Source: Isoetes taiwanensis (lineage: Eukaryota; Streptophyta; Lycopodiopsida; Isoetales; Isoetaceae). Taken from it: 64,000 bases of DNA. Position numbers and translations under genes: made by a program. Below the pieces are notes generated by a model. That model saw only the letters and a program-made list of their open reading frames with translations. It was not told the DNA's origin and did no database searches. This document shows, piece after piece, positions 1-64,000 of the stretch (the stretch's first letter is position 1; every line of letters starts with the position of its first letter). Location: assembly GCA_021234155.1 (NCBI GenBank), contig JAJEKV010000058.1, positions 6,086,600 through 6,150,599 on the forward strand, given 5' to 3'.

Positions 1-874
1 CCATCTCATGTCATGGGAAGCATTTAGAACAAAGTTCTTGTTGTACAGATGGGACAGAGTAATCTGGAATCATATTGTTGCATTGTTGCCACAGGATTCT
101 GGTCCACAGATTGAGGTAGTCGTATGGGGTTGCCATCATCCAGCCAGGGCGGTTTGTGTCTTCTGTGTATAAATTGCTTTTGCATTCTGAAATCCTGCCT
201 CCATCGAATAGGTGGCATCTTCAGGTCCCTCAGCCACAATGGAAAAGTGTTTGGATATGGGTATGGGATAAGCTGCTTCATCCCAAGTAGTAGTTTTATG
301 GTGGCAAGTGATCCATAGATGCCTCAGAGTCAACAGGTTAGTCCATAAAATGGATAATCGGATCTCAGAGCTTTGTCCTTTATGCCAGCAAAGGGTTGAG
401 AGTATTGAGCATTGTTTTTTCTTGTGTGAGCGGCTTCAGCAGGCATGGTCTTGGTTGCTCACCCTATTTGGCACGTCTCGATCTAGCCAGCAAATTTTGC
501 TTGCTATCTATCCTGATGCTTGGCCCAAACTACGGAAACGAGCTTTTCATCTCGCAAGTGGCTGGCTTTTATGGTCAATCTGGAAGAGAGGGAGGTTGTT
601 TATCTTTAAGGGCGTAGATACTGCAGAAGAGATTGTTCTTCAGTGGGCGCAACATAAAATTGTTATGGCTTACAATTGTTCTTCTCTTGATCAAGAGAAG
701 AAAGTACTGATCTGGCATACTTACCTTCAGACTCATTCTTTTGCATAGGCAGGTGGTTGTGCTCAGTTGGATCGGTTTGTCCACTGGGGTTATAATCCTG
801 TCTTTGCATTTTATGTTGCTCTAGTTTTTAGTTGGTGAATAAAGCTTGTCGTCCTTCAAAAAAAAAAAAAAAAA
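1..874 (+). mobile_element. 3' end of an L1-type LINE (family alpha), cut by the window edge
   Basis: The end of a LINE ORF2 followed by a 3' UTR and an A-run at 858-874. In frame from base 2 the reading gives the post-RT region (WEAFRTKF, DRVIWNHIVALLPQ) up to a stop near 173. From 308 to 748 another frame gives the zf-RVT zinc-binding module (CPLCQQRVESIEHC) followed by WLLWSIWKRGR, the usual plant LINE C-terminus. The frame change between the two parts marks decay. The protein matches the end of the full-length alpha LINE at 25102-25434 position by position, and the two 3' UTRs also end alike (TTCAAAA). The 5' part and the left target duplication lie outside the window. Confidence 0.85.
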
Positions 875-1950
875 TCTTAAATCGCTATCTTTATTGAACA
901 CATACTACTTTTATTTATTTCCAATCACTAAATAAATGCTTAAAAAATGTTTACATGATCACATATGCCACATATGTGTTACATATATGATCCACCTTGG
1001 TTTAAATAAATCCACATTGTGAAATGTAATGGTTTATTATTGTAGTTTATGATTTTTATTATTATGCTACATAACATTAACTATACAATCATTTGATTTC
1101 TATAAAATGTAATGGTTTGTGTTGAAGGCCCTAGGATCGAATTTTTTTTTTTTTAGTATAACGCAAACCATTACATTCCACCCCTTAAACCATTATATCT
1201 ACACTTTTAAATTAAATTCCCTCTTAGGTCCCCTTTAGTTTGGGTGCATATTCACACGGGAGATGATGTAAGGCAACGAGAGCTATTCCTTCACCCGCAA
1301 GAACGTATAATACATGTACGAAATCAAGACCATTTAGTACAATAATTCAAATCTTATAGTATTTTTCAAACCCCATTATACAATATACAAAAACTTGTAT
1401 AAGCATACCCCACAAACGAGGATCGTTATGTATGGTCAAAATTGAGGAATAACTTGGTAATATGCCCTTCCAACAGCTCTTGATGCCCGGAATCACCCCC
1501 GTGTGACCATATGTTGTGCTAGGTTTCCCGAAGAAGGTATAGACAAATCTATATTTGGTAGACATGAAGCACTTGGTTCGAGCATCTGGTCATAGACAGA
1601 AGATATGAGAGATTTGTACATCATCTATAAGCTTAAAGCTCCTATGGAATATGACAGATTAATATGCATGGCCAGGCTTCCTTGGACTACCTCTTTATTT
1701 GATACCAACTTCAACTAAATTGACATGGACGCTTCTGGCGTAAAATGCATTAGCAATGTAAGAAGTTTTGTTTAGTTTCCATGAACAATAGAACAAATCC
1801 TTTTGTACTTTGTTTACTTACATGGAAACCTCAAAGAAGGATGAGAGAACAAGCATTGAGCAAAGTTAGCCATTTTCCACGGTTATGGGATAAAACTATA
1901 TTTACTACTATATTTGCTCAGAAAGCACATAGTATTTGGAAGGCGGAGTC
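875..1950. other. Intergenic, AT-rich; one inverted repeat
   Basis: No open frame here looks like a gene: the longest, 72 codons on the minus strand at 1347-1565, has no recognisable motif. The only structure seen is the inverted repeat at 1106-1177. The promoter of the PLAT gene must lie in the right part, but no convincing TATA box was found. Confidence 0.5.
1106..1177. repeat. Short inverted repeat (18-bp arms)
   Basis: Left arm AATGTAATGGTTTGTGTT (1106-1123) pairs with the right arm AACGCAAACCATTACATT (1160-1177) with one wobble position; the 36-bp loop includes a T-run. A further partial copy of the left arm lies near 1023-1035. This could be the core of a small MITE or a foldback relic. 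No target duplication was identified. Confidence 0.45.
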
Positions 1951-2423
1951 ATGGGGGTTAGAGTCTTTGTGATGTTTCTGATCTTGAAGCTGGCATCAGT
2001 CCAGGTTCCTAAAATTTTGCAGATGCTGAAATATTTGCAGGCGTTTAAATGTAATGTTTAAGTTTGCAGCTGTTTAAAGTTGGTTTAATTTTGCAGGGTT
2101 ACTGCGGTTACAAGATCAGCATCAAGACTGGAGAGCAAGGTACTGGCGGAAATGTGAGTGCCCTGTTTTATAACCGAAATGGCGTGGCAGTATATTTCAT
2201 AGGCCTCGACAATACTTTAAAAGATGACTTTGAGATCAACCATGTGGACACCTTCGATACGGAGGGAGTTTGCGTTACTGGGATTTGCAGATTAACTCTA
2301 CTTCATGACCAACCTGCGGGCTGGCTTGTCAGCTATGTGCAAATTAGCAAAGACGGTTTTTCTGCCATTCGTTTTAACTTAAATCGCTGGCACTACAACT
2401 CCAGTAGTGTCAACATGTGTTAG
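1951..2423 (+). CDS. Secreted single PLAT/LH2-domain protein, two exons
   Basis: Exons 1951-2004 and 2097-2423 join in phase 0 (donor CAG/GTTCCT, acceptor TTTTGCAG/GG) and give 126 residues. Residues 1-18 (MGVRVFVMFLILKLASVQ) form a plausible signal peptide. From residue 19 the protein follows the plant stress-type PLAT/LH2 fold: CGYKISIKTGEQGTGGNVSA, then FIGLDNTLKDDFEINHVDTF, VCVTGICRLTLLHDQPAG and WLVSYVQIS. Family members are usually around 180 residues and sit in the ER, wall or apoplast with roles in stress responses; this one is short but covers the domain. The 92-bp intron is within the normal plant range. The upstream start at 1951 was preferred to 1972 because it gives the fuller signal peptide. 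The domain is well supported; expression cannot be judged. Confidence 0.72.
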
Positions 2424-3225
2424 CATTACTACAGCTCGTATTGCGAAAATTATTTTGCTTTGCAAAAACAAATTGAAAACAAGTTGCAAATTTGTGTCTT
2501 CATTTCGTTACACACTCATGAGCATACACTGTCTACCACATCTTCAAATATCTTAAATTTCTTCTTTTCTTTTCTTTAACAAGAACGAGAGATATTTTTC
2601 ATTACCAATTAGGAAAAAAATACAAGAAGATCCTAGACATGTTTAAAACCCAAAGGGAGAAAATGACCCTTTGTGCAAGACTACTTGTACATCTCATAAC
2701 TTTATTTGGTGTGACTCTAGCTAACCCATGAATTCTAGTTGCTTGTTATGTATAATTAGACTTATTCTCTATAAGTAATGTAAGAAGATATCATTGCCAG
2801 AATATTAAAGTCATTCAACTTGAAATTGTACTAGCAATGTAGGAATGTCACTCTTAGCATAGTGGTGGAATAGGATGTAATAAGCCTAATCACAACTGTT
2901 GCGGGAATAATGCTATTAAAAAAATTGAAATCTCTGTGTGGGGCCTTATTACACTGGAAGCCTTCATTAAGATTTGTCTTTCTTAAATATTATATTGGAT
3001 TATACATAGAATACCACATACGTGGTTGACATTCCCATTTTACACACTTGAGGAGATGCCTTAGGTTATCTTAGTAAAGTTACATATTTTGGGTGCATTA
3101 GCTTGCTTAACGCTTCCCTCATCTAGAAAATATCATATAGGTAATAAAAGAGAGAATAAACACTTGACATGCGAAAGTCTCCAAAATGATCGTGTTCCCT
3201 ATGTCTATCCTCACATCTCCGCACG
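2424..3225. other. Intergenic between PLAT gene and receptor kinase
   Basis: About 800 bp of AT-rich DNA. It should hold the 3' UTR of the PLAT gene and the distal promoter of the kinase gene. No protein motif, long repeat or RNA gene was recognised. Confidence 0.5.
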
Positions 3226-3232
3226 TATAAAA
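3226..3232 (+). promoter_or_regulatory. Probable TATA box of the phytocyanin-kinase gene
   Basis: TATAAAA lies 160 bp upstream of the chosen ATG (3386), in a local context (CACGTATAAAAGCCTCC) typical of plant TATA promoters. Transcription would then start near 3257 and leave a leader of about 130 nt. It also contains an ACGT core just upstream (CACGTA). The call rests on position and sequence only. Confidence 0.5.
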
Positions 3233-3385
3233 GCCTCCAAAATAGATAGCCGCTATATAGAAACAGAAAAAAAATCATGAAGATAAGCTAAAACAAGGAG
3301 CTCAATTCATGGAACGTGCAGAAGGCCACTTTGTCATGTATTAATAAGGACTATTAAGTATGGGCACAACTCCATAAGGTTTATT

Positions 3386-5072
3386 ATGGCAAAAGTGCGA
3401 AGTATTGCCTTGTGCGCAATGATTCTTACAATACGATATGTATTTGCAGTAGACCACCATGTAGGTGGGAGTATGGGGTGGGCTAGTGGTGTCAATTACA
3501 TAGAATGGGTTGCTAATGAGACATTCGTTGTTGGAGACTCATTGAGTAAGTCTTGATTTTGTCCTTTACACTATTTTCCCCATCTCCTTTTTCTATTATT
3601 GCTATTTTATCTTTTTCTTTTTTTCCCTTTAAACTATCTATATTTGTATTGAGTTCTAAATCCTCGTATTTTTCTGTGCAACAGCTTTTGTATTTGATAA
3701 CAAACAGTACGACCTAGTTGAGGTCACAAAAAGTGGATATGAGGATTGTTATACTGATGCCACCACATACATAAGTGGTAACATGTCATTCATACTTGAA
3801 GAAGCGAAAATATATTACTACATCACCACTCTTGGGAACTTCTGCTCAACATCTCAGATGAAGCTAGCAGTCACTTCTGGTGCATTGCCATGTAAACCTA
3901 CATACATTTTCACACCATCTTCAACATCAAATACACCATCTTCAACATCAAACACATGTTCTTCTTCCACTACTATTATCCTAGCATCTATATGTGGTTT
4001 TATGCTTTTGATCCTTGTTATACTTCTAGCTTATGCCTGCATTAAATGTACGTCTAAAGAAAGGGAGGCAAATTGTTACGATTGGAATTCCAACTTTAAA
4101 TCAATAATTGTTAGGCCATTCAGCTATACTGAGCTCCATAATGCCACCAACGGATTTGACCAAGAAGAGCTTCTTGGGCAAGGTGGTTTTGGAAAGATTT
4201 ATAGAGGGCTATTGGCACATGATGAATCACATATTGCTGTCAAGGTCATGGGACAAGCTACTACACATGATAATCAACAATTCATTGCAGAAATTACGAC
4301 AATAGGACAAGTGAGGCACAAAAACTTGGTCAACTTGAGGGGTTGGTGTCGTGAGCGAGATAAATTAATCTTAGTATATGATTACATGCAAAATGGTAGC
4401 CTGGATCAATATCTATTTTCAGTGGACAAAGTCCTCCCATGGAATGACAGGTATAATATAGTGAAAGGCATAGCAGAGGGACTTGCATACTTGCATAGGG
4501 GATGTGCTCAAAACGTTGTGCACAGAGACATTAAGGCTGCAAATGTTCTTTTGGATTCTAAATTAGAGGCTCATTTAGGGGATTTTGGCTTGGCAAGATT
4601 CCTTGATGAAGCTAAAATACAACAAACCATGACTCATGTTGGCACTTGGGGATATATTGCTCCAGAATTAGCTATGTTTGGTAGAGCTACTGAAAAATCT
4701 GATGTCTTCAGCTTTGGAGTTCTATTACTCGAGGTGGCATGTGGAAGGCGTGCAATCGATGATTCTATGGCGATGGAGTCTGAAGAAAATAATTTTTTGG
4801 TCGAATGGGTTTGGAATGCTCAAGTACAGGGTAAATTGCTAGAAGTAGTTGATCCTAAGCTTACACCATACAAAAAAGAAGAGATTATATTAGTCTTGTC
4901 CTTAGGACTATTGTGCAGTCATCCAGATGCAGAACAAAGACCAACTTCTAGAAGGTGTTGCCTTATCTTAAATCAAGAAGTTCCACTACTAGAACTTCCA
5001 CATCATAAACCAAATATTAGATTGGGTTCAGTGCGCACACATGGCTTAAGACGTCTTGTAGTTCCAGTATAA
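3386..5072 (+). CDS. Phytocyanin-like receptor kinase (fusion of cupredoxin ectodomain, TM and Ser/Thr kinase)
   Basis: Exons 3386-3545 and 3685-5072 join in phase 1 (TTG A/gtaagt, acaacag/CT) and give 515 residues. Residues 1-21 look like a signal peptide. Residues 24-120 are a phytocyanin domain: HHVGGSMGWASGVNYIEW, TFVVGDSLTFVF, VEVTKSGYEDC and FCSTSQMKL. The two disulphide cysteines (C75, C107) and the axial Met (M112) are present. The usual copper His and Cys positions are replaced (NKQYDLV, ITTLGNFC), as in early-nodulin-like members that do not bind copper. A Ser/Thr/Pro linker precedes a membrane segment (about 151-171). The kinase (about 210-486) resembles L-type lectin receptor kinases and keeps GQGGFG, K240, HRDIKAAN (D335), DFG (D353) and APEL. 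No stop or frameshift was seen, so it is probably functional. Such fusions are unusual; the ligand is unknown. Confidence 0.85.
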
Positions 5073-6335
5073 TGTCTCTTAAAAATAGAATTGTTCTTAA
5101 AAAACAATAGTTCTATGATTTCGTTCAACTCAAATATCTTTTCATGTATTTCCGGACCACGTAAATAATTGGATGTAGTAGTATGATGTTAAAGTATTTG
5201 ATACTTGACATAATTTTATATGATTATCAATGATTGGGTGTAAATTCTATACTGGTGATCAAGAAAACAGGCTAGCACCTCAAGCACTTGCGTGGCCCAG
5301 CCAAAAAGTCATGCCCTAAATGCTTCTTGTCTATACTTTGTGCTCGACTATTTAGATTAATAATAACACCTCAGATACTCTCAAATCTTTGCATTTTGAT
5401 GACAAAAGAAAATTTTGTTGAGACACATTACATGGCCTTTACAGTGTCGGATTAGTTCCTCAAGAGAGTAAAATAATACTAGAGAGAAAAATAACAAAAG
5501 AAAAAGATTGCTCGTCTGTTCGAAAAGAAGAAACGGAATTGCAAGAATAGTATCAAGGTTGCTCTCAAAACTCTGATTAAAGAAGCTTGATCAATAATGT
5601 ACTAACCAATCCATGAATGAACACAAGACTACTCACAATAATGTAATATAAGAACGATCAATTAACAATCTAAAGAACAAAATCCACAATATACAAGATG
5701 CCATACATGATGGTATATAAAACATAATTTCTAACCCACACTTACAAAAAATTGACCAAGTTTGGAAGGGCATTCCACCCTCATCTGAGCTCATATTTAA
5801 TCAATTTTTAGAGAAAAGAAAAGCATGGATGTCTACTTTCAAATGCATATGAAATTACTAAAATCCGAATATTAAAACTCAAGATATTGAACTCTGAGTT
5901 TTGGCAAATTTTTGTGACATCAATTTCCAACCCACTGTAATAAAATATTAGCACCCCAACATTGAAGGCTATTTCTCACTCGCTGAAGCTCGGATTTGAG
6001 CAATATAGATTGCAAAAGGAAGGCCTCAGTTTCAAAGAGGAAAAACTAATCAGCACTCAGAAGTTGATATCTTGAGTTTTATAGATCTGTTTCTTGTGAT
6101 TTTAATTCGATTTGAAGGTGCACTCAGATATCCTTCTTATGAAATTAAAACTATTCAAGTCCGAGCTTGGAGGAGTTAGTAACGGCCCCTCAAATTTGGC
6201 TGATTTTCTGTTACTGTGAGTGGAAATTCATGTTACAAAATATACCAAAACTCGGAGTTTAATAATTTCAGTTTTACTATTGAATTTTCGTTTCTTTCAA
6301 ATGCATCTGAAAGTAATATAAGAAGGAAGGATACA
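5073..6335. other. Intergenic, with degenerate internal repeats
   Basis: No gene. The part from about 5750 to 6300 repeats a loose theme three or four times: 'gaaattAaAactAttcaagtcc...gagttt' alternating with 'ctcaTctgagctc...tttgagcaat'. Copies are too diverged to give a clear period by eye. It ends directly at the target site of the alpha LINE. Confidence 0.4.
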
Positions 6336-6350
6336 ATATTATAGATGCAT
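6336..6350 (+). repeat. Left target-site duplication of the alpha LINE
   Basis: The 15-mer ATATTATAGATGCAT recurs exactly at 25603-25617, just after the LINE A-tail. This fixes both LINE ends and shows that the element, including the nested transposon, occupies one insertion site. Confidence 0.9.
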
Positions 6351-6600
6351 TGACACAAAAATAGATCAAATTCGAACATATGAGGAATCAAAGGGCGCCA
6401 TGGTGATGGCGGCAGTGGCGGTTTGTGGAATCCCTCATAACTTCTGCATCCGGACTCCGTTTTCAGCGATCTTTGGTTCGTTGGAAAGCTCTTTCAGTGA
6501 TCCTTCTTTTTGCACATATTTTTCTTTGGTTTTTGCTGTGTTTGGGGGCCGGATTTGATCCCCCTGTTGCGGCCCTTTGCTGTAAACCCTGAGCATGGTG

Positions 6601-7481
6601 ATGGCGGGTAATTCTGCACCGAGTTTGGGCCTGGAGAAGGCTGGGCCAGGGATTCGTGTCAGAGATGCTGCGAGAGGAAAGAAAGGAGGCAAGGATATAT
6701 CCAAAACCTGCGTCAGCTTGGCACTGGATCTTCAAGAGCCAATTCTTAGCCAGGATGTATCCAAGAGGGCAGGCGCGGTGGGATTCCCGTGAGCCGGCTT
6801 TTTGGGAATTCGGGTAGGATGGAGAATAGAGAGGTGGTGCCCAGCTCAATGCCACCTTTGGAGTCTGTAACTTTGCCGTCCTTGGTTGGTGTGAATGGTA
6901 ATGTGCTGCCAGAGGACCCCTTTCAGATATCTGCAGCTTCCCCAGAGGTGGTGCCTCAACCGCCACGAGCCCCAACTCCTCATGCATGGAAAGGTAATGA
7001 CACTGTTGCCCGTCTTTCTAGGCCTAGGTTTTCTGATTGGATTAGGCAACCGTTGCAAGCAGAAAGTGCAGAGAAAAGTTCTAGGGTGACAGAGGCACTG
7101 CTTATCTTAGAGCAGAATAATAAGAAGGATTTGCAGCAAGTTTTTAAATCATTACCTCCTGTTGTAGAAATCAATCACCAGAAGCATGTGCAGTATACAG
7201 AGAATTTGGTTGCATCTTCGGTGTTAGGCCATTTCACTGGGGCCTTTTTGGATATGCAGAGGCTTGGGTACTGGCTACGGGCTCAGTTTAAAAGGCTGGG
7301 GTTGCCTCCATATGTGACCCTGAAGTCTCTGGGTAATAATTTTTTTCTTATTATGGTTGATTCTGAGGCCACGGTGGAGCAGTTGGTCTCGCATGGAGTG
7401 GCACGTATGGGAGGGGCCTATGTTTTGTTCGGCAAAGATTATGCTCCGTGTTTCTCTTCCGCTAGGCCTGCTGCAGCTTAG
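6601..7481 (+). pseudogene. Alpha LINE ORF1 (RNA-binding, DUF4283-like), broken
   Basis: One frame from 6601 (MAGNSAPSLGLEKAGPGIRV) ends at 6792. A second from 6819 (MENREVVPSS) runs to 7481 and carries the recognisable part: WLRAQFKRLGLPPYVTLKSL, GNNFFLIMVDSEATVEQLV and GGAYVLFGKDYAPCF. That is the pattern of the DUF4283 domain of plant LINE ORF1 proteins, which coat LINE RNA. A frameshift near 6785-6820 splits it. After 7481 the frame is lost, and the expected C-terminal zinc knuckle was not found. Confidence 0.65.
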
Positions 7482-8165
7482 AGTGCCATGTTGGCTTCAA
7501 ATCGGATCCGCCTCGAGATGATGGTGCCTCGAAGTTTCTAGTGGCCATGGCCAAAGGCACGGAACTCACATAAGCGCCTTCGATTGTGGGTGCACCACAG
7601 ATATGTGTAGGTATTCTAAAGCGATGAGATGGTACCTCGTAGTCTTGTGGTTAAAAGTGGTGATTTTTATTCTTTCTTCCAGTTGGACTTGCTCAATGGG
7701 GAGAGCTTTTGGCAATGTTTCCCTCGCTTAAGCAGCGGTTTCACCAAAGATAAACCTCACTTTCAGACCCAAGCAGCAGAGAGCAAATAGTGGTTGGCCC
7801 GCCTTCACCTTCTCGCACTTGTTCCTCCCCGTGTTGAAGGTCAGGGAGCAGTGGGCAGTCCGTGAGACACAACCCCAACCCTCCCTCGTATGGTGGATCC
7901 CGAGGTCCAGAGGAGACTTGCAATGCATTGAAGAGTTGCGGCAGAAAAAGGAAGGGTGGCAACAAGTTGTTTCTAGGAGGCGAGCTCGGTGAGAGCTCCT
8001 CAAGAGGGTCACTTAGCCCATCTCGCAGCCCACCCGCATGTGTCCCTCCTCAAGTGGATCGAATGGTGATTGATCGTAGTCCGAACTTTTCTTCCCTGGG
8101 CTGATAGTGTTGAGGCATGTGAGGCTTTACAAGGGGATCCCGACCCTTGGTGCACAACGACCCAC

Positions 8166-10830
8166 ATGGATAAGAAAATTCTATCTTGGAATGTGAGAGG
8201 CATCAAATCCTCTCGAATAAGCGAAAGCACGCCTCGCCATGGTCGCGGAAGAATCTTAATCCGGATATCTTGTGTTTGCAGGAGCATAAATGTGCCGGGG
8301 TGATATTACCAATTTAATGAATATCTTGGGTAATCGATGCGTTATCGCTGCCGCTACAACGGGCAGGCGGGGGGGAGGTACTTTGATTTGTTGGAAAATG
8401 GGTGTACATGTAACCTTTTTCAGCCCACATAGCCGGGGCCAAGTGGGCGAAGATTAAATGGAAGGAGGGCCAGTCCGAAAGTGGGGCTTATCAATGTGTA
8501 TGCACCAATTGGGGCCACCCGAGAGAGGTTGCTTATGGGCACAATTGCGAAATAAGCTCCAATCCTTTGGGATGGGTTCTACATGGTTTGTCCCGGTGAC
8601 TTTAACATGGTGGAGCTCCCGGAGAGGACGTGCATGGTATTGGTTCAGATATTGTGCGGGGTTTTGAGCGTGACCAATGGCTTAGGTTTGTGCAGGAGTG
8701 GGGTTTGACAGAGCTTCCCGTGGATCGAATTTTACTTGGTGCAATAATTGGTCGGGGCATGGTAGGGCATACTCTAGGGCCGGATAGAGTTTATGGCACT
8801 CCAAATAGCTTGGATTATGCTCCAGCCTTCACTAGGGTGAATGTTACGCCACCTCGCCTCTGATCACACTCCCGGATCATTCACGCGGCTTCATGACCAC
8901 CGCCCTCTCAGACGGTTTTTAAGCTTAACACAAGCTTTCTTCGGATCCGAGTTCATACCGTTGTAAGCTAATTTGGCAACAGCAGATATTCGGTCGATAG
9001 CGGAATGAGTGCAATGGTTACAAAGATTGGCTAGGGTAAAACAGCTTAAAAAGAATGGGGCGGCAAAAGGCTTTGGCTCAGCGTCGCAGGTTGGATGCCT
9101 TATATGCGGAACTGGAGTCTCTTAGAGGGCGGGTCTCTGATGGCTTGCGTGAGCAGCAGGTGCTTCGTCAGATCGAGGTTGAGGAGGAGGCCAAGGTGTC
9201 GCAGGCCAGGGTCAAAGCAGGTTTGACGTGGCTGAAGCAGTCTGACACTTGCTCTAAAGTCTTTTTCCGAGCAGCCCGCCAGAAGAAGTATGCAGCAGCC
9301 ATGGCGGACATAGTTACACCCCAGGGAGTGTTGTTGCAGCAACCAGATGCTATCAAGGCCTTTGTAGCAGCGCACTATGAAACATTTTTCAAGGAGAGCC
9401 CGCTTCCCTCACAGAGTGTTTTTCAAGAGCTGGTGCTGGCCAAGGTATCGCCAAGAATCTCAGCCCTTCAAAGACAGAGCTTAGAGGAGCCGTTGACAGG
9501 GCAGGAGTTGGGGGATGCATGCCGCCTGTTGGCTCGGAATAAGTGTCCTGGATTAGATGGAATACCAGTGGAGTTTTTTCAGAAGTACTGGGAATGGGTG
9601 GGGGACTCGGTGGTGCAGGTGTATGTGGATCTTTTGGGGAATAACTCGATGCATCCTCTGCTGAATACAGGTTGTATTTCACTTATACCCAAGTGTAAGC
9701 ATCCTAAAACCATCAATGACTGGAGGCCTATTACTCTGTTGTCTGTAGTGTATAAAATCATTGCTAAGGCTTTGGCTGAGAGGCTTAAGCCAGTACTAGT
9801 TCACGCCATTAGTGCGGAAGCGATGCGGTTTTATACCACGGAACATTCTTCATAATGTGGTCTGCTTTTGAGGGAGTGCATTGGGCTCGTGGGATGAGGC
9901 AGCCCCTTGTTTTTCTTAAAATTTGGATTTTGCCAAGGCTTATGACGGTGTTAGGCGGCAGTTCTTGGCGATATGATCGTGCCTTTGGGTGCGGACCTAG
10001 TTTCGGGAAACGGTTATGAAGCTGCACGGTGCGCTAGGGCTTACAGTGTGGTGTCGGGGTGAGACCTCTTCAATCTTCTCGTGGGCGAGGCATTGGCGGG
10101 GATGTCCGCTGGCCCCCTTCCCATTCACTATAGTGGCGTAAGCTCTCTCGCAGCTTTTTCGGTGGCGATTCTTGTCGACAATGTGGTGCAAGGTCTCCGC
10201 GATGGATGATGGGTCGCAACAGTTTTGCAATCAATTTCGCGGATGATACATTCCTCTTTCTTCATGCAGATGAGTCCAATCTCCGGCAGCCCAAGAATAT
10301 TTTGGATGCCTTTTCTTTAGCTTCCAGGGTGCTTGCTTAACGGTGTCGGCGTTCTCGGCCATGTGGGTACCGGAGGAACCTCCTCCCGTGGTTGAGTCGG
10401 TTTCCACGGCTCTTACACCGCCACACACAGCTGCCAAGCTGTTAGGCATATCATTTGGCTTGGACATTAATGCTAGGGCAATTTGGGCGGAGACATTACA
10501 GAATCTTAAGCAGCATCTGAACTGGTGGAGGGGAAGTAAACTCACCATGGCTGGTAGGATTCTGATAGCCAAGTCAGTGCTCTGTAGCACTCATGTTTAC
10601 GCAGCCTCCTGCATCCTTGCGCCAGAAAGTGTGGTGAAGGAGTTGGATGACACCATTCGCAATTTTGTTTGGGGAGGAAATGAGGAGGGGGCTACAGTGA
10701 AGGTCGCATGGTGGAAGTGTGTGCGTCCCAGAAAAGCGGGGGGCTTAGGTATGCTTGATGTGTCCTTGCACACGAAGGTTCTGGTGTCGAAATTCATCTG
10801 GCAGTTGTTGCAGGAGCAACAATCCCCAGG
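8166..10830 (+). pseudogene. Alpha LINE ORF2, endonuclease and reverse transcriptase part, decayed
   Basis: Begins MDKKILSWNVRGIKSS, the APE-like endonuclease start of plant L1 ORF2, then LCLQEHK (about 8270), INVYAPIGATRERLL (about 8488) and PGDFNMVE (about 8598). From 9055 a clean stretch of 266 codons covers the linker and first RT motifs (CPGLDGIPVEFFQKYW, LNTGCISLIPKCKHP, DWRPITLLSVVYKIIAKALA). FADDTFLFL lies at 10236-10262. The region from about 9855 to 10340 carries several indels. From 10430 the thumb region reads LLGISFGLD and MAGRILIAKSVL. It ends at the CACTA insertion site; the rest resumes at 24450. Confidence 0.85.
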
Positions 10831-10833
10831 ATT

Positions 10834-10864
10834 CACTACAACAGTTTAGGGTGTTTTTCGTCGA
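10834..10864 (+). repeat. Left terminal inverted repeat of the CACTA element
   Basis: CACTACAACAGTTTAGGGTG compares with the reverse complement of the right end, CACTACAAGAGGATAGGCTT. The first eight bases are identical and the match then becomes imperfect over about 30 bp, reaching a shared CGTC. This is the diagnostic terminus of the superfamily. Confidence 0.9.
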
Positions 10865-11017
10865 GTATAACGTCAATAAAAGTGACGCTATGTGTATTCT
10901 CAAAGCCCCTCTAATTGTCACATTGTTGACGCTAAACGTGCCATACTTTGATGTCGCATGGGCGTCAACTTTTGCGTCAAGAATTGCGTCACGGCTACTT
11001 AACGCAAAAATGACATA

Positions 11018-11317
11018 ATGACTACATTAGTGGCAATTGCATGGCATGTTTCCGTCGAGCTTATATCCAAGTTACTCAATAATTGCGTCATATTTCTACC
11101 ATATTAGTCTTCACACAATGAGTACATTTGTGGCAATTGTATGGCATGTTTGTGTCAAGCTTAAATCCGTGTTATCCACTAATTGCGTCATATTTCTATC
11201 ATATCAGTCTCGACACAATGATTATATTTGTGGCAATTGCATGGCAAGTTTTTGTCGAGCTTATATCCAAGTTCTTCGATATTTGTGTCATATTTTTTAT
11301 CATATTAGTCTCGGCTA
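11018..11317 (+). repeat. Left subterminal array, three 100-bp units
   Basis: Units begin at 11018, 11118 and 11218, an exact 100-bp period. Each holds GTGGCAATTG, ATGGCATGTT-like, GTCGAGCTTATATCCA-like, TTGCGTCATATTT-like and CATATTAGTCTC-like words. Subterminal repeats are where TnpA-type proteins bind in this superfamily. The words GCGTCA and GTGTCA also recur outside the array up to the first gene and, inverted, at the right end. Confidence 0.85.
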
Positions 11318-11978
11318 TGCAACAAATTTGTTACACCATATTGGCATCCCTATTTTGCATAGGTTGACATCCTTTGCGTCATATTTGTAACTCGCTTATA
11401 ACATGTTTTATATATTCTTGTTATGCAATTATAATATGCATGATTTATTTTTACAACACGATTGTGACCTTTAGTTATATCGTTATAAGAAACTAGTTCC
11501 ATTTTTGTAATATTTGAGTGACAAAATTGTGTCAATTGTAAGTTATTTTTGTGGCATGTACATGTCAATTTTATGAGCACGTATGATAAATTGTCGAATT
11601 TGTGTCCAAATTACAAGTTGTCTTTGTGGCAATTCTACCTTAGATTTTTGTCACTTTTATCTTTTCATCCATCAATAGTTTTTTTATCTTGGACAAATCT
11701 ATATTTTAGATGCTTTTGTATTCATGTATGCAAAATTGTTTCCATTCAAGTCTATGGTTGCATCATGAGTATGAACGATGGAAGAAAAAGTGAAAAGAAG
11801 GTAATTGCACCAAGACTGATCACATCTTTGCAAGAAACAAAATTACAAAATAAAGAACATAGCTTTAATTGAAATGAAAGATCATTATGCATTTAGAGTA
11901 CTTTAACATTAAAAAGTTATTTGTGAAAATAAATCTAAAAGTTTGAGTTTAACAATCACTTTCTATCGTGCATTTTTT

Positions 11979-14900
11979 TCATTCCAGATTATCGTCCTCA
12001 GTAGGAGACGGACCTTTATCATTGGGCTCATTGCGTTCTTCGTCTTCAGTAACCTGCTCCAAAAAAGAGAACAAGAACTTAGTCAATTTTCAAATTGAGT
12101 TATTTTGCCATGCAAAAAAGAACTAAAACAGAATAAGAACACCACTTTAATCAATAGCCACATCACTGTCCTGTTTAGATATAGCAGTAGAACAAATCTA
12201 ATGGGACCATATTAATGCATATGTTTGTAGAAAAAACTACAAACATCATGGGCTGCTTACCACAACCAACAACCAAGAGATTTGATAAAATGGTATGTGG
12301 CTGGTGCCTTCTAATTTAAAGAACTGGGTATTTGGGGACACTTTGTGCCAATTTCGTAAAATAATGGGCATTTTGACAATTACATATCAATACAAGGCCA
12401 CTATTTAAAATCCCCCTTAAAAATAAGAGTACTAACCTCCTCAAAATCAAGGTAAATTGGTTGTTGTTGCTGCTTCAAGTTTCCTTTATCCTCTTGTTTT
12501 ATCTTTTTCTTGAACACAATACCAGGGCTGGGTTTCTTCACGTAATCACTGGCTTTATGCTGCAACATATGATATCATAAACAAGAACTTTGTGAGAATT
12601 GAGAAGGTTCTAATTATTAAGCTTGAAATAGATTATTTATGTCAATAAGCAGTTCAGTACAAAGGGTAAAACTATTTCAGATTAGAGCTTGCAGCCGCAG
12701 CAGTGAAGGATCAGAACAGAAACCCAAATGCCGGATATATGTTCATGTTACAACCAAAATCATGATGTAATCATATGTCAAGTTGCTTCAGCTGAGAAAA
12801 GGCAATGTATATCAGAAAACAAGGGAGTCTATATTATAGCTAGCTATAAGTCATAGTCTAGAGTGCAGCAGCCCTGTTATAATCTAAAACAGAAATGCAG
12901 ATCAAAAACATATTTAAGTTTTAACCTTATAATCATCTCTCTGCATATATCAGCAACATATCCCACAGCCCAATCTGAATCTAGAGCAAAGACCTAATCT
13001 GAATCGCCATGAGCATCTTAAATTTTGGAAGCACGTTAAGTGGAATTCCTGATCTGGTATGATCAGACTGAAATTAACATAAGCAGGCTGATGTGAAGCA
13101 GTGTGTGAAATATGATTTCTGCACCATGGAGAAACCTAGAACACGCTAGAAGATCAACATAAGCTACTGGGCATGGTGGTCTGATGTTTTTCCATAAATC
13201 TAACATTCACAAACTTTGCAGAAGATTGACTGAATCACCCATCAGGGTTTTGAAAATAGTTATAAATTTTCCAACAATGAAATAATAACTCAAATGCATA
13301 CCTTGGAAACTTCATAACCTTTCGCAATCATTTTCTTTTTCCATACTGTGTATCCACCATCATCTTTTATTTTGCGTACTAGATCATCAATTGGAAAGGT
13401 TCCCCAATCATTGAACTAGAACATAAAGAAAGTAATCAAAGTACATCCAAAGAGAAAAGGATTTGCAGATAACCATTTCATATTTAATGGGGAAAAGCAT
13501 TTTCATAAAAATATAGAAAAAAGCATAGAACTTACAAACTTGGATCTGATAGACATATCCCCGCCAGATCCAGTGCGTTGCCTCGTGACGCGCCTTGCAG
13601 CTGCATCCTTTTGCTTTTGATAGACACGACCGCATTGTTCGACAAACCTATCCCATATTTGTTTGCTCACTTTCAAGGGGCAACAGTCTTTGCCAGCTCG
13701 CACCTTGCGCTGCAAGTTGTCTCTGTATGAATCTTTTTGTTAAACACTTAACCTAAAGACTATAATTGTAAGTACAGGCAGGCTAAAAGTTATCCTGAGA
13801 ATTGCATCAAAGACGAATTCAGCACAGAAGCAGAGTCAAGAGTTAAAAGAAGAAATTAGATCAGCTGCTACTGAGAAGGTTTACAACTATTTACAACTAT
13901 TTACCCGCATGGTGAAGGAAGGTTTCTCACCAAATTCTCTAACCTATATTGCTGTACTAAAAGCCATCAACTCCTCCTTAGAACAGCTTTCGAAGTTGAG
14001 CTATCATTAGTTGGCAAATTGAGACATTTAGAGGAGAAGAGACAAAGTCATTAACAGGAAACAGGCAAGTAGATGGTTATTGTGAAAAGCAAGTTTTACA
14101 ACTATTTACCCGCATGGTGAAGGAAGGTTTCTCACCAAATGCTCTAACCTATATTGCTGTACTGAAAGCCTGCAGCTGTTTAGGGTCTTTGATTGTATGG
14201 CCACAAGAGACTTAGTGACATGGAATATGCTGCCAGCAGGATATGCCAACCATGGAAACACCAAGCGTGTCTTTAATCTATTTGCCTCACAAGGAGATTA
14301 ACGAGATTATCAATGCATAAAGGAAAATATTTACAGCAGGTTGGAGAAGCTAGGAAGAATCCAATAAATGGGCAGTTTACAAAAATGGTCATGTCATTAT
14401 CCTCAAGCATTGAGATACATCAGTGGGCTAAACTATGTAAAAAATAGAAAGGAAAAAAAAGAAACTAAACATCTTAAAAGTAATTACCTGTAATGCCTCC
14501 ATCTCTTAGCTAGTAACTTGTTGAGCTCAAATTCATTTAAGCCTTGCCCGAAATTTTCAATGATATACCTTATGGCTCTTTCTCGATGTCGAGGTTTCAC
14601 TTGCCTCCAAGTTTTATCAACCTCATGACAATACGCCTTCATTGCATTCGTGGCTTGCTCGATAAATTCCTTTCCCGCATCATCAAGAAATGGCATACCT
14701 TTGTAGAAATACACCTGTTTAAGTGCCAATGCATTAGAAACCCTGACACTTCTTTTAATTGGATCTCCTAGAGCAATTTGAAAGACACTTAATTTGTACA
14801 CGGCACGCATGCAGTTGAAACAAAGAGAAGATCAGTAGAATATTCTGTAGCTGCTTACTATTTTGCCTAAATGATCAGTAGACAGATGTACATCAAATAG

Positions 14901-17186
14901 CACGGTCAAATAGCATTCCTTGAAAACTTCTATCTTTTATCAAGTTTACAATTGCATTTTGAAAAGTTCAATCCAAGGTCATGATCTTCAAATTACTTGA
15001 TCTGACAATCCGATAGTCTAGCTTGTTTCTTTTATGAAATGTACTCAATTATATGTACTCATCTGTTGTCAGCAGAAACACGGCTGGTACTATTCTGTGG
15101 TGGAATAGAGGTTATGAGACGTCTATGAATGAGCATGCCCAATACGGATCTTCGCAGAAGTGGAGAATGAGCGAGCAGAAAGAGATTAGACAAGTATAAA
15201 TGTGCTCTTTGGATAAAGTGCGAAGCACCACAAGAACTTTGAGATGTAATTCCTCCAACTCAGTTCGTGATGATCCTTCATAAAACAAAGCATTGCTGCA
15301 ATTATAGAAATGAGCCTATGCTGATGAGAGCCAATGCCTAATATCAGTAATATTCTTCTCAAATTCACAAATTAGGCCTCTTTCAATCATCACAGAAGCA
15401 AAGCTCATATGGTCCATGCATTCCACAGTAGCACTAAGCTTGTCTTGGCTGCTTCAAGAAGTTAAATCTGCAGTACAAGAAAGTACGGAGCAAATACAGC
15501 TGTTACAAAATTGAAATAGATTAAGGACACCCTGCTGGCTGAACAGGGGCAGGGGCTTAGAGGACAGAAGGGGACAGCGGACACCCTGCTGGCTGACCTT
15601 TTCTTTGAATACAATGAAAATAAGACAAAAAGAGAAGCTATTACCTCTGACTTGGATAGTTTTTTAAATTGAACGTTATATGACAGATTGACCTCTTCTG
15701 GATAATCTTGATCCTGCTTGGACTCATTCTCGCCTTCATCAGAAGAATGAGCAGACTTAGAATCGGAGTCACTTTCCTCCTCCTCAGATGATGAGCCACT
15801 CAAAATGACATGTCTTTTGCAGACGACTGGATCTTTCTTCTTATTTGCTCGCTTCCCTTGCCTTGATGACTCTCCTGCCCCTGACATGCCTTCTGAAATG
15901 CTGCTCCTCCTACGTGCTTTTAGGAGTTTCAAACTATAAAATAACAAAAAAAGATTAATGAGCATTGAGAAAAAGCCACTGTATGACAAGCAGATAAAAG
16001 CTGAAAAGAGCATGCATTATTAAATAGTTAATGCTTCATCCATTAACAAGTATGCAATATTGCTCAAGCTTGTCATGTCTTATCTAGTCCAACTGTAAGA
16101 GGGCCTAACAGGGATGATTAAGATTATGGTACAACAGTTTCCTCTGTGCTTAGCCATTCCAGATTATATTTCCAACTCCTTGGGCAAAAGAACTAAATTG
16201 AATGATACACAATGCTTATGATCGTACACACGCACACACAGGTGCTAGCTTTAGTAGCTTGTGCTCCTTCTTTCTCCAGTTCTAAGTAACATATCTTCAA
16301 AGAAAACGGGAAGTATAAATTAGTGTCTATGACCTCCCAAGTTCTTGGACAGACACAGAAATACCAGCAGTGGCTTAAACAGATGATATCTTCAATGTCA
16401 TGCACTTGCAAGAGTAAGCACAATCTGGGATTTTCTGCTTGTTCCCATCTCAAGAAGCACTCACTCTTCGCACCTTGAGTCTAAGTCTAGAAACAAAACA
16501 GCACAAGCAGATGGATCCAATCTTGTTAACTCAAAACCATTTCTTTTATTCCGTGTATACAACTCCAATGCCAATGCTACATACTGCATTTCTGCCTTGG
16601 GGAAGTAGCAATTAAGAGATCCCATTCTCACATTCTGAACTTAAACTCTTCTAGTTCTGAAGTGAAAATGGCTCTAAAAATTGGATATATGCATGGCATT
16701 TCATTGTACTACTCTCAATAGATTAATCGAATTATCCTTTATATTTTCTCTTACTATACCATTGTAGATCATTGCAAACCATCCTCTTCACTCTCAATCT
16801 GATGTTGATGCAGCATAATGTTCCATAGCTGCGCTATATGATCATATTCTGTAGTAATTTATGCATGTAAGCATCATGCATACCTATCAGAAAGTAATAT
16901 AAAACGTTCAGAAAGATAACTGCAAATGCACCTAAGTGAGAACTCACCTGTCAACTGAATTGTCTCGTCCTTGTTCTTCACAGTTTCTAGGTTCCTTTTG
17001 CTTTATTTCAAGGCTTCTTCTTACTCGTTTCTCCATTTCATCAAAGAAATCTTGATATATTTCAGCAGGCATATTACCAAAGAAATTGGCCATTCGTTCT
17101 TCTCTAGCATGTTCGTCACTGTCATCCCCAGCCCGACTGCCAGAAGCATGGGCTTTGCCCTTTCCTTTGTCTTGTCGACCAGCCAC
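11979..17186 (-). CDS. TnpA-like CACTA protein (Ptta/En/Spm family), seven exons
   Basis: Minus-strand exons, in order: 17186-16948, 15933-15645, 14714-14488, 13722-13536, 13415-13302, 12559-12437, 12053-11979. All junctions are GT-AG and the phases agree, giving 417 residues. The start MAGRQDKGKGKAHA precedes an acidic Ser-rich stretch (SGSSSEEEESDSDS). The central part, TWRQVKPRHRERAIRYII, LLAKRWRHYRDNLQRKVRAG, PLKVSKQIWDRFVEQC, then QRTGSGGD, matches the conserved region of plant Ptta/En/Spm (PF03004-type) proteins. These bind subterminal repeats and assist the transposase. The C-terminus is Lys-rich, then acidic. The third exon's 5' border (AAACAG/GTG) has a weak polypyrimidine tract, so it is the least certain. 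The introns are long (up to about 1 kb) and one carries captured PPR sequence. Confidence 0.75.
13889..13965 (+). pseudogene. Partial duplicate of the captured PPR fragment
   Basis: About 77 bp nearly identical to 14094-14170 (one or two differences: TTCT for TGCT, ACTAAAAG for ACTGAAAG), in the same direction and in the same TnpA intron. It encodes the motif LFTRMVKEGFSPN. It then diverges into unrelated sequence, so the capture was followed by a local duplication. Confidence 0.7.
14094..14301 (+). pseudogene. Captured fragment of a pentatricopeptide-repeat (PPR) gene
   Basis: Lies antisense inside intron 3 of the TnpA-like gene. Frame from 14099 reads QLFTRMVKEGFSPNALTYIA then VLKACSCLGSL, ending at TAG 14213-14215. 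An overlapping frame from 14185 reads VFDCMATRDLVTWNMLPAGY then ANHGNTKRVFNLFASQG, ending at TAA 14299-14301. Both are standard plant PLS-type PPR motif text, parts of an organelle RNA-processing factor. The two frames show a deletion joining non-adjacent repeats. No full PPR gene lies in the window, so the source is elsewhere in the genome. Confidence 0.8.
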
Positions 17187-18057
17187 TGAAACAATGATAA
17201 CAAGAGCTTAAAATGGAAACTTTCCCACACAATTAATCGTACTCTAGGTGCAGTAGAAACTTACTGGATTCGAAGCAAGCTAAGGCGCTAGAATGGCCGG
17301 CACAGCACGAGAGGGAGGAGGTCCAATCTGAGACTGAACGAATTTTGGCACCAGGTATTTCTTTGCTAATCTTGGCAATCCATTTTTCTTTCGGTGGTTA
17401 ATAGATTCGGTAGAGAAATTGTTTCCCTCCATCAGCATAGTCGGTGGATCATTCGGTGGTATATGGTATGGTCTTTGAATGGGCTACAAAACCTTACTGC
17501 AAAATATAAACCCTAAACCTTTATAATACAAAATATGTTCGAACCATTGAATATGCACGAACCATTGGAATTTTGTGTCTTTTATAAAGTTAACATTGCT
17601 AGGGTCTTCATAAAAAAATCATTTTTCGAGGGATTTACTATTAGGGTTAAGAAGATAACTTGTCCTTGTCCATTCTAATGTTAAACCAATATCATAATTT
17701 CTTGTATTTCTAATTCCTTGTTGCATGTTGGCATTCATGCATTTCCATTGACTATGCTCGAAATGGGAATCTTGTGTTTTTTATAAAGTTAACTCTAAAC
17801 ATTGCTAGGGTCTTCTTAAAAAAACATTTTTGAGGGATTTACTAATAGGGTTAAAAAGATAAACTTGACCTTGTCCATTCTAGTCTTTGTTAAATCCCAT
17901 GTTAAACGAATAGCATTAATTTCTTACATTTCTAATTTCTTGTTGTATGTTGGCATGCATGCATTTTCATTGGTCATGTTGCTAGGCTTATATAGCATAT
18001 TGCACATTTTTAGCACATTCATGTTTTTGTTGGGGTTTTGGCAGTTATTTTCTCACT
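17187..18057. promoter_or_regulatory. Divergent intergenic region between TnpA-like and SET/Tnp2 genes
   Basis: The two gene sets face away from each other across 871 bp. It holds a tandem duplication of about 200 bp (about 17565-17760 and 17762-17975). Shared words are TTTTATAAAGTTAAC, CATTGCTAGGGTCTTC, GAGGGATTTACTA and TTGTTGxATGTTGGCAT. The copies differ by several small indels. A bidirectional promoter with duplicated protein-binding sites is the simplest reading. No TATA box was assigned with confidence, though TATAAAG occurs in both copies. Confidence 0.55.
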
Positions 18058-19410
18058 ATGGACGATAGTGGCTCCAGCAACACTAGTAGTGGAAATGCTT
18101 ATTTACCAGGCCGTGCATCCGCGTCCTCATCTTCATCATCGTCCTCGTCCTCGTCCGTTCCATCGCCCCACCGAAGACACAGAAAAAGACCTAGAAATGA
18201 CCCCGTTGAGGCATTGTACCTCAATCGTGAAAGTTGTTGGTGCAATACATGTCGTGGTAGTGCTACGCGTTCTTATCATGTTCGACAAGAACATGAGGCA
18301 AGATATGGCATGTGGCGAAACAGGCCACAACAAAGTGACGAAGAATTTCGGCTCGAGCAGCAAGCCAGCGAGGTATGCTACCAATACCCTCTCAGAAGAA
18401 AGGAAAAAGAAAGATAAACATGTGATCAATGTAACATATGATTAGATTTTGTTTAGTTGGCACATGCATTTGATTATTTCAATTCTTTGCAGTTCATTAT
18501 GTCAGGAAAAAATAGTGCACGAAAATTTATGATAGACGATGAAGAACCTAGATGTAGTTTTATCAACTCAGTAAAGAGAGCACAAAATTCTAGCATGGGG
18601 AACCTTCTTTCGCATGGCCATAGTCTCAGATCAAGTACACGTGTGTGCACTAGATCTAACACTGCAGCAATGCAAATCAAAACTCGATTTGCTACTATGG
18701 ATTTGGATCATGATAATGAGACTAGAAATGATCTTCTTATGTCAATGCCTAAAGCTTTGCTAGAAAAAATCGTGCCTTATAATCGTAAGATGCATGGATG
18801 TTTAGAAGGAAGCTTGCCCCCGATGTTACAAGAGTTTTATTACTGGGGCCGCAAGTACATGATAGCTCCATCTATTTTGAAACCCGATGCAGGAAGAAGC
18901 TTATATATAATGGAACCAGTCAATGTGCTTGAGACAAATAATTCTGTCACGTTGATGGCTTATGGAGGTCCTGCTTATGATTGGGGGACGTGGCACGAAT
19001 TGGCTTCATGGATGCCAAGCATGTCAACATATGGGATCGCATCAAACGCAGCATCATTGAGGGAGGCTGGGATTAAGTCTCGAGATGCCCGGATATATGT
19101 TGATGGGAGGCCACAATTGCATGGCAACGTTGCAGGATTGATTAACAGTTCTTGTGGCATTTATGGTGTGCTTCCTAATGCAGAATTTGTCGAAGTAGAT
19201 TGCATTGAACCGATTCCGCAATACATGGAGGGTCCTATAGTTGGAACCTATGTTGTTGTTTGTGCTACACGTAGCTTAAAACCTGGTGACGAGTTGTTAA
19301 TTCCTTATAATTGGAGGAGGCCTATTCCTCGTAGAGTTCAACGTCTTAGGAGGGGGGGTCCTGTTATGGTTCCTCGTGGAAGGCCTCATAAGAATAGAGA
19401 AAATGTGTAG
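18058..19410 (+). CDS. SET-domain protein encoded inside the CACTA element
   Basis: Exons 18058-18372 and 18493-19410 join in phase 0 (AGCGAG/gtatgc, tttgcag/TTC) and give 410 residues. Residues 1-50 are Ser-rich then basic (HRRHRKRPR). Residues 60-79 hold a C-W-C-x2-C...H...H cluster, a likely zinc module also usable by the transposase. Residues 229-379 read as a SET domain. The N-terminal strand has PDAGRSLYIMEPVNVLE and MAYGG. The core has GNVAGLINSS (for GNxxRFxNHS), C326 and PNAEFVEV. The end has CATRSLKPGDELLIPYNW with the catalytic-type Tyr377. The C-terminus PRGRPHK (399-405) is an AT-hook. SET proteins methylate protein lysines, mostly histones. The NHS histidine is Ser here, so activity needs testing. 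The gene is uninterrupted. SET is not a normal CACTA component. Confidence 0.75.
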
Positions 19411-22400
19411 TTGGTAGTAGACTTTGGAAGTTGACTTCATTTCTCTTCAACATGTTGTCTGATGTGTTGAATTGATTATTTAACAACTTAATAGTGATTG
19501 TTTTATTCTTGCTTTAAATGGACGGAATGTTGTACACTAGTGGGTGGTGTTTTATAAGGTTTTGTGATCCTACTACCTTCATTGTATTATATAATAGCAC
19601 CTAACGTTAAATTGTAACTACAAATCATGATGTTATATATTCAGTCCTCGGGTGACGAATCATTGAATGGAGAACCATCAACTTCAAACAATACTTTCAT
19701 TGGTGGGGACGTGATACATGAGACTATTACAAATTACTTTCCAGTTGGTCAACAACCAGAAGATGGTAATGGTGGAAATTGCGAGTCTGACAATGCATTC
19801 AGGGATAAGGCAGATTTTCTACACGATGAAGCTACAACCCCATTGTATCCAAATGCACGCGTGTCTCGTTTTGCGACATGTTTGCTTATTTTGAACCTTC
19901 AACATAAAGTTGGTTGGAGCAACAATAGTGTCTCTGAGCTTTTCAGGTACGTACATACAGCTTTCACAATTTGTGTTTTCTATGCACATGATTCCTAATA
20001 ACTACTAACATATGAAAATATTACTCTAGTCTACTAGGCAAAATACTACCCGACGGCCATTGTCTTCCAAAGTCAAGGAGAGAGGCAAGAGAGTTGTTTC
20101 GTTCACTGGGCCTAGAATATAATTGCATACATGCCTGCGTCAATGATTGCATATTATTTCGCAACAATTATGCGGGAGATCAAACATGTCCAAAATGTAA
20201 TGAGCCACGTTATGAGGAGGGTAGGAGGTCGAAGGTGGCAAGGAAAACATTGCGACATATGCCTATCATTCCTCGTTTACGTCATATGTTTCGATCTCCA
20301 TCCCTTGCCTCATTTATGGATTATCATGCAAAGAACCGTAGTACTGATGGAAAAATGAGGATGCCTGCAGATGGAGAGTCGTGGAAAAATATCGAAGAAA
20401 AATGGCCACAATTTAAATTGGAGTCTCGCAATATTAGACTTGGACTAGGACTCGATGGAATATGCCCCTGGGGATCTATGTCATCAAAACATAGTGTGTG
20501 GCCAATAGCTGTTGTGAACTATAATATTCCACCGTGGATGGCTACCAAACCTGGTCATATCATGTTGACGTTGATTGTTCCAGGTACTTATTTTACTTTT
20601 TACTCATAAGCTATTTATAGATATGAATTGAATGGAAATGATTTGACTTGAATTCAATGGAGAAGATGCAGTTGTTGAAGCTGTTCAAATCTATTTACCA
20701 ATAAACATGTATGCATTTTGTAGGAAAATATCAAGTTAAAAATATGGATGTCTATATGGAACCTTTGGTAGAGGAATTGGAATTGTTATGGAAGGGGATT
20801 CATATGTATGATATTTCAAGAGAGCCACATGATTTCACGTTACACGGTATGCTATGTTTCACTATTCATGACTATCCAGGCTTTTCTGTGGCATCTGGTA
20901 AGTTCTATTTACAAATGGCATGGTTTAGAAATCTTTGGATTGTTCAAAAATCATAGTAAAAATTTTGTTATTTGTAACACAACAGGTCTACAAACGAGTG
21001 GAGCATGTGGTTGTTCTTCATGTGGAACTAGCCTAACATCATATAGGTCCAGACATCTCAAGAAGCAAATATACTTTGGTCACAAGAAATATTTGCCTGA
21101 AGAGCATCATGCACGTGGACGTGAGGTGATGCCGCCACCAAAACGTTGGACAAGTAGGGATTGGTTGGATGCTTGGCAGAATGCAAACCCAGATTTGGAT
21201 TACTTGGCCAATGCCGGAGAAAGCAATACAAATCTCCCACCTGGAATGAAACGTTTATCTATATTTTATCGATTGGAGTACTGGGCAGACTTGGAAGTCG
21301 TGCATTTATTGGATCCCATGCATATATTCAAGAACATTGCACACTCTCTTTGGAGGCATCTAACTGGTGAATGGGAAACATTAGGAGCTAGAGAGGATCT
21401 TAAGGAAAGAGGAATAAGAAGAGATTTATGGCCAAATGAGAGGGCTGGCAGAGGAACCACATGGAAAAAGGGACCTTGGGTGTTAGAGAAACAACAACTT
21501 GCAACAGTGCATAAGAGAATACAAAAAAGTCGAACACCGACTGGATATGGTGCATCCCTAAGAAAAGCATTTACAAAAGATGGAGATCTTAGTGGGTTGA
21601 AAACACATGATTGGCACAAATTTCTTCAGGTAATTTATTCTTTACTTTTAATTATTGGAATTACATAGTTGCACGTATTGAACTATTGTTTGTTGTTATA
21701 GCATATTCTTCCATGCGTCATTGGAAACTATTTAACACCGGCAATAAGGAGTATCATATACCGATTAGGAAAATTCGTGAGATGGGTATCCTCAAAGGAA
21801 ATTGATGTCTCTGAGATTACAAAGATGGAGGAGGAAGCTATTTTACTTTTATGTGATATTGAAAAGGAGTTCCCTACTAGCTTCTTAGATCTACAAGTAT
21901 GATCCTTACGCCCATTTTTTTCCATGTTGACATGCATATATTTTGCTAACTAATGAGATGAGATGATGACATTGATGTAGGTGCACTTATTAATACACAT
22001 TCCAAATGAGATTAAATTAGCTGGACCTGCCCCTGCACGATGGATGTTCTTCCTCGAGCGTTATATGAAGGTGCTCAAAGGATTTGTACGCCAAATGGCT
22101 AAGCCAGAAGGGTGTATGGCCGAAGGTCATCTCATACAAGAAACTCTTTTCTTCTTGAATGATGTGACCATTGCATGCAATCCAGATGGCCTTAAAATGT
22201 GGGAGGAAAAGGAGGCGGATGAGATTATATCAGAAGTTTTACAAGGCAATGGTGTGGAGCAGAATCTGACTGATGAAATGTTTCGTTCTGTAAATGCCTT
22301 CATCATAAATAACACAACAACTTTGCAACCTTGGCGAGACATGTATGAACGTGCAAAGGAGGAAGCACAAAGGAATGGCTCACACAGACGTGGTTCAACA

Positions 22401-23524
22401 ATTGAACAAGGTGCTTTGGCAGACACCATGACCAATGATTGGTTATTAGCCCGTATGGATGAAGCAAAAGATAGTGGACAAGTCATTCCGGATGATGATT
22501 ACGAGATTGCTATTGGATGCAATAAAAAGGTATGAAATGAAAGTATTTATTTTCTTTCATCAAAAAATCATATATTGGAAAATATAATAAGTTTGGAAAA
22601 CTTGATTTTGCTAATTACACTTCTGTTATTTAGGCGCGATTTCATACATCTATGTGGGCTTACGGACAGCACTTTCGTATCAGTAATGTTGATAAACATA
22701 GAGTTACTTTTGACTCTGGAATCATGGCACACTTTGAGCAAAAGAGTCAAGCAAGCAGTAGGGATCGTAACCTTATTGATGGTGAATTATGCTATGTTGG
22801 AACCATATCCAATATCATTGAGTTAAACTATCGGACGTTTCACGTTAATGTCTTGAAAGCAAAGTGGTTCAGAGTTGTTTATAGAGGTCGTGGAAGAACA
22901 ATAAAAACACATGCTTCTGGATTTATGGAGATTGACTCCACAAAAGTGCTAGCAGATATGGATGAGCCATTTGTTTTTCCAAATCAAGTTGAGCAAGTCT
23001 TCTTTCATCCAGATCCTGACAATAATGATTGGTGGATCGTTATACATTCTCAACCTAGATCCCGTCGTGTGATTGGAAATCCTGCAATTGAAGACAACAT
23101 TGAGCCAATATCTGATGATGAAGATCGGCAACCGGAGCATATAGCAGAGGATTTCACACTAGCAATAGAAAGGGACGTTGATGTATCACACTTCGATACT
23201 ATCGAAGGCAATACTACACCTATATGGGATAATGAAGGTGCAAATGATTCATTACCTCAACCATCAGATATTAATGATGGTATAAATGAAGGAGATACTG
23301 ATTTTATTTTTCGACCTCCAATGATGAATTCTCCTCCACGAGATGAGGCTGGAAGCAGTGGGCAACTAAGTGACAATGGCATTAATGATGACTATATTGA
23401 AGACGAAGAAGTTCCAAGCATTGCTTCAGGTTTTAATTTGCGTACAAATTTGTACTTGCATTTGGATGATGATGAGTTGGACGATATTGAGCATGATATT
23501 GAAGACCACTTCAATGCTTTATGA
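18058..23524 (+). CDS. Tnp2-type CACTA transposase (Tnp2, DUF4218, DUF4216)
   Basis: Exons 18058-18372, 19645-19946, 20030-20583, 20724-20897, 20986-21629, 21702-21896, 21981-22529 and 22634-23524 join in consistent phase to 1207 residues without a stop. Residues 60-79 are the CxC..C..H..H module. The Tnp2 domain starts at TTPLYPNARVSRFATCLLIL and includes GLEYNCIHACVNDCILFR and TCPKCNEPRY. The probable catalytic acids are D348 (LGLDGICPWG), D440 (FTIHDYPGFS) and D558 (HLLDPMHIFKN). DUF4218 follows (PARWMFFLERYMKVLKGFVR), then DUF4216 (ELNYRTFHVNVLKAKWFRVV, DEPFVFPNQVEQVFFHPD) and an acidic tail. It would cut and join the element ends. The first exon is shared with the SET gene by skipping the SET exon. 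Alternatively, translation could start at the in-frame ATG ATG at 19627. Confidence 0.85.
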
Positions 23525-24417
23525 TAATTATGTTGAATATTATGTAAAAGTCTGCTCTAAATTGCTTTTCTTGTAGTTTATTTAGTTGTATAATACCTAA
23601 GAATATATATGCATATGTGTATAATTTGGGAACTTGTAAATGATAGGCTAGGAATGCTCCCAAGTCGGAAGGTGTCCCTACTTGTCTTCTTGAACTGCCC
23701 TTTTAAGACGAGATGCTTTTCATTTTCCAAAGCTTCTGCAAGATCATTCGTAGAATGCACTAATAGTTTGTGATAAGGTGTGCATAGTATGGTGTGCATT
23801 GAGGTTGAAGTCAAGGTCTAATAGGGTATGCATAGTATGATATGTCAGTCTAATTGAATACTATAAAATGTTTATTTGCAATGTTGTTTTCCTCATACTA
23901 GCTAGTGGCACATTTGTGTCAGACTTAGCCCCTTTTGCGTCAAGATGTCTATGCATTTCTAATTCAAAATGTCACTATATTGACACTTCTTTGACGCAAT
24001 CATGATACGTAAGTGCCACAATATATAATAGAAAATTGATATAAAATTGCCGATATGTCTGACACTGTAAAATGACACAAACGTTTTACAAAAGGTGACA
24101 AGACGCTATCATAAAATGTGACACAAAAGCATTACAAAATTGACTCAAAACTTTAGAACTAGCGATGTTATAGTGGACATAAACTTATTGTTATTCTTGA
24201 CTTAAATTATGTCACAATCCTTTCACAATACATGATGTAATCATCATTACAAATGCTAACGAAAAATTAATAAAATTTTGACACAAATATGTGACAAAAA
24301 TGACGTTGTTGTTGACACAACTATACTGACACAAGTATTGACGCAATCAAATTAATTTGTGTCACTTTCAAGCTTCTGACACAAATCTGACGAACCTTAA
24401 AAGGTAGTGACGCAGGG
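23525..24417. repeat. Right subterminal region of the CACTA element
   Basis: Non-coding, with the 3' end of the Tnp2 transcript at the left. From about 23905 to 24430 it holds many short copies of TGACACAAA and GACGCAA with their variants, in the orientation opposite to the GCGTCA/GTGTCA words at the left end. That is the expected symmetric layout of TnpA-type binding sites. Copies are scattered rather than arranged as a regular tandem array. Confidence 0.7.
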
Positions 24418-24448
24418 CTTGACGCAAAAAGCCTATCCTCTTGTAGTG
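24418..24448 (-). repeat. Right terminal inverted repeat of the CACTA element
   Basis: Read on the minus strand it begins CACTACAAGAGGATAGGC and continues TTTTTGCGTCAAG. It pairs with 10834-10864 and is followed directly by the ATT duplication. Confidence 0.9.
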
Positions 24449-24449
24449 A

Positions 24450-25434
24450 TTGGCTCTGTTGGCACAGTCGCTACGCCACTCTATTGTGTTTAGGAAGCCA
24501 GCAATTCCGGCTCAGTTGCCGTGGGCTCTGTTTGAGGATTTGCGGCCATTCCCTCATGCTTCGCCTTTTCTTAAAGGTCTCCTCAAGGCCTGGAAGGTGG
24601 TCAAGGTTCTCTTTTCATTGGACCCTAGCAGGTGTATGGTAGCCTCATCGCCCTTTCTTTGGGTACCCTTGGATTCTGCATCTCCCTTGGCTTCTTCCCT
24701 ACACCCAGGTACTCAGCGCCGATGGATTGCTGCAGGGGTAACATCCATCCGTGACTGGTATTGGGAGGGTCATCTGGCACCGTGGGAGTTTTTTAGGGAT
24801 CGATTTGGCCTTCGGCGCTGGGACATTCGGACTTGGGCCAGAATTGCGAATGCTATTCCATTGCAGTTGTCTTCTCAAGTCGATCGCGTTTGGAAGTCGC
24901 ATAGTGGACTTGATGCATCTCAGTTTGTAGCATCGGCTTATGGGCTTCTAGCGCCAGGGACACATTGCCGCCGGATAAGTGGTCACTTAAGCTTCCGGGG
25001 AGTAAGTGGCCCACCATGTGGAAGTGGGCGTGGAATACATTGCCTCCTCCTAAAATCCATTACCCTTCTATGGCGGATCTTGCACCGTAGCCTCGGGGTG
25101 AATGTCCGAATACACGGGTTCAAGCCTCGGTGCGGAAACATGCCCTCTATGTGGGAGGCACCGAGAGACCATTGAGCACTGCTTTGTCCTATGCACAGAG
25201 GTAGGGGCAGCTTGGTCCTGGGTGAGAGCCCTCTTTGGGTCTTCACTGTGTAGTCAGAAGCTTCTCATGGGAGTCTTTCCTAGCAGTTGGTCAGTAGCCA
25301 AGCAGCAGGTGTTCCATTTATGCAGAGCTTGGCTTCTGTGGTTGATTTGGAAAAGACGGAGAGCGAAGGTCTTCCAGAATGCAGTGCTTAGCCCTTTTCG
25401 GTTGGTTCCGATCTTGAGGCATAAGTTGTGGTAG
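24450..25434 (+). pseudogene. Alpha LINE ORF2, C-terminal part after the CACTA insertion
   Basis: Resumes in the frame left at 10830: ALLAQSLRHSIVFRKPAIPA, FEDLRPFPHASPFLKGLLKA, then WIAAGVTSIRDWYWEGHLAP. It continues to 25175 in one frame. The zf-RVT zinc-binding end is in another frame at 25102-25434 (CPLCGRHRETIEHC, WLLWLIWKRRRAKVF). The overlap of the two frames near 25110 marks a frameshift. This C-terminal text is the same family as at 308-748 and 58872-59484. Confidence 0.85.
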
Positions 25435-25602
25435 GCTTACCAAGTCTCAAGCTTGTCTGGCACAGTTAAGCGGGAAATTTGGTCGACATTCCTACAGATT
25501 GTGAATCATGATGGGCACTTCATTTCTTAGCACCACACTTATCATTGTACTTGATCACATTCTAGTGGTTTAATATATTCCTATATTCTTCAAAAAAAAA
25601 AT
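25435..25602 (+). other. Alpha LINE 3' UTR and A-tail
   Basis: A short UTR ends ATATTCTTC then A(9-10) at 25592-25601, followed by the second copy of the 15-bp target duplication. Confidence 0.8.
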
Positions 25603-25617
25603 ATATTATAGATGCAT
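25603..25617 (+). repeat. Right target-site duplication of the alpha LINE
   Basis: Exact repeat of 6336-6350 (ATATTATAGATGCAT). Confidence 0.9.
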
Positions 25618-28186
25618 AATACACTGAAATAATATTGAACTAGTCAAAAACCCATTTGATTACTTTGCATTGCAAATTATAGGATATGGTGTGGGTGGTG
25701 TTTTATAATATAAAATTGAAGTCGAAGTAGGGCATTAGATAGTACAGTCTTTGCAAAAAATTGACAATAATGGTTGACATTCACATGCTTAATCCACGTG
25801 AGAACTATTCAACTTTACAAACAAAAACAAGGTGCTGCGCACGGAGGGTTGCCCTCCGTGACTCGAGGGTGAAGTGGCTTAAATCATACTTCAAGGTCAT
25901 GATTCACAATCAATCAAAAATGCTACTTCAAAACAATACAATACTTGATTCTTGTTTTCAACAAGAATTTGACCCTTGATCCCTAAAATATTATTGTAGG
26001 TCTGGAAAGGGCCAATTCAAGCCTACGCAATTTACCTCTTGCAGATTGAACTCCTCCTTGTTTCTCTGATCAATAACTCAAATGCCTACAGCCTTTGGCA
26101 GCCCCAATGCCACATTATCATCTAATAATCTTATGTACAGGCTGCATCCTTATCCTTACAACTCCTCCTCAGCCTGTACCTACTTGTGCTTTACACTAGT
26201 TTAAATTCCGTCAACACCTTACTGAGCATATCTACTTGCTTTGATACCACTGTTAGTTCTCAGTAAATAGCCTAATCACAGTCATATCCCTCAAGAAATC
26301 ACACAGGATCTCCGTGGATATTAATATAATATATATCTATCTGTCCTAACCTTTAGCTTCCAGAATGACTTCCAAGAATAAGTGGTAGGCTCTACATTTT
26401 TTACACTTCTATAAGATTGCCTCAGTTTCTTCCAGCTAGGTGTCGACGACAAAAAGCGCAAACACTTACACCAAGTCAGACCTCTAGTAAAAAAAAATAA
26501 AGCACATTGGGAAACCTTTGTAACAAAGGCCAGGCAAAAAAAGCATATACCAAGTTCTTAATGCACCAGATGCCCCTTGTCATGTGTAAGACTCTTGTAC
26601 AATTCAAAGTGGTGTGAGAGAGGTATCATCGAATGTTACATTAAACATGCAATTTTGCCTATGAAAATTTTAGTCAAATTTCAACAAGTTCAATGCTATT
26701 ATTACGTCCTAGACTTTGATGCACACAAAGAATGGATATGAATCTTGAGACACCACTAGACATTATAAACTATTATTTACAATTTTGGCGTTGATTCATT
26801 ATACAACTGTTTTGTTCGAATTAAAAAATAACACAAACATGCATTTTACATCTATATCAAACATAAGAGGTAGGAAAGTAACTTACATATAAAGAAATGC
26901 ATATTTACGTGATTTTACCGCATCAATCTTTGCGGTTTGAAGCAGCGGTATATGTTCCGAAAGACAAGCCACCGATCTTCTCAAAGACCATGGACTTACG
27001 CACTAAAACCTCAACCTGCAGAGGATAGTCACAGGCCATTAGCTCTAAGATGTTATCTATCACAGTAAATTGCAAAACAGCAAGGATAAGCGAATATACC
27101 TGATTACGCTTCTTTGGGATAATATGAATGAAACAAAGGATTTACGTAAGAAAACGCAATGCCAAATCTGATCCAAAGATAAATAAAAATAAGGGAAGTG
27201 CCTTGGGAAGCTCCAAATCTTGCATTATGCTTGCAAACACCGGGCGATTGTCCATGTTTGTATTGATATCCATTTCTACAAAAATACACAAAGGGCAAAG
27301 GGCAATTTTTGCCTTTTGCCTCATCATATCTACGTAATAGAAGTGGTATGGTATTTGATATTCAATAGAAAAAAAAGATTCAAGCTCATCATAGTTAAAT
27401 TATCTACATAATAGATGTAGCATGGTATTTGATATCAATAGGCTGGGGTTATCTAATTTATAAATCACAACTACAAATTAATAAATTAATAACTCGCATA
27501 GAATTTAAAGATTTGGCATTTTTTATCTTGTAACCAAGAGGAATTCAAAGGTTTGGCATTCAATGATTAGCCAAGAGGAATGTAAAAAATGCTTTGACCT
27601 TTGAAACATTTTACAAAGATCAATTAAACGTGAAACTTTATAGAAATTGACTAAACATGATTCTATTTAGAAAATATTGCCTAGATAATAACATCAAAGA
27701 TTTTCCTTAAGCCTCTCCTTAAGCCTCGAATACAAAAGTAGATCCAACATCATGAGAGGAATTATAGGAAATGATTATTATATGAAATAAATAAATGTAT
27801 AATAAAAATGCCACTGTTGTGTGCAAGCATAAATGCCTAGGCAACTTGCATTGCCTTCATTCTTATATATCTCGGGCTGGATCAAGAGATCCAAGCAAGA
27901 ATAGTGTGAAAAATTGGCCTGGCCATTCTTTACATACAAAATTTGGTTGGGTACTTATTGGGATCTACTTAAATATATAAATTTGTATCCTAAGAATGGT
28001 AACTTAAGCGTTGTCGGAATCGCCGCTTGACATAACAATGAGTTCCTGAAGTGCGCAAAGATCAACTTAGCATAATGATCTAAGGAAAAAAAAATCACTA
28101 AAATCAAAGCAGACCGAAATAAGCAGACTGAATAAAGAACAAAACTGGAACTTTTTCCTTCCTGCATAACAGTCCCAGAACTGACC
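25618..28186. other. Intergenic; possible old Copia primer-binding site and weak exon-like pieces
   Basis: No clear gene. At 26241-26251 TTTGATACCAC is the minus-strand complement of a Met-initiator-type primer-binding site (TGGTATCAAA). It is followed by TGTTAGTTCTCAG, which could be an LTR edge, so an old minus-strand Copia LTR may cover part of 26252-26750; no second LTR was found. On the minus strand, 27012-26929 reads VEVLVRKSMVFEKIGGLSFG after a tctgcag acceptor-like site, and 27290-27200 is also open. Neither was recognised. The rest is AT-rich filler. Confidence 0.3.
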
Positions 28187-28893
28187 TTAACTTGGTATAG
28201 AAATTCCATCTCGATTTCTGATCACTTTAATTCCTAAGAATTTCTTCAACTCTCCTAGGTCTGTCATCTTAAATCTGGATTTGAGTAACTTCTTGCAAGT
28301 TTTCAAGCAATCCAAGTTATTAGAAAACATCACACACATAAAGTGCAATGAGACAAAAATGATCATGTTGCTTGAATACATATAAGTTCCCATCTACATT
28401 TAGCTTCATAAATCCCTGGTCTGTCAGATATTTATCCATGCATGTATACCATGTTCTAGGTGACTATTTTAGCCCATATACTGCTCTCTTTAACTTCCAT
28501 ATTTTATCTTTTTTTTTCTTCAAATCCCAAAGGTGGCTTCATGTAAATCTCTTCCTCTAACTCTGCATTTAAAAATGCAGTACTAACATCCATATGGTGA
28601 ACTTCCCAGTTTATTGAGTTTGCCAGTGCTAACATAATTCTTATGCTTGATAATTTTGGTGAATATGTGTCATTATAGTCAACTCCCTTTTGCTGTGTAA
28701 ATCCCTAAGCGACAAATCTAGCCTTGAATTTCTTAGATCCATCTGGAAGTTCTTTAATCTTAAAAATCCATTTGTTTCCCACAATATTTTTATCTTCGGG
28801 CCTGTTTACTATTTCAAATGTCTCAGTTCGTTTAAAAGCTGACATTTCTTCATTCATAGCATTTTGCCATTGTTTGCTATTTTTATCATTCAT
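28187..28893 (-). pseudogene. Copia reverse transcriptase, broken and truncated
   Basis: Minus strand from 28893: WQNAMNEEMSAFKRTETFEI, then GNKWIFKIKELPDGSKKFKA and a stop. After a frameshift come DYNDTYSPKLSSIRIMLALA, WEVHHMDVSTAFLNAELEEE and IYMKPPLGF. Farther on, SRFKMTDLGELKKFLGIKV is the RT region before RNase H. The active-site YVDD region between the last two segments is degraded. The element ends at about 28187-28205. Confidence 0.85.
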
Positions 28894-28908
28894 TGCTTCT
28901 TCATATGT

Positions 28909-29868
28909 CTATGGCACATCATTCTCCATTGCTGTCATCAAATGTGGAATCATTTCTTCTTCTATTGTCTCTAGTCTTTTGCTTTTTCCATCAGCCTCTC
29001 TTACATGCTCATCAACTTTAATTCCTTTATCTGCCAATTCTTTTTTAAGTCTTTCTGCCTCAGACATCCTTTTTCTTTGTTTACAAGCAATACTTCCTTC
29101 TTGTACTACCTCTTGGTTAAGGTTATTATCTTTCATGCTTCCTTGTGCCATTTTGTCTGAATCTCCATCATCATCACTGTCAAATTCAGAGTTATGATTT
29201 GTTCTCTCTATTTCATCTGTCTTATTCTTATTTTGTGTTTCCAGATCCTTGAAATCCTTATATAGCTGCTTTTCTGAGAATACAACATCTCTGCTTATCA
29301 CTATCTTCTTCTTGCTTGGGACATAAAATCTGTATGCTTTAGATTCCTCGTCATATCCAATCAAAAATGCAGTCAAAGCCCTGTCATCTAATTTACTTCT
29401 CAATTCTTCTGGAATGTGTACATATGCCAAGCAGCCATAGGATCTAAACCTTTCATATGTTGGCATTCTTTTGGTCCATAGCAGCTCTAGTATTTCTCCA
29501 TCTATACTTGCACTTGGAACCCTGTTTTATATGTAAATTGTAGTTTTCAATGCTTCTTCCCATAATACATTTGGCAATCCAGCATGCTTTAGCATAGCCC
29601 TAACTGCATTTAAACATGTTCGATTATTTCTCTCTGCTACCCCATTCTGCTGGGGAGAATACCTGCATGTTAATTGCCTCTTAATTCCCTTCTCGATGCA
29701 AAATGCTTTAAATTTCTTTGATATATACTCACCTCCCCTGTCTGACCTTAAACATTTCACTTTATAATCTGTTTCTCTTTCTACTTCATTCAAATATTTT
29801 TTAAATGCTTTCAAAGCCTCATATTTTTTTGCCAAACAGTAGCATTTAGCTTTTTCTAGTGTAATCAT
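28909..29868 (-). pseudogene. Copia integrase, C-terminal half and linker
   Basis: 29868-29527 reads KCLRSDRGGEYISKKFKAFC and TCRYSPQQNGVAERNNRTCL, which are the second catalytic Asp region and the conserved PQQNGVAER box with the third acid. 29466-28909 continues with RFRSYGCLAYVHIPEELRSK and DDRALTAFLIGYDEESKAYR, the usual post-integrase text, then an acidic linker. A stop near 29527 and frame changes separate the parts. Confidence 0.85.
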
Positions 29869-30905
29869 CTATAAAAGTGATGAAATACCTTTTTCCAGAA
29901 TAGCTTCTTACATTGAGGGGGCCACATATGTCTGTATGTATCAGCTCCAATGGTGTTTCTGCCATTTGATCTTCTGCCAAAAGGAAGCCGAGTACTTTTT
30001 CCTATCATGCAACCCCTGCAAACAAAATTCTTTTGATCTTCATTTGCAGCACTAATATATCCAAGTGTGTTCAAGGCTTTCACATTGTTTATATTTGTAT
30101 GCCCTAACTCATGCCAAGTTTTATAGTTAGGAAGTGACACATTATTAACTGCTGGAACATTTTCAAAACCATCCAACTCAAAAAGATCTCCAACTCTTTT
30201 TCCCAAAAAACATGTTTTATTATCCTTCACAATTCTGCATACAAGCTTGTCAAATAGGACCTGATAATCAAGGTCAACTAATTGACTTACAGAGATTAAG
30301 TTTTTCACTATAGAGGACACACAAAGAACTTTCTCAATTTCCACTGGATTTCCTTGTAAATCAAACAATTTCAACATGCCTCCAGCCTTCACTTCTTTAA
30401 TTCTGCCATCTCCCAAACGTATATTCCTTGTCTTCTGCTCCTTATCACATCTTGTCAGCAAATCTGGAGATTCTATGATTGTTCTTTCAGCTCCCGAATC
30501 TACAATAAAAGATACTTTAGAATTTTGTGCTTTGCTCAAATAGTTAGAAAAAGTATTTGTTACCTCCTCTTCTGAATCTTCCTCCTCACATTCTACAACA
30601 GCAACATTTGTACTTGTTGCCTTGGCACCCCTGCCTCTTCCTTTATTTGCATTCCAATTATTTGATCTGCCCCTGCCCCTATCCCTGCCCCTGCTATTGT
30701 CCTTTGGGCTTGGGCATTTAGAAGCCACATGTCCTACTCCTCCACATGTATAACAAGTTCTAATATTTTGATCACTTCTCGGGCAATTATATTTTAAATG
30801 CCCTACTTTCCCACAACCAAAGCATGGACCAATTTGCCTACCTCTGTCATTATAGGCTTTTCCCTTTTTTACCAGATTCCTCCTCATCCTCATTGTCATT
30901 TTCAA
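29865..30905 (-). pseudogene. Copia zinc knuckles, protease and GAG pre-integrase
   Basis: Two CCHC knuckles (CFGCGKVGHLKYNC, CYTCGGVGHVASKC) precede an RG-rich stretch, then the aspartic protease motif SFIVDSGAERTII. The pre-integrase HHCC domain follows (TWHELGHTNINNVKALNTLG, CRGCMIGKSTRLPFG). It is 346 codons open, the longest intact part of the element. The end (HMWPPQCKKLFWKKVFHH) is out of the integrase frame. Confidence 0.88.
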
Positions 30906-31570
30906 TCACAGATTTTTGCTCTATTTCAGTTCTTGCAATCTGCTCAGCCTCCTCCCTAGTTCTGGCCACAGTCCTTATTAGTGTAGCCAAGGTTTCAAAA
31001 TTAGCAAACATTTTAGAAATAGCCAAGATTTGATGACTTACAGACATTATTATCCCTGATGCTTCCAAATCTGCACAAAGGGAATCAAACTTATCGAACA
31101 TTGTGGTCAGGTCAGTTTTCTCATCAAATCTCATTTTTCTAATTTCCTTTTCCGAGACATCTATCTGTGAGGAGCATTTTGTCTGATATGTTTTGATCAA
31201 ATACCTCCATGCATCCCTAGGACTCAAGCTTAAGCATTATGCTTGGTGCAACTTTGCATATAATTATGGCCTTAGCCTGACATAATTTCAAGTCGTCACT
31301 TGTTCTATCACTACTGACACTCACCTCTTTGGATTTTGCAGCAAACTCTCCAGATTTTGCTGTTGAAGTTTCTCCTATGGCTGAGCTGCTAACTTCATCA
31401 TCAACACTAGTACTTAGTTCAATTATGTGCCATAATCCTTCAAATTGCGGGACCTCTTTAATTCTCTCTTTCCATATCTGAAAGCCTTCAACTCCCTGAA
31501 ATACTTCAACTGAGCTTAGAAGCGTAGCTCCAAAACGTATGGACATTGTTCTAGCTAGCTTTGATACCAC
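30850..31570 (-). pseudogene. Copia gag (UBN2-type capsid), two frames
   Basis: 31570-31217 begins MVSKLARTMSIRFGATLLSS and includes FQIWKERIKEVPQFEGLWHI, the N-terminal gag signature. 31227-30850 continues DAWRYLIKTYQTKCSSQIDV, MRFDEKTDLTTMFDKFDSLC and the region before the knuckles. One frameshift near 31220 separates them. Confidence 0.8.
31562..31569 (-). other. Copia primer-binding site
   Basis: Minus strand TGGTATCA (then AAGC), complementary to initiator tRNA-Met, one base inside the LTR end. Confidence 0.8.
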
Positions 31571-31979
31571 TGAAAGATTATTCTTGTCCTATCAACTTAT
31601 TAAAACACCCTAGTTACAATATCAATGTCACACACAGGTAAAAATATGGGCAAATACTAATCATAACAACAAGTCTCGATTTCAGATCATCATTTCGATC
31701 AAACTGTTAGTCTGTACACAATGAAATTGTGCTTATATACACTAGGGGATCACCGCATTCCGGCAACCCCATCATCTTACCCATTCATTGATCTGTTCGG
31801 TTACTAGATCAGTGCTTTTGTTTCCACCTGGCCGGGAACACTGTTCACCAAGCTAGGATTTAGGGCTTTCCATAAATATGATCAATATTTCGATGCTAAC
31901 CATTGAACCATTATCTTAACATAAAGATTCAATGAACATATCATCTCAATGGTTTTGAAACACATTAATATTCTCAACA
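31571..31979 (-). repeat. 5' LTR of the Copia element
   Basis: On the minus strand it starts TGTTGAGAATATTAATGTG and ends AATCTTTCA, 409 bp, with the canonical TG...CA ends. Bases 31683-31979 recur in the tandem duplicate at 32431-32727. No matching 3' LTR is present near the truncated end of the element. Confidence 0.8.
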
Positions 31980-33226
31980 TCCCCACCGAAAACCATGCAG
32001 AAGTCCACGCCCCCACGTCAAAGAAGAGAGCCAGACAAGAGAAATGACCGCCTCCGGGAAGTTCGGCCTTAGATTAGCGGGATTCCAGGCATTAATGACG
32101 GCTTTGCAAAGATTCCCTTAAATCAAGCATATGATTCAGGAGTTGGTGACGGAGATCACAAAGGCTCTGCCATATGTCTATTCTGGGCCCGGGGCCATTG
32201 TACGTATATCAGTAGAGTTAGATCTCAAGTCTTAGCATTGTCTTGTTTCTCGTCTTCTCGTCTTAGCGAGATCTCATGTACTCTTTTTGATATTCAAGGA
32301 GCTGTCTTGGCATATAGTCTCTTTGCGTGACACATTAGAGTAGGGTATTAACCACCTAGTGGTTAACATTGTACACATGTTAGGTGTCAGTGGTGGCAGG
32401 CGACACTTAGATTTAGCTCGATGTAGGGCTCAGATCATCATTTCGATCAAACTGTTAGTCTGTACACAATGAAATTCTGCTTATATACACTAGGGGATCA
32501 CCGCATTCCGGCAACCCCATCATCTTACCCATTCATTGATCTGTTCGGTTACTCGATCAGTGCTTTTGTTTCCACCTGGTCGGGAACACTGTTCACCGAG
32601 CTAGGATTTAGGGCTTTCCATAAATATGATCAATATTTCGATGCTAACCATTGAACCATTGTCTTAACATAAATATTCAATGAACATATCATCTCAATAG
32701 TTTTGAAACACATTAATATTCTCTACATCCCCACCGAAAACCATGCAGAAGTTCACGCCCCCCGTCAAAGAAGAGCCAGACAAGACAAATGACCGCCTCC
32801 GGGAAGTTCGGCCTTAGATTAGCGGGATTCCAGGCATTAATGACGGCTTTGCAAAGATTCCCTTAAATCAAGCATATGATTCAGGAGTTGGTGACGGAGA
32901 TCACAAAGGCTCTGCCATATGTCTATTCTGGGCCCAGGGCCATTGTACTATATATATCAGTAGAGTTAGATCTCAAGTCTTAGCATTGTCTTGTTTCTCG
33001 TCTTCTCGTCTTAGCGAGATCTCATGTACTCTTTTTTATATTCAAGGAGTTGTATCTTGGCATATAGTCTCTTTGCTTTTCTGTTTCATTCTTTCTGTTC
33101 TAATTTCCTTGCAAAATCCCCCGTGACACATTAGAGTAGGGTGTTAACCACCAAGTGGTTAACATTGTACACATGTTAGGTGTCAGTGGTGGCAGACGAC
33201 ACTTAGATTTAGCTCGATGTAGGGCT
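31683..33226. repeat. Tandem duplication of LTR part plus flank (748 and 796 bp)
   Basis: Unit 1 is 31683-32430 and unit 2 is 32431-33226. Each runs from CAGATCATCATTTCG to GATGTAGGGCT and is nearly identical. Main differences are about 46 bp present only in unit 2 (about 33078-33123) and a few substitutions and small indels. The word CAGAT occurs at the unit borders (31683, 32431, 33227), suggesting a microhomology-mediated or unequal-exchange event after the Copia insertion. The non-LTR part of the unit has no coding text. Confidence 0.9.
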
Positions 33227-33916
33227 CAGATTTGCGGGTCTACACTATATTAGACTGGAGCCTCTTCAGATGTACTCAGGTTTTATCTCAAATTTGGAGA
33301 GCCTCATTTGGCCATGTTCCCTTCACTCTTCTTTTGTACATATTTTGTTCTTCTTGTTCTTATTTAGTGATCATGAGCATGGCAGCTTTGTAGCATCCGG
33401 TAGTGATAGACTGCTGCTCCAGGGTGTGTGCCAAGAACTCACAATTAACAGTGGTGCCGTTATGCCGGGTTCGCTTGTGATCACTTTCTTGAACCTTGCT
33501 ATTTTGCTGTTGTCCTTGCTGCTCTTATCATCATCAGTTCTTGAATACTCCTTGTATATTACTCTCAAACCCTTCAACCTCCTTTATTTGGCCTAACCAG
33601 CTGTTGAAATAGTTCGGCTGGAGGCCCCTTTGTCAAATCCATTCGTTTGCCCAACTAGATGTTGATGAAATTCGTCTGGTCTTATAACTACAGTTTTCAA
33701 AACTCTGTTTTTAATGGTGCAGCAAACGCAGTTTTACAGTCAAGGATTTTTGGAGTGGTGACAGCACTCCTCTCTGCAAAAATATCAGGAAAATCAAGTG
33801 TTTATTTTTCTTATCTGCTATCTGCTGCAAAATTATAAAAAAAAACCATGATCCTTCTTATTCTTTTTCTTCTATCTCTGTTTATCAGACGGTTTGTGCA
33901 CTTTGCACACCCAGTT
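33227..33916. other. Intergenic; possible relic of a second LTR element
   Basis: No gene recognised. At about 33446-33468 the sequence AACAGTGGTGCCGTTATGCC resembles the primer-binding-site neighbourhood of Gypsy-type elements (TGGCGCCGTTGCC). The upstream pyrimidine-rich stretch would then be LTR remnant. This is a weak resemblance only. Confidence 0.2.
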
Positions 33917-34047
<131 letters not shown>

Positions 34048-35013
34048 GTATCATATCAGTATGGAGCATGTCAATATTAAATGCCAAGATGATGCAGACG
34101 ATCCCAAATTCGTCGGCGCTGTGATTATTCAACCAGAATATCAAACACCCACAATTCATCCAGATACTGCCATAATTTGTGTGCCCCAATTTATTTAGAT
34201 ATTGCCATGGCCAAGTCGCTATATAATCTGGCAAATTCTAGCAGGGACTGTAGGCAGAGCTGCAATTATGGGTGCCATTTTTTTTTATCCTTTTGTCTGG
34301 ACTCTGTGGAGAGGGAAGGGTGAGCCCAGGCCGTTTTTTATCTTATGTCTCTGCCCTCTATACTATCTCCTACACTTAAGCTTAAAGTTTGGAGCACAAA
34401 ATCGACGACACCCTAGGCTCCACCATAGCCAAAGCAAAGAAATCTCAGATACTCAGAGCAGATTTGATCCAAGAAATTTCAGACAGAGCATTGTTGCCCT
34501 AAAATTTTATTTGTGCATACATACGATTACATCAAATTATTGAGCTTCGTCGTGCCAGGAATGGATGCAACATCGCTTCCTTGATTGGGAACCCATGCTA
34601 AGACAAGTTGTCCCGACGTACAACTTCTTTTGGCGACAATTTTTGATTAGCCTTTCATAGAGGACCTTATTGTTGTTCTCGTGGCGGAACTTGACATATT
34701 ACGTGAAACAAAGAAAGAAATTAAAATAACTTCAAATAAAGAATCCATATCTTGTTCAAGAACTTCATTAGGGTAAGAACCATGCAAACATGTAAAAAGC
34801 TTTTGACTTTCTTTAATTATCTATACATGAATTACAAATGTGCAAAGGAAGAACCGGTTTAACAAAGTAAAACTTTTGTTTTGATAAATTTGTTAAGACC
34901 TATCACGATTAATGCGGTCGATAGTGCATAGCAATTATTTAATACAAAAAATTTATCTCGGCCAAGGCCGCCAACATTTCTCTTCATCCATCTTTGCCAC
35001 CACAAATATTTCT

Positions 35014-35121
35014 CTTCATCCATCTTACCTACATGTACATGATTGGACATGCATTTCCTCACCTTGTCTTCATCCATCTTACCTACATGTACATGATTGG
35101 ACATGCATTTCCTCACCTTGT
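35014..35121. repeat. 54-bp perfect tandem duplication
   Basis: Two units, 35014-35067 and 35068-35121, from CTTCATCCATCTTACC to TTTCCTCACCTTGT, without visible mismatch. A degenerate third start (CTCTTCATCCATCTTTGCC) precedes them. Confidence 0.9.
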
Positions 35122-36169
35122 GTTTTAAAAGAAAATAATGTGATTAAAAGTGACAATGTAAAGTTAAGCTGTTTCTTCAAAACCGTGAAATTGGACCCAT
35201 TAGTAACGAAATTCTATCAATACAATCTTTGTGAAACACACTTTCAGATTAGAGATATCTTTGCCTCCCCATCATTATACTAAAACTACGAATGGCTCAA
35301 GTAAATAGCATTCGATCGATGGATTTCTAACAACTTTATGCATATAGAATAGAATAATCTATTCTATATATTAATCTAGTTCTTAGGGCGTTAAACTAGC
35401 AAGGCTAGTATTGCAAAAACTTCAATGTGTTAAATGTCATAGGTCGCCATTGACTAATGGTCTAAAGCCTTTCTTAGTTTTTTCAATAGTTCCTTAATGT
35501 CTTATCGAGCACTACATTTTGTTGTTCAAGGCGAAGACATTTTCTTTTCCTTTAAATTACTCTCACCCCATTGCCCGGTTTTTGATAGTAAAACGTAAAG
35601 GAATTGTGAGTTGACATCACATGCTAAATAATGCATTCTCAAGCATGGATTCATATACATTAGTGTATGCCATATGCAACCTCTCGTCCTAGCAATATTT
35701 ATGCAAAATGTTTATTTGTTTTGCTAGCCTTTCTACAAGCCTTTCTAATTTGATTATTTCTTCTAGACGTTGTTGTTCATTTCTTGCACCATAAAGAGTT
35801 AGGGGTTACAATGCTAGTGCCACACATTCGGAGTTGTGCATATAGAATAGTAAAAATGCAAGGCTTTCTACATGCAATGCACTGTTTAGTTCACTTACTT
35901 GCAAAAATTAACAACAAAGAGCAAGGTAAACAATCGTACGATATCACTGTGAGACATGCACAGTTTTAATGTAAGTTTAGGCTAAGGAAAGTATGGTTAT
36001 TTAATCTAAGGGTTGAGATTGAAAAAAAGTTTGATCTAAGAGCTAGGAGCAAAAGCCCCTTTTGAATGGAAGAGCACGAAGATATATATTCGAGGACACA
36101 GATTAAGGCGGCCACGGCTGGAGGAGGGGACATATCGAGGCGGGGAAGGAAGGGATCGAAAGGGCATTC

Positions 36170-36360
36170 TGAATCTTCAAGGAGTATTGAGTATTGAGGA
36201 AATCTATGGAATCTTCAAAAAACCTTAGAGAATCTGAAGTGAATCTCAAGGAATCTTGCATAATCTTTCAATTTTCTTGAAATGGAAAGGAATCTTGAGA
36301 AAATCTAAAGGAATCTTAATAAAGACTTGATAGATTCTAAGGGAATCTTTAGAGAATTTC
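36170..36360. repeat. Degenerate GGAATCTT-type simple repeat
   Basis: About a dozen copies of (G/A)GAATCT(T/A) or AAATCTA spaced 12-25 bp apart (e.g. GGAATCTTCAA, GAATCTGAAG, GGAATCTTGC, GGAATCTTGAG, GGAATCTTAAT). Spacing is irregular, so it is a cryptic repeat rather than a clean array. Confidence 0.6.
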
Positions 36361-36435
36361 AAAGCTGATTCCTAAGGCATGAATGGACTAGATGGAGCAA
36401 GTCTTCTAGCCAAACATTGGGTTTTCTTTAACACC

Positions 36436-36551
36436 GGTTGCCTTTCATATTGGGCCTCTTTTGCACCATTATGCAAAGACATATTCAAGGTGGCCTTGGT
36501 TGCCTTTTACATTGGGCCTATTCTCAAAAAGACATATTCAAGGTGGCCTTG
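36436..36551. repeat. Imperfect direct repeat, about 60 bp
   Basis: Two units, 36436-36497 and 36498-36551, share GGTTGCCTTT, ATTGGGCCT and AAAGACATATTCAAGGTGGC. The second lacks 9 bp in the middle. Confidence 0.85.
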
Positions 36552-36742
36552 ACAAGCTGTGATATATTTCTTCTTGTATGTTTACAATAATTCTATACAA
36601 TCATGTTTGTTCCTTGCAATATTATATAATTATGTTTGATCCTTGCAATCTTTAAGTAGAACAAATGGTGTGCTATAGAATTTCCTCAAATGCCAACTAC
36701 ACTATCTCAGCAAGTGTTCTCTTCTATATGTAGCCAACATAA

Positions 36743-37129
36743 GTGGGTACTACTAACAGCCAACTACATACTTCTCTCTTCTATTATGTAGCTTCGGATA
36801 TGGTGCGAATAACAAAGAAAATACATATTCTTGTTTACGCCCGAAAAAAATGCTTGGAAGTGGATAGCTCTTTTTCCGCTTATTATATATGTATGATTTG
36901 TGACTTATGGGAAGGTGGAGCCTTTGGAAAAGGTACATCGAAAATGGTTTTAAGGAAAACATTCATGTTGCATAAGGCTCTGAAAGCTTTAAAAATGAGC
37001 TGCATCAATAAAAATGCTGTTGCCACACTCCAAAATCACACCATACCCCTCAAATTCATAATAGGCACCACTATGGAGTACATCCAAACTATTGACCCCG
37101 TCACTTTTCTCGCAAACGATCTTGAATAA
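36743..37129 (+). other. Unrecognised open frame, 128 codons
   Basis: Open from ATG 36743. It contains HILVYARKKCLEVDSS and GAFGKGTSKMVLRKTFMLHK but no known family motif, signal peptide or membrane segment was seen. A second open frame follows at 37136-37387. Both could be chance frames or exons of a decayed gene. No promoter or splice signals support either. Confidence 0.15.
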
Positions 37130-38854
37130 TCGCCTTTGGCCTCAAATTTCGAGACATCTCCATTAACTTCTTTAAACAATGTTACAATGATCAATGTCGT
37201 TAATCATGTTACCATAACCTTGATGAAAACAATTCCTGCCATTCAGCAGGCCCCAAAACGAATAATGACAGAGATGAAGCTATATGAACTGCTTGTGAAT
37301 CTCAAAGATCAAAAGTCTGCGGCCCGGCATTTTCATCGAACAACTAACACCATGCATGCAAAAGAATCGCATGTAGGAAAAGTATAAAAGCCGTCAATTT
37401 ACATATAATGAACTGTCATAATCAAATACTTTTGTAAGCACCTCCACTTTCCAAAACCTGGGTTTTTGCCCTGACACTATGCTAGCTTTATAATCCTTTC
37501 TAAGTCAATACACCTTTTCTTAAAATTTACAGGCCCATTAGGGCAAGGCAATGCACAGAACATCTAAAATATCTGACTTCCAGTAGCATGGTTTTCATCT
37601 GCCAAAGATCCCCTTTAGGCTTTTGTTAGCCAAATAGCGGTTTCTCTTGGAGATACTTTGCTATGTCCGAAAGGCCTTAGGACAACCGATAGCTCCTCAA
37701 GCCGTTGCTAAGATAGCAACTGGGCACATAGTTCTAGCAAGCCCTCCATCCTAAATGCACATACTAATACAATTGCTCTGTACATACCTCCTATTATTGT
37801 AAACAATCTCGCTGTGTACTCCTAAATGCACATACCATGAATTCATTATCCAAACAGAAAGCAAATAAAGAGAAACTATCATATACCTTTTTAAACCAAC
37901 TATGTAAAATATGGAGCAAAAAGAAAGAGCAAAAAGAGAGGCGGAGAAAGGAGACTCCGTGGATATTGCAGAGGAGACTGATGCAGACCATATTGTTGAT
38001 GGAATCGCCAATCTCACCTTCATCTTGGCTATGGCGTCATTCTACACCTAAATGCCTACATCTCACCTCAGGTTGGCTATGGCGTCAGAGTGCCGGAGCA
38101 GACCTCACGTCTTCTTGCTCAGAAACTCCATAGAAGCAGAAGTCGATGCAAATCCACCTTCGGCACAGATCTATTTTCCATCATCTGCATGCAAGTTCCC
38201 CTCCGTTTGTGTGTAGATTTAAGAATGAGGAATGGAATCGCCGGAGCATTGAATAGCTATGCTGTAGGGGAAGAGACGGGAGGAATTCCCCACAGAAAAA
38301 TCCAACGCACTTAATGTGAGCGAAAAAAGGAGACACACGTCGGTGCAAGATGGACCAAGGAATACGTGTCGCCAAAAATTGCATTTGGATTGCGGCGGAG
38401 AAAAAATAGAAGTGCAGAACAAAAAAAAAGAAAAATGTGAGACTCGATTATATATGTGTGGATACATGAGTTCCCCAAAGGTAGAGGTTTGGAAATGAGA
38501 AATAACCTCGCCTGCGTCTGATGTTGTGCCATGAATGACACTCATTGAATACATATGCTTATATTGAATTATGTGCTGAAGTACCAGGAGTGGAGTGAAC
38601 GTGATGGTACATAAATTCATACACAAGACACAGATATAAACAATTATTTTGGATGAAGGTGGCCTATGTCAAGAAGCCAACCAGTGCTCTATCTATAATT
38701 CTATTGTATTCAACCTCTCTAAATAAATAATTCTATTGTATTCAAAAAATTATGTGACGAAGGTGGCATATCTGAGAAGCCAACCTTTCAAACCATATAT
38801 AAAGCATTCACTTTTATTCTATTCTTCAAGATTCCTTGATGCTCCATTGCATGC

Positions 38855-39208
38855 GTGCCAAATGTCAAATTTTTTTTTCGGGGAACATTTTTGCAATTTT
38901 GCATTCTTGCATTTATTGAGGAGGAGCCACAGCCACGTGACTCCCCTTTCATCCTACTTTTGCTTCTTCCAAGCTCAGCTATGGCGCTCAAGTCCGACGG
39001 CCAGGCCTTGCTTGCTTATAAAAAGGGCATGTTCACCGATCCACGGGGGTCTTTTATTATATTGAATGAAGCAAATATAACCCCTGCGATGGAGCGGGGT
39101 TTTATGCTCTACAATAAGGGGAGGAATCAAACGAAACCAGAGTACGAGTTTGAGCTTGATCTGAGTAGCTTGCCATTCCACCGGATTTGTGTAGCTTGCC
39201 TTATTTGA
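38855..39208 (+). pseudogene. N-terminal fragment of a leucine-rich-repeat receptor kinase
   Basis: The frame passes through ILLLLLPSSAMALKSDGQAL and LAYKKGMFTDPRGSFIILNE, the end of a signal peptide followed by the LRRNT_2 cap of plant LRR receptor kinases. The cap's Cys-Trp part is frameshifted: the plus-one frame near 39078 reads PCDGAGFYAL. The following LDLSSLPF is the start of an LRR. No further LRR, membrane segment or kinase follows before 39556, so it is a 3'-truncated relic. Confidence 0.7.
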
Positions 39209-39555
39209 ATCTCATAAATCTGCCGACGAAACCATCAGGGCGAAAAATCTGCGGCAACAAGCGCTGGCGGCCGCTATGGGAGCGGGTACAATGGCGGATG
39301 GAGATCTGGATCCGGAGGTTCTATAGCAGACCAAATAAGCGCCGGAGGTAGGCACATAAACCGGCGGAGTTCTTGTGTTGTTTTAACAAGCCAATGGGCA
39401 GCTTTATCTACCAAAAGAAACACAAATTACCACCACAAAAACGACTTCCAAGTACTCCTACCACTTCCACCACTCGAGCTAGCCATACTTTATCGAGAAA
39501 GAAGCGGTTTTGTTCGAGAATGAGACCATAACCATGAGTCTCGCAAAAGGATCGG
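39209..39555. other. Non-coding spacer
   Basis: Short GC-richer stretch (GCGCTGGCGGCCGCTATGGG near 39266) without recognisable coding content, between two gene fragments. Confidence 0.4.
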
Positions 39556-39830
39556 TTGGGAAGCCATCACGCAATGTTTAGGGAGACTTTCAAAGATTTA
39601 GTCATGTTGCCTAAGCCCCTTTCTATTTCTGATCTGTCCAATCCGCCCGACCATGGATCTATTCTAAGGGTTGCATATCGGGGAGTTCTGGGAGCATATA
39701 GTGAAGCAAATGCGGGAGGAAGGGCCTATCAAAATGTGAAGCAATTCCTTGTGAGCGGTTTGAAGCGGACATTTCAAGCCGTGGAGTTGTGGATTGCGAG
39801 AATAGGGCAATGTTCTTCCCGGATTTCATG
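39556..39830 (+). pseudogene. Arogenate/prephenate dehydratase fragment (phenylalanine synthesis), frameshifted
   Basis: The main frame reads PKPLSISDLSNPPDHG, LRVAYRGVLGAYSEANAGGR and FQAVELWIA, the start of the plastid arogenate/prephenate dehydratase catalytic domain. Between AYQN and FQAVELW the correct text (CEAIPCERFEA) lies in another frame: one base has been lost near 39738 and one gained near 39770. The rest of the dehydratase domain and the ACT domain are absent. It looks like a nuclear gene fragment without introns in this stretch. Not functional. Confidence 0.75.
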
Positions 39831-41927
39831 GGTTCATGTTCAGGTGTGTCATAGTAGAGCTCTTCTTAGAGGGACTGCTCTTTTTGATTTGTCGCGGCTG
39901 CTTGCTTACAGGAGAGGTTAGGAGAGGTTAGTACGATCCACTGCCTTCTTTCAACAGGAGCAAGGACTAAATCCAATTCGACTTTGTTTCAAACCCGCCG
40001 CTTGATTCGAAAGCACAAATCGGGGATATGAACTAGGATTGGATGCAAAACCGGTTAGATCCATCGAATTTTGTAAATCTATCCGGGGTTAAGGCATTTC
40101 TCCGTTGCATCACGGTATGCTACAACAACAAAGGTCATCTAAATTTTTAAGTCCTAAAGCACACGGGATTAATTCATTTTTCTATTCTATTGTTTAGTGG
40201 TGTCTTTTATAACGACAAAGGCTTTTGACTACTTGGGGTTCTTGAGAAATAGGCAAAAAGAAAAAGTATCTTTGGCGGTCCTTTACGCAACCTTTTTCAA
40301 AATCCTATCCTGCAAGATTCCTCCAAGCCAAAACAAGCAAAGCCAAGAGAAGCTACGCCCCTGTCTTTGGTTTTTCTTGATCAACAAAGGCGGGCTTTGC
40401 CCACGGGTTAGTTTATTTGCCGGCATGATTTTCTTCAATCTAATCTATAAATGCGACCATGTATATAAGGATGCAAATGTGATTCCTGTTTTCTAATGAT
40501 ATTTCCTATGAGCTCCTACATTGTTACCGGTGTTACATACTTTGTTATCTTTGTATACCTTTTGCGACTAAGGCATCTTTGGTGTGTGTCGGATTAGTTA
40601 TCCAAAGATCACGGGTTGCATGCTATTGCTCACAAGCTCACATGCATAGTATAGTATGTCATGTTTGTAGCTTCAAAAATAGTGGTCTGAGCACTGAGCA
40701 CTGCTGGATTAGCCTTTACTTCTTGGTCCATTTCATAGAGAACTTTGTTCTATTTTCTGGAAACTCAGAATTTAAACACATGTTACTGACATCCTTTGAT
40801 CTAGCCTCAAAATGATAGTCCTTAAGATCTTGAGCATATATGTTCCAAAAGACCATTGCAAACGCCCGTTGCACTTTAGTTATGACAGTGTTTTCAATGT
40901 CCACAATATACGCTACCTGTGCAGTCCAGCATCATTAGGACTAATTTGCTAGCTAAATGTTGCTTGAGCTTCTCTTGCAATGTCCTCCTTTGAAATTGCA
41001 AAGAAACTCAAACTATTTTTATGAACTCCAAGGGACACGAATCTAGAGAACACTTTTGCTTTTGAAATGTCAATTAAATATTTGCATCAAGATCATGTAA
41101 CATTTACAAAGTTACATATGGATGGGTAGCTTCCTGCATAAGAAAGAGAAGCACATACATATATTGCAAGCCAACCTGCCAGAAAGTAGCAACTAAAGCT
41201 TGTGGTTCTAAAACTTTATACCAACTTCATCATTACTAAGCTTACGGTTCTAAAACTTTATACCAACTTCATCATTACTGATAGTCATAATTCTATAAGA
41301 CCCTAAAACAAACTCCTTTTCATCTATTGGTCTGTCATCTGCAAATGCTCGAATGCTGATGCAAAAGACAAAGATGACTTAATCCATATGCCAGACTCCA
41401 AGATTTGAGCAATGCTGATGACTAAAATAGCATTAATCATTGAAGTCCATGAAAAAAGAACAAAAAATAAAAAACTTTTCCTGGCATCAACAACTGCGTC
41501 TGAGAACCAACAATTCATCTCTGTCCTCTTAACTCGACTGCTCAATCATTTAATGCCTTTAATTTTTGGCCAATTCGGTATTCGATTCAATTTCTTTGCT
41601 TAGTGATGTAATGGACAACAGAACGGGGGAAGTCATTCTTGCTTCCCCCATGACCGACAGAATCAGGGAGCGCCAAGTGCATCATTAATTCTACTCGACT
41701 ACTCGTCTAGAGTCAGGGATGAGGGAGCACCAAATGAACCATTAATTCTACTCGTCTGGCCAAGTGAACCTTTAGAGGGGGTTGAAAAAGAGAAACGTTC
41801 GCGGCGGCCTTGGCCGCCGCGATAAGTTTCTTGTAAAAATAATTGTATTCAAAAAATATGTCACAGAGGTGACGTATGTACAAAAGAATTTTGCCTTTTC
41901 AGTGGCAAATTAACAAAGAATGTCCTT
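39831..41927. other. Non-coding; short duplications and one GC hairpin
   Basis: No gene. Seen here: a roughly 42-bp tandem duplication at about 41199-41280 (GGTTCTAAAACTTTATACCA twice); a degenerate repeat at about 41651-41760 (CATTAATTCTACTCG twice); and a strong hairpin at 41801-41820 (GCGGCGGCC TT GGCCGCCGC). The stretch 39910-40480 has a composition reminiscent of plant mitochondrial intergenic DNA, but no mitochondrial gene was recognised. Confidence 0.4.
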
Positions 41928-42903
41928 TCAGCAGGCAATTTCACAGGGCCTCACTGTTCTGATGAGCTTAGCAGGAACACCATATTTGAAGCATGGCCTC
42001 TTACGTTTTAAGCCCTGAGGCGCACTTCTACTAGCACTAGAATAATATTTGGCAACCCAGGGATGTGCCAAAATTTGCTGCACAGATATCCTTTCCTCCG
42101 GATCAGGCTGCAACATCGCCAAAACAAGGCTCTTTGCTTCTTCTGACACCAACCCAACTGGCCAATGCAAGTGTGAGGCAGCCAGATCCTCGCCATGAAG
42201 CAGTTCTTCGATGATTTCTGCAGTTTGTAGACTTGAGAAGTGATCATTCCCTGTAAGCGCCCCATACAGGATCAAACCCAGACCCCATATGTCTATCTCT
42301 GTGGAATAATATCCCTGCACAACCTCTGGAGCAGAAATATCTTAGTGTTCCGACTCTGGATGTAAAACTGGGAGCCGAACCTGTAAAACGAGCCGATAGG
42401 CCGAAATCCGAAACCCTAACATCATAGGGTTTTGCTGCTGAGGTCACAAGAACGTTTCCCGGCTTCAGATCCCGGTGGATAATGCCCTTGTGATGAAGAT
42501 CCTGTATAGCTAGAGCAAGATTTCGAATAAGAAGAGCAGCTTCCTTTTCACATAGCCTGCCTTTCTTCACGATTACATCAAGCAAGCTACATTCGCATAA
42601 TTCCATGATCAAGTGCCAGAATCCCTCGTCTTTGATTACTTCGTGTATATGCACTATGCTAGGGCTGCTGGCTAACTTCTGCATGATCTCTACTTCCTTG
42701 ATCGGCTCTGTGTCTCCTACCCAGATGATTTTGCAAGCAAACTCTTTCTTACCTTCTGTTTTACTTCTGCAGCGAAAAACCGTAGCTTGGCCACCGCTGC
42801 CGATTTCCTTAAGCAGATCATAGCTCTTCAAAAGATTGGGAAATAAAGCAGAATAGTAGTAGTTGAGAATTTCTTCGTCTGTCTCCTCCGTCTTCGTCTC
42901 CAT
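41928..42903 (-). pseudogene. Intronless Ser/Thr protein kinase with one frameshift
   Basis: Starts METKTEETDEE at 42903 on the minus strand. The kinase domain fills the protein: GSGGQATVF, catalytic K58 (FACKII), HRDLKPGN (D145, N150) and SDFGLS (D166). The frame breaks in a T-run at 42335-42337, just before the APEV box. One base later, APEVVQGYYSTEIDIWGLGL continues to EERISVQQILAHPWV and a stop at 41928. No EF hands follow, so it resembles a CDPK/SnRK-type catalytic domain without the regulatory part, about 325 residues in all. All catalytic residues survive, so the single-base change could be a recent mutation, a sequencing error or an allele. Confidence 0.8.
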
Positions 42904-42929
42904 ACTCAGAATTCTGTAATGCCAACACA

Positions 42930-42982
42930 ATGCAAATGCAAATGCAAATGCAAATGCAAATGCAAATGCAAATGCAAATGCA
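42930..42982. repeat. Hexanucleotide (ATGCAA)n microsatellite in the kinase leader
   Basis: About nine copies of ATGCAA lie 27 bp upstream of the minus-strand kinase start, probably in its 5' UTR or promoter. Read on the gene strand it is (TTGCAT)n. Confidence 0.9.
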
Positions 42983-44039
42983 GACGTTCTTTTATACCTT
43001 TGTATGACTCTGCACTTTCCATTCTAAAAATATCTCAGTTCTATTCCTGGTTTTCAGGAAAAGGCCACATCTAAATTAGGAAAAATCCCAGATATTTGTG
43101 TGCTGTCCGTCGGATGTTGGCACGATCCCAAAGCCAACTATGCCGCCCGTTGATGCACAAACACATTGACATGCTCGCAGAAATAGATATGCTTACCATA
43201 CATAAGGATATTTTCGGATTTGGCTCGTTTCTCTGTGGCATCCAAGGACTGGTATGAACAAATCTATTCAAATGCCTTTTGGGAAAGAAAACCCGCATGC
43301 AATTATGAAATACTCTGTTGTTTGAATAAATCCTTGGATGTTTCGTAGGTTTACCTTACTCTATTTACAGATCAGCAGTTCACTGGAATGATGACACTTA
43401 CTCTGTTTACAGATCAGCAGTTCGCTGAAATGATGCATCTCCAGCCTTGCATGGCCACGAACTATCTAGCCTTATCTAGCCATCAATATAACTATGAATT
43501 GGAGGCAGTCCAATATTTCCAGGTTGGTCTCAATTGCACCTTGATGCATAGTTTCATTTCTATATCGATGTTTGGTGCATAGTTTCATTTCATTTGGAGG
43601 CATGCCATGTGTAGAGATAGATAGTCTATGCTATAAAATGCGTGTTAAGTTACCAGTCTTATGCAATCACATGCAGGACAGTTCTTTATCATCGTGGCAT
43701 AAAATGTAAAGCTCCTCAGAGCTTTGAGTATATGGCTGTGGGACGACTGTTTCAACTGGTCAAATATGTAGATGAGTTATAACATGTCTAGAAGAGCAAG
43801 GCGTGCTGTGTCTACAGTCATGCAATTCAGTGCTATCATTATAGCAAACTGAAAAGTGCAGAACATTTTCCAAGTTGGATTTTCAAGGAGAACTGCTTCT
43901 CAGTCATTCTCCAATTGAATTCTCAGCCACGTACAAGTATTGTCCATATAAATGTTGCTTTCCTCCCTCCTTCATGCAGAAAAATAACATGTGTGAATTG
44001 GCCTGTTTATTCTATTAATTTGCCGGTTTGATATACCAA
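42983..44039. other. Non-coding; 43-bp tandem duplication
   Basis: Probable upstream region of the minus-strand kinase. A tandem repeat at about 43352-43434 has two units sharing CTTACTCT.TTTACAGATCAG and GCAGTTC.CTG.AATGATG. No coding motif was recognised, including in the open frame 43388-43582. Confidence 0.4.
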
Positions 44040-44044
44040 AAAAA

Positions 44045-44933
44045 TGGAAGGGATTTTGGGTTCTGCCAATGACGCGAAGGATTCTCGGTGGTCTTATTCA
44101 GAACTTCCCCATAAAGCTGATGGCGTGATTTCCCAGGTAAATGTAACTTGGATTATCAAAGGAAACATGTGAAGAGATCCATGTGCCTAGTGTAGGCCCT
44201 AAATATTATGATACAATGTCTTTTACTCATTCATCAATAATAAATTCCTAGGAAAATGGTTGCACTTAAAACAGAGCGTATTGTCCCTAGGGAGTTTGTG
44301 CAGGGCTTCATATATGGTTAATTCATTTTCGTTTCTTGTGCAGAGATGGGATGACCCATACATACCATATGGATACAATGGCCTCTTGAATTGGAAGTAT
44401 CCTCATATGAATTCTGCTGATTTCATTCTCAGGGTTTCTTCTATTCCCATCCAACATTTTGATAGCTATAGAGAGTCATCTTTGTGCTCTATCTATGCTC
44501 ATTTTGAAATGAATGCCAGCATGCTCCTTTAAGATGTCACTCATGTTTCTGATGCACTCCTCTTTATCCACAAGATGTCTCTTATGTTTCTGATGCACTC
44601 CTCTTTATCCACATCAATCTAATATCCCTTTTCCTCTTCTTACAGATAATACCGGAGTTGAGAGAACAGCGTCTTTGTTTGCTTGGCAAGACTGGCGAGC
44701 TAAAGTGTCTTGATGGTGCAAAGTTGACACTTTTCTGGTAGTTGTTTGTATGGAAAAATCTTTTTGGTTTTCTGTCCATTGAGTTTTTGTTATGCTTGGC
44801 AGAGAACAGAAGTTCAAAAGCACTAGAGAGCAAGGTAGTTGAATGCTCTTTGAACATAATCAAGAATAGTTGGGAGTTTATGAGAGTGCCGAACGATAAG
44901 AAGCATCCAAATACATGGACTACATATAGAAAG
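44045..44933 (+). pseudogene. mRNA-capping enzyme (guanylyltransferase) 3' exons, decayed
   Basis: Four exon-like pieces. At 44045-44136, KGFWVLPMTRRILGGLIQ changes frame to LPHKADGVISQ. At 44344-44433 comes RWDDPYIPYGYNGLLNWKYP then HMNSADFILR (GTase motif V region). At about 44646-44737 comes PELREQRLCLLGKTGELK. At about 44803-44933 comes LESKVVECSLNIIKNSWEFM then RVPNDKKHPNTWTTYRK, the C-terminal OB-fold region. The first exon has a one-base deletion near 44102, and joining the third and fourth creates a stop. Upstream exons with the KxDG active site are not in the window. The enzyme caps nascent mRNA in the nucleus. The last exon seeds the duplicated segments to the right. Confidence 0.72.
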
Positions 44934-47320
44934 GTAACTTGCATTTTCTTGTTATACAGTTTGTATGGACAATTGCAATGTAACTTGGAACCCAAATGTA
45001 ACTTGAGAGACCTTTGTTTCCTCATATCAGTATGTAAACGATCGTATGTTGTTCTAAGCTGGAACTTTTAATCCTTAGGTAGCATAATCCAATCCTGCCA
45101 AAACTTTATGCATTCCGAGAATCATATATTTTGAAAGCATATTTGGCTTTATTCTGGCAGATAGATCATAAGTTGTTATTGCTCCAGATATCATAGCATT
45201 ATCTTAAAATAACATGCATTACACCAAACACATGCTCTTCTTAAGGTACATGACAGCCAAATATGTCCCTAGGAATGTGGCTTGTTGGGCCTTCAAGACC
45301 AAGCTTGGAGGTCTTAAGTATAGTGCATAAACCATATTCTGCGCATTTTAACCATATTGGATTTTCTATTTTTAAGGTTCAGGCTCATTTGACTTTGTGC
45401 TTGCAAAACCTAGAAATATAAAGGCCTTGCATGCTATTAAGACGGCTGTCTTTGTTGAAAATTAGAATCCAAGGAAATGTTCAAAGTACATCGCATACAG
45501 CTGACTATGGTAAGCCTGCACTATGTAACAGCATAGAATGTGCAGCCATGCCCCACATGTTGTGTCTATCATATACATTGAAAATACAAATAACGTATAT
45601 ATAATTTTCACGTAAAGTAGTCAACACATGAACAGTATACGTAATGATTATATATACTGTTTAAAAGGCTTTGCTTGACATGTCAAATGGATATTCCTTC
45701 ACAAATCCTGGTTGATTGAGATATAACCTTATAAATGACCACCTGTTATTTCATCATGTTTATGTTGCAAGCCATGGCATCTGCTATTTCTTTGTAGCTT
45801 TGAGCAAATGAGCTACGCACATAGTGAAATTTATAGGCATGATTGTATATGATTAAATCTACACCTTAAGATGAACTACACAATATATGGATATGGGATA
45901 CCTTTGAGGATATTTTCACCATATAATACGTAAAAGTACTATCCTATCTATAATATAGTGGAGAGAAACAAACTGAAGTGCTATTGCTATGGCCACATTG
46001 AAGATATATGTGAGATTTTATTTGTACGATTGGATCGGTGTCACTTGGCTATTATGTATTATGGTATTCATCAGATCCATCCTTCCCAATTTTCGGAGCT
46101 TTGGATATGAGATCTCAGCCTTCCTCTCAAGGATAGCAGTGTGCCTAATTAGGTTGTTCCAGTATAAAGATTTATTTTTTAGTTCAAGATCTTGCTCTGG
46201 ATTTTAAATGACTCCACATTTTTGTTTGTCCATGACCAGATTCTTGCCATCGGAGTCCCTCCTCTAAGTTTCATTGCATTTTATGTATTTAAAAGGCAAA
46301 TTCTTGACTTACGTCAGGGTGCACTTGTACAACAACATAACTAGCAAAGTTTGGTTTTTATAAAATTGTGTGTAACTTAAAACTTGTTAAAATGGTTAGA
46401 CCCTCCCATTTCCAGACTTACTTTCTGGTTTGATATATATGCTGGCCCTTGAAAACCACTCGACCCTACTATACATATAAGAGTAACATCCTATTGACCC
46501 TACTATACATATAAGAGTAACATCCTATTTAGAAGATCTATAGTCGACCCTTTGGTTTAATGCATCTTGATTATCTCATTTCCTAATGTCTCATGCTAAG
46601 CCTAGACTAGAATCCCCCACATCTTTTAGTTTAACTCCATGACTGCAAAGGACAAAGATATTATAGGTCACAATGTATAAACACATGAGGGGTTTGCTTG
46701 TGTCAGATGCTATTGCTACTTTTGAGATGTCGTATACTTGGTTTTTATGTATAAAAAAAGGTAGATTTCTAAATGAGACTCCATTTTGATTTTTATCTAT
46801 AAAATGCAATCTACTGTCCTATTTAGAAGATCTATAGTCACCAACCGGTTTTAATGCATCTTGAGTATCTCATTTCCTAATGTCTCATGCTAAGCCTAGA
46901 CTAGAATCCCCACATCTTTTAGTTTAACTCCATGGACCTAAAGGACAAAAGATATTATAGGTCACAATGTATAAACACATGAGGGGTTTGCTTGTGTCAG
47001 ATGCTATTGCTACTTTTGAGATGTCGTATACTTGGTTTTTATGTATAAAAAAAGGTAGATTTCTAAATGAGACTCCATTTTGATTTTTATCTATAAAATG
47101 CAATCTACTGCATTGATGCCATTTATATGACTATTTGTTATTTATTCTACATCCGAACAAATGGATATTCAAATAAGAGGCGAACGTGCTTTTAGAGGAT
47201 TGTTGCATGTGAACTTTAAGCCTTTAAAGCTTTGATTCATTTAGAAGTAGCTTTTTGAATTCCTAGCTTATGACTAGACCGTCTCGACTAGGAATGACCT
47301 TTTCTTCAAAGATGTAAATG
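44891..47320. repeat. Segmental duplication, copy 1 (paralogous to 57861-58523 and 60537-62525)
   Basis: Begins inside the last capping-enzyme exon (GAACGATAAGAAGCATCC) and runs through non-coding DNA. The same sequence recurs from 60537 almost colinearly to 62525, and its first 670 bp recur at 57861-58523. Landmarks shared by all three are GTAAACGATCGTATGTT, GGAACTTTTAATCCTTAGG and GTGCAGCCATGCC. The open frame at 45989-46207 is repeated at about 61555 but has no motif. This copy alone has a 294-bp internal tandem duplication and the beta LINE. Confidence 0.9.
46524..47111. repeat. 294-bp tandem duplication inside segment copy 1
   Basis: Units 46524-46817 and 46818-47111 run from TCCTATTTAGAAGATC to AAAATGCAATCTACTG with few differences. 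The paralogous segment at about 62060-62355 has one unit only, so this arose after the segmental duplication or was lost there. A 35-bp direct repeat (CCCTACTATACATATAAG) at 46461-46529 precedes it. Confidence 0.9.
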
Positions 47321-47986
47321 ATCTTCTAGCAGATAGGGGAAGAGAACTATGGAGCGCCAATTTTCTTGGAAAGTTTGTCCTTTTCTGGAAAATTCTGTTG
47401 AGCCCTGTTTCTTGGTGGTTTTTTGAAATTTCTGCCCCATTCGACCCCAATTTCTCTTAGATCTCTGCTAGCCTTGTAGGGGCTAGCAATTCAAGCTTGA
47501 ATCCATATGATTCCTCTGCAATTTACCTACATATGGATACAAAAATCTTTGTAATCCTTCAAGACAAAGGCAGATTAACGTGTGGTTACTTGAACGGATC
47601 TGTTACTAAACTCTGGCAATCTCTGATTACAAGGGAATACTTCCCAGAGGAGAATTTTCAACCTGAGTATACATTTGTTCCAAGTTGTGAAGAATTTGAG
47701 GCGAAAATTGTTCAATCTTGGTTGGAAGAATTCATAGGAAACAAGAATTGAAGCAAATTGGCAATATTTCGAAAGTGAATTGTGGGCGGATACAAAGTTA
47801 ACAGATTAGATTGTATCTTTGAGAAGGATTGGGGCAATGAGGATTGCTTTTCTGATCTCTTAGTGATTGTGTTGATTTTGAACCCGTAAGCTTTTCCCGC
47901 GTTATCTTACGCCATTTACGTGAATCATCCTTCTTCCCCCTTTTAATTTTCTTTCCGCGCTTTTGTTGATTTCCCCCGCCTTTACA

Positions 47987-49990
47987 ATGGAAAATTTAGC
48001 CAATTTTAACCCTAAATTCCCTGCTTTTCTCCACGAATTAGCTCAACTTCAAGACTCGAAGCGGCTCTCCTTGCTTCATCGGTTAAGACTCTTCCAAGAA
48101 AATCCAAAAAAGTCGATTTTTGGAGATTTTGCTAACCTTCGTCTCCCGTCAGATCATGAATCCCTTTAACTCATGAGGTGCCAATATGGGACAATCTTTC
48201 GGGATCCGGATCGCCACGGTCGGTTACCGACTCTGCACCCTTCCACTCAAATTCCTTTACCTTATGGAGTTCCTAAGCCATAAGAAAGATCCTTTTCGGA
48301 CAAAACCCCTGGATGTTTTTGCTCATTGAACTTCCAAGCTGCAGAGGGAAATAGGCAACCTTTATATCATGGTATATCTTTAAATCTTCCCTCGTGCATG
48401 GAAAAATGTTGATTCTTAAAGATATCTTCTTTGTTCTTGTCAAAGTTAACAAATGTGGGATAAATGGGGAAATTATGGACTTTTGCCAAAATCTTCAAAA
48501 AAGGAGTCCTCATCAAGGCAATGTCTTGGCTAAATTATCCCTTCATTATGGTGGAGTGTGAAAATAAAAAGAACGACAAACTTTTTCCTCAACAAGGTCC
48601 TCCTGGTTTTGAAAATTTCCAAATCTCTTTCCTCAAATGGAATCCCAGATTAGATACCACATCTCTTGACTCCTTGTGTATTGCTTCCACTACCCTCCAC
48701 GGCCTGAATCCAATTTATTGGAATGAAGATTGTTTCAGGAAATTATTTAACTCTATTGGCACCTACATCTCCACCTGAATATTCTCCCACGATAGGCCTC
48801 CTAGAGCTTTCATCCAGCTTTGACTTCTCCAAAGACATCCCAACCGATATCCCTTTCCTTGATGCTTTTGGGCAAAAGTCAACATTATCACTAAGATGGT
48901 CAGGTTTGCCTTCATATTGTCAGTTATGCCAGAACAGGCATTTCTGGTATGAGAATTGTAGGGTAAATTCCAAGAAACAGACTGATGGGACAATTATGAA
49001 CACAATTCTTTTAAAGGAATTAGAAAAAGATGGCGGAGATATAGTTACAGAGGAGCCAATAGCAAAAAAAGCGCCAATCCTCAAGGTGTGATGGAAACAA
49101 ATATGGAAACATTGCCGAAATGCTACAAAGGCCAACAATGAATTTGCTTGGAAAGGGTCAATGGATCTCAAAAGAGAATCCAAAAAAAAGATTAGAGAAA
49201 GAAAATATTAAAAATAGCCGGGTGTTATATTCTCGATCGACCTTCAAAGAAAAAGCGACTTTTAACAGTACACAAAAAAAGTCAGAGAAATTAAGGTCAT
49301 ACAAAAGTATGGGGATTACTCGTAAAGGAAAAGCTTCAATTGGTCAATCAATTAGTCAATCAGCAAAAGTCAACGTAAGACTTGCACTCTACTCTAGACA
49401 AAATTATTCAAGATGCTAAAGCTTTGAATAATTCTAGATTATCTACATCTTTGTTCCAAAAAAAGAATAGTAAGGGTGATTCATTAATTAGGGAAAGCCA
49501 TATTACCAAGTCTTATCCATTGGACAACCAAATAATATTGGAAAAGGAGAGCTTTGAGAAGGTGATCTCTGATTCTCAAAAGGTAGAAAAGGTTACAGTG
49601 CAGAAATCTCCGAATCTTCCCAATAAAAGTTCAGCACCTGAAATGGTCAATGACTCGGTCAAAAGTGGAAAACAGGATACACCAAATTGTCTTGACTTGG
49701 AAAATAAGGTCCTCTGCTCCAATAAATTTCAGGTACTTGTAAACTTAAATACTAACCTTGATGATCAGATTTTGGATTCTGGAAATATGGTGACCCATCC
49801 TTCTGCATCAGATAATCCATATGTTGATCCTCCTTCTCATCCTCCCTCTCATCCTTCATGCTCAAGTCCTAAGGTCCAACTTGAACCCCTAATTGACTTT
49901 GGAAACAGCCCCACTCATGTGAGTCAAAAATGTTGCTCCATCTCTTGGATATTGAGAAACAAATGGCGCTTCTTCAAGAAGGATTGGTAA
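47987..49990 (+). pseudogene. Beta LINE ORF1 (DUF4283-type RNA-binding protein), broken
   Basis: Starts MENLANFNPKFPAFLHELAQ at 47987. After several frame changes come WNPRLDTTSLDSLCIASTTL and NPIYWNEDCFRKLFNSIGTY (48464-48778), a DUF4283-like region. Next is SLRWSGLPSYCQLCQNRHFW with CQLCQNRHFWYENC, a single CCHC-like knuckle (48723-49091). A long polar, Lys/Ser-rich tail runs at 49382-49990. At least four frame breaks. Confidence 0.7.
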
Positions 49991-50583
49991 ACATAAATTC
50001 AGTCAAGGTGCCTCTCGAGATGAAAATACAAAAAGGTTAGAATTCTCTCCGTGATTGCTCGATGAAATATTGATGGTCCTAGATACTCGAGCGAGAACAT
50101 AATCAAATAGAATGTGAATCACCTTCAAGTATTAGTCCCGAGATTTGCACCAATGGTCGAAATTCAACTATGGCAGCTCATCTTTCCGTGCAAAGTACCC
50201 TTCCAAAATTCCTCTAAGATAAATTTATTTGATAATTCTATAAATAGAATGTTTGAGTTTATTCCTGGGGGCATCCGATAGTGAGGATGAGTTAGTTTTG
50301 GATAGTAACAAGGAAAATGTGGGAAAAAAAAAGTCGGGGAGATGATGAGCTATTGAGAGATACCTTTTGAAGCCAAAGGCTAAAGCTATGGTTAACTTAA
50401 TGGACTCTAACACTCCCCGCCAACAACACCGGGAGTAAGAAATCTAAGCAAGGCAAAAAAAGGGGAAAAAAAGAGAAACATTTGATCCTTCCTATCTTGT
50501 TTCTTATTTCTTTCCTAATGAAGATAGTTAGTTGAATCGAGAGGTATTAAGGGTCCTTTAAAAGGAGGAGAGCTATCTCCCAA

Positions 50584-51233
50584 TTGAGACAATATAATGC
50601 ACATTATCTTGCTTTGCAAGAGTTGAAGCTCCCTAAATTTGAGGCCTCCAATCTGGGAGATTGGATCTACCTGTGGTCTTCTTCAATTTGGATTGAAGCT
50701 AATGGTACTAGGGGGGCTTGGCTATTATTTGGAAAAAAATCTGCAGCACATCTCTTCTTGCAATAGTGTTTCAAAAAATGTGGCAGTCAGACCTTTTCCT
50801 TGAATAATTCCACCATTGGAGTCATAAATGTTTATGCCTCTACTTGTCCTAAGGAGAGAGAGAAACTTTGGCCTACAATCAATTCTTGGATTTCAAACAA
50901 CTCCAACATTGATTGGATCCTTGCCGGTGATTTTAACAATACTCCTACTTGGGACATGAAGCTTGGGAATAAAATTAATATGTCTATATCTCGAGAGAAC
51001 CTTGTTGGAATAAACTTTTAGCTGATTCATCCATGATTCACATTCCATCCTCTACCTCCATTTATTCTTGGTCTAATAAGCGTAAAGGAAGGGACAGAGT
51101 TTACCGTGCTTTAGACAGATTTTATATCTCTAACCCTCACTTTCGGATCTCTGACAATTGTTATGTATCAAGTGATGATGGAACATCTATCTCGACCACC
51201 AACCCCAATTTCTTTGTACCAAGCATCCGCTAA
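50584..51233 (+). pseudogene. Beta LINE ORF2, APE-type endonuclease part
   Basis: The frame from 50584 has LALQELKLP (catalytic Glu box), then a TAG at 50764-50766. The same frame resumes with IGVINVYASTCPKEREKLWP and DWILAGDFNNTP. A frameshift near 51010 leads to SIYSWSNKRKGRDRVYRALD (51033-51233). A second, near 51170, returns to the RT frame. So the endonuclease has one nonsense and two frameshift lesions. Confidence 0.8.
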
Positions 51234-54200
51234 GTTCCCCAAGGGACATAAACATTCCTTTCAAACTCAACCGCTCTCTTCCACAATGTTTCTTTTCGCC
51301 AGGAGTTTGCTGATTTCTATTCTTCTATTGACTCAGTCTTTTTCAAATTCTTCTATGAAGAACTTTTATCATAAAATCAAAAAGGCTAAAGACTGGATCA
51401 AATCCTGGGCCAAAGATAAGCATAAAGCAAAAATTCAGGAAAAAGAGAGACTTCTGAGCAAAATGAAAGAAATTAGATCCTTGCTTCAAATTGATCCATA
51501 TAACCACAATCTTCATGTTGGAGAAGAAATTGTTGAGAATCTGATTAAAAATATAGAAGAAAGGGATGCCAGGTTCTCTGCAATTAAATGCAAAATTAAA
51601 TACAATAGTGAGATTGATCAGGGCTGCTCAAAATTTTTCTTTAGAGTGGCTAAGTGCAGGCTCCTAAAAAATTCCATCAATCAGGTTATTAACAATTATG
51701 GTACTTCTCTCAGTTCTATTCCTGATATTAAAAATTTCTTCTTTGAGAACTACTCCTCTCTGTTCAAAAAAAGTGATCTTTCTGCTACTGAAGTTGTGGA
51801 CAAAGATAAGTTCATTAGCAATCTAGACACAATCTTACCTTATCCAATTGATAATATGGATATTTCCCTTACTGCTACTCCCAATGAAGATGAGATATAT
51901 AAAACCTTGCTGAGTTTTTCCAAAGATAAGTCCCCTGGCCCAGATGGTTTTCCCCCAGAATTTTATATACAATTTTGGGATATTATGAAAAGAGATGTCA
52001 TCAGTCTTGTGCATGGATTTTGGAATTCCAATCATCTTCATCCCTCAATTTCTGCTGGTTTTATAACTCTAGTGCCTAAGGTTGACAACCCGAGCTCTTT
52101 CTCTGAATGGAGACCAATTTCTCTGACAAATTCATCTTACAAGCTATGTGCTAAAATTATTGCAAAGAGAATTCAATCTTATCTCCAAAAAAATATCAGT
52201 GTCAATCAAACTGCCTTTCTGCCTAATAGATTCATTCTGGATAATTACATCAGTGCCATGGAAGGCTTACACTTGAATGTAATTTCAAATCAATCTTGCA
52301 TCCTGTTGAAGTTGGATTTTAAAAGAGCATTTGATACAGTGAGCTGGGACTTTATTGACCTTGCTTTAAAAAAGATGGGCTTTCAGGCAAAGCTTATCTC
52401 TCTTATACATGGATTAAATTCTATGTCTAATTCTGCTGTGTTGATAAATGGTTCTCCCTCAAATTTCTTCCCTTTAGCTAAAGGTGTCAGACAGGGTTGC
52501 CCCCTAGCTCCCTATCTCTTTCTCATTGTTGCTGAAATGCTGACAAGGAGTGTGCTTCATTTGCAAAATTCGGGAGTTTTAGCTGGTCTGAAACTCCCAA
52601 ATAATTTGGATTCCCTCACAATATCTCAATATGCAGATGATACATTTGCTTTCCTGGACTCTAATACCAGAAATGTCAATACTTTCTTGGATCTTAGCAA
52701 AGAGTTCTCAGCTGCCTCTGGGGTCCATCTTAATTTGGATAAAAGTAAGATTATTGGAGATATTATCCAGCCTTCAATATGTGGCATATCTGTGCTCAAT
52801 ACCAATCAAGCCTCTAATCTCTTAGGCATGCCACTTTCTCTCAATCACAATTTAAAAGGTCTGTGGGATCCAATTCTACAAAGGATAAAGAGGAAGCTGA
52901 ATAATTATAGAAACTGTCTCTCTTTTGCAGGAAGGACAATTATTGCAAATTCTGTCCTAGCTTCTTCTCATGTCTATTTCTCCTCTGCCCTTGTTGCCCC
53001 TAAAGCAATTTATTCTGAGTTGGAGAAAGTAATCCGAAATTTCATCTGGAATGGGTCTCATCTCGTAAACTGGAACTCAATCTCTAGACCTAAAAATTTG
53101 GGAGGTCTGGGATGTAAAAATCTCCATTTACAGGCTTGTTCTCTGGCAGGTAAATATATATGGAGAACACTTATGGGGAATAATTCTCCTGCCTCCATTT
53201 TCATTGCTCATTGGCTGAATATTTCCTATCCTTCTGGTCATCCTTCTATTAAGCATTCACTCCCTGAATCTGCCTTTATTAATATTCATCCTGCTCCAAA
53301 TACTTCTCCTTTGATGAGGAATATGATTATGGCCTGGAATAAAATCCACCCTGAGCTAAAGAGAGATGATCTCCAAGATGCTACTATGAACACTAGCCTA
53401 TTTTGGTCACCTATTTTCTCTGATCCTCATTTAAAAGTTATGGCTATCAAGCATCCAAAAATTTATAGCAGATGGGCCACTAAAGGGATCACTACTATCA
53501 AGGATCTTTATAGAAATAATAATTCCTTTATTTCTTGGACTGCTTTAAAATCCGTGCTCAGAGGGACTTCCACTGATAAGAAAATGTATGTCTACTTTAA
53601 GACTATCCTAGCTACTTTCAATAATTTCAATGACTTCAATAGCTCGACTGGTTGCACTATAAATGGGAAGTTAGTCTATAAGGTAAAGGAAATTTACTCT
53701 TTGATAAATGTTGCTGATGCTCCTCTAAAAGCTATGATGAAATGGTCTTTGGATCATCCCCAAGTCCTTTCTCTTTTCAAAAATGTTTGGAACTCCTACT
53801 GCACTCCAAAAATCAGATTCTTTGTTTGGTTAATTGCACAAAAGAGCCTCACAAATTTGGTTTCTTTGTCTAGGAGAATTAATGTATCTACTGTCTGTCA
53901 CTCTGGCTGTTTTCAGAATGAGACTTTAGAGCATATCTTTCTTTGTCCCAAACTTAGACCTTTCTAGATTTGGTTCATTGATAAAACTGGCCATTACCTT
54001 AAAAAAAGGAACTTTGATGACATTATTGACTTCGTGCAACAAGGTGATATCTTTGCTAATACTCTTGTCCATACTGCCTTATGGAACATTTGGAAGTCTA
54101 GAAATAGAATCCTTTATGCCTCTAAACCTCTTTCTACTTTCTGGATTAAAATGCATTTCCAGTTAGATATTGAAGCTATTGCCACATGTCACAAGAGGAA

Positions 54201-54330
54201 AGCTGGAGATAAATACAACACTTGTTGGAATGTGATAGGGCTTTTCAGGGGCCACTTTGACTTATTTGTTTCCAACCTCAATGTTATTGATTCTAATGCT
54301 CCATACTCTGATTGTGACAGATTATCTTAA
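51163..54330 (+). pseudogene. Beta LINE ORF2, reverse transcriptase and zinc-binding C-terminus
   Basis: Open for 934 codons to 53967. RT motifs are SPGPDGFPPEFYIQFW, AGFITLVPKVDNPSSFSEWR, LKLDFKRAFDTVSWDF, VRQGCPLAPYLF, YADDTFAFLD (52630 on, catalytic YADD) and FAGRTIIANSVLASSHVYFS. The zf-RVT module (RINVSTVCHSGCFQNETLEH) sits at the end. A TAG at 53965-53967, probably from TGG, interrupts; the same frame then goes on (WNIWKSRNRILYASKPLSTF) to a stop at 54330. The catalytic core is intact, so only a few changes separate it from an active copy. Confidence 0.9.
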
Positions 54331-54814
54331 GTTTCTTAAAGGAGAAGGATCCACAAAACTGAATACAGATATTGACAGCTATGAATTATCTCTGCACCAA
54401 AATCAGGGAGCTGGGAAAGAACTAACACTGAAGCAGCTATGTGACATGACAGATGAATTTTTACAGGAGGTAGAGAGATCTAAGCAAAAGGAAGCAGTAT
54501 GGGCAGCAATATACACCAGGGAACTCATGCAAATGCATATTCTGTTCCATTTTCTTGCTAATTCCCACTTTGCCATGACAGAAGAGCAGTTGAGTAGGTA
54601 TAGAGAAATGTATTACAGTCACAAGCTTCTGACAGATTTACATGGTACTTTACTGTTACTCATGGGGAAGGAAAGTCTGAATATGCTATTAGTACAGAAT
54701 GACTGTGGCAGAAATACTTACTCTATGGGTTCGATAGCAGAATTCTATCAGCACTACAATGAGTGGTTTGACAACAACCCTAACAGCCAAGACCAATCCT
54801 CTTTACTATTCTAA
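54281..54814 (+). CDS. Beta LINE downstream open frame ('ORF3'), unknown function
   Basis: 177 codons from ATG 54281, overlapping the end of ORF2 by 50 nt in the +1 frame. It contains SYELSLHQNQGAGKELTLKQ, MTDEFLQEVERSKQKEAVWA, FHFLANSHFAMTEEQLSRYR and AEFYQHYNEWFDNN. It looks helical and charged, without RT, RNase H or zinc motifs. It could be a separate accessory ORF or a former ORF2 extension split off by a frameshift. It is open over a length where ORF1 and the endonuclease are broken, which hints at constraint, but one copy cannot prove it. Confidence 0.45.
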   Translation: MLLILMLHTLIVTDYLKFLKGEGSTKLNTDIDSYELSLHQNQGAGKELTLKQLCDMTDEFLQEVERSKQKEAVWAAIYTRELMQMHILFHFLANSHFAMTEEQLSRYREMYYSHKLLTDLHGTLLLLMGKESLNMLLVQNDCGRNTYSMGSIAEFYQHYNEWFDNNPNSQDQSSLLF

Positions 54815-55197
54815 ACCCTTCCCATGCCTGCCAATCATGTTCATGATCCCTATTTCCAGAATTCATTTTTGAAGATCATGTTTGGTATTTTTGTTTACAT
54901 TTACAGGAAATTTGAAGACTCTATTTTGAGGTGCTCAACACAGATAGCTGACTTCTTGCTGCTCTGAAATATTTAACTCTCTTTTGAGATTCTGCTGATA
55001 CTTGATATTACTACTGTTGGTACCATAGATATTAGCTGGATTCTATCACTAATTGTTTTTGTTCTCTCTGATGCTCAACTCTTGTGAGTATCAAATTTTC
55101 ACCTTTGTCATGCTATCTTCAAGCTTGACAATTGGTTTGTATGGCTTTATCTAATTAATGAAAAAATCAACCCTTACTCTCAAAAAAAAAAAAAAAA
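54815..55197 (+). other. Beta LINE 3' UTR and A-tail
   Basis: AT-rich UTR ending TTAATGAAAAAATCAACCC, TTACTCTC and a 17-base A-run. No coding text. Confidence 0.8.
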
Positions 55198-55460
55198 ATC
55201 TTCTAGGGCACACTTGCCTATTAGACGTTCTTTGTTGATGAATTTATCGTATATACCATCTCAGATTTCTATCGTCTTGAGGATAGTTTCGGCCAAATAT
55301 AAAGCTTTGACTTAGAGAAATAGATTCATAGAGATGATTTAGATAATCACATACTTATGTTTCAACTTGCGTTGGCAGCCTTCTGATTTGCATGCAGATA
55401 TGTCATCATGACCAAGATGTGTACATCAAGCGCTTGAATGCTAACACCACTTGTTATGGA

Positions 55461-56430
55461 CATTGTGAAGCACTTTTGTTTTCTCGAGATTATCATTTCC
55501 TGAGGTGCTTAGGAGAGAAGCTATTCGCTAGGTGTTTGGCTATAATACGAGAGCTTTAAATTGTGGTAAATTGGGGGATATGAGGACTGGCGGCACTCAA
55601 AGTCATATTGTCCTCTAACCCAATGCTCATTGTGACAAATCCGGGGATATGTCTTTTTTTCAAGTTATGCAAGCGGGGTAAAAGTTTTTTATTTTTTAAG
55701 TAGCATACCGAGTTCTTGCATTTAGTATTTCTTCTTTCTTCCACGTGCATGCATTCTTGCATGTGATATTAACTTAGTCTCAGATGCTAGCAATTATCAT
55801 CAGGCACCATAGTAGAGTTCTTATACCTTTGTGCACAAAGATGAAACTCATTGATGTTAAATGGAGAAACATTGAAAAGCTTGAATGATTGAATGGTTAG
55901 CATATCTTAAAATAGCACTTGGCATATATAAACGTGGTATTGTGACTATGAAGACTCATATAAATTTTAACATGCATCATTTCATAACAAATAGTACATA
56001 CTCTACTTTTGAAGGACTAAAACACAACTTCTTCTCCTATTTGTATCCTCTTAAACATACGCAACCTTCTTTTAAGTATCCAAAATAGCACCAACACAAT
56101 CAAGCAACTTAATCCAGAAATTGTCATATAGTTTCTAAAGGCTATAAATTAAATTTCAAAACACATTGGCTACTTATTGAGGCACTAACTCAACTCAAAA
56201 GGTGACATCCCTACATATTCAAGCGACTTCCCATACTAGCTCTTTTTAAAATCCTCTACCAATCATCCCCATATAAACCCAAACACCCCCTCTCCCGGTC
56301 ATTGTCACTCTTAAGTTGCTGGTAAATTCCAAGTATTAACCACCCTCCCCGAGCACACACACAACGACAACATCGTTAGTTAACATAATGCATAATAGCA
56401 CTTGCCACGAAAATTGTGACTAGCCAACAT
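55461..56430. repeat. Segmental duplication, second block, copy 1 (paralogue at 62534-63448)
   Basis: From CATTGTGAAGCA to ACTAGCCAAC it is colinear with 62534-63448, with scattered small indels and substitutions. The frames 55556-55762 and 55885-56088 (repeated at 62889-63197) carry no motif. Between the beta LINE and this block, 55207-55460 has no counterpart in the other copy. Confidence 0.88.
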
Positions 56431-57658
56431 GCCATGGTTAATCGCCTAATCCTCATAATCGCCTAATCCTGGCCATTGAACCAAGGCATATAACAGAGAA
56501 TATGCCAAACCCTCAAGCTATGGCCGTCCATCCCAAAATAGGATGGGGTGAAACCCCATTTTCCACGTCATCCAAAGGTGAGCTAGAACATATTCCAACG
56601 AAGTCAACCAAGTACATACTCAGTCAGTAATGAAGAACAAGCAAAGAGGCACTCCAAACAGATTTAGCAAAGTCCATTGCTGCTGTGCAGCATAATTCAG
56701 TAGAAGTTTGATACTTGCAAACAGATTAACAAGAGGAGGTCTTCAGTGCATGGCCGAGCTGCATGCTCTCCACAACACAGGCACAATGCACTTAACAATG
56801 GCATTCAAACATGTACATACAGAGTATTTGACACCAACTATACATGCATTGTTCACAGATTAAAGGACCCAGTAGCGCTGCAGCACCCAGCAGCATAGCG
56901 CCCACAGCATATCATGAATCTACTTCACAAGGACAGCCACACAGCAGTTATCTGCCAACATACTGCAGCTTCAGCAAAACAATTGGGGATTTGAACCCCC
57001 TGCCAAGAGACGGCAGTGCCAATGCCCTGCCATGAAAAGCTTCTTACAAGAACAAAATAAAACCTACTACTGTGCTAAACTAGAACTACTGTGGAAAACT
57101 AAAATAAAACCTACTACTAGAAATACTGTGGTAAACTAAAATAAAACCTACTACTGTGCCATGAAACAATGCAAAAAATGATGGGGTTTCTTATGTGACC
57201 CTGCTCACACTCCTCTTGCAAATCCTGAAATCGTCACTCTGCAAAAAAAAAACACAAACTGTTGGGCATCCTCAACGCTTTCTACATGCTGGAACGACTC
57301 CGCTAGAACAACTCCGCCAGCAAGAAAAATTAGCCTTAGGAGGCAAACTCTGTTTCTTAGACCTAGCTGCCCTTTTCAGCATCTTACCTCGATTCCAATA
57401 CCACTTGCAGGCCCGGGACCAGAAGAGAAGATGTCTCCACAAGGTAAAAACAGCAACACAAACACAGAAGTTGCAGATGAAGGCAAACTCAGAGCAAGTA
57501 CACGAACACGGCTACCACGATACAAAAGACAGGACACTGCAAACAACAAATTCCAAAGCGGCACTCACCTCGCACTGGACTCCACCTCCAGATCGGAAGT
57601 CGCTCCACCTCTGCCCCATCGCCTCCACGCGCCCAAACCCCAACAGTAAACAGCCCAG
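56431..57658. other. Segment present in only one duplication copy; SINE-like piece, otherwise unrecognised
   Basis: Together with 57659-58705 this is missing from the paralogous copy (which passes directly from 63448 to 63470). It includes GC-richer DNA (57380-57660) with open frames on both strands, such as 57195-57803 plus and 57376-57564 minus. No known motif was found in them, and the plus frame continues into a duplicated repeat, so they were not called genes. Near 57060-57160 AAATAAAACCTACTACTGTG recurs. Confidence 0.35.
56760..57035 (-). mobile_element. Possible tRNA-derived SINE fragment
   Basis: On the minus strand GGTTCAAATCC matches the Pol III B box exactly, inside GGCAGGGGGTTCAAATCCCC (56983-57005). 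About 30 bases upstream GGCAGGGCATTGGC could be a worn A box. A real tRNA is excluded because the acceptor stem does not pair. The body downstream on the minus strand has no open frame. No poly-T/poly-A tail or target duplication was identified, so the boundaries are tentative. Confidence 0.3.
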
Positions 57659-58728
57659 TTCTGAAAATGTAGACCCTCGACCTTGCAAATCCCACATCTC
57701 AATTTCCAACGTCAGCAAAATACCCTCTAAGCATACGAATACACCATTTAACCATCGAAAACCTTATGTAATATCCACCCCAACCAACAATTGCCCAACA
57801 TAATTGAACCCAAGTAACTCAATAAATCAGTAAAATGGTAAATTCTAAATATATTATTGCGAACGATAAAAAGCATCCAAATGCATGGACTACATATAGA
57901 AAGGTAACTTGCATTTTCTTGTTATATAGTTTGTATGGACAATTGCAATTATGTTATATACTTGGAACCCAAATGTAACTTGAGAGACCTTTGCTTCCTC
58001 ATATCAGTATGTAAACGATCGTATGTTATTCTAAGCTGGAACTTTTAATCCTTAGGTAGCATAATCCAATCCTGCCAAAACTTTATGCATTCCTAGAATC
58101 ATACGTTTTGAAAGCATATTTGGCTTTATAATCATAAGCTGTTATTGCTTTCTAGATATCATAGCATTATCTTAAAATAACATGAATTACACCAAACACA
58201 TGCTCTTCTTAAGGTACATGGCAGCCAAATATGTCCCTAGAAATGTGGCTTGTTGGGCCTTCAAGACCAAGCTTGGAGGTCCTAAGTATAGTGCATAAAC
58301 CATATTCTGCGCATTTTAACCATATTGGATTTTCTATTTTTAAGGTTCAGGCTCATTTGACTTTGTGCTTGCAAAATGTAGAAATATAAAGGCCTTGCAT
58401 GCTATTAAGACGGCTGTCTTTGTTGAAAATTAGAATCCAAGGAAATGTTCAAAGTACATCGCATACGGCTGACTATGGTAAGCCTGCACTCTGTAACAAC
58501 ATAGAATGTGCAGCCATGCCACGTTCTAAAAATGTAAACTCTCGACCTTGCAAATCCCACATCTCAATTTCCAACGTCAGCAAAATACCCTCTAAGCATA
58601 CGAATACACCATTTAACCATCGAAAACCTTATGTAATATCCACCCCAACCAACAATTGCCCAACATAATTGAACCCAAGTAACTCAATAAATCAGTAAAA
58701 TGGTAAATTCTAAATATATTATTGCGAA
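57659..58728. repeat. 865-bp tandem arrangement: 205-bp repeat flanking a capping-gene segment copy
   Basis: The 205-bp repeat U occurs at 57659-57863 and 58524-58728, from TTCT.AAAATGTA to TATTATTGCGAA. Between the two lies segment copy 2 (57861-58523), which begins with the capping-enzyme exon end (GAACGATAAAAAGCATCC). A third, partial U at about 60471-60539 again runs straight into that exon. At 63466-63490 U's end joins the following flank (TACAAGTCTTAAAGG) without the insert. Confidence 0.85.
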
Positions 58729-58871
58729 TACAAGTCTTAAAGGAAATCCCCCATGTGCCATCTCACGGTAGGTGTGTAATTGTATTATTGCTTTTGTTTT
58801 GCATCGTGGATGTCTATTAAGATATTACTTAGGTAGATGTGCTTAATTCACGTCATTATAGTAGCTACCGA

Positions 58872-59484
58872 TGAGCTACTTCATCCTAAAGTGGCAGTTC
58901 TTTAGTGGCAGATTCTTCATAGATGTCTTTGGGTTAATGTGCTTGTCCACAAGTTTCATCCTAGAATACCAGATCAGTGTCCAATATACAAGCGTGAATC
59001 TGAGACCATTGAGCATTGCTTTTTTTATGTGTGACCACCTCAGATAGGTATGGGATTGGTTCTTCTCTCTTTTTCAAGTTTCACTAACAAGTTAACAAGA
59101 GCTCTTGGCAATTTGCCCAAGCACTCTTGGGAGTTACAAAGCCCGGACTTTTCATCTTCTGGCCAGGATGGTTGCTTTGGACTATCTGGAAAAAAACGAA
59201 GATTGGTAATCTTCAAAGGTTTGGATATTGTGGCAGATAACCGTGTTCTCCAGGAAATGCAAAGTCACATTGCTAAGTTGTATCATTGTCCTTCACTTGC
59301 CCCTCGTAGAGGCGATTGATCTTTGAGGAGCATTTGGATGTACGCTCTTATGCTTAGGTAGGTTGCTTCACTCGGTGGGTCTCTGCTTATCCACTGAGAT
59401 TTTATTCCTGTCTCTGCACTTATACTTGTATTTGACTCTTGATTAAACAAAGTCTGATGTCCTTCAACAAAAAAAAAAAAAAAT
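58872..59484 (+). mobile_element. 5'-truncated alpha LINE, 0.6 kb
   Basis: Ends in an A-run (59467-59483). The near-identical words TATAGTAGCTACCGA (58857-58871) and CATAGTAGCTATCGA (59485-59499) form the target duplication. It encodes the C-terminal zf-RVT region in shifted frames (GNLPKHSWELQSPDFS, LVIFKGLDIVADN at 59050-59319). The paralogous site at about 63593-63607 is empty, so the insertion postdates the segmental duplication. Confidence 0.85.
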
Positions 59485-59499
59485 CATAGTAGCTATCGA

Positions 59500-60470
59500 A
59501 CTTGCGCCTACTCTCGTTTGGACCACCCCACCATCGATGATTTATTTTGCTTCATTTTGTTCGCTAGATGCGTTCCAAGTCATCTGATCAATTCAAAGTT
59601 GGTTGATTGAAACATTAAAATATAACAAGTGTGCCAAACCCAGACTATAACAATGAAGGATAGATTTGCTGGTCGCGTGTTTCCCATGCTAGCATCGAGG
59701 TTGGACCCATATTTGGTCCCAATAATCCTCTTATGAATGCTGGAATTAAATAAACAACTTACCCTAAATGTACAACTTACCTCAAGAATTGTTTGAGATC
59801 AATCTATTGTGTGTCTCTTTCCGCCTATTTGATGCTTACGTAACTGGCACAAAAGAACATACCGTTGCTCCATTATGTATTGGAAGAGGACTTGAACACC
59901 AGATCCAAATTCTTGCATTATTGAACTTTTGGCCCAACCATTCTAGTTCTTGCAGATAAAGAGATCTATATTTTAACACCTATCACCTAGAGAATTTAAT
60001 TTTTGCTACATATATTGAAGGATGTTGTAGGATCTATAAAGGATGCTAGCCTAATCCCAAATGCAACTGAACATGAACATACATGTCCTAAGCTACAACT
60101 TAAATGTCATTGCTCATTCTAACATTGTCCAAACATTCAGATATAATTAGCTGAGTCTCCAAGAGCTCAAAAAATTGAGAGAATATCTGGCTAGAGAGAA
60201 TAACACTTGGACTTCAGCATCTTGGATCTTAATCTTGCTCAACTAAAAGTTGATGCCAGCTATTTTTCTAGCTCATGTACCTTCTATTATCATTACAGGC
60301 TCACTATAAAGAGCGTTTCATGGATGAGCATGTGGACGTAGTTGTTAAGATACACATAGATTTCTCCACTTTATATTCAATTACTCCATGTCCAAAGTTT
60401 GTGCCATAAATGGCACTTATTGAAATACATATGCTTTACATAGAAATACATATGCTTGAAATACATATGC
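59500..60470. other. Second-block continuation, copy 1; non-coding
   Basis: From 59551 (GCTTCATTTTGTTCGCTAGATG) it is colinear with 63608 to the window end. The frame 59768-59959 (also present near 63830-63990) has no motif. Near 60415-60470 the word AATACATATGCTT is repeated three times. No gene recognised. Confidence 0.6.
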
Positions 60471-60536
60471 CCAACATAATTGAACCCAAGTAACTCAATA
60501 AATCAGTAAAATGGTAAATTCTAAATATATTATTGC

Positions 60537-62525
60537 GAACGATAAAAAGCATCCAAATGCATGGACTACATATAGAAAGGTAACTTGCATTTTCTTGTTA
60601 TATGTAAACGATCGTATGTTATTCTAAGCTGGAACTTTTAATCCTTAGGTAGCATAATCCAATCCTGCCAAAACTTTATGCATTCCTAGAATCATACGTT
60701 TTGAAAGCATATTTGGCTTTATAATCATAAGCTGTTATTGCTTTCTAGATATCATAGCATTATCTTAAAATAACATGAATTACACCAAACACATGCTCTT
60801 CTTAAGGTACATGGCAGCCAAATATGTCCCTAGAAATGTGGCTTGTTGGGCCTTCAAGACCAAGCTTGGAGGTCCTAAGTATAGTGCATAAACCATATTC
60901 TGCGCATTTTAACAATATTGGATTTACTATTTTTAAGGTTCAGGCTCATTTGACTTTGTGCTTGCAAAATGTAGAAATATAAAGGCCTTGCATGCTATTA
61001 AGACGTCTGTCTTTGTTGAAAATTAGAATCCAAGGAAATGTTCAAAGTACATCGCATACAGCTGACTATGGTAAGCCTGCACTCTGTAACAACATAGAAT
61101 GTGCAGCCATGCCCCACATGTTGTGTCTATCATATACATTGAAAATACAAATAACGTATATATAATTTTCAAGTGAAGTAGTCAACACATGAAGAGTATA
61201 CGTAATGATTATATATACTGTTTAAAAGGCTTTGCTTGACATGCAAATGGATATTCCTTCACAAATCCTGGTTGATTGAGATATAACCTTATAAATGACC
61301 ACCTTTTATTTCATCATGTTTATGTTGCAAGCAATGGCATCTGCCATTTCTTTGTAGCTTTGAGCAAATGAGCTAAGCACATAGTGAAATTGTAATTTAT
61401 AGGCATAATTGTATATGATTAAATCTACACCTTAAGATGAACTACACATTATATGGATATGGGATACCTTTGAGGATATCTTCACCATATAATACATAAA
61501 AGTACTATCCTATCTATAATACAGTGGAGAGAAACAAACTGAAGTGCTATTGCTATGGCCACATTGAAGATATATGTGAGATTTTATTTGTACGATTGGA
61601 TTGGTGTCACTTGGCTATTATGTATTATGGTATTCATCAGATCCATCCTTCCCAATTTTCGGAGCTTTGGATACAAGATTCTCAGCCTTCCTCTCAAGGA
61701 TAGCGATGTGCCTAATTAGGTTGTTCCTGTATAAAGATTTATTTTTTAGTTCAAGATCTTGCTCTGGATTTTAAATGACTCCATATTTTTGTTTGTCCAT
61801 GACCAGATTCTTGCCATCAGAGTCCCTCCTCTAAGTTTTGTTGCATTTTATGTATCTAAAAGGCAAATTCTCGACTTACGTCAGAGTGCACTTGTACAAC
61901 AACATAACCAACAAAGTTTGGTTTTGATTTAACACGTGTGTAACTTAAAAGTTGTTAAAATGGTTAGACCCTCCCATTTCCAGACTTACTTTCTGGTTTG
62001 ATATATATATGCTGGCCCTTGAAAACCCCTCGACCCTACTATACATATAAGAGTAACATCCTATTTAGAAGATCTATAATCAGCCACTGGTTTAATGCAT
62101 CTTCAGTATCTCATTTCCTAATGTCTCATGCTAAGCCTAGACTAGATCATGGTTAGTTGTGCACATCTTTTAGTTTAACTCCATAACTGCAAAGGACAAA
62201 GATATTATAGGTCACAATGTATAATCACATGAGGGGTTTGCTTGTGTCAGTTGCTATTGCTACTTTTGAGATGTCGTACTTGGTTTTTATGTATAAAGAA
62301 AAGGTAGATATCTAAATGAGACTGCATTTTGGTTTTTATCTATAAAGTGCAATCTAATCGAGGCTTGTTTATGTCTTAGTCTGCATTGACGCACATCCGA
62401 ACAAATGGATATTCAAATAAGAGGCGAACCTGCCTTTAGAGGATTGTGGCATGTGAACTTTGAGCCTTTAAAGCTTTGATTCATTTAGAAGTAGCATTTT
62501 AAATTCCTAGCTTATGACTAGACTG
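60537..62525. repeat. Segmental duplication, copy 3 of the capping-gene segment
   Basis: Colinear with 44891-47270. Relative to copy 1 it lacks about 85 bp after the exon (near 60600), has one unit of the 294-bp repeat, and shows several small indels. It passes directly from TAGCTTATGACTAGACTGTC into the second block (62534), where copy 1 carries the beta LINE and extra DNA. Confidence 0.9.
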
Positions 62526-62533
62526 TCGAAGAA

Positions 62534-64000
62534 CATTGTGAAGCAATTTTGTTTTGTTGAGATTATCATTTCCTGAGGTGCTTAGGAGAGAAGCTATTTG
62601 CTGGGTGTTTGGCTATAATATGAGAGCTTTAAATTGTGGTAAATTGGGGGATATGAGGACTGGCAGCACCAAAGTCATATTGTCCTCTAACCCAATGTTC
62701 ATTGTGACAAATCCAGGGATATGTCTTTTCGGTTATGCTAGCAAGTAAAAAGTTTTTATTTTTTTAATTAGCATACTGAGTTCTTGCATTTAGTATTTCT
62801 TCTTTCTTCCATCTGCATGCATTCTTTCATGTGATATTAACTTAGTCTCATATGCTAGCAATTATCATCAGGCACCATAGTAGAGTTCTTATACCTTTGT
62901 GCACAGCATGAAACTCATTGATGTTAAATGGAGAAACATTGAAAAGCTTGAAAAAATGATTGAATGGTTAGCATATTTTAAAATAGCACTTGGCATAAAC
63001 GTGGTATTGTGACTATGATGACTCATATAAATTTTAACATGCATCATTTCGTAACAATTAGTACATACTCTACTTTTGAAGGACTGAAACACAACTTCTT
63101 CTCCTATTGTGTCCTCTTAAACATATGCAACCTTCTTTTAAGTATCCAAACTAGCACCAACACAATCAAGCAACTCAATCGAGAAATTGTCATATAGTTT
63201 CTAAAGGCTATAAATTAAATTTCAAAACACATTGGCTACTTATTGAGGGACTAACTCAACTCAAAAGGTGACATCCCTAGATATTCAAGCGACTTCCCAT
63301 ACTAGGCTCTTTTTAAAATCCTCTACCAATCTCGTCCCCATATACCCCCAACACCCTTACAACGACAACATCGTAGGACGTACACGAAATGGTTGAATAG
63401 TTAACATATGTACAATAGCACTTCCCACAAAAATTGTGACTAGCCAACTCCCCACATAAAGCCACAGAATTCTAAATATATTACTGCGAATACAAGTCTT
63501 AAAGGAAATCCCCCATGTGCCATCTCACCACCGTGTGCGATCATGGATGTCTATTAAGATATTACTTAGGTAGATGTGCTTAATTCATGTCTTCATAGTA
63601 GCTATTTGCTTCATTTTGTTCGCTAGATGCATTCCAAGTCATCTAATCAATTCAAGGTTTGTTGACTGAAACATTAAAACATAACAACTATGCCAAACCC
63701 AGACTGTAACAGTGAAGGATAGATTTGCTGGTCGCTCGTTTCCCATGCTAGCATCGAGGTTGGACCCGTATTTGGTCCCAATAATCCTCTCATGAATGCT
63801 AGAATTAAATAAACAACTTACTCTAAATGTACAACTTACCTCAAGAATTGTTTGAGATCAATTATTGTGTGCCTCTTTCCGCCTATTTGATGCTTACATA
63901 ACTGGCACAAAAGAACATACCGTTGCTCCATTATGTATTGGAAGAGGACTTGAATACCAGATCCAAATTCTTGCAGACATGCATTATTGAACTTTTGGCC
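62534..64000. repeat. Segmental duplication, second block, copy 2, running off the window
   Basis: Pairs with 55461-56430, 58706-58856 and 59551-60000. It lacks the 2.3-kb stretch 56431-58705, the alpha LINE fragment, and about 50 bp after the LINE site. The frames 62554-62748 and 63009-63197 carry no motif. The duplication continues beyond the right edge. Confidence 0.88.

Follow-up and report, generated by a model that had tools for sequence, protein, structure and literature searches.

Is the SET-domain reading frame that lies ahead of the transposase exons in a CACTA transposon of the lycophyte Isoetes taiwanensis (class Lycopodiopsida) a lasting part of the transposon, or a stray captured fragment? 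The locus is contained in the window, meaning the whole 64,000-nucleotide stretch that was analysed (contig JAJEKV010000058.1 of assembly GCA_021234155.1, positions 6,086,600 to 6,150,599 of the forward strand); coordinates below are those of the window unless stated otherwise. An earlier note, made from the letters of this DNA, described the frame as a SET exon carried inside an intact CACTA element and suggested that the element has its own chromatin modifier.

Structure of the CACTA element

Positions 10834 to 24448 form one complete CACTA element of 13,615 bp with both ends present, so the description of the element as intact was right. The left terminal inverted repeat, CACTACAA (10834..10841, plus strand), also opens copies c979 and c1065b and is preceded by ATT in c909, while the right one, TTGTAGTG (24441..24448, minus strand), has an identical end in c1034, c979 and c1065b. 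An ATT target-site duplication is found on either side, at 10831..10833, where it was read at the homology break, and at 24449..24451. Counted in either orientation, the motif TTGYGTCA occurs 20 times in the element: 8 copies, together with 100-bp repeats, are located in the left subterminal region (10834..12000, 1.2 kb) and 12, as TTGYGTCA or TGACRCAA, in the right one (23700..24448, 0.75 kb). None is present in the middle of the element, and 4 are scattered over the remainder of the window. Matching 3-bp duplications were found around five SET-bearing elements, being ATT in the window, AAA in c979, AGC in c1065b, ATG in B1093 and GAA in B908; the last two carry a perfect 13-bp terminal inverted repeat, CACTACAAGAGAA. 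An automatic end scan returned the duplication pair in three of seven copies scanned (c979, B1093 and B908).

The transposase is encoded on the plus strand. Tnp2 exon 2 (19645..19946), in phase 0 with exon 1 and with splice signals read by eye, has no Pfam match and is kept in copies. It is followed by an exon that encodes the first portion of Transposase_21 (20030..20583, ends by eye; PF02992, 104 bits), the second part of this domain (20973..21122; PF02992, 27.9 bits at a cut-off of 28.6), DUF4218 (21981..22157; PF13960, 68 bits) and DUF4216 (22817..23041; PF13952, 39 bits). The window element thus combines the CACTA hallmarks of CACTA-type ends, a 3-bp duplication, Tnp2 with DUF4218 and DUF4216, and subterminal repeats on both sides. 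The earlier note had named Tnp2 and TnpA as the CACTA products; these domains bear out the former, and for the latter there is a candidate region. Six islands on the minus strand (12396-12580, 13261-13444, 13515-13767, 14452-14722, 15607-15961 and 16939-17521), conserved in blastn comparisons among copies of family A and containing short open stretches, have an exon-like layout and may form a second, divergent gene at the place of TnpA; two pieces of this region (approximately 12396-17521) had no Pfam match.

A LINE-like frame appears to flank the element, at 9040-10849 on the left (RVT_1, E 1.2e-4, under the cut-off) and at 24450-25175 on the right (no match). Since this frame lies on both sides, with the weak RVT_1 match on the left only, the CACTA element is apparently nested in an older element. 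The window also includes an intact kinase-domain frame (3660-5072; PK_Tyr_Ser-Thr, 168 bits), which probably belongs to a receptor-kinase gene of the host, and an unbroken frame of 950 aa (51115-53967) that by eye resembles a LINE reverse transcriptase and is possibly a young copy.

Gene organisation

Exon 1 (18058..18372, plus strand) consists of 105 codons in phase 0, ends at the donor GAG/GTATGC, and encodes an N-terminal Cys/His domain common to Tnp2 and the SET protein. The SET exon, a terminal exon, occupies exactly the interval first proposed for it (18493..19410, plus strand) behind the acceptor TTTGCAG, which ends at 18492; its frame is open over 305 codons up to the stop codon (19408-19410), and the four motifs quoted for it are all present. 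The SET domain proper, as delimited by the Pfam match, covers 18913..19311 (plus strand; residues 141-273). Joining exon 1 (105 aa) in phase 0 to the SET exon gives a predicted product of 410 aa, the length given at the outset. Two in-frame junctions, both of phase 0, are available from exon 1, one to the SET exon at 18493 and the other to Tnp2 exon 2 at 19645. The SET exon begins in phase 0 in families B, C and E as well (by eye, as were the B acceptors), in agreement with the donors of exon 1.

The first exon has no Pfam match in the window; its C-family equivalent matches PF13963 (Transpos_assoc) with an E-value of 7.5e-6 and 26.5 bits, the cut-off being 27.7. It contains a C-x-C-x2-C ... 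H motif, which is broken in the degenerate copy D1045. Exon 1 is assigned to Tnp2 because in relatives that lack the SET exon (L052-L055) it precedes Tnp2 exon 2. Being in frame with either the SET exon or Tnp2 exon 2, it indicates that the SET protein is probably an alternatively spliced sibling of the transposase. The simplest model from splice signals and phase is that the SET exon is probably an alternative terminal exon located in intron 1 of the Tnp2 gene.

The frame could instead be an independent gene residing in the intron, with a promoter and ATG of its own, and family A does have an ATG two codons into the exon. However, in families C and E coding conservation extends upstream of the first ATG, to directly behind the splice acceptor, and in one sub-family (L039, L044, L046 and L051) the exon lacks an ATG over roughly its first 30 codons, which makes an independent gene very unlikely. 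A scan of 17400-18100 for promoters of the bacterial type, a method ill-suited to plants, gave nothing above shuffled sequences.

Identity of the SET domain

A search of the window exon against Pfam-A matched a single family, SET (PF00856), with 26.8 bits over a cut-off of 22.4 and an E-value of 7e-6, in accordance with the domain assignment made from motifs. The cut-off was also exceeded by three of four further members, the fourth scoring 21.7, and by all three members of family E, and every one of 24 aligned ORFs matched SET at E<=1. Profile searches of PDB at E<=1 yielded nothing but SET proteins (13 of 13 hits, best E 0.2, and 14 of 14, best E 0.029), each hit being weak; the chains matched were MLL1/2, EZH1/2, LegAS4 and a second Legionella-type chain, otherwise named, that aligned identically. 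A phmmer search of PDB with one sequence found no SET protein and returned three antibody chains and a surface glycoprotein, and a single-sequence AlphaFold prediction of the SET protein, at pLDDT 30, gave no usable model. A chance match to SET was considered and is ruled out by the 24 of 24 members matching and by residues invariant throughout the family.

GxG and NHxC are used here as names for positions of the SET domain. The asparagine of the IN motif, which we take to be the SAM site, and the terminal tyrosine, presumably the catalytic position, are kept in all 37 sequences inspected from families A, B, C, C2 and E. One glycine of GxG is invariant across the 25 sequences of alignment A2. 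The histidine of NHxC is absent from all 37 sequences of the same five families, with serine in its place in 36 and asparagine in one. This histidine is important in several SET enzymes, but enzymes without it, such as PRDM9, can be active. LegAS4 likewise lacks it, having IN.S at the NHxC position in the alignment.

These residues bear on a reading in which the SET domain has no catalytic activity, or has its methylation target outside chromatin, such as Tnp2 or a second protein of the element, and is maintained for binding or regulation. Its support comes from the replaced histidine and from SET proteins that are inactive, for example MLL5 as presented in the accessible text of PMC5094779. 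In that text, however, the loss of SAM binding by MLL5 is ascribed to a change of the very asparagine that is kept in 37 of 37 sequences here; the tyrosine is kept equally, and LegAS4 is without the histidine too. This reading is accordingly considered somewhat unlikely, and the residue pattern suggests that the SET protein is, on balance, an active enzyme.

Recurrence in the genome

The genome searched comprises 1,658,258,908 bases in 1110 contigs. A protein search with the SET sequence of the window gave at least 135 matches at E<=1e-3, which merged into at least 124 loci. A further, more distant family, termed E, whose frames measure about 275 aa, was found by searching the genome with the Pfam SET profile; a search with one of its members produced at least 155 matches, 150 of which were typed and grouped into 137 loci, two of them common to the first set. 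The union is at least 259 related SET loci, a lower bound because the genome searches score the best candidates only. Many E loci contain stops and many are 90-96% alike, and family E is therefore read as old yet recently active. Scans of IMG/VR and GTDB with alignment A2 confirmed no relative.

Fourteen elements were read with their flanks: the window and 13 others, from families A, B, C and C2 plus the degenerate copy D1045. In all 14 the SET exon and the Tnp2 pieces share one strand, with SET ahead of Tnp2, an order also seen in the two short loci L006 and L008; in D1045 the catalytic part of Tnp2 lies 4.4 kb further on. The check proposed in the earlier note, whether several CACTA copies carry the exon at the same place, thus has a positive answer, and the single-copy case that it had named as a refutation does not hold. 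Compared with the window, SET is identical at 87-89% in open A copies, 54-55% in B, 41% in C2 and 33-34% in C. Exon 1 was detected by tblastn in 10 of the 14 elements (families A and B, and D1045) and in none of the four C and C2 elements; it was recognised by motif in C1027 and C1034, and in C1027 also by Pfam. To the right of the C-family element C1019, the flank (L028, merged positions 14260-18000) contains tandem units of about 1.1 kb.

The same arrangement was seen in the larger sets. Among the 150 Tnp2 matches listed for comparison with the first set, 49 of 124 SET loci are followed on the same strand by a Tnp2 no more than 10 kb away, the distance being 584-843 bp in 40 of these 49 pairs, and none has one upstream or on the opposite strand. 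A second list holds 139 typed Tnp2 matches out of 167, weaker ones being left out. Against it, 21 of 137 family E loci have a downstream Tnp2 on the same strand, at 947-1510 bp in 20 of the 21 pairs, with none upstream and one Tnp2 on the opposite strand; the first set gives two pairs within 10 kb, an additional downstream Tnp2 at C1031 and one about 5.8 kb upstream of C1043 on the same strand. The opposite-strand case and C1043 depart from the usual order. Taken together, a listed Tnp2 follows on the same strand in 70 of the at least 259 SET loci.

Selection and descent

The ratio of nonsynonymous to synonymous substitutions (dN/dS) was calculated by the Nei-Gojobori method for the SET core region of 31 open frames, giving 465 pairs, of which 271 are saturated or have dS beyond 2. 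The median ratio is 0.21 at dS 0.05-0.2 (19 pairs), 0.18 at dS 0.2-0.5 (25 pairs) and 0.116 at dS 0.5-1 (71 pairs); at dS 1-2, near saturation, it is 0.33 (69 pairs). The ten pairs with dS below 0.05 range from 0.26 to 1.48 where the ratio is defined; a handful of further young pairs, in which changes are few, go up to 0.95. Such high ratios of young pairs are expected after insertion, but give no support for selection. These figures describe frames chosen for openness, because the interrupted copies c979, c1065b, D1045, L006 and L008 were left out; L051, which has a frameshifted stretch, is in the set, and both it and L060 were dropped from the SET tree.

In six A pairs and three B pairs the ratio is 0.08-0.18 for the SET core against 0.03-0.11 for Tnp2; a single exception, a very young pair, has 0.47 for SET and 0.81 for Tnp2. 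The SET core is therefore mostly at 0.1-0.2, somewhat higher than Tnp2, and the comparison across copies called for in the earlier note gives the low ratios of a constrained protein. For the whole SET exon of three A copies, the ratio is 0.24-0.31 in frame compared with 0.87-2.03 in the two shifted sense frames; the antisense frames give 0.96-1.48, apart from the one lying codon for codon opposite the sense frame (0.33-0.39). Of the 200 columns of the core, 32 do not vary among the 31 frames; alignment A2, with 25 sequences, has 33 invariant columns. Purifying selection keeps the SET protein across diverged copies.

Trees of SET and of Tnp2 (FastTree, midpoint rooted) both have the topology ((A,B),C2),C. 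The test is a modest one, comparing four families with no Tnp2 from E, and the agreement fits a single old acquisition followed by common descent.

Capture of gene fragments by CACTA elements is known, as recorded in the accessible parts of PMC8978399 and PMC13317346, and the SET exon could in principle be a one-off capture of a host gene fragment of the Pack-CACTA type, carried as a neutral passenger. Pack-CACTA elements hold host fragments in few copies, the intact gene being present elsewhere in the host, and such a low copy number is not matched by at least 259 loci in diverged families, with one conserved position, dN/dS of about 0.1-0.2 and a tree in agreement with that of Tnp2. As far as the sampled loci go, these counts and the selection lead us to reject this explanation, which is scarcely credible. 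The claim that the element carries a SET protein of its own holds in the sense of a lasting, selected component, given the recurrence, the position in 14 of 14 elements and the low dN/dS.

Relatives without the SET exon

Tnp2 also occurs without the exon. In 101 of the Tnp2 matches no SET was listed nearby, and five of these loci (L052-L056) were read. L052-L055 have exon 1 joined to exon 2 across a short intron with no SET exon. In L053 (1427-1623), whose Tnp2 is 91% identical, the SET acceptor is still present in the intron together with roughly the first 14 bases of the exon, after which the sequence passes straight to the intron's end (by eye). This is a deletion scar: the SET exon was lost in the L053 lineage. 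Four Tnp2 matches of about 91% identity have no listed SET, and L053 is the one of these four that was read. No scar was seen in L052, L054 and L055. In L056 (G000:C86:51001-53180), with a 97% identical Tnp2, neither exon 1 nor SET was found within about 2 kb upstream, and its 5' part is rearranged or replaced.

Because several lineages persist without it, the SET exon is not strictly needed in cis. Several near-identical copies are found among the Tnp2 matches that have no listed SET, suggesting that lineages lacking the exon have spread as well.

Comparison with known systems

No CACTA element or other plant transposon with a SET gene was found in the literature searched, which lay outside most subscription journals and Repbase Reports. 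This agrees with the earlier note, which knew of no standard CACTA with such cargo, but the SET protein is not the first to be carried by a DNA transposon: the accessible text of PMC12730594, citing Kojima and Jurka (2014, Repbase Reports), reports SET histone methyltransferase genes carried by HarbingerS and MuDR elements of Phytophthora. Like the Isoetes CACTA, these are DNA transposons whose cargo includes a SET gene; unlike it, they belong to other superfamilies in an oomycete host, and no exon shared with the transposase is described in that text. The same source describes TET/JBP dioxygenases on fungal DNA transposons including EnSpm and Plavaka, so that enzymes of epigenetic marks occur on elements of the CACTA clade too, but these fungal enzymes differ from the SET protein in acting on DNA bases.

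CACTA (En/Spm) elements of Chenopodium, with Tnp2 and TAD, likewise combine transposase domains with gained ones (Peptidase_C48 and Transposase_24), but according to the accessible text the gained domains are in the ORF 2 region, unlike the SET exon, and SET and methyltransferase are absent as whole words from the main text (PMC8978399). In SETMAR/Metnase of primates, as far as the material available on it goes, SET is likewise joined with a transposase-derived part; unlike the CACTA SET exon, it is one host gene, domesticated and including a mariner transposase, and not mobile cargo.

VANC of VANDAL elements and TnpA of Spm are DNA-binding proteins without a SET domain. The available part of PMC10398659 presents VANC, from Arabidopsis VANDAL (MULE) elements, and TnpA as precedents for anti-silencing factors encoded by an element. 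Both are described there as opposing silencing, whereas for the CACTA SET protein such a role is a proposal (PMC10398659).

Proposed function

The following model is given a probability of roughly 45%; within it splicing, activity, recruitment and role are predictions. Splicing of exon 1 to the SET exon would produce the 410-aa protein, with the Cys/His N-terminus of Tnp2 followed by a SET domain, and skipping of the SET exon would produce Tnp2. Through the common N-terminus the SET protein may be recruited to the DNA of the element itself or to the transposase complex. There its most likely substrate would be a lysine of either a histone or a subunit of the transposase, and this methylation may allow the element to be transcribed or mobilised despite host silencing. 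It is possible, and put forward tentatively, that one CACTA gene yields both a cutter and a histone-lysine methyltransferase aimed at the same DNA, forming an old anti-silencing arm lost by sub-lineages that maybe live off SET-bearing relatives.

The opposite role has also to be weighed, in which the SET protein serves self-restraint or cloaking by placing a repressive or neutral mark on the copies of the element, limiting damage and copy number. The conserved position and low dN/dS fit this equally well, and SETMAR, a fusion of SET and transposase, is reported in the accessible text of PMC8327481 to repress the loci that it binds. On general grounds, however, selection on selfish elements usually favours mobility, and the apparent spread of SET-less lineages is cleanly predicted by neither restraint nor anti-silencing. 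Self-restraint is regarded as unlikely, and anti-silencing is retained as the preferred reading.

Significance

Plants silence transposons by means of histone and DNA marks, and the element-borne countermeasures known in plants to date, VANC and TnpA, to our knowledge act as DNA-binding proteins. SET genes in DNA transposons have a precedent in other superfamilies, and the structure and selection described here for CACTA are solid and surprising. With a domain resembling that of histone writers maintained by selection in a CACTA group with hundreds of listed loci, the writing of marks would be in the hands of the element. The common first exon points to an uncomplicated means by which a transposon could keep an enzyme tethered to it. 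The same genome offers natural controls: some related elements carry the exon, others lack it, and a deletion scar is present as well, which permits a direct comparison of chromatin, expression and copy-number history. Since the SET protein is kept by selection, CACTA elements of I. taiwanensis may influence their own silencing by the plant.
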